From a virus, in the IMG/VR virus record IMGVR_UViG_3300029923_000025, positions 1 through 55,915 of that record: 55,915 nt of DNA. One strand, 5' to 3'. Made by a program: the position numbers and the translations under genes. Below the pieces are notes generated by a model. It had not been told where the DNA came from, made no database searches, and worked only from the letters and a program-made list of their open reading frames with translations. Below, in pieces: positions 1-55,915 of the stretch (positions are counted from its first letter, which is position 1; every line of letters begins with the position of its first letter).

Positions 1-1092
1 AGTATATATATTTTGTTCTGTTAAACCATTCATTGATGATTGCAATATTACTGGTTTACTAATATCAGGTGCTATTGTTTTAAATGTACATGATACTGTA
101 TTTGTATTTGGAGATGTTCTAGCTGTTATAATATTATCTCCGTTATTTTCTACAGTATTTGGATTTACTGTTACTGTATAATTTGTTAAATTAGCTAGGT
201 TATGTAATCCTACATGAATTGTGTTGCCAACTAATGTCACAGTATTAATTATATTTGTTGGACTTGATATTACGGAACTTACACTATCTAAAGTTAAATT
301 AAAGGTATCATTAACATCAAAAGTTATCTCACTTAAAGATAAAGGTTGGTCAATTACACCATCCATTGATGAAGGTAAAACTGTTGGTGAAATTGGATAA
401 CTAAGCCAAGCAGTTTCAAATGAGCAAATTAATGCTAAATCATTCTGTGCTTCTCCAAACGACGTTTCATCATCGCCTTCATTCAAAATCACTCCCAAAT
501 CTAGTTTCACATCATAAATTGTACCTGTGTTAAGAGGATTTAAATAAACATATAATTTCGTTCCCACCAATGTAACATCTTTTATTGCACCACTTGGATT
601 AGAAGTAACTTTTGTTATATCTTTTAATACTGTATTTATATCATTAGTTATATCAAACGCTATATATTCTAAATCTACTGGTATATTAGATTGTCCATCA
701 TAAGTTGATTGTACTAAAACTGGTGATTTAACTATGTCTGTACTACCTGCATGAAGCATAAGATAAGCTAACTTTTCCAAAGGAATTCCTGTTGGTTTCG
801 GCTTGAATCCGATATTTACTCCACCTACAGCAATTGTTGAAGGTTCTTGATTTGTGTACAAAATACTTCCACCACTGCCTCCTGAACCACCATTAAATAT
901 TTCCCATATATTTAAATCATCTTTTATATAATAATATTGTTTATCATTAGTTACATATACTAATAAACCAAGATGTCTTTGAATTATTGGCATAGCTTGT
1001 AAATCAGCATATGTATCAACCACTGTACGTAAATCGACTGGTTGTTGTGAACCTAATAAAAACCCACTCGCTATTGGAATTCCACTTGCCAT
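1..1092 (-). CDS. Tail or appendage protein with Ig-like repeats (3' end outside the window)
   Basis: An open frame of 364 codons runs from an ATG at 1092 off the left edge with no stop. The start has a good ribosome binding site (AAAGGATG). The first 65 residues form a compact head that includes 'QYYYIKDDLNIWEIF'. A Gly/Ser linker with three GGS-type repeats follows, then a segment with 'TIAVGGVNIGFKPK'. From about residue 120 three related units follow, beginning PVLVQS, PTVLPSS and PVILQSS; the first two contain 'VTLVG', and the units resemble bacterial Ig-like (SbsA/Big) repeats. The 'IAVGG' segment is shared with the next gene upstream (1113-2006), so the two are probably parts of one appendage system. 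The role is inferred: a surface-exposed virion decoration or receptor-binding accessory protein. Confidence 0.6.
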   Translation of the reverse strand, partial: MASGIPIASGFLLGSQQPVDLRTVVDTYADLQAMPIIQRHLGLLVYVTNDKQYYYIKDDLNIWEIFNGGSGGSGGSILYTNQEPSTIAVGGVNIGFKPKPTGIPLEKLAYLMLHAGSTDIVKSPVLVQSTYDGQSNIPVDLEYIAFDITNDINTVLKDITKVTSNPSGAIKDVTLVGTKLYVYLNPLNTGTIYDVKLDLGVILNEGDDETSFGEAQNDLALICSFETAWLSYPISPTVLPSSMDGVIDQPLSLSEITFDVNDTFNLTLDSVSSVISSPTNIINTVTLVGNTIHVGLHNLANLTNYTVTVNPNTVENNGDNIITARTSPNTNTVSCTFKTIAPDISKPVILQSSMNGLTEQNIYT

Positions 1093-1112
1093 ATATTTTC
1101 ACATCCTTTCTA

Positions 1113-2006
1113 TTAGAATATATAAGTTATTGTAAAACTCGTTTGACTTGTAGGCATACTCAAGGTGTATATGTTATAAGGTATTGATTTTCCATCAAGC
1201 ATTGTAAAATTTGAAGTTGTTTTTGTAAAAGCTGATAACATTTCAAAATTATTAGGATCTTTGATTGAAGTCAAACTACCATATGAGGTTGGAAATACGA
1301 AACAAAATCTACTATTTGAAATATTATAAGATAAACTTTGACTTGCTTTTGTTACTAATTTTTTAATCATACCTTTCACATCTGCTTCAGTAGGATTTAT
1401 TACATCAACATTACCTATGTACATTGGATAAATATAGTTAAAACTTAAATTACTTGAAACCGTATTTGGCTTACTATCATAGACCTTTATCATATAAGTT
1501 GTATTACTATTTATTCCCGTAGAATCAACATAACTTTCACTTAAAGAAGGATTATCTTTTGAATTAACTAAACTTCCATTCTTATAATATTCTATCTTTG
1601 TAATATCATTAGATTTTTTAGTCATTGTTGCATTTAATTGAATACTAGCCAAATTTGTACCTAGTTCTTGTATTGTTGAAACTGTAGTTCCTAAGTTTGC
1701 AGTCGGTGCAATATACGGGTATAATAAACCATCTAACATCTCTTGAATTGTTTTTTCTTCCACAAAATTTGTTCCTACTGAAAATCCACCAACAGCAATT
1801 GACATAGGATTTGAGTTCTGATAAGTTACATTTCCTCCACCACCACTTATTGGAATCCATTTCTTCCGTAACTCATTCCAAGAATATAATTCAGGATTGT
1901 TTGTATTATCTTTTAAATATTCTAATATCTGTCCATGATAATCACCTTGTTTTGGAAGATTATTTGACCTAGACACACCTCCTGAAGACATCATTTTAAA
2001 GCTCAT
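1113..2006 (-). CDS. Probable tail appendage/structural protein
   Basis: 297 aa, starting at an ATG with a GTAGGTGA ribosome binding site, 8 bases after the upstream stop. The N-terminus contains a Ser/Gly stretch, a Trp-containing segment (ELRKKWIPI) and a GGGG linker. 'SIAVGGFSVGTNF' then leads into 'TIQEMLDGLLYPYIAP', a layout common at the N-terminus of phage structural proteins. The rest is Ser/Thr/Asn-rich and beta-strand-like. It resembles the middle of the gene at 1-1092. I infer a virion protein expressed with its neighbours; no enzyme motif is visible. Confidence 0.5.
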   Translation of the reverse strand: MSFKMMSSGGVSRSNNLPKQGDYHGQILEYLKDNTNNPELYSWNELRKKWIPISGGGGNVTYQNSNPMSIAVGGFSVGTNFVEEKTIQEMLDGLLYPYIAPTANLGTTVSTIQELGTNLASIQLNATMTKKSNDITKIEYYKNGSLVNSKDNPSLSESYVDSTGINSNTTYMIKVYDSKPNTVSSNLSFNYIYPMYIGNVDVINPTEADVKGMIKKLVTKASQSLSYNISNSRFCFVFPTSYGSLTSIKDPNNFEMLSAFTKTTSNFTMLDGKSIPYNIYTLSMPTSQTSFTITYIF

Positions 2007-2014
2007 AATATCAC

Positions 2015-3229
2015 CTACTTATTAGTTTTATATTGATATTCTAATTCATTTCTTTTTCTTGCAAAATCTCTAATTATTGTTAAATAATCTTGTATTGCTT
2101 GTCCGTCCATTACTAGTGAAATTTCTGTGTTATATAAATTATCCAAATTTGATAATTTAACTAATGGAATAGGAGAACTTTCTGAATTATCAGTTAAAAA
2201 TGATAAGGTAATACTTTGTTGATTATTGAGTTGTAATTCTGCACTCTTTATACTTCTATCATAACTATCATATGTAACTATAAAATTACAATCGTTAGTA
2301 TTTACAGGTGCATCATCAAGTGTATGAGAATTTGATAATTCAAAAATATTTTGTTGTAATTGTGTAGCCATTACAGATGCAACAGAAAAATCTGTTAATT
2401 CCCCTGTTAATATTTGGTTATTTATAAATTGTGGATAAACGAAATTTAGTTCATATTCTTCATTTACTTTTGTGTATAATAGTTCTTTAGAAACCCCTAA
2501 TATATCACTTAAATATGTACATTTTAAGTTTGTAGTGGTTTTATATGTCTTTATTGGAATTCCATCTTTTTTGATATATATCTCTGTGTTCATAGGTAGT
2601 AGCTTTGAGAATATTATTAAATTATCTATAACAAATGCTTTAGGTAAAGCAGTTCCCCAAATAGGAAATGTATTTTTAATTGTTATTACATTTGTATTAT
2701 TTCCTGTGATTTCTGTTTTACTATTAGATACTGCGTCGGCTATAGCTCCAACACTTGACTCGTCTCTTGATTGTATTTCTGTTTCTGCCAAAACATAATT
2801 ATTACTAATAGTTAATATATTATTGTAAGTTGTAATTGCACTAACATAATCACTTGCTTTAGCTGAAACTAATATAAACTTTAATAATTTATTAGACGAG
2901 AATTTCAATTCAATATTTTGAGTAATTGGTTTACTACTTAATATCTCTCTTGAAGTCAATCCGATTAATTCACTAAGCCAAATAGCTTTGTCTGGTGTAG
3001 TTCCTACTGAAAATGAACCTAATGATACATTATCAATTAATACTTCTATTGTTTCTCCTGAAGTAAAACCATTCATAGATGTAATCAGTAAATCCACTAA
3101 GTAATCTACAGGAAAATTACTATCGAAAATAGGAAAGTTTTCTTGGATAGAGATAGAACTTGTTCCGTTATTAAGACAAATCAAACCTGTATTAGTTTGA
3201 CATTCTGTAATTGTAGTTACTGTCGCCAT
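2015..3229 (-). CDS. Virion-associated hypothetical protein
   Basis: 404 aa, ATG start with ribosome binding site GAAAGGGGAG. The sequence is rich in Asn, Thr, Ser and Ile with no Cys cluster or catalytic motif. Two halves look related: each has a 'SIQENFPIFDSNFP' or 'TIKNTFPIWGTALP' type segment followed by a similar hydrophobic stretch, which suggests an internal duplication of about 180 residues. It sits first in a three-gene minus-strand group (2015, 1113, 1) and ends YKTNK. A structural role is inferred from position and composition only. Confidence 0.45.
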   Translation of the reverse strand: MATVTTITECQTNTGLICLNNGTSSISIQENFPIFDSNFPVDYLVDLLITSMNGFTSGETIEVLIDNVSLGSFSVGTTPDKAIWLSELIGLTSREILSSKPITQNIELKFSSNKLLKFILVSAKASDYVSAITTYNNILTISNNYVLAETEIQSRDESSVGAIADAVSNSKTEITGNNTNVITIKNTFPIWGTALPKAFVIDNLIIFSKLLPMNTEIYIKKDGIPIKTYKTTTNLKCTYLSDILGVSKELLYTKVNEEYELNFVYPQFINNQILTGELTDFSVASVMATQLQQNIFELSNSHTLDDAPVNTNDCNFIVTYDSYDRSIKSAELQLNNQQSITLSFLTDNSESSPIPLVKLSNLDNLYNTEISLVMDGQAIQDYLTIIRDFARKRNELEYQYKTNK

Positions 3230-3439
3230 TTATATCTCCCCTTTCATGTTTTATGATTTTTAATTCCATGAGTATCTACGTATCATATTCACAAAATTAT
3301 CTTTAAAAATCTATTAATAATTAACTGTTTAATAGACTTTAGTAAAATAATTCAGATTTAAGAATAAGGCTATCACTTACTTACAAAGATTGGAACTTTA
3401 CACAAAACAAATGTTTTATATTAATATTGATTGTTATTT
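3230..3439. other. Intergenic spacer with one short hairpin
   Basis: No frame is supported here. TCTATTAA (3310-3317) and TTAATAGA (3329-3336) form an 8-bp inverted repeat. No good promoter was recognised. Confidence 0.3.
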
Positions 3440-3475
3440 GATAAATAGAGACTAGAATTTTATTTTCTAATCTCT
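3440..3475 (-). terminator. Rho-independent terminator-like hairpin
   Basis: AGAGACTAGA and TCTAATCTCT (plus-strand sense) pair over 10 bp with one G-U wobble around a 9-base loop. It lies just downstream of the GIY-YIG gene on the minus strand. The T-tract is weak (ATTTATC), so termination may be partial. Confidence 0.5.
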
Positions 3476-3495
3476 ATCATTTTGTATATTTCATT

Positions 3496-3798
3496 TCAAT
3501 TGTATCTTTCTAAATCAATCATTCCTAATCTATTCAACAAGAAACTTTCCTCAGTAAGAAACCATTCATTAGTCACTTTCCGACTAGACATTATTTGATG
3601 GATTATTTTCTCAAGCTTTAAATAAGATTTACACTCTATAATTCTATATAAAGAAAGTTTATCTAAATTACCATTGAACTTAAATGAACTCTTTATTTGA
3701 TTTATTCTCTTTTCTATATTTTTGCTACAGCCAATTTTTATGTATAATTTATTATTTAAACTTTGGTTTTCATTCTTTAAAATATATACTCCACTCAT
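3496..3798 (-). CDS. GIY-YIG (T5orf172/MUG113-like) nuclease-domain protein
   Basis: 100 aa, ATG start with AAGGGGC upstream and stop TGA. The N-terminus reads 'SGVYILKN', then 'YIKIGCSKNIEKRINQI', which fits the GIY-YIG strand and the following K-I-G-x-S-x-x-x-x-R-x segment. A Glu-containing helix (LEKIIHQIM) and 'NEWF' follow, as in the T5orf172 branch. The protein is a minimal single domain with no DNA-binding extension. Free-standing phage GIY-YIG proteins can be homing nucleases or factors of unknown role. It is the last gene of the left regulatory island and has unusual repeats upstream. Confidence 0.75.
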   Translation of the reverse strand: MSGVYILKNENQSLNNKLYIKIGCSKNIEKRINQIKSSFKFNGNLDKLSLYRIIECKSYLKLEKIIHQIMSSRKVTNEWFLTEESFLLNRLGMIDLERYN

Positions 3799-4020
3799 TT
3801 AAATGCCCCTTATTTAATTTATTTTGTCTCTAACCTTCAATTTATGAAAATAGTATAAATAGAGAATTGAGTTGTTATACTAAAAGCATAAATTGACATT
3901 TCAAGATAAAGCTATTTTCATAAATCAACGTTTCAATTGTTATACTAAATTCATAACCCAGTAAAGTGTAACAATAAGACTAACTAACAAGATATACTAA
4001 GAAGAAGAAAGACTAATAAG
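3799..4020. promoter_or_regulatory. Repeat-rich regulatory region upstream of the GIY-YIG gene
   Basis: A 14-bp perfect inverted repeat has arms at 3840-3853 (ATTTATGAAAATAG) and 3912-3925. A 13-bp direct repeat, TTGTTATACTAAA, occurs at 3872-3884 and 3937-3949, each copy followed two bases later by CATAA. On the minus strand each direct repeat reads TTTAGTATAACAA, which contains a -10-like TATAAC. The arrangement suggests tandem promoters or operators, or small iterons next to the DNA-binding gene at 4041. No protein-coding frame is evident. Confidence 0.5.
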
Positions 4021-4040
4021 AAGATGAATTTACAGTTTCG

Positions 4041-4937
4041 CTAAAGCTCACTGGAGTTTTTCTCTTTTTCTTCAGAGTTTAGTTCTTTATATTCTTCTTT
4101 TATTAATTTTAGTTCTTCTATCTCTATAGGATTAATACTAGCTTTCTTTTCTAAGTCATTTATTTTTTGTTTCAATGATCTTTTGAGATTACCCTTATCT
4201 TTTAGTCTTCTACTTATATTGTAATATCCATGTTCTTGTCTTTCTTTTTGTAGTCTTTGTAAGAGTATTTCTTCATTCCCTACTCTTGTATAGAACATCT
4301 TACCGTTCTTTACTTTTCCATCAGCTAATACCTTATAACCTGCATAATCAAATATGAATATATCTAAGTCTTTGAGGATATTTATATATTTCAATACTGT
4401 CTTTTCTGCTATATTCACACTATCAGATATATTAAGTAGTGACGGGAAGCATAGTAAGTAATCTTCACATTGTTCATTATTGTTTATACAACTACAAATA
4501 TATGTATATGTACTCAATAGCGAATATGTATCTATTTTATTTTCATTACTATATTTTATAATTTGTTTTATGTCATTATCAATAAGCATTGTAAAACTAT
4601 CAGTCATATCATGATATAATTCAGCAAATATTAAATCTGTTTTACTTATAGAATCAATATCCACAATTTCCTCATTATCTAAAAATATATTGTCATGATA
4701 GAAGAACAATTCTTCATCTCCAAACATCTTTAGTATCTTTTTAACTTCATTCTGACTATATGTGTTTTTAGCACCTATGTTTAATATGTCATATAACCAT
4801 TTTAGTGTAAATATACACACATCTTTTCCGTTCCTAGTCATTAATAATATTGTTGCTATTGTTAATTCTTTTGAGTTCAAATCAAAGTCTCCTTTAATAA
4901 AGTCGTTAGGTATCTTAGTGAATTTTTCTTTCATCAT
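4041..4937 (-). CDS. Putative winged-helix replication/regulatory protein
   Basis: 298 aa, ATG start with an AGAAGGAA ribosome binding site. The N-terminal half opens 'KIPNDFIKGDFDLNSKELTI' and looks like the first winged-helix of Rep/DnaD-type phage replication proteins. A second helix-turn-helix-like region is near residues 160-190 (LLNISDSVNIAEKTVLKYIN). The last 70 residues are highly charged and predicted coiled coil. It is third in the order antirepressor, DUF5659-like, this gene, matching the arrangement at 29569-31585. The function is inferred; it could be a replication initiator remnant or a transcription factor. Confidence 0.45.
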   Translation of the reverse strand: MMKEKFTKIPNDFIKGDFDLNSKELTIATILLMTRNGKDVCIFTLKWLYDILNIGAKNTYSQNEVKKILKMFGDEELFFYHDNIFLDNEEIVDIDSISKTDLIFAELYHDMTDSFTMLIDNDIKQIIKYSNENKIDTYSLLSTYTYICSCINNNEQCEDYLLCFPSLLNISDSVNIAEKTVLKYINILKDLDIFIFDYAGYKVLADGKVKNGKMFYTRVGNEEILLQRLQKERQEHGYYNISRRLKDKGNLKRSLKQKINDLEKKASINPIEIEELKLIKEEYKELNSEEKEKNSSEL

Positions 4938-4971
4938 AAATTAAATTCCTTCTTTCATCATAATATTTTAT

Positions 4972-5154
4972 TTATCTATTTCTATTCATCCACAAGTTAT
5001 AAGCTTGTTCAGTTTCATCTTTATAAAATTTATTCCATACCATTTTTGTTTGTGGGTGTATACCTGTATCAATTGGCTTACATCCTTGACTAATATAAAA
5101 TGAAACTTGATCTATATTATATAAATACATTACTTTTCTTTCTTGATTATTCAT
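4972..5154 (-). CDS. Small DUF5659-like protein
   Basis: 60 aa, ATG start with an AAGGAGAG ribosome binding site. The core 'FYISQGCKPIDTGIHPQTK' followed by 'VWNKFYKDETEQAYNLWMN' matches my recollection of DUF5659-type small proteins of clostridial phages (an aromatic/Gly turn, a basic strand, then a Y-x-x-W helix). It lies between the antirepressor gene and the winged-helix gene. Two alternative hairpins overlap its ribosome binding site (see the 5177-5194 entry). The function is unknown. Confidence 0.5.
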   Translation of the reverse strand: MNNQERKVMYLYNIDQVSFYISQGCKPIDTGIHPQTKMVWNKFYKDETEQAYNLWMNRNR

Positions 5155-5194
5155 AATAAATCTCTCCTTAAAATTAGGAGGAAATTAATCCTCC
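5155..5194 (-). promoter_or_regulatory. Mutually exclusive hairpins in front of the 4972-5154 gene
   Basis: On the minus strand, GGAGG-(8 nt)-CCTCC forms one hairpin (5177-5194). The same CTCCT can instead pair with the AGGAG of the true ribosome binding site across a 7-base loop. The two folds exclude each other, so they could act as a translational switch. This is inference from sequence complementarity alone. Confidence 0.35.
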
Positions 5195-5214
5195 ATTTTT
5201 TATAATTTGTTTTA

Positions 5215-6045
5215 TTAGCAAAATTCTTTTCTTAACTTTTCAACAAAGTAAATTTGACCTTTACCATTTACAAGGCTTTGAATACTTGTCTTAGTTCCAT
5301 AAGGAGTTTTATATGTATTCTCTTTTACTTCAAAATAATCCATATATTTTTGATAAGGTTCATTATTGTATCTTAGATATCCATTATCTCTGAACCACTC
5401 AAACAATTTATTTCTTCCAATATTTATTTTTTCATCCTTAATTACTTTTGCAAATTGTGCCATAGTTATAGAATTAGCAGATTCGCTTACTTGTGTGGCA
5501 AATTCAACCATAGGCTTATTTTCTTCTAATTCTTTCTGTAATGGTGCAACTGCTTCTTTAACTTCTAATTCAGTAAGTTGTTTTGATGCTAATATTCCTT
5601 CTTGTCCACCTTGGTATATTGATAATAATAAATTTGCCTTTAATTGTTCATCTGAATTTATAATTTGTCTCATGGCAAAATATTCTCTTCTTAATTGCTT
5701 TCTAATATCTTTAGCTTTTTCTGTTTTCATAAATCCAGTTAATAACATATACCCTTGTTCAGATAATAAATAGCAATATTTTTGTCTGTTACTAGTAATA
5801 AAGCCTAAACCGACAGCTTCGGTTTTAAAATTTTCATCACATAAATCAAGTAAATCTATACCTATTTCAAATTCTTCAATATTTTGAGTTATTAAATCTT
5901 GTATATCATTATTTCTAACTCCATGAATTTCTGATATTGTCTTAGCTAGCATTACTTTTTGATTTTCTCCAAATCCACCTTCAATTATAGGAATGTTAAC
6001 TCCCATAAAATTTTGTTCTCCATTGATTGTTAATTGATTTTTCAT
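5215..6045 (-). CDS. Phage antirepressor, KilAC (ANT) C-terminal domain
   Basis: 276 aa from the ATG at 6043-6045, chosen because GAAAGAAGGAA lies 8 bases upstream; a longer frame to 6093 has no such site. The N-terminal 120 residues resemble Rha/ORF6N-type domains (VMLAKTISEIHGVRNNDI ... FKTEAVGLGFITSN). A charged linker follows. The C-terminal third carries the KilAC signature 'NKLFEWFRDNGYLR' and 'NNEPYQKYMD'. Family members relieve prophage repression by binding the CI-type repressor or DNA. A second antirepressor with the same C-terminal domain lies at 30614-31585. It is first in the left island's three-gene set. Confidence 0.8.
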   Translation of the reverse strand: MKNQLTINGEQNFMGVNIPIIEGGFGENQKVMLAKTISEIHGVRNNDIQDLITQNIEEFEIGIDLLDLCDENFKTEAVGLGFITSNRQKYCYLLSEQGYMLLTGFMKTEKAKDIRKQLRREYFAMRQIINSDEQLKANLLLSIYQGGQEGILASKQLTELEVKEAVAPLQKELEENKPMVEFATQVSESANSITMAQFAKVIKDEKINIGRNKLFEWFRDNGYLRYNNEPYQKYMDYFEVKENTYKTPYGTKTSIQSLVNGKGQIYFVEKLRKEFC

Positions 6046-6123
6046 TATAATATTCCTTCTTTCATCATATATTTTATTTTTAGTTACCTTCAATCTTTGA
6101 AAGCACCATGAAAATAAATTTGA

Positions 6124-6161
6124 ACATAATAAAAGAGACTAGAGAACTTGTCCCTAATCTC
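6124..6161 (-). terminator. Rho-independent terminator after the holin gene
   Basis: Minus strand: GAGATTAG and CTAGTCTC pair (one G-U) and are followed by TTTTATTATG. It closes the lysis genes before the left regulatory island. Confidence 0.65.
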
Positions 6162-6199
6162 AATTCAACTTAAAATCTTAATTCTAAATACTATTTAAT

Positions 6200-6445
6200 T
6201 TATTTTATTTCTTCTGTTTTAACTTCTTCTATAGTTTCAGTTGTTTTTGCATCTAAAATACCTTTAGTTGTTGGGTCAATTACAATACCTAAAATTGTTA
6301 ATATGACTAATATTGTATTCATAATATCAGCCCAATTTGCAGGGAATATATTTATACCTAGTTGTTGTGTAAGTAATACTACTGCACTCACTAGCGATAC
6401 CCAAAATGCCTTGTTTTTTAATCTTGTTTTCATTGTTTCACTCAT
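6200..6445 (-). CDS. Holin (phiLC3/LL-H-like)
   Basis: 81 aa, ATG start with an AAGGAGGAA ribosome binding site. A short basic N-terminus is followed by two hydrophobic segments (about residues 12-30 and 40-58) separated by 'GINIFPANWADI', and by an acidic tail. This matches small class II phage holins such as the phiLC3 family, which form membrane lesions that let the endolysin reach the peptidoglycan. It lies directly downstream of the endolysin gene, which supports the call. The AAATAAATTA junction motif overlaps its stop codon. Confidence 0.85.
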   Translation of the reverse strand: MSETMKTRLKNKAFWVSLVSAVVLLTQQLGINIFPANWADIMNTILVILTILGIVIDPTTKGILDAKTTETIEEVKTEEIK

Positions 6446-6514
6446 GATAAATTCCTCCTTAAATTTTGCCTTTTAAGTAGCATAACTTTATTTTATAATT
6501 AATTTGTTTAAATT

Positions 6515-7447
6515 TTATAACTTAGTTGCAACACCATTACTAGCAAATTTATATCCATAAGCTGTAGTATCATGTATCATAACACCGTTTGAATAACAAC
6601 AATAGAATTTTCCACCATCATTTACCCAACCTGTTTGCATTGCTCCTGATATATTTAAATAATACCAATTAGAATCTATTTTTTGCCAACCAGTAAGCAT
6701 AGCACCATCTTCATTGCAGTAATACCACTTACTATCATTTTTATCAAATATCCACCCTGTTTTCATTTTGCCATCATTGTTTGAATCTGATAAATAATAC
6801 CACTTTCCTCCAGACTTTTTCCAATCATAGACCATATACCCTTCACTATCGAATAAATACCAATAGTTATCTATCTTTTCCCAACCGTCTTTTGTATAAG
6901 TTCCATCGGAATGTTTATACCACCATTTAGAATCTTGTAATATCCATTCTCCACCTGAAGTTGTGCTACCGTTAGAAACTTGTTCTTTAAAGTCATACCA
7001 TCTTGCCCATGAATTAGTACTAAAACAGTTTGGACAAATCTTATGGCTAGCATCATAATGCCTTACAACGTTATCAATACTGATACCATACTTACTCATT
7101 AGATATCTCACTAAGTCTATTGTATTGTTTATAGTAGCGTCTGTAGGCATACTGTCAGAACCTATACACATTTCTATACCAACACTATTTTTATTTGAAA
7201 TCCCGTATTTTCCTCCACCATCACCCACTTGCCAACTGTAGAAATTATCTGTATCTATTATTTGAATGATATTATTGGAGTCTACAAAATAATCGGCACT
7301 AGCTGATCTATCTCCACCTGCAAAATAATCATGATTGTTTTGTGCAGTAGAATTAGGTGAACCCGTATCATGTACCACTATGTATATTGGATTCGCACTT
7401 CTTGAAGACTTATTGTAATTGATAAATTGTTTTTGAATATCTAACAT
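6515..7447 (-). CDS. Endolysin: N-acetylmuramoyl-L-alanine amidase with cell-wall-binding repeats
   Basis: 310 aa from the ATG at 7445-7447; the ATG three codons upstream sits almost on the AAGGAAG ribosome binding site. Residues 1-155 are an Amidase_2 domain: 'IVVHDTG' gives the first zinc-ligand His, 'SVGIEMC' follows, and 'RHYDASHKICP' holds the later ligand and catalytic region. From about residue 165 there are six or so choline-binding-type repeats with the pattern GW-x(5-8)-WYY. The enzyme would cut the amide bond between muramic acid and the stem peptide. No signal peptide is seen, consistent with holin-dependent release. Confidence 0.93.
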   Translation of the reverse strand: MLDIQKQFINYNKSSRSANPIYIVVHDTGSPNSTAQNNHDYFAGGDRSASADYFVDSNNIIQIIDTDNFYSWQVGDGGGKYGISNKNSVGIEMCIGSDSMPTDATINNTIDLVRYLMSKYGISIDNVVRHYDASHKICPNCFSTNSWARWYDFKEQVSNGSTTSGGEWILQDSKWWYKHSDGTYTKDGWEKIDNYWYLFDSEGYMVYDWKKSGGKWYYLSDSNNDGKMKTGWIFDKNDSKWYYCNEDGAMLTGWQKIDSNWYYLNISGAMQTGWVNDGGKFYCCYSNGVMIHDTTAYGYKFASNGVATKL

Positions 7448-7496
7448 TTTATACATCGCTTCCTTTTTTAAATTTAACTTTTAATTTTTGAATAAC

Positions 7497-7528
7497 AAAA
7501 AGACTCGAACAATTAACCCAAGTCTTTT
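7497..7528 (-). terminator. Terminator-like hairpin
   Basis: AAAAGACT pairs with AGTCTTTT around a loop of 15 or more bases; the minus strand continues TTTTTGTTATT. It lies 50 bases upstream of the endolysin start. Confidence 0.5.
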
Positions 7529-7651
7529 AAAATTATTTTTCTTATTTGTGATTTTAATATCTACATTCAGAATTAAGAAATCATCATAGATTAGATTACA
7601 TAACTTTTGTTCAGACAACTAAATTCCTTATAAAATTCTTATTTTATTTTA

Positions 7652-7687
7652 TGTTAACAAAAAAGGACTATCAATTAAAATAGTCCT
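7652..7687 (-). terminator. Terminator after the SGNH tail gene
   Basis: Minus strand: AGGACTAT-(8-nt loop)-ATAGTCCT followed by TTTTTTGTTAAC. This is a strong intrinsic terminator shape, placed 72 bases past the stop at 7760. Between 7530 and 7650 I see nothing else. Confidence 0.75.
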
Positions 7688-7759
7688 CCTAACATTGCTT
7701 TAATATTTAATTGCCAAATAATTAGTCTTACGAACCATATTATCCTATTGCGTATATTA

Positions 7760-10006
7760 TTAATAAGCAACGCTTACAGTTTTCAGCAATTCGCTTGCCT
7801 GTTTAGCAATATGCCTATTTGCTTTGCCACTTTTATCTGTATGTGGATGTGTTCCATCAGGTAGCCATAAATTAACCATTGAAATTGTTTGTTCTGTTCC
7901 ACCACTAGCAACCCACCATGCAGAACCATCTGAATATCCTGTTACATCCCAATATCCAGTTGTTTTTATTGTCCCTTGTGACATTCCTAATTTATCGTAC
8001 AATGATAAAAATGGAATTTCCCAATAATCTGCAACATTTTTTTGTGCTGTAATGATACTATTTACCCCAGTATGCTTTTGATTGTCATAATGACTCATAA
8101 TAACTATTTTTGTTCTTGGATTATCAGTTAAAATTAAGTTAATAAGAAAATTCATACAACCACTATAACTAAACATACCATTTGAACCAGTAGTATCTGT
8201 AGTAAAATTATCAGTACCTATATCGTTATGACCATGTTCAAATATATACAAGTCTTTTCTATTATTTCCGAGATGATTTACGACTAGTTTATTTTCATAA
8301 GAGTAAGATTTTATATAGTTCGTATCTGTAGTAGTCCATGTTGTAGGGAAAGCACTTGTAAATACGCTTGAATCATATGTACCACTATTGCCATAAGTTC
8401 CACTATTAATTTTATAATTTATCCAATTTGCAATCCACTGCATTTGTTCAATTGTATTAGTCAAACATCTTGAAACTGCTTCAAAATTGTTTATAAAACC
8501 ATAAGGATTAGTAGTTGGATTCACTAAACTTTGTTTTCTACAACATACACAACTACTACCTACTGCTTCGTTTGTAATTGTCATACTTAAATAGTGAGCC
8601 ATTAATAATGGATAACTATTTTCTCTATAATTAGTAGTATCTAATCCGTTTATTCCTGCACCGAATCCAGCTGGTATCGATGTTCCAAAAATTACTGCAC
8701 TTTTATCATTCCATTGAGTTGGATTTTTATTGATTCCGTAACGTTCAACATAAGTATAATCAATACAGTTTTTCTCACAAGCCACATATAATTTAGTCGC
8801 TCCTGTTGGTACTGTGAATGTTTGATATGTGTTATTATAGCTTGATACTGTATATAACGAACCACTTATAAAAGTTCCAGAATCATTAGTACAAAAGTAA
8901 ACAGCAATATATGGATTCCCATATGGATGTATTTTAAGTGTTTGACCTTCTGCAACAGTATATATTTTATACACATTTAAACCATCACTTGCGAACACTG
9001 GAGGTGTTGCTTTGCTATATGTTCCAACTACATAACTATCATGGTCTACGTAGTTATAACGCATAGCATTTTTTGTACCTGTTATAGTAGTATTTATTGT
9101 GTTAATGCTATCCGTTGTACTTTGTATTTTTTGATTAAATAAATAAGTAGTCCAATTCGGAGATGCAAATTTTTTAACGGAATTAATTAGCAAACCATTT
9201 GCACTAATGTCATTTTGCACAGATATATAAGCCCATGCTTTGTTTGATATAGTAAAATAGTAAGCACCCGTACTTGCATTTAATGCACTAGAATTATAAT
9301 ATACACAATTTCCACTTGAATCAAAAGCAATTAATTCTTTATAACTTGTGCTTTTAATATCAAATTTAACGACATCTAAATAAGAAACTGGTATTCTTGC
9401 AGATACATTTTTACCAGCAGAAGCAGTCCATACATAATTCCAAGCGTAATATCCGCCTGTTTCTCCACCTGTGTAAGTAAATAAATCGGCTGATAATAAA
9501 TCTTTTAGTTTAGCTTCCGATACTGCATTATCTGAAATAGATATGCTTTGATAAATTCCACCACTTGTCCAAGCAGAACCATTCCAGTAGTACCAACAAC
9601 CATCTGCACTTACTATATAAGTATTTGTGTTTCCTGTTGGAAAAGCAGTTTGTAATAATGCTAAAGTGGTATAAACTCCCTTTGGAGAACCACTCGCTAA
9701 ACTTGCAATTGCAGATGTATTAGTTGCTATTTGCGATGTATGTGTAGATATTGTAGCTGTATTATTTGCTACATTGGCATTAGTAGTATCTAATGCATTT
9801 TGATTAGCTTTTAATCCAATATTAGCATTTTGTGTTGTTTGTTCCTGTACAATATCTGACAATTGCGTAGAATGACTAGCTACATCTGTTGTTAAATTTC
9901 CAATTTTATTAGCATTTAAAGTTGTATTTCCATTTAATTCGCCAATATTATTATTTATTTTCAAATGCCAATCTGGCTCTCCTTTAATTATGTTTTCTAT
10001 TGCCAT
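7760..10006 (-). CDS. Tail fibre/spike protein with C-terminal SGNH (GDSL-like) hydrolase domain
   Basis: 748 aa, ATG start with an ATAAGGAGTG ribosome binding site. Residues 1-110 are low-complexity heptad repeats rich in Thr, Asn and Ala, typical of trimeric fibres. A short module with 'YYWNGSAWTSGG' follows. The C-terminal 310 residues carry SGNH hydrolase blocks: block I 'VIFGTSIPAGFG' (Ser in GTS), a Gly/Ser-rich segment, block III-like 'FEHGHNDIG', and block V 'LPDGTHPHTD' with Asp and His of the catalytic triad. Phage SGNH domains commonly deacetylate or de-esterify surface polysaccharides, so a receptor-processing role is likely. It lies downstream of BppU and the broken fibre genes. 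Confidence 0.85.
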   Translation of the reverse strand: MAIENIIKGEPDWHLKINNNIGELNGNTTLNANKIGNLTTDVASHSTQLSDIVQEQTTQNANIGLKANQNALDTTNANVANNTATISTHTSQIATNTSAIASLASGSPKGVYTTLALLQTAFPTGNTNTYIVSADGCWYYWNGSAWTSGGIYQSISISDNAVSEAKLKDLLSADLFTYTGGETGGYYAWNYVWTASAGKNVSARIPVSYLDVVKFDIKSTSYKELIAFDSSGNCVYYNSSALNASTGAYYFTISNKAWAYISVQNDISANGLLINSVKKFASPNWTTYLFNQKIQSTTDSINTINTTITGTKNAMRYNYVDHDSYVVGTYSKATPPVFASDGLNVYKIYTVAEGQTLKIHPYGNPYIAVYFCTNDSGTFISGSLYTVSSYNNTYQTFTVPTGATKLYVACEKNCIDYTYVERYGINKNPTQWNDKSAVIFGTSIPAGFGAGINGLDTTNYRENSYPLLMAHYLSMTITNEAVGSSCVCCRKQSLVNPTTNPYGFINNFEAVSRCLTNTIEQMQWIANWINYKINSGTYGNSGTYDSSVFTSAFPTTWTTTDTNYIKSYSYENKLVVNHLGNNRKDLYIFEHGHNDIGTDNFTTDTTGSNGMFSYSGCMNFLINLILTDNPRTKIVIMSHYDNQKHTGVNSIITAQKNVADYWEIPFLSLYDKLGMSQGTIKTTGYWDVTGYSDGSAWWVASGGTEQTISMVNLWLPDGTHPHTDKSGKANRHIAKQASELLKTVSVAY

Positions 10007-10040
10007 TATATAATCACACTCCTTATTCGTTTAATTTGTT

Positions 10041-10545
10041 TTAAATTATTATATTTAATATCACACTAATGACCGAATCACTATATGTAATTATATATTC
10101 CGTATCTGTGATTTTTTCAATAACAGGATTACTCCCTAAATATTTTAAAGGTATATATATAGTAATTGTATTTTTATCATCATAAGCTATTTTATTTTCT
10201 AGTTTATAAGTTGTATCACCAGCTGGAAAATCGCCAGCTCCACCAATACCACCACCATATTGAGTATATAAAGCTCTAATAGATGGATAGGTATTTAGGT
10301 TGTGAGTGATAGTTGCCAGTTTGTATTCATCTGATATTTTTATAGTAGGGTTGGATATTTCATTTTCAAAAGGTAATCCATTGTAAAATAATTGATTATT
10401 TACATATGTAAATTTAGACAGAACTTAATAATGTAAATACTAATTGTGAACCACTAGGGTTTATTGATTTAATACCTGTTACAACTTTTGTAATTTCTTG
10501 ACTAGTATAGGCTTTTGCTTTATTGAGAGTAAAGAAATCTATCAA
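10041..10545 (-). pseudogene. Tail fibre/baseplate gene disrupted by a one-base frameshift
   Basis: The frame starts at a TTG (10543-10545) behind AAGTGATG. It reads IDFFTLNKAKAYT..., a typical N-terminus of baseplate/fibre proteins, and stops at 10414-10416 after 43 codons. The next frame continues without a break from KFTYVNNQLFYNG to a stop at 10041-10043. The continuation contains 'YGGGIGGAGDFPAGD', closely like 'FGAGVGGAGNFPAGAD' in the BppU gene (11596-13743). The total length (505 nt) is one base over a multiple of three, so removing one base near 10424 would give a 167-aa protein. No slippery run is present, so decay or a sequence error is more likely than programmed shifting. Confidence 0.65.
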
Positions 10546-10573
10546 TTTTCATCACTTCTTTCTTTAATTTATT

Positions 10574-10784
10574 TCAGAATGTAATCCATCTATTAGTTTT
10601 TGAATTAAATATTTTAGCTACTATTGTATCATTATCCATTAGAATTGTTATTTGACTTCCATTCTGTATAAATCCTTCTAAGTGGTTTGTATTATCAGGT
10701 AATATATCTCCTTCATTTGCCATAAATTCTTTATAAGGGGGGGGCATTGAGTTGGTAGCCTTCCCTAGTCTTAATTACTGCCAT
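10574..10784 (-). pseudogene. Small tail gene interrupted in a run of eight C (possible phase variation)
   Basis: An ATG at 10782-10784 with an AAAGGA ribosome binding site reads MAVIKTREGYQLNAPPL then stops. The run of eight Cs (plus-strand G8, 10737-10744) lies in the codons for the Pro residues. With seven Cs the frame continues YKEFMANEGDILP...NSKTNRWITF to the stop at 10574-10576, giving 69 aa. An internal ATG just after the run could still yield a 49-aa product. A homopolymer of C in so AT-rich a genome is conspicuous. It sits among tail fibre genes, where phase variation would alter host range. Confidence 0.6.
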
Positions 10785-10964
10785 TTATATCAGTCCTTTC
10801 TATACTGTATTCTCTATATTTACTTATTTAATTTTTAGAAACTATGATTTAAACCTAAAATCTTAATTTATAAGTCTCACTTTATTAATTTTAGACAATA
10901 AAAAAGACTCCAATGGAGTTATTCAAATTGTCTATATATTTTATCTTATTATTTAATTTATTTA
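10785..10964. other. Short spacer with a terminator
   Basis: On the minus strand ACTCC-ATT-GGAGT is followed by CTTTTTTATTG (10893-10919), an intrinsic terminator just past the gene at 10965. No promoter was recognised before the 10784 start. Confidence 0.55.
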
Positions 10965-11159
10965 CTAAGAAGGTAAAATAATTAACTTAGTCAAAATCGC
11001 ATACTGAGTCGTAGTAATTTTTGCGTCTGCTAAAAATATATTTATTATATTTGTTATTTCCGTGAAATCTTGTTCACTAACAATTTTTAATTTTTCATCA
11101 TTAATTCTACTTGTTAATAATCTTTCTAACAATGTCTGCATTTCAGTTAATGTTTCCAT
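10965..11159 (-). CDS. Small baseplate-region protein (XkdX-like possibility)
   Basis: 64 aa, ATG start with AGGAGGTATAAG; its ATG overlaps the TAA stop of the gene at 11159-11578 (TAATG). A predicted helix fills the first half, then 'LADAKITTTQYAILTKLI' resembles the end of XkdX-type proteins found between baseplate and lysis genes. No enzymatic motif is visible. Translational coupling with the upstream gene is likely. Confidence 0.5.
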   Translation of the reverse strand: METLTEMQTLLERLLTSRINDEKLKIVSEQDFTEITNIINIFLADAKITTTQYAILTKLIILPS

Positions 11160-11578
11160 TATCTTATACCTCCTATTGTTTTATTTTTTTCTCTTAATAA
11201 AAAATACTTTTCCAAATCCTCAATTGATGTTGTATCTAAATTGACATATGTAGAAATAGTATTTTTCCTATCTAATATAATTTGTTGCTCTTTTTGTTTT
11301 TGTTTTTTAGTATCTAATTCTTCTTGTGTATAATATTCATATTTTAAAGTCTTAGTTTTTACATCTACCGAATATGATTTAACATTATTAAAAATAGATG
11401 CTAAAGTTCCATATTCTAATTCTATATAATCAATTTCATCTATATTTTTATCTTTTAATTGTTCATATATTTCCATGTCTTGTTCTTTAGTTGTTTCTCT
11501 TAAAGTCCCTTCTGGTGTTATAGTTAATATTTCTCCTGTAGATATAAAATAATATATTTTTGCTTTTATTTCATTCAC
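11159..11578 (-). CDS. Tail-region hypothetical protein
   Basis: 139 aa with a GTG start, seven bases after GAGGAGG. The N-terminal half is strand-rich and acidic (IYYFISTGEIL ... EYGTLASIF). A Lys/Gln-rich coiled-coil segment with four QK/KQ steps follows at about residues 90-105. Proteins of this size and place, between BppU and an XkdX-like gene, are usual in clostridial siphoviruses but have no assigned role. It is coupled to the next gene by a TAATG overlap. Confidence 0.5.
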   Translation of the reverse strand: MNEIKAKIYYFISTGEILTITPEGTLRETTKEQDMEIYEQLKDKNIDEIDYIELEYGTLASIFNNVKSYSVDVKTKTLKYEYYTQEELDTKKQKQKEQQIILDRKNTISTYVNLDTTSIEDLEKYFLLREKNKTIGGIR

Positions 11579-11595
11579 AGTTTAACCTCCTCATA

Positions 11596-13743
11596 TTATT
11601 CCGTAATATAGTAACTGTAAGTAACATTAGTTATAATTCTAGCTCTAAAAGCAACACTAGCTACATTTAACACTAAATTACTAGCATCTGTATACATTTC
11701 ATACTGGTCAGCAGTATCAGCCCTACCGTATATAGTATTAACTCCATTAATTGATACGCTTACTTCACTTGTCCATAAAATATTAGTAGGATCAGTATAC
11801 TTAAATATAACAATTCTTGGAGTAAAATTAAGAGGTATAGTTACTCCTGTTGGTGTTACATAAATTGAGCCTTCAGCATAGTGCTTACCTCCCAAACTTT
11901 CTATTGTAGCACTTCCCACTACGTCTCCTATAACCTTGTCTTTTACAATATTCGCACTGACTAAATCGGTATATCCTTTTATGGTTTGCGTTTCGCTGAT
12001 ATATTGCCCAGATGAAATTACTTGATCTGATATTGAAGGTTTATAAGTTTGTGCTGTTTTACTTGGTATATTTCCTGTTATTTTAACTCCGTTTATCCAT
12101 GCAGTTATTCCATATAATATTTGATTAGCAGTTGCACTTGCGATAGTTTGACTAGCTAATGAATTTGCACTAATTGTTCCACCATCTATATATCCAAGTG
12201 GGGGATTATAACTTTCACCACAATTTAATAATTTAGAAAGTGTACCGTTGATAGGCATTGTTCCTATTAAATCTGTATCAATATCTGTACTAAACCCGTC
12301 TCCTGCTAATACGTGGGACGCTATAGTATTTCCTACCGCATTAGCTTTTAGAAAAAAACAATCATTACCTAAATCATACCAAATATCATATGCCTTTCCT
12401 TGTACTAAAACAGGTGGATTAGTACCATTAGGTTTATAAAAATGCTTATTATTTATAGTCGTTGAAGCCCCATTATTATTATATTTTGCTATAAATTTTA
12501 ATGGATATCCATTTGTTAAAGTCTTATTAATAACTAGTACCAATTCGTTTGCAGTTCCTTGTGCAGTTTGATAGTTTAAATCAGATATTGAATTATTAAT
12601 TGACACTATACTATCATTAATTGATTTAATTTCTTCTTCTATACTTCCTTCTATTAATTCAATTAAAACACTTCTAGTAGAGTTTAAAAAAGTTACTATA
12701 TATTTATAATCATTTATTTTATTTATTGTTGGACTTGCAATATAATAATTTAAAGGTACAAATATAGTCACATTATTATTATCTGTATATATTGCTTTAT
12801 TTTGCATTAAATTACAATCGCTATCAGCTCCAGCAGGGAAGTTACCTGCACCACCTACCCCAGCTCCAAATTCAGTATAAGTTAATTTAACTACTGGATA
12901 TCCATTTAATCCATGATTGATAGACAATAATTCTTTATTACAATATGTCTCATTTAGCATTGTGTTTGAAAGTGGTACTAATTGAGTTGTATCATAATTT
13001 TTAAATTTTTGTAATTCGACATCAGCATTAGCTATTACAGATATTAAATCATCTTTATCTATGTTTGCACTTATTTTTGCTGAGTCTAATTCATCCCTAA
13101 TAGTCGTTGCACTAGGAATAGATATATCTAATTTGTCACTTATTGCTTTTGAGTTCTGATATAAGGGATTTAATCTAGATTCTATTGCATTGGCTTCATC
13201 AATAGAATCATTCAATGTGTTATCTACTGCACTTGCTTGTGGTACTTTTATTGCAAAATCATCAGCTATTGCTTGTGCTTCAAGAATATCTGCTTTAAAA
13301 CTTGCACTTAATGCCATTGCTATATTTACATCATCATCAAATCGTTCTAAAATATCAACAAAGTTTCTTGAAACGACTCTATCATCATCATTCACAAGCC
13401 CACTAACGTTTAATACTATAAAATAGCTAGATTTTCTATTTCCTAAATTATCTGTAAGTTCAAGTATCCCAATAACTTTTCCTGTAGATGTTGACAATTG
13501 GTTACTACAATTTATAGTTAATAGTTTTCCAACTTTAGTTATATTTTCAACTTGACCATATATAGTTCCGTCTGGTTTTTTAGCTACAAATGTAATATTA
13601 AAATTAGTTAAATCAACTGGAACATCATAGTCATATACATTAAATTGTAAAACCATTGTGTCCATTTGTTGACAATTAGTTTTTAATTTTATACATTCTT
13701 TTAAGTCTATATCCTGTGTTTCCCATGTAAAAATATTTGACAT
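11596..13743 (-). CDS. Baseplate upper protein, BppU family
   Basis: 715 aa, ATG start with AGGGAAGGTGA. Residues 1-120 match the BppU N-terminal domain: an opening FTWETQDIDL, then 'VLQFNVYDYDVPVDLTNFNI', 'FVAKKPDGTIYGQVENI' and 'GILELTDNLGN'. A helical linker covers about residues 140-250. A receptor-like segment has 'FGAGVGGAGNFPAGAD', and a beta-rich C-terminus follows. BppU proteins link the Dit/Tal hub to receptor-binding proteins. A homologue of the central segment is found in the broken gene at 10041-10545, which suggests domain exchange. Confidence 0.85.
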   Translation of the reverse strand: MSNIFTWETQDIDLKECIKLKTNCQQMDTMVLQFNVYDYDVPVDLTNFNITFVAKKPDGTIYGQVENITKVGKLLTINCSNQLSTSTGKVIGILELTDNLGNRKSSYFIVLNVSGLVNDDDRVVSRNFVDILERFDDDVNIAMALSASFKADILEAQAIADDFAIKVPQASAVDNTLNDSIDEANAIESRLNPLYQNSKAISDKLDISIPSATTIRDELDSAKISANIDKDDLISVIANADVELQKFKNYDTTQLVPLSNTMLNETYCNKELLSINHGLNGYPVVKLTYTEFGAGVGGAGNFPAGADSDCNLMQNKAIYTDNNNVTIFVPLNYYIASPTINKINDYKYIVTFLNSTRSVLIELIEGSIEEEIKSINDSIVSINNSISDLNYQTAQGTANELVLVINKTLTNGYPLKFIAKYNNNGASTTINNKHFYKPNGTNPPVLVQGKAYDIWYDLGNDCFFLKANAVGNTIASHVLAGDGFSTDIDTDLIGTMPINGTLSKLLNCGESYNPPLGYIDGGTISANSLASQTIASATANQILYGITAWINGVKITGNIPSKTAQTYKPSISDQVISSGQYISETQTIKGYTDLVSANIVKDKVIGDVVGSATIESLGGKHYAEGSIYVTPTGVTIPLNFTPRIVIFKYTDPTNILWTSEVSVSINGVNTIYGRADTADQYEMYTDASNLVLNVASVAFRARIITNVTYSYYITE

Positions 13744-13766
13744 TTTATCACCTTCCCTTTCATATA

Positions 13767-15422
13767 TTAATTTGTTTTATATGTAAAATTAAATTTACAG
13801 TTACCATCTATTGCATTTGAATAATATACTGTAACCACATCCGTACTTACATTTTTAACCCCTAAAATTTGTGCTTGATTTAATGAATAATCTCCATTAG
13901 TAATAATAATAGGATTCATTCCTAAACCAGTTATATTTAATGTTATATTGCTTGTACCAGATGTTATTGTAGTTGTTATGGTATCTACAATTACATTTTG
14001 TCTTTCATTTAATTTATTTGTAACAAATTCTGTATTTGCAATTTGTTTATCACTTGTTGTAGTTGGCAATGTAGGGACATTAATCAAACCATTATTTGAA
14101 TATAGTTTGTTTAAAAAATTAAACGTTCCATCGGTCAAATTCAACAAAAAATAGTCATTTATTGACTTTAAAATACCTGTTTTAATCAGACTTGCATCTA
14201 TATTTCCTGTTAGTGAAGCAGTGTTTATTGCTGGAGTTCCATTGGTAGTTGTAGTTGTAACTTTATTTACTATATCAGAACTTGTTTGTAAATCTTTTAA
14301 TATACTACTGTATTTTATGACGTTTGTTAATTCTACCGTTACATCAAAAGGGTTTTCAGTATATTTTCTTTCTACAGACTCTATTTGTGCAGTTAAATTA
14401 AAATCTATATCCTTATCTATAATGATAACTTGTTCCCCTACAACTGGTTCGGTTAAAGATGAATCCTCATACACCGAAAAATCGCTCATAGATATTTTCC
14501 CACTAAGTACTGGTAAACTCACTTTTTTCAATTGTTCTAATGCTGTTTGATATAAAGTATTCACATCTATAATATTTGTATCTGTATAATCAGTTTCTTG
14601 TACACATCTTGGAGTTACATATATTTCTTCTGTAGTCATACCTTTTGCCTTAAACCAACTAATGTCTTCTACATATAATTTCCCCGTAGGATTTACACTT
14701 GTTATATTTATTGGGTTTGTTGTATCTTCATCACTTGCACCATAAGCATGTAAACGAGTAAAGATACCTGTACTATCATAAGTGATATCTAATGATTTTA
14801 GCCCTTGTCCTTTTCTTATAAATTTACCATTGTCAATAGCATTTTTTCTCAAATATACCCACTTTTGTCCATCTGAATCTGTAGTTAACTCCATCCATCC
14901 ATCAAACTTCTCACACAATGTTAATAGATTTTCAAATACAGATGTTCCAGATTCAGCTTCAATATATCTATATGTTTCAGTAATATCTGTTCCACCCCAT
15001 TTGTATAACCTTGTTAAATCAACATTTAAAGGAGATGTTATTATAATATCAAATAATTCTTTTGGTGTTTTCCCTGACGCATTATCCAATGTTAGAGCTT
15101 GACATCTAATACCTTTAATTTCTGTGAACTCACTTTCACAAGTTATACTCAATGTGTTAGAATCTGTATCACTTAATTCTACGGTCTTTATTATGTAAAA
15201 ATCATTTTCAAATTTTACTAACATTTCAGCACTATCGTAACTTATTATTGTATTATCAAATGGAATTTTAAACGTTAAAGTTGTTACATCATTTAATATA
15301 CTCTTCTTCACTATTTCATAAGCAAGGTTTACATTTTTGTTAGATAATATAGCTAGTGGTTGTTTATTAGGTGAATATAGTTTTAAAACGGGATATAATA
15401 TTTTTCTTTTTATAGCTTTCAT
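13767..15422 (-). CDS. Tail-associated protein (Tal), prophage endopeptidase tail family
   Basis: 551 aa, ATG start behind GGGGTGG. The first 380 residues follow the gp27-like fold of prophage endopeptidase tail proteins: 'LTFKIPFDNTIIS' near the N-terminus, 'YIIKTVELSDTD', 'TPKELFDIII', a 'DGWMELTTDSDGQKWVYLRK' segment and 'LHAYGASDE'. The remainder is beta-rich and may be the trimerising tip. No lysozyme or peptidase catalytic domain is obvious, so it may be purely structural. It lies next to Dit, as expected for the tail tip. The stop codon is embedded in the AAACAAATTA motif. Confidence 0.85.
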   Translation of the reverse strand: MKAIKRKILYPVLKLYSPNKQPLAILSNKNVNLAYEIVKKSILNDVTTLTFKIPFDNTIISYDSAEMLVKFENDFYIIKTVELSDTDSNTLSITCESEFTEIKGIRCQALTLDNASGKTPKELFDIIITSPLNVDLTRLYKWGGTDITETYRYIEAESGTSVFENLLTLCEKFDGWMELTTDSDGQKWVYLRKNAIDNGKFIRKGQGLKSLDITYDSTGIFTRLHAYGASDEDTTNPINITSVNPTGKLYVEDISWFKAKGMTTEEIYVTPRCVQETDYTDTNIIDVNTLYQTALEQLKKVSLPVLSGKISMSDFSVYEDSSLTEPVVGEQVIIIDKDIDFNLTAQIESVERKYTENPFDVTVELTNVIKYSSILKDLQTSSDIVNKVTTTTTNGTPAINTASLTGNIDASLIKTGILKSINDYFLLNLTDGTFNFLNKLYSNNGLINVPTLPTTTSDKQIANTEFVTNKLNERQNVIVDTITTTITSGTSNITLNITGLGMNPIIITNGDYSLNQAQILGVKNVSTDVVTVYYSNAIDGNCKFNFTYKTN

Positions 15423-15437
15423 TTAACCACCCCGTTC

Positions 15438-16220
15438 CTATAATATTTTTGAATTTAAAGTTACTGACAGTTGAGAAACTGAACCCGTATTTAAAATAAA
15501 TGTATTTTTTATGAAAGGTTGTAATATCGGCATGTCATAATATTCATTTGAAAAATATTTGTCCATCTGAGATGTTCGCACTCCATTTACATATGAATAA
15601 ACCTGTCCTTCTGAATCAATATATATATCTTTATCTATATTTTTTAACGTTATAATCAAGTCATTCCAAGTAAATACTATTGTTGATTGTGTACCATTAG
15701 GAGTTATTTTTAAAATAGGCAAACTTTCAATATTACCTTTGTTTTTAAAATAATATTTATTACCAATAGCAGGATTTGTAATTATTTTATCTTTTTCGTT
15801 TGTTACTCTCCATAATGGGTCGTGTGCTATAAAAGATAATTCAACTTCTCCATAAAATTTTTTACCATAATAAACTTCCATATCAAAGCCTTTATCATAT
15901 ATTACATCAATTTCTTTATCTACAAATTGTTCATCACACCAAGAAAATGTTTGTTGTTTATTAACTCCCAACCAAGCATTTAATTCTTCTAAATCGACAT
16001 CTCCTTCAAATATTACAGAAATAGGAATTGTCCTTGGTTGATATCTACTTCTGATATATCTTTCTCCATTGTTTGAAGAATCTTTATCTGTAATGTGTTC
16101 TATCTCGGGAAGGAGATTATATTTCTTTTTCGTGTCCTCGGTATTAATTATTGTTCCATTAAAATAACTTAAAGTTTTATCTCCTAATCGAAAATCTTCA
16201 TGATATACATATTCTGCCAA
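15438..16220 (-). CDS. Distal tail protein Dit (Sipho_tail)
   Basis: 260 aa starting at a TTG (16218-16220). The N-terminal half matches Sipho_tail: 'LPEIEHITDKDSSNNGERYI', 'QPRTIPISVIFEG', 'FVDKEIDVIYDKGFDM' and 'FIAHDPLWR'. The C-terminal half is the galectin-like portion. Dit forms the hexameric ring joining tail tube and Tal/BppU. The start codon follows a strong AAAGGAGGTGA ribosome binding site only if an intervening 45-base hairpin is folded (see 16218-16282). No other plausible start gives the usual N-terminus. Confidence 0.85.
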   Translation of the reverse strand: MAEYVYHEDFRLGDKTLSYFNGTIINTEDTKKKYNLLPEIEHITDKDSSNNGERYIRSRYQPRTIPISVIFEGDVDLEELNAWLGVNKQQTFSWCDEQFVDKEIDVIYDKGFDMEVYYGKKFYGEVELSFIAHDPLWRVTNEKDKIITNPAIGNKYYFKNKGNIESLPILKITPNGTQSTIVFTWNDLIITLKNIDKDIYIDSEGQVYSYVNGVRTSQMDKYFSNEYYDMPILQPFIKNTFILNTGSVSQLSVTLNSKIL

Positions 16221-16282
16221 TTATATTACTTTAGTGAGATAGCATATTATAAATATCAGACCTCACTAAAGTTCACCTCCTT
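16218..16282 (-). promoter_or_regulatory. Hairpin between Shine-Dalgarno and TTG start of the Dit gene
   Basis: On the minus strand AAAGGAGGTGA is followed at once by ACTTTAGTGAG (16262-16272), a 23-base loop, CTCACTAAAGT (16228-16238), seven bases, then TTG. The 11-bp stem is perfect. Looping it out leaves a spacing of about ten bases, as described for phage T4 genes 25 and 38. The interpretation is inference; the inverted repeat is directly visible. Confidence 0.6.
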
Positions 16283-16308
16283 TCTTATTTAATTAGTTTT
16301 TGTTTTTT

Positions 16309-16345
16309 ACATAATAAAAGAACCCATTATATTTAAATGGGTTCT
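16309..16345 (-). terminator. Strong intrinsic terminator after endonuclease gene 1
   Basis: Minus strand: AGAACCCATT pairs with AATGGGTTCT over 10 perfect base pairs, followed by TTTTATTATG. It separates the endonuclease gene from Dit. Confidence 0.85.
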
Positions 16346-16389
16346 AAAAATAAGTTATATTGTGATTTTAATTCATTTACTATACTGCA

Positions 16390-17970
16390 TTAATATATTT
16401 CCGAATCAATATATTTAAATGTAAATCCATGATGATGTCCACTTATCCCTTGACAAACTTTCCCTATATTAGCATTAAATAATTTAACTCCAAATATTTC
16501 TAAACTTCGTCTTTCTAATTCAATTATAGACTTAAAAACACCTAAACTTATTCCATCTTTAAATATTTCTACTTTTTTACCCAATGCTTTTTCCATTTCT
16601 TCTTTTGCATCATAATTAATCCAATCCCATATTTCAGAACCTTGCTTTAAATATTTTCTCGCAGTTTGACCTTTTATGTTAAGAATATTTCCTATATCTG
16701 TAGTTGTCATTTCACAGTTGTCATGTTTAATTTCACAAACTTTTTTAACTAAATTAATACATGCAAATTCTGAACATTGAATCCAATCAATATTACTCAA
16801 ATCAAATTTAGTTATCATCTTTTCATTGTTTAATATACTATTATTAATCCATTCTAATGTACTTTTCCTACAATCTATCACTATATAATTTTCTTCTTTA
16901 ATACCATTTGCTAAAGCTAATTCTTTCTTTAATCTATCATTTTCTTGTTCTTCTTTAAGCATTCTAGAATCTTTTAAATGCGTAAATCCTTCTTCATAAT
17001 GTTGCATACCATGAGTTTCTACAATATACTGTTCATTGTTATATTCAAAATAAAAATCATATTTGTATTTTTTACACCAATTAAACGAAGATTTATTCAA
17101 TTGTGTTTCAAAATCTAGCCCCAATTGTATCAAAATACTAAAAACAAATTTTTCGGGATAGGGAAATTTATCACTACAAATACAAGCTATTGAATGATGT
17201 TCATAAATTGTATTTATCCTCATTTTCTTTGATTTTACTTTTCCACAGTCAGGACATAACGGTATTATGTTTTCATTGCTTCTAGCAGTATATTTCTTAG
17301 CTTCCTCATATCCTCCTTGAAAATAAGGTATCATCCAAGGATCAGTAATAACAATCGAATTAATATTTTTGACTACAATATGTGATGAACTACAACAACA
17401 AGAACAACCTTTTCCATCTTTTAAATTTCCTTCTGTTATCCAATACTCTTCTTTATATATTTTATCTCTAGTAGAATAATGTTCGCCACATTCAAACCCA
17501 CACTCGTTACATTTATATTTATAATATTTTAGCCCTTTTTCATCTTTCTTTGCATCAGTAATGGTGATATTTCTTTTATTATCTTTAAATATCATTCCTA
17601 TTTCTATTTTAAAATCTCCAGTTGCTTTACCTAATATTTTTCCTATTTTACATCTTTGAAAATCACAAGTAAAAACCTCATCTTCCTTATCATTGAATTC
17701 TATTAATATATAATTCTTTTTATCTCTTTCATAATCAATAATTTTAATATATCCTTCTCTGTCCTTGTATATGAAATATATTTTGAAGTTTTTTGAGTAA
17801 TCCCAATTAATACATTTATTAGATATATTTCCTCCCTTTTTACCTTTTCCTCCATGTGGTAAAATATCTAAAAATACTTTTCTAATTTTACTATTCTCAT
17901 AATCTTCTTTATTTTCTTCTTTAAATTTATTTATAATTTCTAAATACTTTTCTTGGCTAATTCTCTCCAT
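16390..17970 (-). CDS. Putative homing endonuclease 1 (zinc ribbons, Vsr/EDxHD-like nuclease, DNA-binding tail)
   Basis: 526 aa, ATG start with ATTGGAGGAA. Residues 1-120 form a family-specific head ending CQxGK-like 'RCKIGKIL'. Zinc-ribbon-type cysteines follow at about 155-200 (CNECGFECGEHYS, CSCCC) and 240-270 (CPDCGK, CICS). A nuclease-like core near 300-370 reads 'YKYDFYFEYNNEQYIVETHG', 'QHY', 'ENDRLKKEL' and 'YIVIDC', as in Vsr/EDxHD enzymes. The family motif E-x-D-G is here E-T-H-G. A helix-turn-helix region (ITTTDIGNILNIKGQTARKY in pattern) and a NUMOD1-like tail with 'VCQGISGHHHGFTFKYI' end it. It is free-standing between the tape measure and Dit genes. Homologues are at 25240 and 32498. 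Confidence 0.7.
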   Translation of the reverse strand: MERISQEKYLEIINKFKEENKEDYENSKIRKVFLDILPHGGKGKKGGNISNKCINWDYSKNFKIYFIYKDREGYIKIIDYERDKKNYILIEFNDKEDEVFTCDFQRCKIGKILGKATGDFKIEIGMIFKDNKRNITITDAKKDEKGLKYYKYKCNECGFECGEHYSTRDKIYKEEYWITEGNLKDGKGCSCCCSSSHIVVKNINSIVITDPWMIPYFQGGYEEAKKYTARSNENIIPLCPDCGKVKSKKMRINTIYEHHSIACICSDKFPYPEKFVFSILIQLGLDFETQLNKSSFNWCKKYKYDFYFEYNNEQYIVETHGMQHYEEGFTHLKDSRMLKEEQENDRLKKELALANGIKEENYIVIDCRKSTLEWINNSILNNEKMITKFDLSNIDWIQCSEFACINLVKKVCEIKHDNCEMTTTDIGNILNIKGQTARKYLKQGSEIWDWINYDAKEEMEKALGKKVEIFKDGISLGVFKSIIELERRSLEIFGVKLFNANIGKVCQGISGHHHGFTFKYIDSEIY

Positions 17971-18105
17971 TAATAAATTCCTCCAATATAATTTAATTTA
18001 TTGCTCCAATATGTATAAAAGGAAAGGAAACTCATTGGAGAGAGCTTATCAATTGAACTCGCGACTTTTCAATCTATCCTTCCATATCTATATATTATAA
18101 CATAC
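17971..18105 (-). ncRNA. Structured leader RNA of endonuclease gene 1 (three-way junction plus pseudoknot)
   Basis: Minus-strand fold by eye, in plus coordinates. P1: CCTTCC 18078-18083 with GGAAAGG 18021-18027 (one bulge). P2: 18068-18073 with 18052-18057, loop 18058-18067 reading AAGTCGCGAG. P3: 18042-18047 with 18028-18033, loop holding CTCCAAT (18034-18040). This loop can pair with ATTGGAG at 18004-18010 or with the ribosome binding site ATTGGAGG at 17980-17987. An extended -10 promoter (TGTTATAAT, -10 at 18094-18099) lies directly upstream. The same layout occurs before the other two endonuclease genes. Confidence 0.75.
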
Positions 18106-18163
18106 TTTAAGAGTAATTATAACTAATAAATTACAAATAAGATAATTGTTTTAATAAATTTCT

Positions 18164-21100
18164 TTATATTTTTCCGTATTTTCTCAATGTTTGTTTTAAC
18201 TGTTTATCTAGATTATTACTAAAGTTTTTTGTATTAAAATCAGAAGTAGCGTCGACTTGATAATTATTATTTATATTTATATTACTAGAACTACTATTAT
18301 CAGCATTGCTATTATTAACAACACTATTTGCTATTTTATTCAAATCAATACCTAGTGTTGGCATAGCTAAATTGCCAATATTAGAATATGATTGTGATAA
18401 CTGACCAAGTAAAGCCCCCGACTCTTTAAGGGAATTATAAATTTCATCAATTTTCAACATAGAACTATCAAATTGAACAGTATCTTTGGCGTTTAATATC
18501 TTTTCACTTGCATGTAATATACCTATTTTACCATTAGAATCAATATTACTTGGAGTTCTTCCACCTGTATCATATCCAGCTGTATGATAATATCCATTGG
18601 AATCTGTATAATCTCCGTTACTATAACTTTTAGTTCCATCACTATGAGTAGTAGTTGTAGAACCATTGCTATTAGTAACAGTTGTAGATGGTTTACTTGA
18701 ACTAGAACTACCACTTGACCCTTTATTTATAGTGTTTATCTCATCATTGGTTAATGGATGATCTGATATTATTCCAGAACCTATATCAGTATAATGCGTT
18801 CCACTACTAGTTGTATTTTCATAATGGTTTGATGATGACTCACCATCACCGTTTCCACCATCACTAGAATTATTGTTTCTAATTTTAACATTGTTTAAAT
18901 TACTAATAGCTTCAGTTATTTTTTTCAAAGAAGCGTCAACGCTTGTTGATAAATCTACACCCATCTTTTTATAATCTTCGCTATATTTTGAGTATAAATC
19001 ATACATATCGCTTTGTTGATTTTTATTAATCATTTTTTCAGCTTTATTATAGGCATTCTTCTCATTTAATAACTCCGAATAATGTTTTTCATCTTCTGCT
19101 TCTTGTTCTTTATTTGCTTTTTCTAAATCGCTTAGTTGCTGATCGTAATTATCGCTCTGAATTTGCTTTTGATTATTTAAACTATCAATTTCTTTGGATA
19201 ATGCATCTTTTTTAATAGTTTTTTGTAAATCGGTAATCTGGGTATTTACATCTTGTATTCTTCCTTGTGCTTCTGTAGAATTATCTCTTTGTAAGTTAGC
19301 CAACTCTACTTTAAGTTTCTTGAGTTTAGTTTCATTATCAGACGTTTCATCATTCATAGCATCTAATTCAGCTTGTTTAGATTTAATCTTTTCGTCCCAA
19401 AGTGCTAATTTACTTGTCTTTTCATCTTCTAACGATTGCTTTGCATCTTCTCTTGATTCATCTGCTTGTTTTTTTAATTCATCAACTTTTTCTTGTGCGT
19501 CTTTTAGAATATCTTGTGCTAATTCTTCTTTCGCATTATTAAGAATATCTATGTTGGCTTTCTTAATTTGTTCGTTAACTTTAGAAATTTCATTAGCTTG
19601 CTCTTGCCATTCAGCAGTAGTTTTAGGAATTTTATCTCCGACTAACTCTATATATTTTTTAGTTTCATCATTAATATCTTTAAGATTTTTTATTGCATCT
19701 TCTTTTGCTTGCTTATCAGCTTCTGTATTACCACCCATTGAATTTACTTGTTCTTGTAAAGATAATAATTTTTGTTGGCTGTTTATTAATTTGCCATTGG
19801 CGTCAAACTCAAAGCCAAGATTAGCCAATTTTGTTTTTTTCTCTTCTGCATCTTTTTTTTGTTCATCATTTAAACTTTTTAAAGCAGTTTGTTTTTGTTT
19901 ATATATCTCTATATTTTTTAACTCTGCTTGTTGGTATTCTGGGCTACCTTCTTTTAATGAATCTAATAATGTTTTATTTAAAGATAATTCATTATCTGCT
20001 TGTTTTACTGCATTATTGAAATCTAGATACCTGTCAGGTTCTATTTCACTTTTTAATTTTGATATTTCTTCTGCTAATTTTTGTGCTTTTTCGGCTTCTT
20101 TTTCGGCATCTGATTTCCCAGACGAACCTTTATTTGGGCTACCCGTACCACTGAAGTCAGAATTTCCCATGCCTCCACCAAATTTATCAAGATTCAGTCC
20201 ACCACCTGCATATATTTTATCCAAATCTTTATAAGCACTTCTAATTTTATCTCCTGTAGCTAATATTCCCGAAGCCTTTTTTGTAAAATCTTCATATTGT
20301 TCATTATTTGCTCCACCAGATAAATCTATTCCACCATAAGCACCTTCAGTAAACGCTTGACTAGTATCGTCCCAAAATTGAGCCATAGATCCTGCAAATT
20401 GTTTTAATATTTCTGACTTTGCTGAAATCAAATTTGTGAAATTATTATAATCTACATTATATCCAGACGCAGTGACATCTACATACTTACTCATCCAACT
20501 ATCTACAGCAATGCTCAATTCCCCCATAGCACCACTCTTGAGCCCGTTTAATGTAGTATAATTGGACAAGTCAACATTGTATGCACCATTACTATCAGAA
20601 ACAAAACTATTTAAAAATGAGTTTATTTGATTTTCATATCCTTCATTGTTTTTAATTTTGTCTTGGTAAAATTGTTCGTCGTCCTGTTTCATTATTAAAT
20701 AAGCATCCTGTTGTGCAGTTTGTTGTTCTTTTATCTTGCCAGTTAAATATTCTTGTGCCGTGGAAGCACTATTTAAACTTTCTGTAACATCTGTACCATA
20801 TGCTTTGCTCATTTGTTTAACTAAAGCAGGCGTTACTGCTTGTGATTTATTAAGTTTATCGAGATAAGATTGTGCTTGTGCTATTGCCTGAGTTGATTCT
20901 GAATAAGCCTTTGTTGCTTTTGTTATTGCATTTGCTTGAGTATTTGCACCATTATCTGCATTTGTATTATCATTTTTTGCTTGAGTATTATCATTTATAA
21001 CCTTAGTGTTATCATCAGTTTTTTCTGAACTATTTCCCATTGCATTATTTACTTCATCTAAAGAACCTGCAAATTTTGTGTTCTTACTATCTAGAGAACT

Positions 21101-23899
21101 CAATGCAGACTGAACTGCTAATATTTTTTGTTTATAATCTTCATATTCTTTGGTTGTATCTTTTAATTGACTATCTGTACTAACAGAACTCTTATGAGGT
21201 CCGTTAGCTCCTATTGAAATTACTTCTTGACTTGTTACTCCATTATTATAATCCTCAGTCAATCTTTTCATTTCTTCCTGTGCTTTTTTATACGCTTCAA
21301 CCATCTTTGCTACATCGTCAGTATTGCCAACTTTGTTATTGCTCAATGTTTCAATTGCTTTTGCCTGTGCTAATTCTTTATCTTTGTCAATTAACTTTTG
21401 TGTCGCATCTGCATTTAATTTCTTTTTACCTGTATTTTCATCTATTGCCGAAGAAGCTTGAGGATATAAACTTATTAACGATTGTTGTGCAGTTGCTAAT
21501 TCTTCTTCTTTAGTTTTATATTCTTGTGTACCTTGTTTTAATGTTGATAGCTCAGACTCTAATTTTTTATAATTATTTAATAATTCTTGTCCTTGGTTTG
21601 GATTACTAGTTTGTAGTGATTGTACGTATTCTGCATTAGATTGTTTTAAGTTATTTTGGGAAGTTGTTAAAGCGTCCATAACAACAATAACTCCTGTAAT
21701 AGCCATTGCAATTAATCCAAAAGGATTAGTAGATAGAGCTATATCTAATTCTGCTGTCGCAACAGTTAATGCACCTTCTGCTTTCACTACTGAAAATAAA
21801 GTTGATATATACGAACCTAAACTGGCAATTGCACTTGTAATAGCTTGCCCTTTAAATAATAAAAAAGCCGTAGTTGCAACTGCTATTACCGTTTTTAAAT
21901 TTCCAAATGTGCTAACCATTATTGTTAAAGAGTCTACAAACGATTTTAAACTAGATGAGTTCATTGATTCTTTATACATATTTGAAATAGATTCTTTCAA
22001 TTGGTCAATACTATATTGTACTCCTTGTTGATAGGTTTTAAATTCATTCATCGCACTATTTGAACTATTTTGTGCTAAACTATACGCTCTATTCAATTCA
22101 TCTACATTATTCAATACGGAACTAATTACATTTGCCTGTAATTTACCACCTAAAAGTTCACTTACATTTAATTTATCGTTTGTATTCATTGTTTTGAATT
22201 TTTCTCCAACTTGTTGTAATATGTCAAAAGTTGGTAGTATTTGTCCAGTTGTGGTATCTCTCATAGTAACACCTAAAGCACTTAACTGTTTCTCAAATTT
22301 AGGTATTAATTCTCCATTCTCATCTTTAAATGATGCTATTCTAAGGGAGACAGATTTTAGGGCTTGACCCACAACATCTCCACCTAATTTTGTTTGTGAT
22401 TCAGCAGTTGATATTATAGCCAATGTTTGGTCTAAGGTATTTCCAGCAGTAGACATGCTACTTGCAGATTTTGAAAGGGCCTCGCCTAAATCTGTAGTGC
22501 TTGTAGCCATATTATTAGAAATATTATTATATTTATCAATTAATGTTATACTTTTACTTGCTTCTATCTGAAATGCTTTTAGTGGGGCAATCATATATTG
22601 TTGAGCCATTGCGACACTATCAATATCACCAACTTTTGTTAATAGCATAGTGTTTTTAGCTAATTCTGTAGCATTTTTTAAAGATTCTCCTGTTTTTGCC
22701 CAAGAAGTAGTTGCATCAACAACTTTATCAGCCTGAGAACCATATTCCATAGCAATATCATGTGCTTGATTTAAAAAACTTGAATATGTTTGATTTGTTT
22801 CTTGAGTTACTTTTTTTAAATTTGTCATTGCACTATCTAATTGAACTACATAAGTGATAGCGTCTCTAAAAGAATTAGATAACATTTGAACTGCTTGATA
22901 AGTTCCAAGGTAAAGTCCAGTATTGCTTAATGCACGTTTAATTGATTGTCCAAACGTTTCACTATCTGTAGTCGCTAATTTTAATGCATTACTACTATTT
23001 TTTACCGAATTAGATAGATTTCTGCTCGCTTCAGTTCCTTGATTTAATTCAGAGGCTAACTTACTTCCACTAATAGTGCCTCCATTTTGCAAACTAGCCA
23101 TTAATGTTTTTAACTTTTCTATTTCAGATATATAAGCATCTAGTGAAGATTTTGAACTACTATCACCTACTAAACTTCCATACTTGCTTTTCATAGAAGT
23201 AAGGCTAGATTCCATTTTACTTATTGTATTTTGCAAACGAACTATTTGGCTATCTGAACTGCCTAAGTTGTTAATAGTAGTTTGTAATTCTTTAAATTCT
23301 TTGTCGGCAGAATTTGTATTTATTGAATTTAATCGATTTTGTAATTCAGTAATTACTGATTCATTTATAAATTTATTATTACTAGACTTACTTAATTTGC
23401 TTTGTAAATTATCAATTATATTTTCTAATTTTTGAAAATTTTCTGTATTACTAGCAGTTTTTAAACCAGTTGCTAAATCAGTAGTTAATTTAGTTGTATT
23501 ACCAATACCAATTTGCAATTGTTCGACAGTTTTTAATGTTTCTGTTATATTACCATTAGAATCAGAATTGCCCATTTTAGTACTAGATAAAGTTTTCATA
23601 GCATTTTCAGTTTGTTCAATTGCTTTTTGTTCTTCTTTTAATTTATTTGTTACTACTTCTACACCAATTGCTTGATTATTAAAAACCCCTTGAAAATTAA
23701 ATCCATTCTTTAATTTATTATTAATATTATCTAATGTATTACTAAATTCCTTTAATGATTTATTGACCTGTGTTGTATCTATTTTTAAATCTATACTTGA
23801 ATTTTTATTTAATTGTTCTATTGCAGTTTTTAATTCAGTTTGTATCTCACTAGTGGGTTGTAATTTTATCCCTAAACTAATTGAATTTTGATATGCCAT
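18164..23899 (-). CDS. Tail tape measure protein
   Basis: 1911 aa, ATG start with AAAGGAGATAAG. The TP901-type core is at about residues 330-620 ('DSAMTNLKKVTQETNQTY', 'ATTSWAKTGESLKNATELAK', 'GQALKSVSLRI'). Two hydrophobic segments follow around 670-770 ('AVATTAFLLFKGQ', 'FGLIAMAITGVIVVMDAL'). Long coiled coil fills roughly 1290-1650. The C-terminus is Ser/Gly-rich with 'GYDTGGRTPSNID' and 'HASEKILNAKD', usual for tape measures. It sets tail length and forms or triggers the DNA channel. At 1911 residues the tail should be long if the usual proportionality holds. Confidence 0.95.
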   Translation of the reverse strand: MAYQNSISLGIKLQPTSEIQTELKTAIEQLNKNSSIDLKIDTTQVNKSLKEFSNTLDNINNKLKNGFNFQGVFNNQAIGVEVVTNKLKEEQKAIEQTENAMKTLSSTKMGNSDSNGNITETLKTVEQLQIGIGNTTKLTTDLATGLKTASNTENFQKLENIIDNLQSKLSKSSNNKFINESVITELQNRLNSINTNSADKEFKELQTTINNLGSSDSQIVRLQNTISKMESSLTSMKSKYGSLVGDSSSKSSLDAYISEIEKLKTLMASLQNGGTISGSKLASELNQGTEASRNLSNSVKNSSNALKLATTDSETFGQSIKRALSNTGLYLGTYQAVQMLSNSFRDAITYVVQLDSAMTNLKKVTQETNQTYSSFLNQAHDIAMEYGSQADKVVDATTSWAKTGESLKNATELAKNTMLLTKVGDIDSVAMAQQYMIAPLKAFQIEASKSITLIDKYNNISNNMATSTTDLGEALSKSASSMSTAGNTLDQTLAIISTAESQTKLGGDVVGQALKSVSLRIASFKDENGELIPKFEKQLSALGVTMRDTTTGQILPTFDILQQVGEKFKTMNTNDKLNVSELLGGKLQANVISSVLNNVDELNRAYSLAQNSSNSAMNEFKTYQQGVQYSIDQLKESISNMYKESMNSSSLKSFVDSLTIMVSTFGNLKTVIAVATTAFLLFKGQAITSAIASLGSYISTLFSVVKAEGALTVATAELDIALSTNPFGLIAMAITGVIVVMDALTTSQNNLKQSNAEYVQSLQTSNPNQGQELLNNYKKLESELSTLKQGTQEYKTKEEELATAQQSLISLYPQASSAIDENTGKKKLNADATQKLIDKDKELAQAKAIETLSNNKVGNTDDVAKMVEAYKKAQEEMKRLTEDYNNGVTSQEVISIGANGPHKSSVSTDSQLKDTTKEYEDYKQKILAVQSALSSLDSKNTKFAGSLDEVNNAMGNSSEKTDDNTKVINDNTQAKNDNTNADNGANTQANAITKATKAYSESTQAIAQAQSYLDKLNKSQAVTPALVKQMSKAYGTDVTESLNSASTAQEYLTGKIKEQQTAQQDAYLIMKQDDEQFYQDKIKNNEGYENQINSFLNSFVSDSNGAYNVDLSNYTTLNGLKSGAMGELSIAVDSWMSKYVDVTASGYNVDYNNFTNLISAKSEILKQFAGSMAQFWDDTSQAFTEGAYGGIDLSGGANNEQYEDFTKKASGILATGDKIRSAYKDLDKIYAGGGLNLDKFGGGMGNSDFSGTGSPNKGSSGKSDAEKEAEKAQKLAEEISKLKSEIEPDRYLDFNNAVKQADNELSLNKTLLDSLKEGSPEYQQAELKNIEIYKQKQTALKSLNDEQKKDAEEKKTKLANLGFEFDANGKLINSQQKLLSLQEQVNSMGGNTEADKQAKEDAIKNLKDINDETKKYIELVGDKIPKTTAEWQEQANEISKVNEQIKKANIDILNNAKEELAQDILKDAQEKVDELKKQADESREDAKQSLEDEKTSKLALWDEKIKSKQAELDAMNDETSDNETKLKKLKVELANLQRDNSTEAQGRIQDVNTQITDLQKTIKKDALSKEIDSLNNQKQIQSDNYDQQLSDLEKANKEQEAEDEKHYSELLNEKNAYNKAEKMINKNQQSDMYDLYSKYSEDYKKMGVDLSTSVDASLKKITEAISNLNNVKIRNNNSSDGGNGDGESSSNHYENTTSSGTHYTDIGSGIISDHPLTNDEINTINKGSSGSSSSSKPSTTVTNSNGSTTTTHSDGTKSYSNGDYTDSNGYYHTAGYDTGGRTPSNIDSNGKIGILHASEKILNAKDTVQFDSSMLKIDEIYNSLKESGALLGQLSQSYSNIGNLAMPTLGIDLNKIANSVVNNSNADNSSSSNININNNYQVDATSDFNTKNFSNNLDKQLKQTLRKYGKI

Positions 23900-23935
23900 T
23901 TATAATCTTATCTCCTTTCATTTACACAAAAATAA

Positions 23936-23965
23936 AAGAAGTACCGATTATTTGGCACTTCTTTA
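23936..23965 (-). terminator. Terminator overlapping the stop of the chaperone-like gene
   Basis: Minus strand: AAGAAGT...ACTTCTT with inner GCC/GGT-type pairs (one mismatch) and a T-rich continuation. It lies only 40-60 bases before the tape measure start, so read-through is required unless a promoter intervenes. Confidence 0.6.
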
Positions 23966-24499
23966 CTTGGTTTTTATATTTAATTTTTTGGTCAATTCCC
24001 GTATCGCATTTGGGTCATTTGCTATTTTCATAAAATCTTCAAATTGCATATTAATTTTATATTTCTTAAAGAATTTATTCATTTTTACTTTCATTCTCTC
24101 TAAATTATCGTTACTATTTGTTATATTTAATAAGTTATCCATTAATTTAATTTGTTGTGTATAATCATAGAATATATCATCTACTATTTCAGTAATGAAT
24201 GTTTCAATTTCTCTATATAATAAAACTAGTGTTCTATCACCATTATCTAATTTTTCTTGAACTTCATTGTCACCGTATTCATCTATGGAGTGTCCAATTG
24301 AAGTAATTTCCCTTATTATAAACCTTACACTTTTAAATTGTAATTCTCCACTTATGTTCATCTCTTTATCTATTTGTATACTATCTTTTACCAATTGTTT
24401 GATTTCCTCGTATTGTTCGTCACTTGGATGATACAAAATGAGGTCTTTATTTTTATATCTATACGCATTTTTTTGATGTTTTTCTAATAAATTTCCCAT
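23963..24499 (-). CDS. Tail assembly chaperone-like protein
   Basis: 178 aa, ATG start with GAAGGAGAG. The protein is helical and charged with no Cys or Gly-rich motif. It sits immediately upstream of the tape measure gene, where siphoviruses keep gpG/gpGT-type tail assembly chaperones. Only one such frame is present and no slippery -1 heptamer was noticed. The function is inferred from position; the sequence itself gives no family I recognise. Confidence 0.45.
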   Translation of the reverse strand: MGNLLEKHQKNAYRYKNKDLILYHPSDEQYEEIKQLVKDSIQIDKEMNISGELQFKSVRFIIREITSIGHSIDEYGDNEVQEKLDNGDRTLVLLYREIETFITEIVDDIFYDYTQQIKLMDNLLNITNSNDNLERMKVKMNKFFKKYKINMQFEDFMKIANDPNAIRELTKKLNIKTK

Positions 24500-24523
24500 A
24501 TTTTATTTCTCTCCTTCATTTCT

Positions 24524-24561
24524 GCATAATAAAAAGACTTAGAATATTTTATCTAAGTCTT
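24524..24561 (-). terminator. Perfect 10-bp terminator between 24560 and 24499 genes
   Basis: Minus strand: AAGACTTAGA pairs with TCTAAGTCTT around an 8-base loop, followed by TTTTTATTATG. It overlaps the stop of the membrane protein gene and lies only about 25 bases before the next ribosome binding site. Confidence 0.85.
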
Positions 24562-25183
24562 ATTTAAAGTCTAATATTTCTGATTGCACTGTATCATATT
24601 TAATATCTTTAGATACCATTTTAGTTAATTTTTGTGTTGCATTTGGTTTTATAATAGAGTCATCATTCGTCCAATCTGATTGAATTATATTACCATTTTT
24701 ATCTTTGAAATCTAAGCCTATTTTTACATAACTTATATTTTCTTTGCCATTATTTTGTACAGTTATTTCAATATTTTGATAGCCACTAGAATATTTAGGA
24801 TTAACTATTTCTGTTTTAATTATTTTTAATGAATCAATATGATCTTTTAAAGCCTTATATTGATTCATAGCTTCTTCTAAACTTCCAGTATTAGATTGTT
24901 CACATAGGTCAATTGTTGATACGAAAAGTTTATTTATTGCTGACGATTGTGCATCAGTTCCTTTGAAGTATATATTTGTCATATCCCTAGCTTTATTATA
25001 ATTTTTAGTTGACAATGTTAAATTTATTCTATTAGTCTTTTGTTTCTCTGACATTCCTATTCCATAATTAAAATATCCTATATAACTTGCAACTAATATT
25101 AATGCAATTACAATCAAACTTATAATACTCGATTTTTTATGTTCTTTTATAAAACCTTTTAATTTTAATAATTTTCCCTTCAT
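24560..25183 (-). CDS. Membrane-anchored protein with FxLYD-like domain (possible moron)
   Basis: 207 aa, ATG start with GAGGTGA. A basic N-terminus (KGKLLKLKGFIKEHKKS) precedes one membrane helix at about residues 19-38 (SIISLIVIALILVASYIGYF). A helical extracytoplasmic segment follows. The C-terminal 80 residues resemble FxLYD domains ('YQNIEITVQNNGKENISYVK', 'GLDFKDKNGNII', 'IKPNATQKL'). It would be anchored in the host membrane with the domain outside. A membrane protein is unexpected within tail assembly genes, has its own terminator, and is next to a homing endonuclease. I infer a moron, perhaps acting at the cell surface such as in superinfection exclusion; this is untested. Confidence 0.6.
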   Translation of the reverse strand: MKGKLLKLKGFIKEHKKSSIISLIVIALILVASYIGYFNYGIGMSEKQKTNRINLTLSTKNYNKARDMTNIYFKGTDAQSSAINKLFVSTIDLCEQSNTGSLEEAMNQYKALKDHIDSLKIIKTEIVNPKYSSGYQNIEITVQNNGKENISYVKIGLDFKDKNGNIIQSDWTNDDSIIKPNATQKLTKMVSKDIKYDTVQSEILDFK

Positions 25184-25239
25184 AGAATAATCACCTCATA
25201 GTATAATATACCATATATTAGGTAAAAATTCCAATTATT

Positions 25240-26859
25240 TTATATTGCTTGATTTAATTTTGCATTTTCTTGAATTTCTTTTATTTGTTCTTCGGTAAGG
25301 TCTTTTAAGTATCTAAATTGATATCCTTGATGATGTTGCTGTTTCCCTTGACATACTTTAGTTATAGCACTATTAAACATTTTTATTCCAAATATTTTAA
25401 AACTATTTAATTCACATTCAGAAATGGAATTAAATATAATACCATTTTCTATACAAATTATTTTAGTACTTAACTTTTGTTTATTTCTTTCTATAGTATT
25501 ATTATTATTAATATTTTTTGAAATTTCCACAGTATAATCTGTTATTTTCAGTTCAAATCCTATTTTTAAATACGTGCAAATTGTTGTTCTGCTCATCTTC
25601 ATAATTTTGGAAATTTCAGTTGTACTATGAATACCGATATTCCATAAATCACAAGCTTCTTTGATTCTACTTGACGAAACAAATTTCAAAACCTTACTCC
25701 AATCAATATTGGCTAATAAAAACAAATTATTTATATTAACATTAGATAATATATTATTTTTTATATAATCAAATCCATAGTACATACGATGGTCACAGTC
25801 AACTCTAATTACTTCAATTCCATGTTCAATAGCTAATCTATCTTTTTCATCATCAATAAATTGTGATTCTTTAGCAGTCATATTATTCTTAAAATTCCCC
25901 TTACCATGACCTAGACCCCCATCCATTTCTATAATGTATTTTTTGCCATCTTGCTCAAAATAGAAATCATAATAACCTTGTCTTCGTTTATTTTTATATA
26001 AAAATTTACACCATTCTACTTTCTTTTCTGCTTCAAATTGAACATTTAGTTGTTCTAACACATTAAACATTATTTTATTTGGCACTGAAATACCATCCCC
26101 ACATTTATTACATGAAAATCCGTTCCTTACAAAATTATCAATAGTCATTTCTTTTCTATAATAACAGTCCAAACACTTAAACCACACTTTTTTATGGCTA
26201 CCAATTGTGTATTTCCAAGTATCTTCTTCGTTTACAAAGTATTTAACTAGTTCTAGGTTCGTTTTCCATATAGAATTTATCTCTTTTACGACTTTTTGAG
26301 AATTTGGACAACAAATTTCACAACCTACTCCACGTAGAATATCTCTTTGAGAAATTTCATCTATATCTCCACATGACAAACATTTATATTTATATCCTTT
26401 AACTTTATAACTATAGTTTGATTTAATAATTAATTGTTCTAATATCAATAAATTTGAATGCTTTCCTTTGACAATATCACCTCTATTATATAAATATTCT
26501 TTATTCCTTATATTGAATAGTTTGCCTATTTGACAATTATTAATGCTCCCTGCATTTAAACTTAAGTTTTCACCATAATATTCAATTGTTATTTTTAATT
26601 GTTTATCATATGAATAATCTATTAATCTTATATAATCCTCATGAACACCATATATAAAAAATATATAATAATTTTTATTCACTGATTCAATCCAATTTAT
26701 ACTACCTTCTTTTGCTTTTCCACCTTTTCCCCATCTAGGCAAACATTCCAAAAATATCTTTTTACATTTACCACTCTCATAATCTTCTCTATTATTTTCC
26801 TTAAATTTTTCAATAATCTCCATATATTCTTCTTGATTTAATTGTCTATTTCCTTCCAT
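25240..26859 (-). CDS. Putative homing endonuclease 2 (zinc ribbons, Vsr/EDxHD-like nuclease)
   Basis: 539 aa, ATG start with ATTGGAGGAA. It is collinear with the proteins at 16390 and 32498. The head starts 'LNQEEYMEIIEKFKENNRED'. Cys pairs are at about 155-180 (CLSCGD, CEICC), 220-225 (CLDC) and 245-250 (CNKCGDG). The nuclease-like core at about 290-350 reads 'GYYDFYFEQDGKKYIIEMDG', then GH, 'DDEKDRLAIEHGIEVIRVDC'. The helix-turn-helix 'STTEISKIMKMSRTTICTYL' and a NUMOD1-like tail ending 'VCQGKQQHHQGYQFRYL' follow. The acidic E-x-D-G motif is intact here, unlike in protein 1. It is a free-standing gene placed between the regulatory island and the FxLYD gene. Confidence 0.72.
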   Translation of the reverse strand: MEGNRQLNQEEYMEIIEKFKENNREDYESGKCKKIFLECLPRWGKGGKAKEGSINWIESVNKNYYIFFIYGVHEDYIRLIDYSYDKQLKITIEYYGENLSLNAGSINNCQIGKLFNIRNKEYLYNRGDIVKGKHSNLLILEQLIIKSNYSYKVKGYKYKCLSCGDIDEISQRDILRGVGCEICCPNSQKVVKEINSIWKTNLELVKYFVNEEDTWKYTIGSHKKVWFKCLDCYYRKEMTIDNFVRNGFSCNKCGDGISVPNKIMFNVLEQLNVQFEAEKKVEWCKFLYKNKRRQGYYDFYFEQDGKKYIIEMDGGLGHGKGNFKNNMTAKESQFIDDEKDRLAIEHGIEVIRVDCDHRMYYGFDYIKNNILSNVNINNLFLLANIDWSKVLKFVSSSRIKEACDLWNIGIHSTTEISKIMKMSRTTICTYLKIGFELKITDYTVEISKNINNNNTIERNKQKLSTKIICIENGIIFNSISECELNSFKIFGIKMFNSAITKVCQGKQQHHQGYQFRYLKDLTEEQIKEIQENAKLNQAI

Positions 26860-27000
26860 TCTTAAATTCCTCCAATATAATTTATTTCTCCAATATTAAA
26901 TAAAAAAGGAAGAAAGGTTAATTGGAGCTAACCCATTCAATATAACAAATCGTCGACTACTTATTATATTTATTTCTTCCTACTATATATTATAACACTC
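26860..27000 (-). ncRNA. Structured leader RNA of endonuclease gene 2
   Basis: Plus coordinates, minus-strand fold. P1: 26973-26981 with 26907-26915, 9 bp. P2: 26964-26970 with 26939-26945, loop containing AAGTAGTCGACGA. P3: 26929-26933 with 26916-26920, loop GCTCCAAT. Its CTCCAAT (26921-26927) pairs with ATTGGAG at 26888-26894 or with the ribosome binding site at 26869-26876. Extended -10 TGTTATAAT (26989-26994) lies just upstream. Helix order, junction lengths and the P3 loop match the leaders at 17971 and 34028 although the stem sequences differ. Confidence 0.75.
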
Positions 27001-27265
27001 TTACGAGCAAATTATAATCAATTTTATTTTCAATTTCATATCCATTTTTATACATTTATGGTATAATATAATCACTGTATTGTATAGAGAAAGTTAAAAT
27101 ATAAATAAAGGGATTTACATTTTATTAAAACTATAAATTTTGAACTATATAATATTAGTCTTGTGTCCCCTAATAATGTTCTACCTAATTCTTTTAAGTA
27201 TTTTACCATATAAATTATTAATAAGTGTTTTTATGGCAAAATACTTAAAAGGAGGTGTTTTTTAA
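27001..27265 (+). promoter_or_regulatory. Promoter and ribosome-binding-site hairpin for the small hydrophobic gene
   Basis: An extended -10 (TGGTATAAT, 27059-27067) starts a leader of about 190 bases. CTTTTAAGTATTTTACCAT (27191-27209) pairs with 27233-27251 over 19 positions with one mismatch. The right arm runs into the AAAAGGAGGTG ribosome binding site, so folding would limit initiation. The minus strand of this same stretch holds TTGCCA, then -10-like TAATTT 16 bases later, which could start an antisense RNA; that part is weak. Confidence 0.55.
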
Positions 27266-27403
27266 ATGAATATGGGGTACATAATTGAAAGTCTTATAAA
27301 GGTAATTTTATTCGCTATAACCATCAAACTAATTATTTATGCTAATGAGAACGGTATAAGTAAAGACATAATAATAGCTCTCATTTTAGGTTTTCTGAAG
27401 TAG
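27266..27403 (+). CDS. Small hydrophobic protein, toxin-like
   Basis: 45 aa with a strong AAAGGAGGTG ribosome binding site nine bases before the ATG. The sequence begins MNMGYIIESLIKVILFAITI and then 'KLIIYANENGISKDIIIALI', ending GFLK. One membrane helix covers about residues 5-26 and a second hydrophobic stretch covers 34-44. It is one of only two plus-strand genes here and has its own promoter and terminator. Size, hydrophobicity and the leader hairpin recall type I toxins, but it could equally be a small holin-like or superinfection protein. I do not recognise a family. Confidence 0.6.
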   Translation: MNMGYIIESLIKVILFAITIKLIIYANENGISKDIIIALILGFLK

Positions 27404-27445
27404 AACACGGAAACCTAACGCAAGAGCATAAGACTTAGAATCTAT

Positions 27446-27472
27446 GGGCGAACTGCAATTCGTCCTTTTTCT
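27446..27472 (+). terminator. Plus-strand intrinsic terminator
   Basis: GGGCGAA-CTGCAA-TTCGTCC with one G-U pair, followed by TTTTTCT. It is 42 bases after the stop of the small hydrophobic gene. Confidence 0.8.
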
Positions 27473-27533
27473 ATTATTATATCCAGTATACCATAGTTTA
27501 TACTTCTTGCAATATTTAATTTTAATTGTTTAT

Positions 27534-28223
27534 TTAGCATCTTTGCCAAATTTGTTCTATATAATTATTATCTTTTCTATATCCAACGATAATACAATCC
27601 CAATTCATGCTATAATGTTCATTATCTTCTGAAACTGTTCTTATATTAGTTATATCCTTGCATCTATTGTAAAGATCCTTTGTATGCCTAAAATTATCAT
27701 CTCTAAATTCAACTTGTTCTAATGAGTCCTTTACAATTAAATCCCCATACTGACAAGTATCAAGATATTGTCTAGCAAAAATTTCTACACCACTCATATC
27801 TTTATAGCCTGTTAATTTTATTTTAGTTTTATCATTATGTATGACCTTCAATTCGTCACCTTGTCTTGTTATATACAATATATCATCTAATAACTCGTAT
27901 AAATAATATTCTAAATCATCATCTATTAGAATTGGACTTTTACCATCTATTAAAATCACCTTATATTCATTAGAAATTAGTTTTTCAATAAAATTAATTA
28001 TTTGTTGTTTGATAATAATTTTTATATAACACTTCTTACCTTGTTTATTTAGATCAATATATTTCTCCCAATTAGTTGCATTACAATTTAAATAATCTTC
28101 ATAATTATTTATATCACTATAATTTTTAATCCCATGTCTTTCACAAAAACGACCATATTGAATAAATAACTCCTTTGTACAATTCATTTCCATTACATTT
28201 TCAGTTGTTAATACTTGTCCCAT
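27534..28223 (-). CDS. Hypothetical protein of the immunity region
   Basis: 229 aa, ATG start with AAGGGAGATG. The protein contains Cys residues at scattered positions, 'ERHGIKNYSDINNYEDYLN' near the N-terminus and 'FIEKLISNEYKVILIDGKSP' in the middle. No helix-turn-helix, HEXXH or membrane segment is visible. It is transcribed divergently from the XRE repressor and has a near-consensus promoter (TTGCAA-17-TATAAT). In that position one expects a Cro-like or early regulatory protein, but nothing in the sequence shows it. Confidence 0.45.
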   Translation of the reverse strand: MGQVLTTENVMEMNCTKELFIQYGRFCERHGIKNYSDINNYEDYLNCNATNWEKYIDLNKQGKKCYIKIIIKQQIINFIEKLISNEYKVILIDGKSPILIDDDLEYYLYELLDDILYITRQGDELKVIHNDKTKIKLTGYKDMSGVEIFARQYLDTCQYGDLIVKDSLEQVEFRDDNFRHTKDLYNRCKDITNIRTVSEDNEHYSMNWDCIIVGYRKDNNYIEQIWQRC

Positions 28224-28483
28224 TTAACACATCTCCCTTGATTTTTCAGGAATAACTATGCTACAATAATACTTGCGAGGTATTTTGGTGGTAGCTTATT
28301 TAGTTATCGCCTTATTTTTATTTGGTAATGTTTGTTTTGTTTACCATATGTTCATTATAATACCACTTTAGAAACATTGCAATACCTTTTTAAAAACTTT
28401 TATGTTTTTTATTTAAACTTCTAAATATCATTATTGAAACATTTCTTGATATAGTATATAATTAATTAAGAGGTGAATGTAAT
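28224..28483. promoter_or_regulatory. Divergent promoter/operator region between repressor and 27534-28223 gene
   Basis: Plus promoter for the repressor: TTGAAA (28434-28439), 17 bases, TATAAT (28457-28462). Minus promoter: TTGCAA (28377-28382), 17 bases, TATAAT (28354-28359). GAAACATT overlaps or adjoins both -35 boxes (28371-28378 and 28436-28443), a good candidate operator half-site. TGGTAA and TTACCA (about 28323-28346) form a further inverted repeat downstream of the minus promoter. Confidence 0.7.
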
Positions 28484-29245
28484 ATGAAATCAAGATTAAA
28501 CACATATATGACCTTTTATAATATTACTCAAAAAGAATTATCAGAGGGAACAGGAATTAATAGGAATACAATAGGGAGATATTGCAACGACACTTTTGAA
28601 AGTCTTCCAAAAAATCATATTGATGCTCTGTGCAGTTTCTTTAGAGTTTCTTTTGAATCTTTATTTGAAACTAACTATAATTTCCCAATAAAATATCCAT
28701 CTAGTGTAATTGAACAATCAATAAAAAATATACCTGTTCCACAAAATTTAGTAGTTACAAAAGGTGTAGACTTAAATACAATGCAAGAAAGAATTATAAC
28801 ATACCTTGAACCAAATAAGTTCGAAGACCCTATGGAGGGAATGAGTCCTGATGAAATCGAAGAAGTTAGAAAAATTTCATCAGAGTATCACAAAAGATTC
28901 GATTCTGAATTAGAACTTGATAAACTAATTTCAAACTTTATTGATAATTTATTAGACGGACTTTTTACAAATTTGAATTTTGAACCATCTGTAATACAAA
29001 TTTTTGAAAAATACAAAGGATATGATTATTTTACAACTAATTTAAAAGTTGAAAAATTTTATGACGCCTTTCATCGTTTTCTAAAACACTATTCAGACAA
29101 AGATAATGCACGATTTATAAAATTTTTAGATGATATACAACACATTTATGAAAATGGTGGACTTGGCAAACTAACAGATAATGAATTAGAAAAATTAAAA
29201 GACACTGCTGAATTCCTTAATAGTGAAGATAAACAAAAAGACTAG
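28484..29245 (+). CDS. XRE-family transcriptional repressor (probable lysogeny repressor)
   Basis: 253 aa, ATG start with AGAGGTGA. Residues 1-60 form a helix-turn-helix: 'FYNITQKELSEGTGINRNTI' is followed by 'GRYCND' and 'IDALCSFFRVSFESLFE'. The remaining 190 residues are acidic and helical with no LexA-type Ser/Lys peptidase motif. De-repression therefore probably needs an antirepressor, and two are encoded here. Its orientation opposite to the virion genes and its divergent promoter fit a prophage repressor. Confidence 0.8.
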   Translation: MKSRLNTYMTFYNITQKELSEGTGINRNTIGRYCNDTFESLPKNHIDALCSFFRVSFESLFETNYNFPIKYPSSVIEQSIKNIPVPQNLVVTKGVDLNTMQERIITYLEPNKFEDPMEGMSPDEIEEVRKISSEYHKRFDSELELDKLISNFIDNLLDGLFTNLNFEPSVIQIFEKYKGYDYFTTNLKVEKFYDAFHRFLKHYSDKDNARFIKFLDDIQHIYENGGLGKLTDNELEKLKDTAEFLNSEDKQKD

Positions 29246-29262
29246 AAGTTAATTCTAGTCTT
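29238..29262 (+). terminator. Terminator overlapping the repressor stop codon
   Basis: AAGACTAGAA-GTTAA-TTCTAGTCTT, 10 perfect base pairs, the TAG stop being inside the left arm. The T-tract after it is weak (ACATATTTTG). Confidence 0.65.
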
Positions 29263-29475
29263 ACATATTTTGTTGAAATTATTTATAATTTTCACCTTTA
29301 TATTTTAAAAAAGGTAAAGTTTACGGAGTTAGAAAATAAATTTATCTGACACCGTTAGGTGGAAGAAAGCGTAGCGTTAGCTACAAGACTTATATATTCA
29401 CTAAATGATGTTTAATATCTATACGCCCTGCCTTAAGGCGTCCCTAAAGGGACTCAATTTTGTCTTGTTCGTACC
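29263..29475 (+). ncRNA. Candidate small RNA downstream of the repressor
   Basis: A promoter-like TTACAT-17-TATAAT (29261-29289) points into a locally GC-richer stretch with four hairpins: CACC-GTTA-GGTG (29350-29361), GTAGC-GTTA-GCTAC (29371-29384), ACGCC...GGCGT (29423-29441) and GTCCC-TAAA-GGGAC (29440-29453). The last two share two bases, so they compete. CAAGAC (29384-29389) can pair with GTCTTG (29462-29467) to enclose them. The last hairpin is followed by TCAATTTTG. No open frame covers it. The strand is inferred. Confidence 0.45.
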
Positions 29476-29514
29476 TCACAATCCAAGTATGATTTTTCTT
29501 AATTTATTTTATAT

Positions 29515-29565
29515 ATGCACATTATAGACCTTACTAGTTATATTAATACGAGGCATAATGTGCAT
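29515..29565. repeat. 11-bp inverted repeat past the 29569 gene
   Basis: ATGCACATTAT (29515-29525) and its complement (29555-29565) are separated by 29 bases. There is no T-tract on the minus strand, so it may be an mRNA 3'-end stem or protein site rather than a terminator. Confidence 0.5.
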
Positions 29566-29568
29566 GTA

Positions 29569-30309
29569 TTAATTTTCTTTAACACTTTCAAGCCAATCAA
29601 TATAATATTCATTAAACTTCTTAGATTCATATGTATCAGTAATTAATTTATAAATATCTTTAAATAGTTGATTTTCCTTTTGCAATTGAAACTTACTAAC
29701 TCTATATACGAATTTATCTTCAATAGTTTGAGCATATGCAGTAACACTATCCATTAGCATTTGCATAGTATCATAATCAATTTCATCTTTTTTATATTTT
29801 TGTGCTATTTCCTGTTTCTTATTTGCGAATCTACTACATTTAATATAAGAAGAATATTCTTCTTTGCATGTTATTCTGTATGTAGGTTTCTTATCATTAT
29901 CAAATTCCATAGCAATATAAAAATAACCATCTTTTGATAATATATTATTCATTAACATTTTTTCATCCCACCTAGTTATTGTTTTTCTATTAACTTTACA
30001 CCATTTAGATAACATTTCTTTTGTAATTGGTTTATTAATATTAAATAATCTATACATAAAATAGTCACCAAAAGAGTAATCATTTTTAGTTCCAAACATA
30101 ATTTTTGAGATATCATTTAATAATTTCTTACTATCATTTATCTTCTCTATTTCATATGTATTACTTCTGCCTTCTTTTGTTTTATTAATCAATTTATATC
30201 CTTTTTCATCTAGTCTTGATTCTAATGTATTTCTTTGTTCTATAACGGTTAATGCTCGATCTTTAACACCTAAAATGTCCATTAATTGCTTTTTATTTAT
30301 TTTCTCCAT
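29569..30309 (-). CDS. Putative helix-turn-helix/replication-like protein
   Basis: 246 aa from the ATG at 30307-30309, preceded by AGGAGAAG; an upstream TTG would place that site inside the gene. 'KKQLMDILGVKDRALTVIEQ' at the N-terminus and 'PITKEMLSKWCKVNRKTITR' at about 105-125 look like two DNA-binding helix-turn-helix segments. A charged C-terminal half is helical. It follows an antirepressor and a DUF5659-like gene in the same order as at 4041-6045. The direct sequence similarity to the 4041 protein is low, so the match is of position and general type. Confidence 0.45.
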   Translation of the reverse strand: MEKINKKQLMDILGVKDRALTVIEQRNTLESRLDEKGYKLINKTKEGRSNTYEIEKINDSKKLLNDISKIMFGTKNDYSFGDYFMYRLFNINKPITKEMLSKWCKVNRKTITRWDEKMLMNNILSKDGYFYIAMEFDNDKKPTYRITCKEEYSSYIKCSRFANKKQEIAQKYKKDEIDYDTMQMLMDSVTAYAQTIEDKFVYRVSKFQLQKENQLFKDIYKLITDTYESKKFNEYYIDWLESVKEN

Positions 30310-30342
30310 ATTTATCGCTTCTCCTATCAATCAATTATTTTT

Positions 30343-30377
30343 GCACAACAAAAAGAGATAGCTATAAAACTATCTCT
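30343..30377 (-). terminator. Intrinsic terminator between small protein and 29569 gene
   Basis: Minus strand: AGAGATAG-(8 nt)-CTATCTCT followed by TTTTTGTTGTG. It lies between two closely spaced genes of one island. Confidence 0.8.
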
Positions 30378-30399
30378 AACTTGTCTTAATCATTTTAAT

Positions 30400-30576
30400 T
30401 TAGTTATAAAATTCACTTAATGCTTTAAACAATTCCTTTGACTTTGTATACTTATAAATTCTTACACCAAAATCATTAGTTTTAACAAAAGCCCATCTAA
30501 ATCCCTTTTCAGTTAAAAAGTCAACTTCTTTTAAATATTGTGTTGGATATTCTTTATCCCATTTTTGATTATTCAT
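30400..30576 (-). CDS. Small DUF5659-like protein
   Basis: 58 aa, ATG start, AGGAG 11 bases upstream. It begins MNNQKWDKEYPTQYLKEVDF and continues 'LTEKGFRWAFVKTNDFGVRI' and 'KYTKSKELFKALSEFY'. Length, the G-F turn, the basic strand and the final aromatic helix agree with the 60-aa protein at 4972-5154 and with 50259-50549. Each of the first two is next to a KilAC antirepressor gene. The function is unknown. Confidence 0.55.
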   Translation of the reverse strand: MNNQKWDKEYPTQYLKEVDFLTEKGFRWAFVKTNDFGVRIYKYTKSKELFKALSEFYN

Positions 30577-30613
30577 TATTTATCACTACTCCTATTTATA
30601 TATTAATTTATTT

Positions 30614-31585
30614 TTAATTAGCAACTTTCAAGTTCTCATCTATATTCTTTATAATATCTTCATAAGATTTAGATTGTATTTTACCATCTTTAATCAACTT
30701 TTTAATTATGTAAGAAATGCCTTGTGATTTTATTAGTGTTTTTGAATCAGCAAATCTGTTTCCTTCTATTGGTATAACCTTAAAATGGTTCATGTCTACT
30801 TGATTTTGATAAGGTTCATTATTTGCTCTTAATATTTTATTATCTCTCATCCATTCAAATAATTTATTACGTCCAAACTTTGGAATATTTAATATCTTAC
30901 TAAATTCACCTACGTCATATAACTTATTTGAGTTAGTAAATCTATCTGCGATAGCTAAACTATCTTGTACTTGTTCCATTAATTGTTCTTTTGCTAAAGT
31001 TATATCTATTTGTTTAATTTGTTCTTCTAATTTTTTATCTCTTTCTAATAATACTAATTTCTTAGAAGTATCAGATTCCATTATTACACTACCTAATATA
31101 TATTTTCTTTCTTCTATAAAAGATTCTTTACTTTCTTGTAAAGTCTTTTCCATAACAATGTTCTCTGCCTTAATTTTAAAATAATCTTCAATGAAATCTT
31201 TATATAACTCTACTGCTTTATCTCCTTCTGCAAATTTTAAAAATAATAAAAATCCTGCTTCAGAAAATACATAAATATTTTTAGCTAAATTAATAGCTTG
31301 ATCTGTATAACCTAGTGTTTTCAATGCTTCCTTTGTAGTGTCCTGCTGTGGGACACTAGATTTTAAATCTAAAATATCAACTCCAAATTCAAAATGTTGT
31401 AAATTATCGGACAATCTTTGCCTTACACTTCTAGCTCCTTTTGCATATTCTAATAATTCTGCAATTTGTCTATCAGTAATAATTGGACTCGACTCAGAAA
31501 ATCCACCTAATACTTTTGTAAATTCTCGCTCCTTTACTTGTACTTTTCCTTCTGTAAATAATTTGATAATTTTGTTTTGTTCCAT
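30614..31585 (-). CDS. Phage antirepressor with KilAC domain
   Basis: 323 aa, ATG start with AAAGGAG. The N-terminal 130 residues look like a Rha/Bro-type domain ('VLGGFSESSPIITDRQIAEL', 'FEFGVDILDLK'). The middle is coiled coil. The C-terminus carries KilAC elements 'IPKFGRNKLFEWMRDNKILR' and 'NNEPYQ', almost identical to the antirepressor at 5215-6045. It has its own promoter with a 17-bp inverted repeat and a leader of roughly 230 bases, so it is probably the regulated switch gene opposing the XRE repressor. Confidence 0.82.
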   Translation of the reverse strand: MEQNKIIKLFTEGKVQVKEREFTKVLGGFSESSPIITDRQIAELLEYAKGARSVRQRLSDNLQHFEFGVDILDLKSSVPQQDTTKEALKTLGYTDQAINLAKNIYVFSEAGFLLFLKFAEGDKAVELYKDFIEDYFKIKAENIVMEKTLQESKESFIEERKYILGSVIMESDTSKKLVLLERDKKLEEQIKQIDITLAKEQLMEQVQDSLAIADRFTNSNKLYDVGEFSKILNIPKFGRNKLFEWMRDNKILRANNEPYQNQVDMNHFKVIPIEGNRFADSKTLIKSQGISYIIKKLIKDGKIQSKSYEDIIKNIDENLKVAN

Positions 31586-31620
31586 TCAAAACAACTCCTT
31601 TTTATTTTAATTTATTCTTA

Positions 31621-31735
31621 ATACATGCGTTTCTGCATATACTTTAATCGTATTTCTACTGTTTATTTAGTTAGAATAATCCGACTAAGGGAGCTACCCT
31701 TAGTCATAAATTACTCATTGCATGTATTCTAAATA
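31621..31735 (-). promoter_or_regulatory. Stem-loop in the antirepressor leader
   Basis: GACTAAGGG-AGCTA-CCCTTAGTC (31683-31705) sits inside TTAGAATA/TATTCTAA (31671-31678 with 31725-31732). ATACATGC (31621-31628) can pair with GCATGTAT (31720-31727), which competes with the outer stem. No T-tract follows, so a simple terminator is unlikely. Confidence 0.5.
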
Positions 31736-31780
31736 AATTTTGGTGTTGGAATCACCATTAAAATATACGTCTTTGAAAAT

Positions 31781-31859
31781 TATGTATTGACTTTATATAT
31801 TAATTTGTTAATTGGTATATTTATACTATAATACCATCGCTTTATAAAGTCAATACATA
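31781..31859 (-). promoter_or_regulatory. Antirepressor promoter inside a 17-bp inverted repeat
   Basis: TATGTATTGACTTTATA (31781-31797) and its exact complement (31843-31859) flank 45 bases. The right arm carries the minus-strand -35 TTGACT (31848-31853), with -10 TATAGT at 31825-31830 after 17 bases. The left arm lies roughly 20-40 bases downstream of the predicted start. One arm on the -35 and one in the initial transcript would suit looping or roadblock repression. The protein that binds is not identified. Confidence 0.65.
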
Positions 31860-31922
31860 TTTATATTAATTTGTTTTAATAATTATATTCCTTTAAAATG
31901 AACAATTTATGTTGTTATCGTT

Positions 31923-32369
31923 TTATGAAAAATCATATCCTTTTGATTTTAGCATACTAATAATATCTTTAATTGCATCTCCAGTTACCACATAATTTTC
32001 ATAAGTATCTCCAATCATATCCATTTCTTTTCCACCTCTTTTATACCCTAGACCTTCTGCAAACATCTCTGCAATATCTGTAATTGGTAAAGGATTTTTA
32101 TTTTCTGAGTTTGAAGGAGATTGCATAGCACTTGGATCAAGTTTTATTTCTGCTATATATTCATTTCCTACTATTTTATAATCAATTATAATCGAATTTA
32201 ACAATTCTGACGTTCTAGAGTAGACTTGAGGAGAATATGAACTATAGATAACAGTTATAACATAGTCTTGTATAATTCCTTTTATTTTTTCTGCTTCATC
32301 TCTTAATATTTCTCCTACATTCGTTTGTAATTGAGAATAGAATGCTTCTAGACTATTAAAATCTGCCAT
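31923..32369 (-). CDS. Head-tail joining/tail completion-like protein
   Basis: 148 aa, ATG start with AAAGGAAGTGA. It opens MADFNSLEAFYSQLQTNVGE, has a helical first half, 'YSPQVYSRTSELLNSIII' and a strand-rich second half. The pattern of a helical N-terminus followed by Y-x-R-T-x-x-L resembles HK97 gp10-type proteins. Its place downstream of the tail tube gene fits tail completion. It is separated from its virion neighbours by an endonuclease gene on one side and the regulatory island on the other. Confidence 0.5.
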   Translation of the reverse strand: MADFNSLEAFYSQLQTNVGEILRDEAEKIKGIIQDYVITVIYSSYSPQVYSRTSELLNSIIIDYKIVGNEYIAEIKLDPSAMQSPSNSENKNPLPITDIAEMFAEGLGYKRGGKEMDMIGDTYENYVVTGDAIKDIISMLKSKGYDFS

Positions 32370-32411
32370 GTATTGTCACTTCCTTTATATTATTAATGTA
32401 TTTCATTTTAG

Positions 32412-32447
32412 GTATAATAAAAGACACCTTAATTAATAAGATGCCTT
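32412..32447 (-). terminator. Terminator after endonuclease gene 3
   Basis: Minus strand: AAGGCATCTTA pairs with TAAGGTGTCTT (G-U pairs included) followed by TTATTATAC. Confidence 0.65.
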
Positions 32448-32497
32448 AGGTTGTTTTGTGTTTAGTTATTTAATTTTCTATTGCTTGGTTTAAGTTA

Positions 32498-34027
32498 TTA
32501 GGCTACAAATTTAAAAGTATATCCTTTATATTGTGGCTTTTTACCTCGGCATACTGCTGATATTTTACAAAAGTTTAGCTTTGCTCCAAATAATTCTTCA
32601 CTTTTTTCATCTAATTCTTGTGCTGATGGAAATATTCCTTGACTTATATTATCTTTAAATATTTCAACTGGTTTACAATTGTTTTTTGTGACTTTTCTAA
32701 TATGTTCTATTTTGAATTTTTCACTATCTTCTACAGTATAATCGCACCAATCGAGATTTTTACCTTTCTTCAAATAACTAAGTGCACATGAACTTGATAT
32801 TTTTAAAATCTTACCTATTTCCCCTGTACTTCTAATCCCACTATTCCATAATTCACAAGCTTCTTTTACTATTGGCTTATGAGATTGTTCATCAGCTTTC
32901 TTAAAATCAACTTTATTTAAATCAAAATAATAATTTAAATCGCTATTTAGTATATTATTCTTTATATTTTCATATTTTCTAATTCTAAAATAACAATTAA
33001 TCCTAATTGGTTTCTTTATTCCATGTAACATAGCCATTTCTTCTTTATAATCATCAATTGCTTTTGACTCCTTAGAACTTTGTCCACTCATTTTGTTGTC
33101 ATTTTCATGCCAACCACCATCCATCTCTATAATTAAATTCATTGATGGAATGTAAAAATCATATCTTCTTTTGCCTATCCAATCCGGAGAATACTCTGGA
33201 ATAAATTCTATATTTAATTGAGTTAAAATATTAAACATGAATTTTTCAGCGTAACTTTTCCCATCGCCACAATATTCACAACCAATACTTTCATTTGAAA
33301 CAAAAGAATTTACAGAAACTTTTTTCTTCTTTATTTTCCCACATTCTTTACATTTTACATATACTTTTCTATTGCTACATTCACTATGAATATAAGTATC
33401 TTCAATATTTAAAAAGAACTTCGCCATTTCTGGATTTGTTTTAGATATGCTATTTATATCTTTTACTATAATTGTACTATTACAACAAGCACAACCTGTA
33501 TCTCGACTAAGTAGATTATGTTCTGGTATCCAAAATTCATCTTTATATTCCTTATCTCTTATTGAATAATGTTCTCCACAATCAAATCCACACGTATTGC
33601 ATTTGTATTTATAAAGTTTACTTTTTCCTTTTTCATTTTTATAATCGGTTATTGTTATATCTCTTTTATTATCTTTTATTATTTGCCCAATTTTATATTT
33701 AAAATTACTTGTTTTTGTACCAACTATATTCCCTAATTTACATTGTGTAAAATCTCCTGTATTTATTTTATATATATCTTGTAGATAAGATATTTGTAGT
33801 TCTTGTCCAATACTTCTATAATTTATTATCATTACATAACCTGCAACATTTTTATCTATAAAATATACTTTATAGTCGTTGCTATTTTTCCAATCTATAC
33901 TTCCACCATTGTGATTTGATTTAGGTAATACATCTAAAAATATCTTTCTACACGTTCCACTTTCAATTAATTCATTATGTTCTAGTTCCCATTGTTCAAT
34001 AATTTGTTGATATTCCCTTTCTTCCAT
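32498..34027 (-). CDS. Putative homing endonuclease 3 (zinc ribbons, Vsr/EDxHD-like nuclease)
   Basis: 509 aa from the ATG at 34025-34027, which follows ACGGAGGAATTAGTG; the longer frame to 34102 only translates the leader RNA. Conserved parts: 'REYQQIIEQWELEHNELIES' head, 'CNTCGFDCGEHYSIRDK', CACC, 'CKECGKIKKKKVSVN', CEYCGDG. The nuclease-like core is 'KRRYDFYIPSMNLIIEMDGG', then H, 'DDYKEEMAMLHGI' and 'PIRINC'. A helix-turn-helix ('STGEIGKILKISSSCALSYL') and a NUMOD1-like tail with 'ISAVCRGKKPQYKGYTFKF' end it. It shares long stretches with protein 1 (GEHYS-x-RDK, DNKRDITITD). It lies between the tail tube gene and the tail completion gene. Confidence 0.72.
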   Translation of the reverse strand: MEEREYQQIIEQWELEHNELIESGTCRKIFLDVLPKSNHNGGSIDWKNSNDYKVYFIDKNVAGYVMIINYRSIGQELQISYLQDIYKINTGDFTQCKLGNIVGTKTSNFKYKIGQIIKDNKRDITITDYKNEKGKSKLYKYKCNTCGFDCGEHYSIRDKEYKDEFWIPEHNLLSRDTGCACCNSTIIVKDINSISKTNPEMAKFFLNIEDTYIHSECSNRKVYVKCKECGKIKKKKVSVNSFVSNESIGCEYCGDGKSYAEKFMFNILTQLNIEFIPEYSPDWIGKRRYDFYIPSMNLIIEMDGGWHENDNKMSGQSSKESKAIDDYKEEMAMLHGIKKPIRINCYFRIRKYENIKNNILNSDLNYYFDLNKVDFKKADEQSHKPIVKEACELWNSGIRSTGEIGKILKISSSCALSYLKKGKNLDWCDYTVEDSEKFKIEHIRKVTKNNCKPVEIFKDNISQGIFPSAQELDEKSEELFGAKLNFCKISAVCRGKKPQYKGYTFKFVA

Positions 34028-34164
34028 CACTAATTCCTCCGTTGAATTTATTTTCCGATTTATATGTAATATAGGAAGGGAGTTCGGAATACTCCTTTTC
34101 AATAAGGCTCATGACTTCCTTATTTATCCTACATTACAATAATACCATATTTAGGTATTATTGT
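34028..34164 (-). ncRNA. Structured leader RNA of endonuclease gene 3, with upstream palindrome
   Basis: Plus coordinates, minus-strand fold. P1: 34127-34137 with 34066-34076, 11 bp with one G-U. P2: 34118-34124 with 34101-34107, loop AAGTCATGAG (34108-34117). P3: GGAGT (34091-34095) with ACTCC (34079-34083), loop ATTCCGA. TTCCGA (34084-34089) pairs with TCGGAA (34053-34058), and TTCCG can pair with the CGGAG of the ribosome binding site with one G-U. Upstream, ACAATAATACC (34136-34146) and its complement (34154-34164) form an 11-bp palindrome that overlaps the -10-like TATTAT and the start of P1. Confidence 0.75.
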
Positions 34165-34191
34165 AAAATTGATTATTTATAATTTGTTTTT

Positions 34192-34240
34192 AAACAATCA
34201 AGGATAGACACCTAGAAAGATGTCTATTTATTCATTGTTT
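34192..34240 (-). terminator. Hairpin after the tail tube gene
   Basis: ATAGACA/TGTCTAT (34204-34210 with 34221-34227) is enclosed by AAACAAT/ATTGTTT. It lies 14 bases beyond the stop at 34254. The T-run is poor, so it may be a weak terminator. Confidence 0.5.
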
Positions 34241-34253
34241 AATTTTAATTTTA

Positions 34254-35363
34254 TTATGCTACTACAATTGAAGTTACTGAATTACTTATTCCTTCATATA
34301 ATCCACCGTCAACAACTAGTCTTACGTCATATGTACCCGATGATAATCCTAATATTGTTTTAGAAATGTCGGTTTCAGATACAGCCGTAGCAACTCTTAC
34401 ACCTGTAGTTCCTCCTATATTTGTTTCAACCCAATTTAAATCTGTTGATAACTTATATTGTACTTCTATATTATCTGCATCTGCTGGTGCTGTGAATGTT
34501 AAATCAATTTTACCAGCTAAAGTAGATATGCCTGTTAAATCAGTAATTGGAGTTGGATCTGCAACTGAATTTGGGAATTTATAATATACAGTTCCTAAGT
34601 ATTTAGCACCTACTGGTTTCATTACTGTTAATTCATGTTTAGCATCTACTTCTTTTGGATCGGACTCATTTTTTGAATCAGTAGTTGCACTTAGTTTACA
34701 ACGAGGCAATATATATAATTTATCGCATAATGCACTCATATCAGGTTTTACTAATGGAATTTCTACTACTGCAAATAATTCTGGCACTGAACTAGATGAT
34801 GTTAGATTGAAATACTTATCTCCAAGTTTTCCTATGAACTTAAATCCACCAACTTGAATATTATCTCCTACTGCAATACTAGCGTCTACTATTTTAAATA
34901 CTTTTTTATTTACTGTATCTTGAGTTACATTTACAGAATCAATTTGATTTCCTGTTATTGGATTAGTAAAAGTAACTTCTTCCCCTAATTTTGGTTCTTC
35001 TGATAAGGTTACAATCTTATCTGCACCTGATAATTCAACTGCGTATAATTCTGGCATATGAAATCCGTCTACCGTAGCGTCAGCGTCCTTCATACCATCA
35101 CCCATTTTTAATGCAAATAAGTTTTGATCTTGAATAACGTCTTCTATTGTAAATACTACTGTTTTAGGTTTATCGATAATATATGTTATATCGTTATCCG
35201 TACCTGATTTTACCTCTATTTGGTCTGCTTTTGCATTCATTTCTGAAGTTTTTACCGTTGCTGTAGCATATTCTATTTTAGTCTTAGCGTCATATAAAAA
35301 TACTCGACCAATTTTAAATTCAACAACGTCTTTCATTAAAGAGTCTTCTATTATTTTACTCAT
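34254..35363 (-). CDS. Major tail tube protein with C-terminal FN3-like domain
   Basis: 369 aa from the ATG at 35361-35363, which has AAAAGGAGGAA upstream; the frame is open ten codons further but lacks a site. Residues 1-270 resemble siphovirus tail tube proteins ('FKIGRVFLYDAKTKIEYATA', 'QIEVKSGTDND'). The last 90 residues ('ITDLTGISTLAGKIDLTFTA', 'NIEVQYKLSTDLNWV', 'GLSSGTYDVRLVVDGG') form a fibronectin type III/Ig-like domain. Such domains decorate tail tubes and may bind the cell surface weakly. Confidence 0.75.
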   Translation of the reverse strand: MSKIIEDSLMKDVVEFKIGRVFLYDAKTKIEYATATVKTSEMNAKADQIEVKSGTDNDITYIIDKPKTVVFTIEDVIQDQNLFALKMGDGMKDADATVDGFHMPELYAVELSGADKIVTLSEEPKLGEEVTFTNPITGNQIDSVNVTQDTVNKKVFKIVDASIAVGDNIQVGGFKFIGKLGDKYFNLTSSSSVPELFAVVEIPLVKPDMSALCDKLYILPRCKLSATTDSKNESDPKEVDAKHELTVMKPVGAKYLGTVYYKFPNSVADPTPITDLTGISTLAGKIDLTFTAPADADNIEVQYKLSTDLNWVETNIGGTTGVRVATAVSETDISKTILGLSSGTYDVRLVVDGGLYEGISNSVTSIVVA

Positions 35364-35435
35364 TGTTATTATTCCTCCTTTTAATTTTTTCATTTAATTT
35401 ATTTATTAATTTGGTTTCCCAAATAAATATCTTTA

Positions 35436-36314
35436 TTATTTTTGTTGCAATATTTTATCTAGCGAATTAACTTTAAAATCACCAACTATCATGTCATAAG
35501 GATTAAATCTAAGGTTCACCTGTTCGCTAAGTTCTATTATTTTAGCATCATTACATCCTTGGCTTCTTAACATAAACATAAATATATTATAATTTTTTCT
35601 AGTTATAATTTCATAATCAAATCGTAATCTATAATATGTATATTTAAATATTTCTTCATCTGATAATCCTCTTTCAGAACCTACAACTGATAACATTGCA
35701 CATAAATCTCCACCTTTATTATCTTTAGTTTGAGATTTAATTGTTCTTTGAATTTCTTCATTAATTCGTTTATCTTTTGATGTAGGCATTTCATAAAGAA
35801 GATTTTGCCACATTACAATACCACGCAATTCTTTAAAATTATCTCTAGTAATATATAAACCATCATTTTCTATTTGAAAAACATAATTTAATTCTTCTTG
35901 ACTTAAACATTTAAACATTACTTGTTTTTTAAATAATAAAGAAAATAGTTGTTCTAATTCATATATTGAATAGGTCATTACCTGTCCACTATTATATAAG
36001 TTAAGCAATTGCATTAACTCATTATATTTAGACTGTTCATCTTCATTAATAGGAGTATATTGTTTTATATTATTTAAATATTCAATTTCCTTATCCATTT
36101 TTAACGATGTGCTTACAAAGTAATCTAACACGTTAGTTTTTTTATTAACCTTATATAAATTATGCAATGTAGTAATACCTTGTGTGATATATTTGCCTGC
36201 TAACTTAGAAAATACGTCATGGTCAAAAATACTAATAGGATATATATTACCCATACCTTCAATAAATTGTGGTCTCATAAAATAATTATCTAAATCATTT
36301 ATTTCAGTAATCAT
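35436..36314 (-). CDS. Virion-cluster hypothetical protein
   Basis: 292 aa; its ATG overlaps the TGA of the upstream gene (ATGA), so translation is coupled. It is helical throughout with many Leu and aromatic residues ('FSLLFKKQVMFKCLSQEELN', 'DLCAMLSVVGSERGLSDEEI'). No motif is recognised. Its position between connector genes and the tail tube gene suggests a head-tail joining or tail-terminator function, but this rests on synteny only. Confidence 0.45.
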   Translation of the reverse strand: MITEINDLDNYFMRPQFIEGMGNIYPISIFDHDVFSKLAGKYITQGITTLHNLYKVNKKTNVLDYFVSTSLKMDKEIEYLNNIKQYTPINEDEQSKYNELMQLLNLYNSGQVMTYSIYELEQLFSLLFKKQVMFKCLSQEELNYVFQIENDGLYITRDNFKELRGIVMWQNLLYEMPTSKDKRINEEIQRTIKSQTKDNKGGDLCAMLSVVGSERGLSDEEIFKYTYYRLRFDYEIITRKNYNIFMFMLRSQGCNDAKIIELSEQVNLRFNPYDMIVGDFKVNSLDKILQQK

Positions 36315-36871
36315 AATGTTTTACCATACTTTCTAAGTTGATAATTTTTATTCGATGATATTTCTGCATTAGTTCCGAACCCTTTATACATCAACAACAT
36401 GGCATCATTTTCACTGTTAATGGAAAGTTCTTGAAAAGAGTTCTCAGTAAATTCCCCAATATTATTTATATTAGCTGTTTCAAGATTATCATTAATTTTT
36501 CTTTTAATACTATAAATCCTACTACTACCATCATTTAATTCTTGAATATTTGTTCCTTTGCATATTATTTTACATATAATATAAACATTTGATATATATT
36601 TACTTCTCTTTGTTGTTTCAAAAGATATTAGAACCAATGGCATTTCTGCGTTCATGATAATATCTGCTTGCCTTTTAAACAATAAGACTCCATGCACACC
36701 ATTACTACTATTTGTTGCAGTATCTTCTGAAAATATATCGTAGGGATTTTCTAAATCAGCTCTATCAAGTGCATCTGAGTAAGGATAGTAAATGAGTTTT
36801 TGTAATTCACTATCCTCAAGAACCATTTTTCTTATGTAATCTTTAAATACCTTAAAACTATCTAAACTCAT
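36311..36871 (-). CDS. Head-tail connector/tail terminator-like protein
   Basis: 186 aa, ATG start with GGAGGTGATAG. The first part holds 'YYPYSDALDRADLENPYDIF' after a short helix, then a strand-rich region ('MPLVLISFETTKR', 'VYIICKIICKG'). The mix of a helical start and beta core is compatible with tail terminator or neck proteins. It overlaps the next gene by four bases. The function is a positional inference. Confidence 0.45.
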   Translation of the reverse strand: MSLDSFKVFKDYIRKMVLEDSELQKLIYYPYSDALDRADLENPYDIFSEDTATNSSNGVHGVLLFKRQADIIMNAEMPLVLISFETTKRSKYISNVYIICKIICKGTNIQELNDGSSRIYSIKRKINDNLETANINNIGEFTENSFQELSINSENDAMLLMYKGFGTNAEISSNKNYQLRKYGKTL

Positions 36872-37007
36872 AATTATTTACTATCACCTCCATCATTTTA
36901 ATTAATTTTAATTTTCTACACCTAGCCTATAGCCACATTCTCAAAACTTAAAAACCCAATAAAAGTTCTGTTTTATCAACTCATTATTTATGCATTAATT
37001 TATTTTA
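36872..37007. other. Short spacer between connector genes
   Basis: 136 bases holding one copy of the AAATAAATTA junction motif (36996-37005) right after the stop of the 37008 gene. No clear terminator or promoter is visible. Confidence 0.4.
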
Positions 37008-38339
37008 TTACATGCCACTAAGACTAACAGTTTGAGTAGAAATTATTGAATTATCTACACTATTAGTAAATGTTATTATGAAACTTTTTGATGTGCTTAC
37101 ACTAACATTTTTAACTAAGAAGTCAACATTAGATTTTCTAGTGATTGTTACTGACCCTGTCGCTACTAAAGAACTTCCAATAGAATCTAATGAATAATTT
37201 ACTATCAATGTTGAATCAGCGACACCATTAATGGTTTCTTTGCAATTTGCAGTACTTGACATATAAGTTTTCAAGCTAACGCCATTAGATACTTTTCCTG
37301 TTGACCATTCACACGAATATGATATTACAGGAACAATTACATCTGTTTTAACTTCAAATGCAATATCAAATTCTTTTAAAACTCTATCTAATGTAACTTG
37401 TAGTTTCATACTACCTAAACCTATATTTACTCCACTTATTGAAATAACTCCATTTGTATTAGTAATAGTTGCTAAGGGACTATTACTTGTAACCATAACT
37501 CCACTATAATCAATCTCAGAACCTAATTCATCTTTAATAGAATATACTAAATTTGCCGATGTTCCCTTAGTTACTTCAAATGTAGTGGGGACATTATATG
37601 TATATGTATGTGGAATTACAGTTTTATAGTCCGCTATACCTAAAACCATATCATCTATTTCATAATTTATGGCTGTTTCTCCAAGTAATACAGCTAATAC
37701 GCCTTTAGTAGTAACCCTATCCGTTTGTGTTGCTTTCCAAGCCTGACCATTTACTATGAATCTTTGATCTATTTTTATCAGTTTTGATATATCATTATTT
37801 GAGAGTACTAATCCAAACATTCCATCTCCCTCAATTATTGAACTTCCACCAATACTTTTTATTCCCAATGTATATTTCGTATTATTCGTCACAATTGTGG
37901 GAATAGTATATAAAGTGTTATCAACTATGAATTTCAAATCATAATTACACTCTTCAAAGATACCTTCATCATATCCATGTTTTTTATCTATCTTGGATTT
38001 AATAAGATAAGTTCTTAGTGTATCAGTTTCATTGACTTTGAATTTAACATAGTCTCCACGTTTAATCTGATTAGGATATACTTGCAATTTTTCTTCCATT
38101 TCAGTATCAGCAGTTTGTTTTCTTGATATGTCAATTACTCCTTTGATTGGAGCTTCTAAGTTATTTATAAATACATCTTTTGCATCGATTGAATTTATTA
38201 ATACATCAAATCTATATATTGCATGTTCTCTAGCGTTATTATAGTCTTGTGTAATTCCAGAAATGAGTGATTCTTTGCTTGTTTGATTATTAGAAACTTT
38301 GTTTATAGTTCTATAATATTTTAAATCTTCTTTATTCAT
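37008..38339 (-). CDS. Neck/tail structural protein with Ig-like (Big_2) domains
   Basis: 443 aa from the ATG at 38337-38339, one base after the TGA of the upstream gene; the longer frame to 38432 would overlap that gene by 92 bases. Residues 1-240 contain 'QVYPNQIKRGDYVKFKVNET' and 'WKATQTDRVTTKGVLAVLLG', which look like a connector domain. From about 260 an Ig-like repeat follows ('FEVTKGTSANLVYSIKDELG', 'ATITNTNGVISISGVNIGLG'), then another beta module. Surface Ig domains are common on siphovirus heads and necks. Confidence 0.6.
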   Translation of the reverse strand: MNKEDLKYYRTINKVSNNQTSKESLISGITQDYNNAREHAIYRFDVLINSIDAKDVFINNLEAPIKGVIDISRKQTADTEMEEKLQVYPNQIKRGDYVKFKVNETDTLRTYLIKSKIDKKHGYDEGIFEECNYDLKFIVDNTLYTIPTIVTNNTKYTLGIKSIGGSSIIEGDGMFGLVLSNNDISKLIKIDQRFIVNGQAWKATQTDRVTTKGVLAVLLGETAINYEIDDMVLGIADYKTVIPHTYTYNVPTTFEVTKGTSANLVYSIKDELGSEIDYSGVMVTSNSPLATITNTNGVISISGVNIGLGSMKLQVTLDRVLKEFDIAFEVKTDVIVPVISYSCEWSTGKVSNGVSLKTYMSSTANCKETINGVADSTLIVNYSLDSIGSSLVATGSVTITRKSNVDFLVKNVSVSTSKSFIITFTNSVDNSIISTQTVSLSGM

Positions 38340-38340
38340 A

Positions 38341-38811
38341 TCAATATGCCAATAAATGACCACCAGTTTTTCTATTCTTACTGTTATAGCTAACAACTTT
38401 TTTATCAAATTGTATTTGTCTATATTCAGCAACTTTTAAATAGGTAGTCCTTTCTGTATTAGAATTGGGCATTTTAATATCATCTCCAAAGTATTCTTGA
38501 TATTTTTTCAACCTGACTATTCCTTCATCAAACATTTTAATAACCATACAATCACTAATTAAATCCTTTTCCAATGGAACTAACTCAAAATTAAATGTTT
38601 CTAAATCATCATTTTTATCTAAAAAATCTACATTTTGAGAGATGGAAACAACTAATTGCAAGTCACTTACTGCATCTTCTAATAAACCCATTTCTCTTCT
38701 ATTTGTAATTTCTATAAATTCTTCTTCTGTAACATTTTCATAACAAAAGAAATCTTTGTATTCTTTTATTTTACGTTCAAATCTATCTATTACTTCTGAA
38801 TAAGGCGTCAA
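38341..38811 (-). CDS. Head-tail connector protein
   Basis: 156 aa starting at a TTG (AAAGGAATG upstream). The protein is helical and acidic ('MTPYSEVIDRFERKIKEYKD', 'EEEFIEITNRREMGLLEDAV'). It has the layout of gp6/YqbG-type connector proteins: a helical bundle with an exposed C-terminal extension. It stands three genes after the portal-capsid group in the direction of transcription, as expected. The stop TGA is adjacent to the next start. Confidence 0.55.
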   Translation of the reverse strand: MTPYSEVIDRFERKIKEYKDFFCYENVTEEEFIEITNRREMGLLEDAVSDLQLVVSISQNVDFLDKNDDLETFNFELVPLEKDLISDCMVIKMFDEGIVRLKKYQEYFGDDIKMPNSNTERTTYLKVAEYRQIQFDKKVVSYNSKNRKTGGHLLAY

Positions 38812-38865
38812 TATTAATCATTCCTTTCTATAATTCATTAAAGGAAGATTTATATATCTCCCTTA

Positions 38866-39477
38866 TTATTTCTTAGTTGTAGTAGTTTTCTTAGTTGTTG
38901 TTTTTGTTACAATAGGTTCTTGAATATCTTCAACATTTTCTTCATTTGGAGCTACTGCTAATTCGATATTTTCAGTTGCGTCAACTTCTAATTCTGATTT
39001 TCTTATACCTTCAGCAATTTCTTCTTTTCTTGCTCTTATATATAATTCCACTTTTTCGGCAATAAGATATTTGTTAGTATTTTTCAAATAAACTAATAAT
39101 GATAAGAAAGAGTCTATTGTTGACATTTTATCTATTTGAGTTATCTTTGTTAATATTGTGTCATTAGGTTGTAGGATCATTCTTTCTATTTCATCTCTTG
39201 AATAAGAGTTTTTGTCTTTATTAACGTCTATTCTTAATTGTTTATAGGCTTGGTCTTCAATATTTGGTGAGAATCTAATAGCTTGATTCTTGAAGTTTTC
39301 TGATTTCATATTAGCTTTCATAATATCTTTCCATAGTACAGATACATAATATGGTTCTCCATCAATCTTAGGAGGTAATTCATATCCTGCGTCTAAAGGA
39401 TTTTCACTTGCTATAAATGTTTTATAATCATAATCGTGGTATACATCCACATAGTCTATTTCTTTTATCATTTCCAT
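38866..39477 (-). CDS. Virion-cluster hypothetical protein with Thr/Lys tail
   Basis: 203 aa, ATG start with AAGGAGAG. The body is alpha-helical with many charged residues. The last 12 residues are almost only Thr and Lys (TKTTTKKTTTTKK), a low-complexity basic tail that could touch DNA or the capsid. It lies directly downstream of the major capsid gene. No family is recognised. Confidence 0.45.
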   Translation of the reverse strand: MEMIKEIDYVDVYHDYDYKTFIASENPLDAGYELPPKIDGEPYYVSVLWKDIMKANMKSENFKNQAIRFSPNIEDQAYKQLRIDVNKDKNSYSRDEIERMILQPNDTILTKITQIDKMSTIDSFLSLLVYLKNTNKYLIAEKVELYIRARKEEIAEGIRKSELEVDATENIELAVAPNEENVEDIQEPIVTKTTTKKTTTTKK

Positions 39478-39556
39478 AATTATCTCTCCTTGAATTTTAT
39501 ATTATTTATTTTATTAAGAAAGGGCATGTAAATTAATACACACCCTAATGTTATAA

Positions 39557-40597
39557 CTAAGAAATAGTTATTTTTGAAATGTATTGAGTATCAGTTACAC
39601 AAATTCCAAATTCAACTCCAGAGAATTTGAATGAAATCTTTTCACCATTGTTTTCTTCAGTAGTTCTAGTAAACATTTGTCCTTTTGTATACATTTCTCC
39701 AATTGTTCCTGAAAAACCAAATACTCTATTTTCTGGTAATAATGTTTGATCGTCTCCTGTTTTCTTACCTTTTAATACTGGAACTAACTTACAACCATTT
39801 AATACTTGTAGTAATGATAAATCATTTAATGTTCCTTTCATTGTTTCAGAATAGAAATCAGCACCGATGGCTCTGCACATTTCTCTTATTCTGTTAGATA
39901 ATCCAACAATTAATGGTTCTTTACCTGTAACTGCATTATCATATGTATAATCAGTTAAGCTTTGAGTAGCACCAGCAGTCCATGCACCAGTAACACCAAA
40001 TACTTGAGTTCCACCAGTGATTAATTTATCTACATAGCTTAATATTGCTTTAAATTTTTGTTTGTCAAATTCTTCAATAGCATACATAGCTAAAGTTGCT
40101 ACTCCAACTGCACCGTCTCTTCTTAAATTAGACATTGGGATTTCAGTTTCGATTTGTAAAACTGTTTCCATTGTGTTTCCTTCTGCTACATCTAGGTAAG
40201 ATTTATCTACGTTACCTGTTCTGTTAGCAACTTGTCTTGCAACTAATGTATTCTTTGGTGATTTTCTAATTCTAACCATATCAAATTCGCCATAAGAACC
40301 CTTATCTGTTAAGAATTGAGTTAATACTTCATTTGGTACTTCAAATATAATTGGTTCAATTATATCTACAACTATTTGTGCAATACTTTCTCTAGCTTCT
40401 GTTTTACCATATTTCCAAGCATCATTTACCATTGTATTAACTACTTGTGAAAATGCTTCTTCGTCTTCTGATAATACTATATCCTTTTCTCTTAATACAT
40501 TTTTAGAATATACATTTTTAGCCCATTGATATGCTTCTCCACTTTTAAATCTTTTTACTACTTCTTCTTCGCTTAATTCTATGTTTCTGTTTATCAT
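39557..40597 (-). CDS. Major capsid protein
   Basis: 346 aa, ATG start with AAGAAGGAA. The order and composition fit an HK97-fold capsid protein: a helical N-arm of about 80 residues, then 'NEVLTQFLTDKGSYGEFDMV' and 'IRKSPKNTLVARQVAN', a central helix 'VGVATLAMYAIEEFDKQKFK', and a C-terminal beta part. It is downstream of protease/scaffold and decoration genes and is evenly AT-rich like its neighbours. No scaffold domain is fused to it, since that function is in the 41153 gene. Confidence 0.8.
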   Translation of the reverse strand: MINRNIELSEEEVVKRFKSGEAYQWAKNVYSKNVLREKDIVLSEDEEAFSQVVNTMVNDAWKYGKTEARESIAQIVVDIIEPIIFEVPNEVLTQFLTDKGSYGEFDMVRIRKSPKNTLVARQVANRTGNVDKSYLDVAEGNTMETVLQIETEIPMSNLRRDGAVGVATLAMYAIEEFDKQKFKAILSYVDKLITGGTQVFGVTGAWTAGATQSLTDYTYDNAVTGKEPLIVGLSNRIREMCRAIGADFYSETMKGTLNDLSLLQVLNGCKLVPVLKGKKTGDDQTLLPENRVFGFSGTIGEMYTKGQMFTRTTEENNGEKISFKFSGVEFGICVTDTQYISKITIS

Positions 40598-40632
40598 AAT
40601 TAATATTCCTTCTTTCTTTTATTATTTTTTTA

Positions 40633-41094
40633 TTAAACTAATCTAAATCCTAATAATTTGTGTCCATTGTCATAAATCCAACCAAGGCTATAAAAAGCAG
40701 AACCAGTAGTTCCTTTTGCTAATTCTCCATTTACAACAGTTAATAAAGAACCTTCAACCACATCAGCATCAACTAATGCAGAAGCAAATAATTCTGTTGC
40801 ATATCTTTCTCCTTTTTGAATTGTTTCAACTCCAGCGTATGCACCTGTTAAAACAAGATCTTGAGAAGTAGAATAATCTGAAACTGGCATACCCATTGCT
40901 ACATCTACATCAACAACTACATCTCTTGTTAAAATTCCTACAACATTTGCGTCTGCAACTGCTTTTATCAATGTTGTGATTTTATTAGTGGCATCATAAC
41001 TCTCGTTTACGAATGTCCCCCTTTTCATATCAACCTTTACTGTGTTTTGAGCATTAAATACTTTTCCTGAGTTTACTTGTAATCTTCTATACAT
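40633..41094 (-). CDS. Head decoration/stabilisation protein
   Basis: 153 aa, ATG start with AAGAAGGAA. It is rich in Val, Ala and Gly with short strands ('GILTRDVVVDVDVAMGMPVS', 'GSLLTVVNGELAKGT'), as in trimeric capsid-stabilising proteins. It lies between the protease/scaffold gene and the capsid gene, the usual place. It shares its leader sequence with the capsid gene (AATATT preceded by GAAAGAAGG), so both may be translated at similar high rates. Confidence 0.65.
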   Translation of the reverse strand: MYRRLQVNSGKVFNAQNTVKVDMKRGTFVNESYDATNKITTLIKAVADANVVGILTRDVVVDVDVAMGMPVSDYSTSQDLVLTGAYAGVETIQKGERYATELFASALVDADVVEGSLLTVVNGELAKGTTGSAFYSLGWIYDNGHKLLGFRLV

Positions 41095-41152
41095 ATTAAT
41101 ATTCCTTCTTTCTTTTATTATTTTAATTTATTATTTAATTAATTTAAATTAA

Positions 41153-42736
41153 TTATCTTTTAATATTTCTTCTAGCATAATTTAATAATGCAGAACTTGA
41201 ATTTTCATACTTATAGTTTGTATTTGCGTTTAAATCAGTAGAAACTTCTACTTCTTTTTCACTTGTTTCAACTTCTGCTTTTTCTTCTTTAGTAGTTATT
41301 TCTACTTTTGAAGCTTGTTCAACAACTCTTTCAGCTATTAGACATTTAATTTGTTTTTCGTCTAAATTTGAAATTGCTTCTTTAATTGCTTCTGAATTCT
41401 CAATATCTTCTTCTGTAAAATATTTACTAGATAAAGCCATTTTCTTTAAGTTTTCTTTTTTTTCTGCAATTTCGGCTTCTAATTTCTTTGCATCAGCTTC
41501 AGCCTTTTCAATTCTAAGTGGTTCTAATTCAGCTATAGCCTTTTCTTTTTCTGCAATAGTTTCTTGTTGACTTGTAATTGTCTCACCAAGTTTCACAATT
41601 TCATCTATTTTTGTAGAAAGTTCCTCGTTCTTAGTTGATAATTCATCATTAACACCATTTAATTGTGCTTGAATTTCTTGAATTTGTTCATCAATTTGAA
41701 CTGATGGAACAAAAGTCATTTTAACTGGTGTTTGGCTTGTAATAGATATACTTTCATCTGAATTAACAGTGTAAGCATATTCTATAAAGTCATCTTCGCT
41801 CTCTGCATTCCAATCATACCCTACTGCTCTAAATTCATACGGATATACTCTTGATATGCAAATCCATTTGTTTGTGTCTATTGAATTAATAGCAACTCTT
41901 AATTTATCATATAAATCATTTGTTGTTATAGATGACACTTCTGTTTTGTTTTTATTTTCTGCCATATCGACAATTCCTCCTTTTTCTTCTATGTTTTCGT
42001 TTAATTTATTTTCAACTGATTTTTCATCAGACTGAATGCTTGTTTCTATGTTTTCTTGGTTCTCTGATATTTGTTCAAAACTATTGATTTCACTTAAATC
42101 GTTTATAAATGCTTCTGCAAATTCGTCTTCTTGTTGTGTTTCTTCGGCAACTTCTAACATACCACTACAATCATATGCAGGACTTGTATATTTAGAAAGC
42201 AACGCATGTCCTATAAAAATACCATCGTTAATAACTTTAACTTGTTTTCCACCTATTGCATTTATATTACTATTTACAATTGATATTTCCCAAGATGTAT
42301 TTAATGGTTCATCACTATCAAATCTATCTTGTATTATTTTGCAACAATTTTCAAACCTACGCCAAACTCTACAATTAGCTGTAATATATTCTACCTCATC
42401 AATAGTTTCAATTTGAACAGTATCAAATACTCCAAAGGCATCAGTTCCAAACTTTAATTTTTCTTGAAGTTGTCCATTAATTAACTCATAAACTTTTTTT
42501 GCTTGATGTGAAGTAAAATCCAACTCATCATCCTTATTTGGTTTTATTAATCCAACTAGTGGCTTCATTACTAAAGTATTTAACCAATTTTCTATAGTAT
42601 CTCTATTTAACATTACATTATTTCTATTGGGATCAAAATTACATATAATGAATTTTACATTCATATATGAATCATCTTGAGATTCTGATATTTCTATTTT
42701 GTTATTACTATATAAAATTATTTTATCTTCGTCCAA
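41153..42736 (-). CDS. Capsid maturation protease with C-terminal scaffold
   Basis: 527 aa with a TTG start after AAGGTGGTGATATAGA. Residues 1-190 resemble prohead protease-like (XkdF-type) domains ('MNVKFIICNFDPNRNNVMLN', 'SWEISIVNSNINAIGGK', 'IFIGHALLSKYTSPAYD'). An acidic linker follows. Residues about 330-440 form a long coiled coil ('ELSTKNEELSTKIDEIVKLG', 'EKEKAIAELEPLRIEKAEAD'), which fits an internal scaffold. Such fusions are cut during capsid maturation. The catalytic residues could not be assigned with certainty. Confidence 0.65.
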   Translation of the reverse strand: MDEDKIILYSNNKIEISESQDDSYMNVKFIICNFDPNRNNVMLNRDTIENWLNTLVMKPLVGLIKPNKDDELDFTSHQAKKVYELINGQLQEKLKFGTDAFGVFDTVQIETIDEVEYITANCRVWRRFENCCKIIQDRFDSDEPLNTSWEISIVNSNINAIGGKQVKVINDGIFIGHALLSKYTSPAYDCSGMLEVAEETQQEDEFAEAFINDLSEINSFEQISENQENIETSIQSDEKSVENKLNENIEEKGGIVDMAENKNKTEVSSITTNDLYDKLRVAINSIDTNKWICISRVYPYEFRAVGYDWNAESEDDFIEYAYTVNSDESISITSQTPVKMTFVPSVQIDEQIQEIQAQLNGVNDELSTKNEELSTKIDEIVKLGETITSQQETIAEKEKAIAELEPLRIEKAEADAKKLEAEIAEKKENLKKMALSSKYFTEEDIENSEAIKEAISNLDEKQIKCLIAERVVEQASKVEITTKEEKAEVETSEKEVEVSTDLNANTNYKYENSSSALLNYARRNIKR

Positions 42737-42757
42737 TCTATATCACCACCTTTCAAA

Positions 42758-44506
42758 TCATACTTTTAATGCTTCTTTTCGTGATTGATCTGATTCTTGC
42801 TTATCTATATTTTCATTTTTTTTACTATTATTCTTATTGGTATTAGAATCTAGATTATTATGTGTTACCGTGTCTCCGTCTTTTCCCGATGTTGTGAAAG
42901 ATGTTATATGAGGACTCATAATATCATCAGTAGTCATTTCTACGCCATCTATTGTTACTTTATTTTCTTTTACACGTTTATTAATTTCAATTTCAGGATT
43001 TAATCCTAGCATTGTCAAAATAGTATCGTAGCTTAATCCAATTTTTGAGTACATAGTTTCTACTAACCTTAATAATGTTTCTAAATCCAGCAACTTAGTA
43101 GATTCAATAGTTATAGTAGGTGAATATTCCAAAGGAAAACCATTTTCTTCACATACCAACTGATAGTATTTATTAAGGATTGGTTCTAAACTCTTAGTTA
43201 TTCTATTAACCATTTTTAATAGTTCGTCATAGTTTATTTTAGTAGTTGTTATAGATTTAGAACCTTCTGAACTAATAAATGATATTCCTAATGCTTCTAA
43301 TATTCTTAACTTATAACCTGATTTAGTTTTTTCATCAGTCAACTCAGTTTTAGGTTCAATCAATTTTAAATCTTGTACTTGTGGGTCAGCAGTATATATA
43401 ATAGTATCTTTTGACATAGCTTCAAGTAAACTCACATGTGCATGACCTATCATATTAATGGCATTTGGCTTTTCCATTAATTCTTTTTCAGTTAATTGCA
43501 AATAAATCTTTTTAGTCTTTTGAATTAATACTTTTTGGTCACTTTTATCAACCGTTTCCAACATTAATTGAGGTTGTAGTGCTTTAAATATAGGTGTTAA
43601 TCCATATAGCCCTTTTAAATTATTTATCCTATTTAATCCTATTTTTTGTGGATTTAATAAAGCATATTGGTCTTTCCCTTTATAAGCGTCATATATTTCA
43701 GTAGGATAACATTTTTTAACTTCGTCTTCTATTGTTTTTTCAATATCAATAAGTTTATTTGTTTTTAATCTTCCATATTTTGTTCTACTCTCTTGTAACC
43801 TTGATGATAATTCAGTAACATTAAAAGACACTACTGGGTCGTCATCAATTCTCATTGGTGTGATTTCAGTAATATCCATTGGATAATTTACTATAGAATA
43901 ACCATTTTCACTATCACCCATTAAATAGAATATAAAATTACCTTCTGTATATGTAATAACTGCATTATCGGCTATTAACTTAGGTATATTAATTTGTTTA
44001 TTAAACTTTTCTATTACTACTTTTAATTCGTCTTCCATTTTTTGTTCTTTTTTTAGTTTAGTACCTTTTTTACTGCTAGGAGATGGATAATCAATTTTGT
44101 AATTTATGTTTATATTATTTTCTATAGTTTCAACCACTCTACCAATTAAATCTTCTTTGTTTATGTAATATTTAACTATTCCGTTTATTTTCTTTATTTT
44201 ATCTATACTAGTTTGAGTGTTCTGTGCTAATGAGGATAATTCGTCCATAGTTGTAACATAAGATGATGTATTTTTATCTAATACAGTACTATAAATATTA
44301 CTTAATCTTTGTGCATCATATGTAGCTTGTTGTATGTAGTTTGGATCAAAATAATCTTTAGTAGTAGATGTTTCTATATCTGATAAGATGTAATTCCCAC
44401 CGATATTAGACACTTGTTTTGTTTCGCCTTCTGATAGAACTGGTATAGTTAAATCTATCTTTTGTAGTTGAGGGATTGGGATTTCTGTAGATTGTTTTTT
44501 TGTCAA
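42758..44506 (-). CDS. Portal protein
   Basis: 582 aa with a TTG start eight bases after AAGGAGG. The portal signature is diffuse, but features fit: a helical crown ('LLDLETLLRLVETMYSKIGL'), the core 'DDDPVVSFNVTELSSRLQES', and an Asn/Lys/Asp-rich C-terminus. Gene order TerL-portal-protease-capsid is canonical. The portal forms the dodecameric ring through which DNA enters. It follows the broken terminase gene with a 25-base spacer. Confidence 0.75.
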   Translation of the reverse strand: MTKKQSTEIPIPQLQKIDLTIPVLSEGETKQVSNIGGNYILSDIETSTTKDYFDPNYIQQATYDAQRLSNIYSTVLDKNTSSYVTTMDELSSLAQNTQTSIDKIKKINGIVKYYINKEDLIGRVVETIENNININYKIDYPSPSSKKGTKLKKEQKMEDELKVVIEKFNKQINIPKLIADNAVITYTEGNFIFYLMGDSENGYSIVNYPMDITEITPMRIDDDPVVSFNVTELSSRLQESRTKYGRLKTNKLIDIEKTIEDEVKKCYPTEIYDAYKGKDQYALLNPQKIGLNRINNLKGLYGLTPIFKALQPQLMLETVDKSDQKVLIQKTKKIYLQLTEKELMEKPNAINMIGHAHVSLLEAMSKDTIIYTADPQVQDLKLIEPKTELTDEKTKSGYKLRILEALGISFISSEGSKSITTTKINYDELLKMVNRITKSLEPILNKYYQLVCEENGFPLEYSPTITIESTKLLDLETLLRLVETMYSKIGLSYDTILTMLGLNPEIEINKRVKENKVTIDGVEMTTDDIMSPHITSFTTSGKDGDTVTHNNLDSNTNKNNSKKNENIDKQESDQSRKEALKV

Positions 44507-44531
44507 TCGGATTCCTCCTTTCTTGCTTTAA

Positions 44532-46426
44532 TTATATAGAATTGAAATTTACTGATGAAACAAATGTTGGTGCTGTTGACCAATCAACTTGTGGTGCTTG
44601 CTTATTAACTATTCCGTCACGTCTAAGGTTTTTTAAATGCCAAGCTAACATTACCATTGTGTAAGCTCTATCATCATGCATTTTACTCTTTTTATCAGGA
44701 GGCAGTTCATATTTATAATTTATATCATCACCTTGTCTTCTTATTGCAATTAATTCTTCTTTTGCGTTATCAATTTGCTTTAATGCCAATTCTTCGTCCC
44801 AAGATAGATTGTATTGTTTATAATCTATTGATTTTACCTTTTTCTTTTCATTCGTATCCTCATCAATTTCTTCAATCTCTTTTCCTTCCTGTGGTAGACT
44901 TAAGTACCCTTTCATATCATAATTATCTGTAAATTCAATTAGTCCTAAATTTAATAATTCTACAAAATCATCATACATTTCTGTTTTATATTTTTTAGGT
45001 GATACTAATTTTAATTTTCCTACTGCATTCGGATAAGAATTTACATGTTCAGCACAGGCTTCTTTATCAATTAATCCCCTATGTTTATTTCCTTGTTCAT
45101 CTTCCCAGTCGTCCATAAAATAATCTGCGATTATCGGACCACCACCTCCTGAACCAGCATCAACTAGTAAACAATCTATATTCTCATAATCAGCCTTGCC
45201 TTTTCCGTTATAATTTATTAGCATTTGTTTTATCTCTTTAATTTGTTCTGGCGTTCTCATTGGAGTTTTTTTCTTTTTCCCTAAATCCACAAGACTTACA
45301 CAGTTTTGAATTATTAATTTCCATCCAACTTGTTCATCATATATATATTCTCCTACTGATGTCGCTGAATTATCATAATCATGTGCTGGATCATATGAAA
45401 TTGCAATGTGTCTTTTTATATTTCCTTCATTAATTAATAATGGTTTTCTAACTGATGAATTTTTCATAATTACTGCACGTTTTATAGGTTGTTTATTTCC
45501 ACCATCAGCATCAAAACGATTAAAATATTCTCGATTTGCTTTCTCTGAGTTTGACCTTATTTCATCATCAACTTTAGATTGTGATAACAATGGTATATTT
45601 AATTTTTTACCTTTTAATGTAGCTCCTATTATAACCTCACAATTTAAGTCAGCTACAAAATGGTCTTTACTTCCTGCAAACATTAACTTTGCCCACTCTT
45701 TATATAATGTATAAAATGCAGAATCCGTACTACTAGCAGATGAACAAAACAATAATTGATTAGGAATATTCATCGGTATAGTTTCGGTGTTTATACCACC
45801 ACCTAACTTAAACGACGAATCCTGTGTACAAAATGATTTTGTAACTGAAATATAGTTTTCACTTATGAAACCACTTTCATCATACAAATTTAAATTTGAT
45901 CTTTTCCCTCTAATATTATCTTCTTCCCCAGAAACAGTAGTAACTTGACTGTTGTTAAATAGCTTACATCTAAATCCTTGAGGAGAGTGAACAAATCCAT
46001 CATGGTTAGCACTTGCAGAAACTTCTCCTAAAAATATATCTGTTAATCCACAAAAAGATTCTATTTGTTTTTTTGCTATTGACTCCATTTTAAGTTGTCA
46101 AAGAAAGGTATCTTGGCTTTGACTTGCGGTTAATGAAAGTATAAAGCTTTGAAAGTTTGGAAATAACATCATTTTTGTCATTATAAATGGAGAACTTAAA
46201 GTTGATTTACTCAGCCTCCATTACGAGACATCAACCATAATGCAAATTGTTTGCTCCATGATTCTTGAAATGTATATTTTTGATAATCCATAAGTTCAAG
46301 TCCCAACACTAATTCTGCGAACTTTACAGGATTTCTTCTTCCCCATACAAGTATTTCATTGTATTTTAAATAACCTTCTAACTTTTTTTGAGTCAAATTA
46401 CCTTTATTTATAATTGTGATACCCAT
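44532..46426 (-). pseudogene. Terminase large subunit, broken by a frameshift and an in-frame TGA
   Basis: Fragment A (46211-46426) begins 'GITIINKGNLTQKKLEGYLK' and ends in MSRNGG at a TGA within the Walker A loop. One base added there would restore SRNGG-LSKSTL and continue 'SSPFIMTKMMLFPNFQSFIL' to 'SQSQDTFL'. That frame meets a second TGA (46098-46100) and then runs on as fragment B (ATG at 46086-46088). Fragment B holds Walker B 'LNLYDESGF', nuclease Asp in 'ISYDPAHD', 'CLLVDAGSGGGGP' and a late Asp in 'KMHDDRAYTM'. A complete protein would be about 630 aa. No intron fits, because the coding sequence is continuous. DNA packaging would fail if the lesions are real and not recoded. Confidence 0.75.
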
Positions 46427-46473
46427 AATGAATTTAATTCACCTCCTTCTTATATCAATAAAGTTTGCTTAAA

Positions 46474-46500
46474 CGCAACAAAAGACATGTTACCATGCCT
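46474..46500 (-). terminator. Terminator upstream of the terminase gene
   Basis: Minus strand: GGCATG-GTAA-CATGTC with a G-U pair, then TTTTGTTGCG. It lies between the zinc-finger gene and the large terminase gene. Confidence 0.7.
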
Positions 46501-46534
46501 TCAGTTATTGAAACATATTTTTTTATTTAAATGC

Positions 46535-47991
46535 CTATTCACTATTATTATTATTATTATCATTTAATAACAATCTTAATTTATCTCTACTAATACCCAC
46601 TAATTTTGAAGCTTCGCTTATTCACTTATAACACTATTCAATATTTTTTGTTTTTCAATTTCTTTTTTATTTTTAATAACCTTATCAATATGCTCCATAG
46701 TGTCAATAGGTACTATTTCCTCAACCATATTATTAAAACTTATTTGGTCTTCTTTATAATTCTGCTTTTGAATAGAGTCTTGTCCATCCTTTATGTCTCC
46801 GTAGTCCAAAACATCATAATAATCTGTTTCTAAAACATCTTGTTTATAATCTACATCATTGAAAGAGCAAATCGCCTTTAATTTTCTATTTTCTTCTCTT
46901 AATTTACTGTATTCTTGTTCATAAAAATTTATTTTTTCGTTTTGGAATTTTACCATATCTATTAAATCATCATCGCCAAAATTAAGATTTTCTACAATTG
47001 CTTTTGCGGATAATCTTGCTGTTTGTAACATACCATTAGAAGTCTGAATATCAAATAAATTAACTTGTGCTTCTTTTAAATCTATTTCTTTTAACTTTTT
47101 AACCATGCCCGTTAATGTATTTGCACCGATTGTTTTATGACCACTATATAAATCACTAATCTTATTGTCTTTCGCTAAAGCCAATAAACTTTTATTTAGT
47201 TTTTCTTTAGTGTCGGTTAAGCTTTTAATAGTTCCAATATTGTCTTTTATACTTTTTATATCAGAACTTAAATTTGTTATAACATCATTTATTTTATTTT
47301 CTTGATTTTGACCTTTTATAATACTTATTATTGCACTATTTTTAAGCTCATCATTTTGACTATCTTCATCTAGCATATTTATCAACTTGGCATACATTTT
47401 TGATTTATCTTCTTCTATTTCATTCTGAAAAGGATCATATCCGATTATTCTAATAATATCTTCTTTATTTTGTTTATCTCTTACTCGTTGTTCAATTTCT
47501 TCGTCAGTAAACTCTTTAGGCTTAGATATAATTAAGCTATTTTCTTTTTCTTTGGTAGTATCATCCTCAACAATACTCATTCCTAAATCAATTTTATCTC
47601 CATGTTCAAAAGCATAACCTTTATAATTTTTAAGAGAATTTATTGTTTTTATGTATTTTTTCCATACTTCTAATCCATTTTGTACTATAGTGAAATCTTT
47701 ATTCCATCCTGCTTCTGTTAATGAACTATTGTATATTCCTTCGAGATATACAAAATCCAATAACTCACATATTTTATATATTGATATTTTTATATCATTA
47801 GTTTCTTCTAAAAGTGATACATAAAAATTAGTTAAACAATCTTTACATAAAGATACTCTTCCAGTATAAGTATGTAATTTTGAACTCGATGTGTAAAAAT
47901 TATTTGTATTACTAAGTATTGTTCCACACTTAGTACATCTAGTTTTCCCTTTCATCTGCTCATCTAAATCTTTTGTCTTAAAATCTGCCAT
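46535..47991 (-). CDS. Zinc-finger/coiled-coil protein, possible small terminase (C-terminus frameshifted)
   Basis: 457 aa as the frame stands (stop at 46618), ATG start with GTAGGTGA. A treble-clef-like zinc site is at about residues 18-53 (CTKCGTIL ... CKDCL). The middle is charged, and coiled coil covers about 215-260 and 345-375. An imperfect 8-bp tandem duplication (46614-46629) shifts the frame at the end. The restored frame would add 'ISEASKLVGISRDKLRLLLN' and a run of Asn, to a stop at 46535-46537, and this addition looks like a helix-turn-helix. Its place just upstream of the large terminase suggests a small-terminase role, which is inference. Confidence 0.5.
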
Positions 47992-48004
47992 TATATTTTC
48001 ACCT

Positions 48005-48040
48005 ACTTAATTTTTTACATAATAAAAAGTCACCAAAATT
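48005..48040 (-). terminator. Weak terminator after the HNH gene
   Basis: Minus strand: AAGTTGC pairs with GTGACTT (two wobbles) and is followed by TTTTTATTATG. It overlaps the stop of the HNH gene. Confidence 0.5.
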
Positions 48041-49394
48041 AATTAGCAACTTCTAATTTTTTTAATATTTTATTACTTCTATATTGTTCTTCTAACTGTT
48101 CGTCAAATGCTCCTTCAAAAAATCTAATTAAGAACTCATCAAACTGACTATGTGTATTTCTTCCATATCCATAATTTTGATGAAATATTTTATGATATTC
48201 TTCTTTCATACATTTCCCTAATGGATACCTGTAATGAATTTCTGTACATTTACATATAATTTGTTTTATTTCCATATCTGTATAATTACTTATAGTTTCA
48301 TATATAGGTAATTTTAATTCTTCTAAAGTATCTCTAACTATATTATCAAAACTATATAAGTGATGAATATGATCAAACCTTTCCCCTGTAATAATACATT
48401 TGAAATTGCATTCTTTCATACTATCTAATTTCCATTGGTTAATATTTCTTCTTAATTCATTTTCTATATTACTAATTCCACCTTTATAATTAGGATTTAA
48501 ACTACCAAATCTTGCAGAACCAAACATTGGATTATTTTCGCCTTTTGATTTTCCATTTTTAAGTCGAGTCTCACTTATTTTATTTCTCCATTCCTCAGTT
48601 TGTGCGTCATTTGTTGCTCTTAATTTACTTTCATCACTTTTATGTAAATTTAAACTATGAGCTTTATCCATAATTTGATTAATTGTTAAATGTGGGAAAA
48701 ATTCATTCTTCATTTCATTATTGGTCATATCTGAATAATTATTTTGAATAATTATTACTTCTTCATCTTTCCATATGTATGAATCAGATATTGCATAGTT
48801 CTCACCTTTACATTTTTTGCATACGTTTCTAAAACCATCACTACAAGTATTATCTTTTGGAAAATATAAAAATTCTAATGGTAAATATTCATTACAGCAC
48901 TTGCATAATTTGTATCTTTTGCCTTTAATGTCTTTATATTTTATTTTGTCATAATCTTCTACTACATTATTTATTTTATATAATCCTAGTTTTTTACTCA
49001 TATGTAATACAGATTTTTCAGTACGATTAACGCTAAGCAATGGAATTATCTCTTTGATTATTAATTTATTATAATTAGCTATAATAATATCTTTATCCCT
49101 TTGACTCCATGTATCTTTCTCATTAGAACAATTTAAACACTTAGACAAATATCCATCTTTAGCTTTAGCATATAATCCAAATTCTGATACCTCTTTTTTA
49201 ATATTACAACATTTGCAAACTTTATATCCATCTTTAGCATAGAACTTTTCTCTATATTTAATTTCTTGTTCTGTTTTTGCTTTATTCCTACAAGCTTTAC
49301 ATGTATTTTCAAAACTTCCATTTTTGTTTTTATAAAAATTTTCCTCGTTTAATTCTTTTTCTTGTCCACATTTTTTACATTTTCTTATTTCCAT
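48039..49394 (-). CDS. HNH homing endonuclease with zinc ribbons and NUMOD3
   Basis: 451 aa from the ATG at 49392-49394, which has AGGAGGAATT upstream; the TTG two codons earlier is too close. The modules, in order, are two zinc ribbons (CKKCGQEK ... CKAC; CKCCNIKK ... CLNC), a Myb/SANT-like segment (WSQRDKDIIIANYNKL), a third ribbon (CKCCNEYLP ... CKKC), a second Myb-like segment (WKDEEVIIIQNNY), NUMOD3 repeats (GENNPMFG, GSLNPNYKGG), and the HNH core 'CIITGERFDHIHHLYSFDNI'. The C-terminal part ends in 'YHKIFHQNYGYGRN'. Such proteins cut a DNA target and copy themselves in. It lies between a winged-helix gene and the terminase group. Confidence 0.85.
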   Translation of the reverse strand: MEIRKCKKCGQEKELNEENFYKNKNGSFENTCKACRNKAKTEQEIKYREKFYAKDGYKVCKCCNIKKEVSEFGLYAKAKDGYLSKCLNCSNEKDTWSQRDKDIIIANYNKLIIKEIIPLLSVNRTEKSVLHMSKKLGLYKINNVVEDYDKIKYKDIKGKRYKLCKCCNEYLPLEFLYFPKDNTCSDGFRNVCKKCKGENYAISDSYIWKDEEVIIIQNNYSDMTNNEMKNEFFPHLTINQIMDKAHSLNLHKSDESKLRATNDAQTEEWRNKISETRLKNGKSKGENNPMFGSARFGSLNPNYKGGISNIENELRRNINQWKLDSMKECNFKCIITGERFDHIHHLYSFDNIVRDTLEELKLPIYETISNYTDMEIKQIICKCTEIHYRYPLGKCMKEEYHKIFHQNYGYGRNTHSQFDEFLIRFFEGAFDEQLEEQYRSNKILKKLEVAN

Positions 49395-49451
49395 AATCAA
49401 ATTCCTCCTAAATTGCTAATATCACATAGCTCATTATTTTATAATTTATTT

Positions 49452-50120
49452 CTATAAATAACTTTTAACTTTTTCATCATCAATTTTTACTAAACCAAAT
49501 AACTTCAAACTATCTAAATCTAGTTCTTTCCCTGAAGCATAATATTCTGGATTTATGTAAATAGCTTTTTTATGACCATATTGAACTCTTTTTAACATAT
49601 TTTTATCTTCCAAAGATTTTAAAGCAGTAATTATACTTCTTTCAGTTAATCCTATAATTGGTTCTAGTTCTTTAATAGTAGGAATATGATCATTAATTAC
49701 AATACAATTAGTAGGATACTGAATGAAATCTCTCATTATATAAAATACTAGCTTTTCATTTGTATTTAATTTCATATTCATCACTCCCTCAATTTTATTC
49801 CTATAAACTATATTGAACTCACCGTTATCAAAATTCTCCCTTGCTTTACCACTCTTTTTCCTTTTAACTTTCTTCTTAGTTAAACTTTGTTCATTCTCTA
49901 TGCCAAATTCAGTATTAGACACATAATTAGCAGTAGCAAACATTTCTGTTTTATACTTTTCTAATTTAGTTTGTATTATTTTGTCATGCTCTGATTTTGT
50001 TATAAATTCACCAGTTTCAGACTGAATAAAACTACCACCTTGTATTTCTAAAAATTTACTATCTTCTTCAATTATAAAATATCTTATTAATTCACCTATA
50101 TTATTGTTTTGCATCTTCAT
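49452..50120 (-). CDS. Winged-helix (RepL-like) protein
   Basis: 222 aa, ATG start with AAGGAGG. Residues 1-100 are charged and contain KKKVKRKKSGK, a basic patch. The C-terminal 110 residues hold 'NTNEKLVFYIMRDFIQYPTN', 'IPTIKELEPIIGLTERSIIT' and 'MLKRVQYGHKKAIYINPEYY', a winged helix similar to RepL plasmid replication proteins. It could be a replication initiator or a late transcription regulator. The strongest terminator in this part of the window follows its neighbour upstream. Confidence 0.5.
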   Translation of the reverse strand: MKMQNNNIGELIRYFIIEEDSKFLEIQGGSFIQSETGEFITKSEHDKIIQTKLEKYKTEMFATANYVSNTEFGIENEQSLTKKKVKRKKSGKARENFDNGEFNIVYRNKIEGVMNMKLNTNEKLVFYIMRDFIQYPTNCIVINDHIPTIKELEPIIGLTERSIITALKSLEDKNMLKRVQYGHKKAIYINPEYYASGKELDLDSLKLFGLVKIDDEKVKSYL

Positions 50121-50147
50121 AATGCCTCCTTAAATTTATTTTTACGC

Positions 50148-50200
50148 ACAACAAAAGACTGAATATCACAACAGTTAATACTGCATGTAGTTCAGTCTTT
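50148..50200 (-). terminator. Long terminator between 50259 and 50120 genes
   Basis: AAAGACTGAA (50154-50163) pairs with TTCAGTCTTT (50191-50200), 10 bp, with an inner hairpin CAGT/ACTG. The minus strand continues TTTTGTTGTG. Confidence 0.75.
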
Positions 50201-50258
50201 CATACTTAATACTCATATTTAATTTATTTAACATTAGTTGTATCAGCACTTTACAAAC

Positions 50259-50549
50259 TTACTCTTCTTTGTTCTTCATATTATTTTGAGTTCTAATAGC
50301 GTCAGCTATTACCCTTTTTATCTGTAATAATTTGTTGATATAATCTTGTAGACATATATTAGTTTTATTTTTAAAATCTTGTTCCAATTTAATCAAATCT
50401 TCTTTATAGCCTTCAATATAAAAAAATACTTTGTAATCACTTTTATATCTTTTATTTTCTTTCACCTCAATATTATTATATGTATAACCATTAAGAAGTA
50501 AGTAAGCTACCATTTCAGATTGACTATATTTGTAATTAACTTTTTCCAT
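50259..50549 (-). CDS. DUF5659-like protein
   Basis: 96 aa from the ATG at 50547-50549 with AGGAGGAATTTGAAT upstream; the TTG two codons earlier would sit too near. Residues 10-65 read 'YSQSEMVAYLLLNGYTYNNI', a basic strand, and 'FFYIEGYKEDLIKLEQDF', close to the DUF5659 pattern. A helical C-terminus follows. Third member of this group in the window; the function is unknown. Confidence 0.5.
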   Translation of the reverse strand: MEKVNYKYSQSEMVAYLLLNGYTYNNIEVKENKRYKSDYKVFFYIEGYKEDLIKLEQDFKNKTNICLQDYINKLLQIKRVIADAIRTQNNMKNKEE

Positions 50550-50853
50550 ATTCAAATTCCTCCTATATAATTTATTTTAGGTATTCTACAAGATAATTTT
50601 ACCATATAGAATACTAATTTACAATACTTTATTACATTAATTTATTATTTCTAGCTATCCACCTAATAGGCAAATATCATAAAAACAATAAGCATTATAC
50701 GTTAAAAATAGACTAGACAACAACTCATCTAGACAACAACTCATCTAGACACCTTAAAACCATATTAAATTAATTATATGTTGTAAGTAATCTTTGATTA
50801 CGCCACAACAAATCATGCTTTAGCATGACAACCCCGTAGAGTATAATAATCTA
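50550..50853. other. Gene-free stretch with hairpins and a tandem repeat
   Basis: Contents: GTATTCTA/TAGAATAC hairpin (50581-50588 with 50607-50614) just before the AAATAAATTA motif and ribosome binding site. A 16-bp unit, TAGACAACAACTCATC, is repeated twice plus seven bases (50714-50752). GTAATC/GATTAC (50787-50801) and TCATGC-TTTA-GCATGA (50813-50828) follow, the latter on the minus strand followed by TTTGTTGTG and so probably a terminator for 50854-51459. No coding frame is seen. Confidence 0.55.
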
Positions 50854-51459
50854 TTAATTACCTTGCTTCATATCTTGTAATACTTTAATTTGCTTTAATA
50901 TATTTTCCCTTGATAACGTTGTATTTTTATTCTTAGGTGTTTCAGCGTATTCAATCATTAATTCTTCTATTTGAGTATCACAAAAACTACTACGAGTAAT
51001 TTTAGACTGTCTACTATCTATATATTCAATATTATCATTAGTAATCATGCAATATATTTGTTTAACGTCCATAGGTTTTAATATACTATCAATATATTCT
51101 TTATTTAAATAACATTCGTCAAAGAAAGCAATTTCAATATTTCTACACGCTTTAAATTGAGTATTAGGATTAATATAAAACACTTCTAATTTGTTACCAT
51201 CATTAAATTCTATAGAATCCCTTTCTCTAGATGATTTATATAATTTTATAGAATTACTTTCTTTATATGTGTATTCTTTAAAATAATCTTGTAGTATTCT
51301 ACTTGAAAATGGTGAAATATATAAATACTTCCCGTTCTTATTCTCTATGATCTTCCTAAACACAGAATAAGTTTTTCCTTCTCCTCGTTCCCAATTACAT
51401 ACTACAATTTCCTTTTTACTATTTAACATTTTGTCTTGATAAACTCTCATCTCACTCAT
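50854..51459 (-). CDS. P-loop ATPase/helicase-like protein
   Basis: 201 aa from the ATG at 51457-51459, after AGAAGGAG. Walker A is 'CNWERGEGKTYSVFRKI' (residues 25-40) and Walker B-like 'IEIAFFDECYL' lies at about residue 110. The size and motif spacing match the ATPase half of SF2 helicase or terminase-like proteins, but no nuclease or C-terminal RecA domain is present. It may load or recognise DNA as part of a larger complex. The precise role is unknown. Confidence 0.55.
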   Translation of the reverse strand: MSEMRVYQDKMLNSKKEIVVCNWERGEGKTYSVFRKIIENKNGKYLYISPFSSRILQDYFKEYTYKESNSIKLYKSSRERDSIEFNDGNKLEVFYINPNTQFKACRNIEIAFFDECYLNKEYIDSILKPMDVKQIYCMITNDNIEYIDSRQSKITRSSFCDTQIEELMIEYAETPKNKNTTLSRENILKQIKVLQDMKQGN

Positions 51460-51535
51460 TTTTATCAAACTCCTTCTTATATAATCTTTATTTACCTATC
51501 CATCTTGATAAGCATAACTAAAATTACATATAAAA

Positions 51536-51563
51536 AGGACTAGATATATTTCAACCTAATCCT
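51536..51563 (-). terminator. Terminator-like hairpin after 51616 gene
   Basis: Minus strand: AGGATTAG pairs with CTAGTCCT (wobble) and is followed by TTTTTATATG. Confidence 0.6.
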
Positions 51564-51615
51564 AATAAGGACATAAAATTTTACTTTTAACTGCTTTTTA
51601 TATTAATTTATTAAC

Positions 51616-52245
51616 TTAAATATGATCAATACTTTCTCTAACGTCCTTTAAACAATCATCGAATCCTTCTTCGTAGCCCATCTCAATAGCATCAGAAATT
51701 GTATCTTTAATTAAATTATAGATATTTCCAACTAAGTATTTGTCTAAATCCAGTTCGTCAATGCTTGATAAAAGTTCTTCAAATAAAATCTCTGTTGTAT
51801 CTTCTTCTTCAATTTCTTTTTCGTAATCTTCGTCGTCACTATATTCACAATTATCGCAGTCATAATTACATTCTTCTTCTGAATCATTTTCATATGTACA
51901 TTCAACTAACATTACCATTCCAGAAAACTTCTTTATATCAATGCAATCAGCTAAATCGGAGTCTATAAAAACAATATCACTATCATCTTCTAATGTTTCT
52001 CCATCTTTACTGAAGACTTTTTCTATAAAATATTCTATTTCTCCATCTTCATAAATGTTTTTAGCAATTGCTAATATATCATTTTCTTCTATTAGATTTT
52101 CAACATAATCAAAATCAGCTTCACAGAATTGAACTCCATCTTCCATTAATTCTAAAACTGTTTCACCAATTTCTATGCCATCACCAATAAATACTGTACC
52201 TGATTCTTCTGAATTTAGTATCATTTCTTTAATTAATTCTTGCAT
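51616..52245 (-). CDS. Acidic protein with a Cys-rich insertion
   Basis: 209 aa, ATG start, GGGAGATAAT 12 bases upstream. Asp and Glu dominate. Residues about 120-150 form an acidic patch containing 'CNYDCDNCEY' after one more Cys, a possible metal site. The rest is helical. The protein has no known catalytic motif. Highly acidic small phage proteins can mimic DNA or inhibit host factors; that is only a possibility here. Confidence 0.45.
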   Translation of the reverse strand: MQELIKEMILNSEESGTVFIGDGIEIGETVLELMEDGVQFCEADFDYVENLIEENDILAIAKNIYEDGEIEYFIEKVFSKDGETLEDDSDIVFIDSDLADCIDIKKFSGMVMLVECTYENDSEEECNYDCDNCEYSDDEDYEKEIEEEDTTEILFEELLSSIDELDLDKYLVGNIYNLIKDTISDAIEMGYEEGFDDCLKDVRESIDHI

Positions 52246-52283
52246 TTTTTATTATCTCCCTCACTTATAATATTTAATTTATT

Positions 52284-52625
52284 TTATACTTGACTATCAT
52301 CTTGAATATCTTGTTTAATTTTTGTGGCTTCTAAATTCATTCTACCTGTACTTTCATTAAGAATATATTGAAAAGCATCAGCATTATTTACTCCTACAGA
52401 TACTAATCCGATAAATTGCCCACAAGCAAAACTAATATCTTTCAAACCTTTTTTAAATATATCTTCGTCTAATTCAAATCCATTTAACTCATCAGTATTG
52501 ATTTCAATCCTAGGTGTTATTTCTTCTATAATATCTAAAACTTCATCTTTACTATAATATTCTTGTTCTTCCATAGGCTGATTTGGTTCTATTTCTTCAA
52601 CTTTATTTAACTCTTCTTTACACAT
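52284..52625 (-). CDS. Acidic hypothetical protein
   Basis: 113 aa from the ATG at 52623-52625, which lies 8 bases after AGGTGAG; an upstream GTG would sit inside that site. The N-terminal 35 residues are very acidic; then a hydrophobic patch ('DISFACGQFIGLVSVGVNNA') and 'RMNLEATKI' follow. No family is recognised. It is separated by a short spacer from the ClpP-like gene. Confidence 0.4.
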   Translation of the reverse strand: MCKEELNKVEEIEPNQPMEEQEYYSKDEVLDIIEEITPRIEINTDELNGFELDEDIFKKGLKDISFACGQFIGLVSVGVNNADAFQYILNESTGRMNLEATKIKQDIQDDSQV

Positions 52626-52643
52626 AATTCTCACCTATATCCT

Positions 52644-53240
52644 TTATATAATTATTTCATCAGCAACATTTAATTTTAAAGCAGTAGCACCATCCATATA
52701 AAAGTCTTTATTACTCTTTGTATAGCTATCAAATTGTTCTTTAGTTATACCTGTTTTCTCAGTTATTAAATCAACTATTAACTTGTACCATCTATCGCAT
52801 TGCTCTCTATCATTTACAGTATCTTGATATGTCTCAGTACCGTATCTAAATCTATTCCATTGGTGTCACATTAAATCACTTCTCTTATATACAAATCTTT
52901 TAGATCCACATATAAATATTTTGAATGCCATTGAATAAGCATAGCTTGTACAATATGTATGAATTTCTATCCCTTTATTAATGTAATATTCCATTAGGTC
53001 ACAAAAATGCATTCCATCAACTAAACTTCCTCCTGGAGAAGCTATGATTAATTTTATTGGTGTTCTATCTTCCTTGCTCAATGATAGTTGTTTAGTGGCA
53101 AGTTTCTTTAATTGTCTTGATAACATTATTATAAATTCAGTTGTAATTTCATCATCAATATATAGTGTATTATTATCTTTGTAATCTACTAATTTGATTT
53201 CTTCTAGCAATAAATTCCGTTGTTGATATACTTCTCCCAT
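52644..53240 (-). pseudogene. ClpP-like protease with an in-frame TGA before the catalytic His
   Basis: The ATG at 53238-53240 opens a frame of 199 codons to the TAA at 52644-52646, close to the usual ClpP length. Codon 125 is TGA (52866-52868). Before it come the oxyanion segment 'IASPGGSLVDGMHFCDLM' and the nucleophile region 'YAYSMAFKIFICG' (Ser about residue 103). After it the sequence continues HQW (His about 126) and 'SNKDFYMDGATALKLNVADE' with the expected Asp. The stop is followed by CA, as is the terminase TGA. It could be a nonsense mutation (for example from TTA), leaky UGA or error. Confidence 0.7.
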
Positions 53241-53270
53241 AACTTTTCACCATTAATCCTTTATTTTATT

Positions 53271-54506
53271 TTAATTGATTTGTAAATTTATATCTCTTAT
53301 ATATTCAACTCCATCATAGTTAACTAAAATTAGAGTTTGACTTGCATGTGTTGTACATTGAAGTTTGTCCACACTATATGGATTCATACCAAATAATGAA
53401 CCTATAGTTGTTACGTACCCACCATTATTTTGTGAACTTACACCAAAATTATGATAATGTCCTCTTATTAACATAGCATACTTTATATTATTCATACTTG
53501 TTTCTGTGTCATAGAATTTCTTATCTTCTTTAGGACTTTTATCACCATGTTTAACTTTTATAACTCCAAAACCTAAGTCAAACTCTCCACAATCTTCTTT
53601 AAAATCAATATCACAAACGTTGACTCTATCATTCTTAGCTAAAGTAAACCACTTCTTTAAATTCTTAACTATGGTATAATTGTTGTTATCTCCTTCAATA
53701 TTTCCATCTTTATAAGCTTGGTTTCCACGCTGATGGTTTCCACCTACTGAATATAAGTCTACATTTACCTTCATTTCTGATATACTTGTAATAAATCCAT
53801 ATAGCAATTCCTCAGCCATAACAATCTGTTCATTACTATTAAATTCACAACTATATGATTGATCTTGTCCACGCATATAAATTCCTTCAGTTAAATCTCC
53901 AGCTTGCACTACTATAACTTTAGATATATCATTTTTATGTATTTCTTTTTCTATTTCAGATAAGAATCTAGATAATCTCTTTTTAGCTATTTCATAATTA
54001 TAACTATTTCCTCTATAATCCTTAATAATGTATCCTATATGCCAATCTGAAATGCAACAAATTAGTGTTTTTTCTGATTCATCTTCAATTCTTTTATAAG
54101 ATAAAGGTAGAAAGTTTTCACATTCTCTATCAATATACTCATTTATGTAATTTGCAATTTCAATATTCTTTATAAAGTCTTTCTTTATTCTGTTAAGTTT
54201 ATTAGTATCATTACGAATTAATTGCTTTTTAACATCTAACTCACCAATCAATTCAGTGACTTCGTCTATTTTATTTTTTACTGCTTTATCACCTTTTAAA
54301 GATTCCAAACATTCAGCACACGCAATTTCATAAATTTTATATATACCACGGAAATAACTCTCTTGGAAGTCAGTTCCAAGTTCTTGATTAATTACTTCTG
54401 CAATTTCTCTATTAATCATATTAAATTGTGTTTTGTTAGAATACATTCTATGTATATATTTTTCTCTTGACTCGATTTCCGATTTTAAATATCTTTCATC
54501 TTCCAT
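53271..54506 (-). CDS. Calcineurin-like metallophosphoesterase
   Basis: 411 aa, ATG start with GAGGGAG. The N-terminal 140 residues are helical coiled coil. The phosphoesterase motifs are 'CCISDWHIGYI' (D-x-H), 'VVQAGDLTEG' (G-D-x), 'SVGGNHQRGN' (GNH), 'IKVKHGDKSP' and 'LIRGHYHNFG' (G-H-x-H). A binuclear metal site cleaves phosphoesters, often in DNA end processing (SbcD/Mre11 relatives). It could act in phage DNA metabolism or counter defence. The long N-terminal extension is unusual for SbcD. Confidence 0.8.
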   Translation of the reverse strand: MEDERYLKSEIESREKYIHRMYSNKTQFNMINREIAEVINQELGTDFQESYFRGIYKIYEIACAECLESLKGDKAVKNKIDEVTELIGELDVKKQLIRNDTNKLNRIKKDFIKNIEIANYINEYIDRECENFLPLSYKRIEDESEKTLICCISDWHIGYIIKDYRGNSYNYEIAKKRLSRFLSEIEKEIHKNDISKVIVVQAGDLTEGIYMRGQDQSYSCEFNSNEQIVMAEELLYGFITSISEMKVNVDLYSVGGNHQRGNQAYKDGNIEGDNNNYTIVKNLKKWFTLAKNDRVNVCDIDFKEDCGEFDLGFGVIKVKHGDKSPKEDKKFYDTETSMNNIKYAMLIRGHYHNFGVSSQNNGGYVTTIGSLFGMNPYSVDKLQCTTHASQTLILVNYDGVEYIRDINLQIN

Positions 54507-54549
54507 AATAATTCTCCCTCATTATTATTTTACTTTCATAATTTGTTTT

Positions 54550-54756
54550 CTAAAGCTTTATAATATCTGTACTTTCTCCACATTTATTGCAATAAAAAAT
54601 ATATTCTTCATTTGTGCCTATCTTTTCAAAATCCTGCAAAGACACTTTTTCATCAATATCTATATTACTTTTGCAATTCTTACATTTAACATCTTTATAC
54701 TTTTTGTGTTGTTTCTTTTTATCTTTATTACTCATTCTTCCATCTTCTTTTAACAT
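54550..54756 (-). CDS. Small zinc-ribbon protein
   Basis: 68 aa, ATG start 9 bases after GGGAAG. After a very basic N-terminus (NKDKKKQHKKYKDVK) two Cys pairs form a zinc ribbon: 'CKNCKSN' and 'CNKCGES'. The size is typical of small phage zinc-binding regulators. The function is unknown. It is the first gene downstream of the tRNA region on this strand. Confidence 0.6.
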   Translation of the reverse strand: MLKEDGRMSNKDKKKQHKKYKDVKCKNCKSNIDIDEKVSLQDFEKIGTNEEYIFYCNKCGESTDIIKL

Positions 54757-54805
54757 CTCATATCTTCCCTTTACTCTTTAATTTTTAATTAATTTTAAAT
54801 ACATT

Positions 54806-54837
54806 AAAAGCTCATAACATCACATGCAATGAGTTTT
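54806..54837 (-). terminator. Terminator downstream of the tRNA region
   Basis: Minus strand: AAAACTCAT-(13 nt)-ATGAGCTTT with one wobble, then TAATG. It could end the transcript that carries the tRNA. Confidence 0.5.
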
Positions 54838-55080
54838 ATCATATATTTAATTTATTTCCTATTCATTTTACTATTTACATATTGCACATTTAAGTTTATA
54901 ATATAAATTGGTATATTATACAATAAACTTATCTGGAACAATATTTAATCCCTATCCGTAATGTTCTATTCATCTAATCCCATAGGGTAAAACTCTTGTA
55001 CTTCGAGTTTCATATAATCGGAAGCTTTTCCAGTTAACAAAGAACTATCGTAATTCATTAATCCTGTTGAAGGCTTTATT
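54838..55080. other. Spacer between zinc-ribbon gene and tRNA
   Basis: A 14-bp imperfect hairpin (about 54890-54932) joins TAAGTTTATAATAT with ATATTATACAATAAACTTA. A possible 30-codon frame (54966-55058, minus; MNYDSSLLTGKASDYMKLEV) has only a weak AGGA upstream, and I do not call it a gene. Its 5' side abuts the tRNA 3' end, so it may be tRNA trailer sequence. Confidence 0.3.
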
Positions 55081-55170
55081 TGGAGGAGAGTGAGGGATTC
55101 TAACCCTCGATACGAATAAACGTATGCTGATTTAGCAAACCAGTGCATTCGGACACTCTGCCAACTCTCC
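55081..55170 (-). tRNA. tRNA-Ser (anticodon GCU), CCA encoded
   Basis: Minus strand: acceptor GGAGAGT/ACTCTCC (7 bp), D arm GCA/TGC, anticodon stem CTGGT/ATCAG with loop TTGCTAA (GCT), a long variable arm ATACG/CGTAT typical of class II tRNAs, and T arm GAGGG/CCCTC. CCA follows an unusual discriminator T. The D loop has GTCC where GGTC is usual, and the T loop has TTAGAAT in place of TTCGAAT, so the G19-C56 tertiary pair is apparently replaced by U19-A56. It reads AGC/AGU codons. Confidence 0.9.
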
Positions 55171-55174
55171 GTGT

Positions 55175-55849
55175 AATGTGATATTATTATTTAACCTCCC
55201 ATATATCACAAAAGGGAATACATCTTTTTTGTTAGAGCCATCATAACTCAATTCATTATTTGTGTGGATATATTCCAACCCAATATCTAATCATTCTAGA
55301 ATGAACAATTAGTCACGATGGTACAGCTAGAATGCCTCCATCTATCAATACAATGTATTTTTGTCGCACATTGTGAAGCGTATTTGTATCATAGGTTTTT
55401 ATTTTTCAAGATCAAATCTCTAGTTACACCTAAGTTTACCTAAAACTCTAAATAAGACTCCATATTTACCCGTAACAAGGCAAATACTTCATTGTCGTTC
55501 TCTCAACTTAAAGTATTGAGTATGAGGTAAGTATATTACCAACTAATAAAATTCACTGTTTGTAGTATTTAGTATGTTATTAGTAAATTTTTAGTATTGA
55601 TTTCCTTATTCCCACTTGGGCAAAATTCTTCTTTGTCTGAGTTTCTAACTCACTTCAATATTTGTTGGGAATCTATACCTCGTTCTTTATAATCTTTGAA
55701 TAACAGACTATGTATTACCCAATAGCCAAGCAAATCATGGTATTATTATTCCCCCACTAGGGAAAGGATCGTTATTCTTTTACTCCTTATAAAACAGTTC
55801 TTTTAATGAAAGGTCACGTCTATTTCTAGTACATGCCTTTGTTCACATT
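55175..55849 (-). ncRNA. Candidate large structured RNA (ROOL/GOLLD-like by context)
   Basis: About 675 bases have no credible frame on either strand and lie just upstream of the tRNA on the same strand. Pairings by eye (plus coordinates): TGTGATAT/ATATCACA (55177-55184 with 55203-55210), palindrome TCATTCTAGAATGA (55291-55304), ACAATGT/ACATTGT (55350-55356 with 55368-55374), and GTTAC/GTAAC (55423-55427 with 55472-55476). The last encloses AGTTT/AAACT and TAAATA/TATTTA. Also seen are GGTAA/TTACC (55526-55540), ACTAATAA/TTATTAGT (55542-55549 with 55577-55584), TGAGTT/AACTCA (55638-55652) and TTCCC/GGGAA (55749-55764). In phages, large ROOL and GOLLD RNAs occur next to tRNA genes. The identity is unproven. 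Confidence 0.5.
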
Positions 55850-55915
55850 TTATTCTTCAGATGGTATATCATTATCCTTTTTAATTGTTACAGTTAGTCC
55901 GTCTTCTCCAATCCA
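55850..55915 (-). CDS. 3' end of an unknown gene at the window edge
   Basis: Twenty-one codons ending WIGEDGLTVTIKKDNDIPSEE then TAA are open to the right edge. The phrase 'DGLTVTIKKD' is beta-like. The start and family cannot be told. Confidence 0.5.
   Translation of the reverse strand, partial: WIGEDGLTVTIKKDNDIPSEE

Follow-up and report, generated by a model that had tools for sequence, protein, structure and literature searches.

In Fletchervirus phages of Campylobacter, polyG tracts make the genes for receptor-binding proteins phase-variable (Sorensen et al. 2021, Cell Rep 35:109214; PMC11959909, PMC10579305), and among the sources consulted phase-variable tail-region genes are described for Campylobacter phages only. 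Listeria phages PSA, A118, and A500 use +1 ribosomal frameshifting on CCC codons in their cps and tsh genes (review PMC5009743). The locus described here, a run of eight cytosines (C8) in a small open reading frame (ORF1) next to a second interrupted gene (ORF2), shares features with both systems, and also with ordinary homopolymer frameshifts in dispensable phage genes and with BppU-type baseplate upper proteins.

Like the Fletchervirus genes, the locus has a G/C mononucleotide run in a tail-region frame, the length of which would switch the product. Unlike them, it has a single tract in a gene for a small protein without a family match, the tract is C8 in both records that hold it, the neighboring gene is broken at a non-repetitive site, and the host group is different. 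With the Listeria phages it has in common a low-GC genome, rare CCC codons, the +1 direction, and a nearby stop codon, but neither a second useful product nor a stimulatory structure was found. An ordinary homopolymer frameshift would likewise combine a rare run, a frame break, and a broken neighbor in an accessory module with homologues not found in the databases searched; the difference is that the codon signature of ORF1 and ORF2 is intact, hence any such event would be recent. The BppU_IgG domain (PF18667) of BppU-type proteins is recognizable in the second piece of ORF2, but ORF2 is broken, and ORF1 matches no family.

The C8 tract, ORF1, and neighboring genes

The window, meaning the whole stretch of DNA analyzed, is IMG/VR record IMGVR_UViG_3300029923_000025 and comprises 55,915 nucleotides of an uncultured phage, at 27.5% GC. 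A contig of 130,085 bases, IMGVR_UViG_3300028646_000003, includes the whole window with one mismatch, at base 128, and this second record is identical to the window over 10,171 bases, C8 included. Read directly from the sequence, the run, CCCCCCCC, occupies positions 10737-10744 on the minus (coding) strand and appears as G8 on the plus strand. It is the sole G/C run of at least six in both the window and the 130 kb contig; the second-longest in the window is five, and nothing exceeds five elsewhere in the contig either, which bears out the claim of the first-pass annotation that the tract is an outlier in an AT-rich genome. By Markov extrapolation, about 0.01-0.06 C runs of eight or more are expected per window, and G8 or C8 was present in 6 of 100 dinucleotide shuffles. 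In the codon usage of the window, CCC makes up 4.5% of proline codons and GCC 5.6% of alanine codons, and the probability of encoding Ala-Pro-Pro as GCC CCC CCT is about 0.001. The tract is a clear outlier, yet not astronomically rare, and similar runs are expected when many windows are scanned.

Searches with the flanks on both sides of the run returned the 130 kb contig as the sole true match; L015, a candidate further record for the upstream flank, proved to be an unrelated 61% GC phage matched by chance. The tract is therefore C8 in both records holding the locus (n = 2, perhaps not independent). No C7 run occurs in any of nine close relative records, leaving the 130 kb contig alone within the close group of ten. 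Runs of C7 to C9 are present in 5 of 21 more distant records, none of which encodes ORF1; the runs that were examined fall within genes with no relation to it or within short frames.

The upstream part of ORF1 (10731-10784, minus strand) starts at ATG 10784, behind a good Shine-Dalgarno sequence, AAAGGA, at 10794-10799 (minus strand), for which the duplex value is -8.3 (median over genes, -8.9). In the C8 allele, translation from this start yields MAVIKTREGYQLNAPPL and reaches a TAA stop after 17 codons; with one C fewer, a stop is reached only at 10574, after 69 codons, so that the two product lengths given by the earlier annotation are reproduced. The effect of tract length on frame is periodic, with C7 and C10 both giving the long product from ATG 10784. 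The downstream part of ORF1, in the +1 frame (10574-10747, minus strand), can also be entered from ATG 10747, which adjoins the run, opens a 57-codon ORF, and has a possible Shine-Dalgarno sequence of its own, GGGAAGG, at 10759-10765 (minus strand; duplex -7.0, spacing 11). A C9 tract would give neither the long product from ATG 10784 nor the 57-codon ORF from ATG 10747. The codon signature past the tract is 0.24, compared with a mean of 0.24 (sd 0.09) for in-frame genes and -0.16 off frame; since this value matches real genes, the frame break in the consensus sits in a real gene.

As in contingency loci, the repeat tract goes beyond what composition predicts and lies within an ORF, though 6 in 100 shuffles reach its length, and its length switches the frame of a complete ORF, with the internal ATG 10747 as a caveat. 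Because that ATG has a fair Shine-Dalgarno sequence, the equation of C8 with an "off" state is uncertain: the 17-codon stop holds for ATG 10784, but 57 codons could still be made from the internal start. Ribosomes on the C8 allele would reach the full frame through a +1 (or -2) shift. The programmed -1 shift that had been suggested runs in the wrong direction, and translation rules it out as a continuation of the ORF1 protein, the result being a C9-like dead end of 35 codons in all with unrelated sequence.

The 69 residues of ORF1 have no confident family match, with PHROGs matches at chance level (E 0.06), and an AlphaFold model of the C7 reading has a low-confidence mean pLDDT of 58.5, with residues 1-30 below 50 and four strands past residue 32 predicted at low overall confidence. 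ORF1 is placed among tail-region genes by its position, with Prophage_tail/BppU-type genes on one side and a GDSL-like tail protein on the other; its earlier designation as a tail gene holds for this location, but the protein sequence adds no family assignment. No homologue of ORF1 turned up when IMG/VR and GTDB contigs were scanned with peptide patterns, in tblastn searches of phages and plasmids (INPHARED, PLSDB), or in 38 related records (17 + 21), and no related DNA was found in INPHARED or PLSDB.

Upstream of ORF1 on the coding strand lie, in order, a predicted intrinsic-terminator-like hairpin (10900-10919, minus strand), a 64-aa gene, a 139-aa gene, and an intact 715-aa baseplate protein in which a domain search identified BppU_IgG (11596-13743, minus strand); Prophage_tail and Dit-like genes follow further upstream. 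On the other side of ORF1 is ORF2, about 170 codons if whole, and then an intact tail protein (7760-10006, minus strand) with a GDSL-like domain below the Pfam cut-off. By translation and codon signature, the upstream part of ORF2 runs for 43 codons from a TTG start at 10545 (10414-10545, minus strand). An A4 run near 10550, considered as an extra frameshift, is unneeded because this TTG start accounts for the upstream part. The downstream part, in the +1 frame (10041-10424, minus strand), carries the BppU_IgG domain (PF18667, E 1.5e-10), and the 715-aa protein is its paralogue, with 42% identity. The sequence at the break, AGTTCTGTCTAA (10414-10424, minus strand), is non-repetitive. The downstream part has no ATG, GTG, or TTG start yielding at least 40 codons, so ORF2 is one broken gene in two pieces and not two separate genes. 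The breaks in ORF1 and ORF2 lie within about 370 bases of each other, and TAA terminates both upstream frames. Each gene is open in two pieces, whose codon signature remains that of real genes, and the flanking genes are intact.

In G006, the nearest relative with a tail region (terminase 88% identical), the 139-aa gene is kept and other genes stand at the position of ORF1 and ORF2, which marks the pair as a variable accessory module. Three related genes of 526-539 aa also occur among the structural genes of the window (16390-17970, 25240-26859, and 32498-34102), with relatives in G006 and G014; they may be mobile genes of the homing-endonuclease sort.

Proposed decay and possible switching or recoding of the ORF1-ORF2 module

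The leading reading, held tentatively and at somewhat less than even confidence, is recent decay of a two-gene accessory baseplate/tail module. ORF1 and ORF2 would together have formed a small module, the function of which was recently lost in the phage population. In ORF1 an indel would have arisen within the C run, which is unusually long and of the type most prone to polymerase slippage; in ORF2 the frame would have been broken again, outside any repeat. Both would be loss-of-function mutations under relaxed selection and not parts of a regulated switch. Decay is favored because the tract is no habit of close relatives and because the break in the neighboring gene is not at a repeat. The two breaks also lie close together, while ORFs aligned with relatives are otherwise broken in TerL and ClpP only, and both records of the locus are C8. 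Occasional reversion by slippage is possible in a mononucleotide run, but with ORF2 also broken there is no sign of selection keeping a switch. Judging from sequence comparison, the module is probably dispensable, as other genes take its place in G006 and an ORF1 homologue was found nowhere searched. Several observations count against decay. The codon signature of both genes is still intact, which restricts any loss to recent times; the tract itself is unlikely under codon usage, which could mean selection for it; the locus is present in two assemblies only, and these are possibly non-independent; and a start at ATG 10747 could still yield the greater part of the ORF1 protein.

Phase variation comes second to decay and is unlikely on present evidence. 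Replication slippage in the C run would toggle ORF1 between the 69-codon form (C7, C10) and the truncated form, as the first-pass annotation had proposed. In favor, the longest G/C run in 130 kb, improbable from codon usage, lies near the 5' end of ORF1 with an intact coding signature downstream, and the Fletchervirus receptor-binding proteins offer a precedent (review PMC11959909). Of that proposal, the existence and rarity of the run and the codon counts (17 and 69) hold up, but length variation was seen in no result, both records being C8. A C7 run occurs in 0 of 9 close relative records, the neighboring ORF2 is broken where there is no repeat to slip, and a run of this length arises in 6 of 100 shuffles.

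Two ways of obtaining protein from the C8 allele as it stands are each improbable. In one, C8 is the normal state and ribosomes start at ATG 10747 to make a 57-aa protein, possibly coupled to translation of the 17-codon leader. The internal ATG is in frame with the coding part, its Shine-Dalgarno duplex (-7.0) beats 95% of random 20-mers, and the overlap of the two ORFs resembles that in translational coupling. Against this, ATG 10784 has the stronger site, ATG 10747 has a long spacing (11), an N-terminal part of 13 residues would serve no purpose, and ORF2 would be broken regardless. In the other, which is similarly doubtful, +1 ribosomal frameshifting on rare CCC codons would give some 69-aa product from C8 mRNA. 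CCC is as rare here (4.5% of proline codons) as it is in Listeria (about 5%), and a stop codon lies about one to two codons past the run, but no use is apparent for the 17-aa product of unshifted translation, no stimulatory RNA structure is predicted near the site (z-score +1.05), and no ORF1 homologue was found for a conservation comparison. An unusual phage tRNA as decoder is rejected, tRNA-Ser(gct) being the sole tRNA found.

An assembly or sequencing error concealing a true C7 is very improbable: homopolymers are error-prone and C7 would give a clean gene ending just ahead of the next one, but C8 is present in two separate records that differ at base 128 and so are not copies of one assembly, and an error in the run leaves the ORF2 break unexplained, making assembly an unlikely source of C8.

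Terminase and ClpP frame breaks in this phage group

Alignments with relatives covering about 6,000 aa of ORF sequence showed frame breaks in the large terminase (TerL) and ClpP genes and none elsewhere; this restriction rules out genome-wide frameshifting. The TerL genes of the group carry breaks of their own, common to different samples. Insertions of exactly 4 nt occur within the N-terminal 45 codons in six lineages, at two or three preferred codons. At a homologous Glu/Asp codon, the inserts are GAG-TGAA-TTC in L092, GAT-TGAC-TTT in L095 and L096, and GAA-TGAG-TTA in L109 and L150. After Trp-Gly-Arg, they are CGA-TAGT-AAA in L094 and CGA-TAGA-AAA in L097, L098, and L100, and one codon beyond that site CGA-ACGA-AAT is found in L144-L149 and L153. 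TerL is intact in L093 and L099, which are 90% and 80% identical to L092, respectively. Five of the six inserts open with an in-frame UGA or UAG and none of the six with UAA, even though the genomes of the window group have about 27% GC. At five of the six TerL breaks, one nucleotide separates two codons that specify the same amino acid, an arrangement that follows 6.3% of codons in intact genes. In L111/L024 (G007), a second small deletion (AATCA) past the TGAG insertion brings the end of the N-terminal part nearly back into frame.

The TerL gene of the window (minus strand) is interrupted by GGC-TGAGT-AAA in the Walker A motif (46209-46213) and by CTT-TGACAA-CTT (46092-46103), and its interrupted sequence recurs in other samples; it may be either a dead terminase or a case of recoding. 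A ClpP-like protease gene has an in-frame TGA at 52866-52868 (minus strand; SDLM-TGA-HQW), identical in three other records, and diverged relatives read through this position without a stop.

Larger TerL insertions, of roughly 250 to 1000 nt, occur in L031/L149 (G014) after GKR and after AYDP, and in L104 and L105 at the Walker A region. They look intron-like by eye, and those of L031 match no intron family at the Rfam gathering score. Positions 734-812 of L031 match skipping-rope RNA (RF02924, 61.6 bits). A 122 kb Bacillus velezensis plasmid record, NZ_CP097468.1, encodes at 95017-96498 a TerL that shares 63% identity with the L033 protein and is possibly a phage-plasmid of this group.

The 4-nt inserts are candidates for a programmed +1 frameshift or a +4 hop, or else for a recurrent scar. 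It is conceivable, at very low probability, that the group tolerates +1 and +4 breaks and reads through them by recoding, with C8 (CCC-C-CCT) and the ORF2 break (TCT-G-TCT) as further cases; the upstream frames of ORF1 and ORF2 end in TAA and not in UGA or UAG, which leaves them out of the TerL class. A C run that did vary would make ORF1 a tail-region gene under phase variation, in a low-GC phage that has a clostridial-type endolysin; on present evidence, the simplest description of ORF1 is a broken accessory gene. The recurrent 4-nt terminase frame breaks are stranger than the C8 run and constitute the larger lead.
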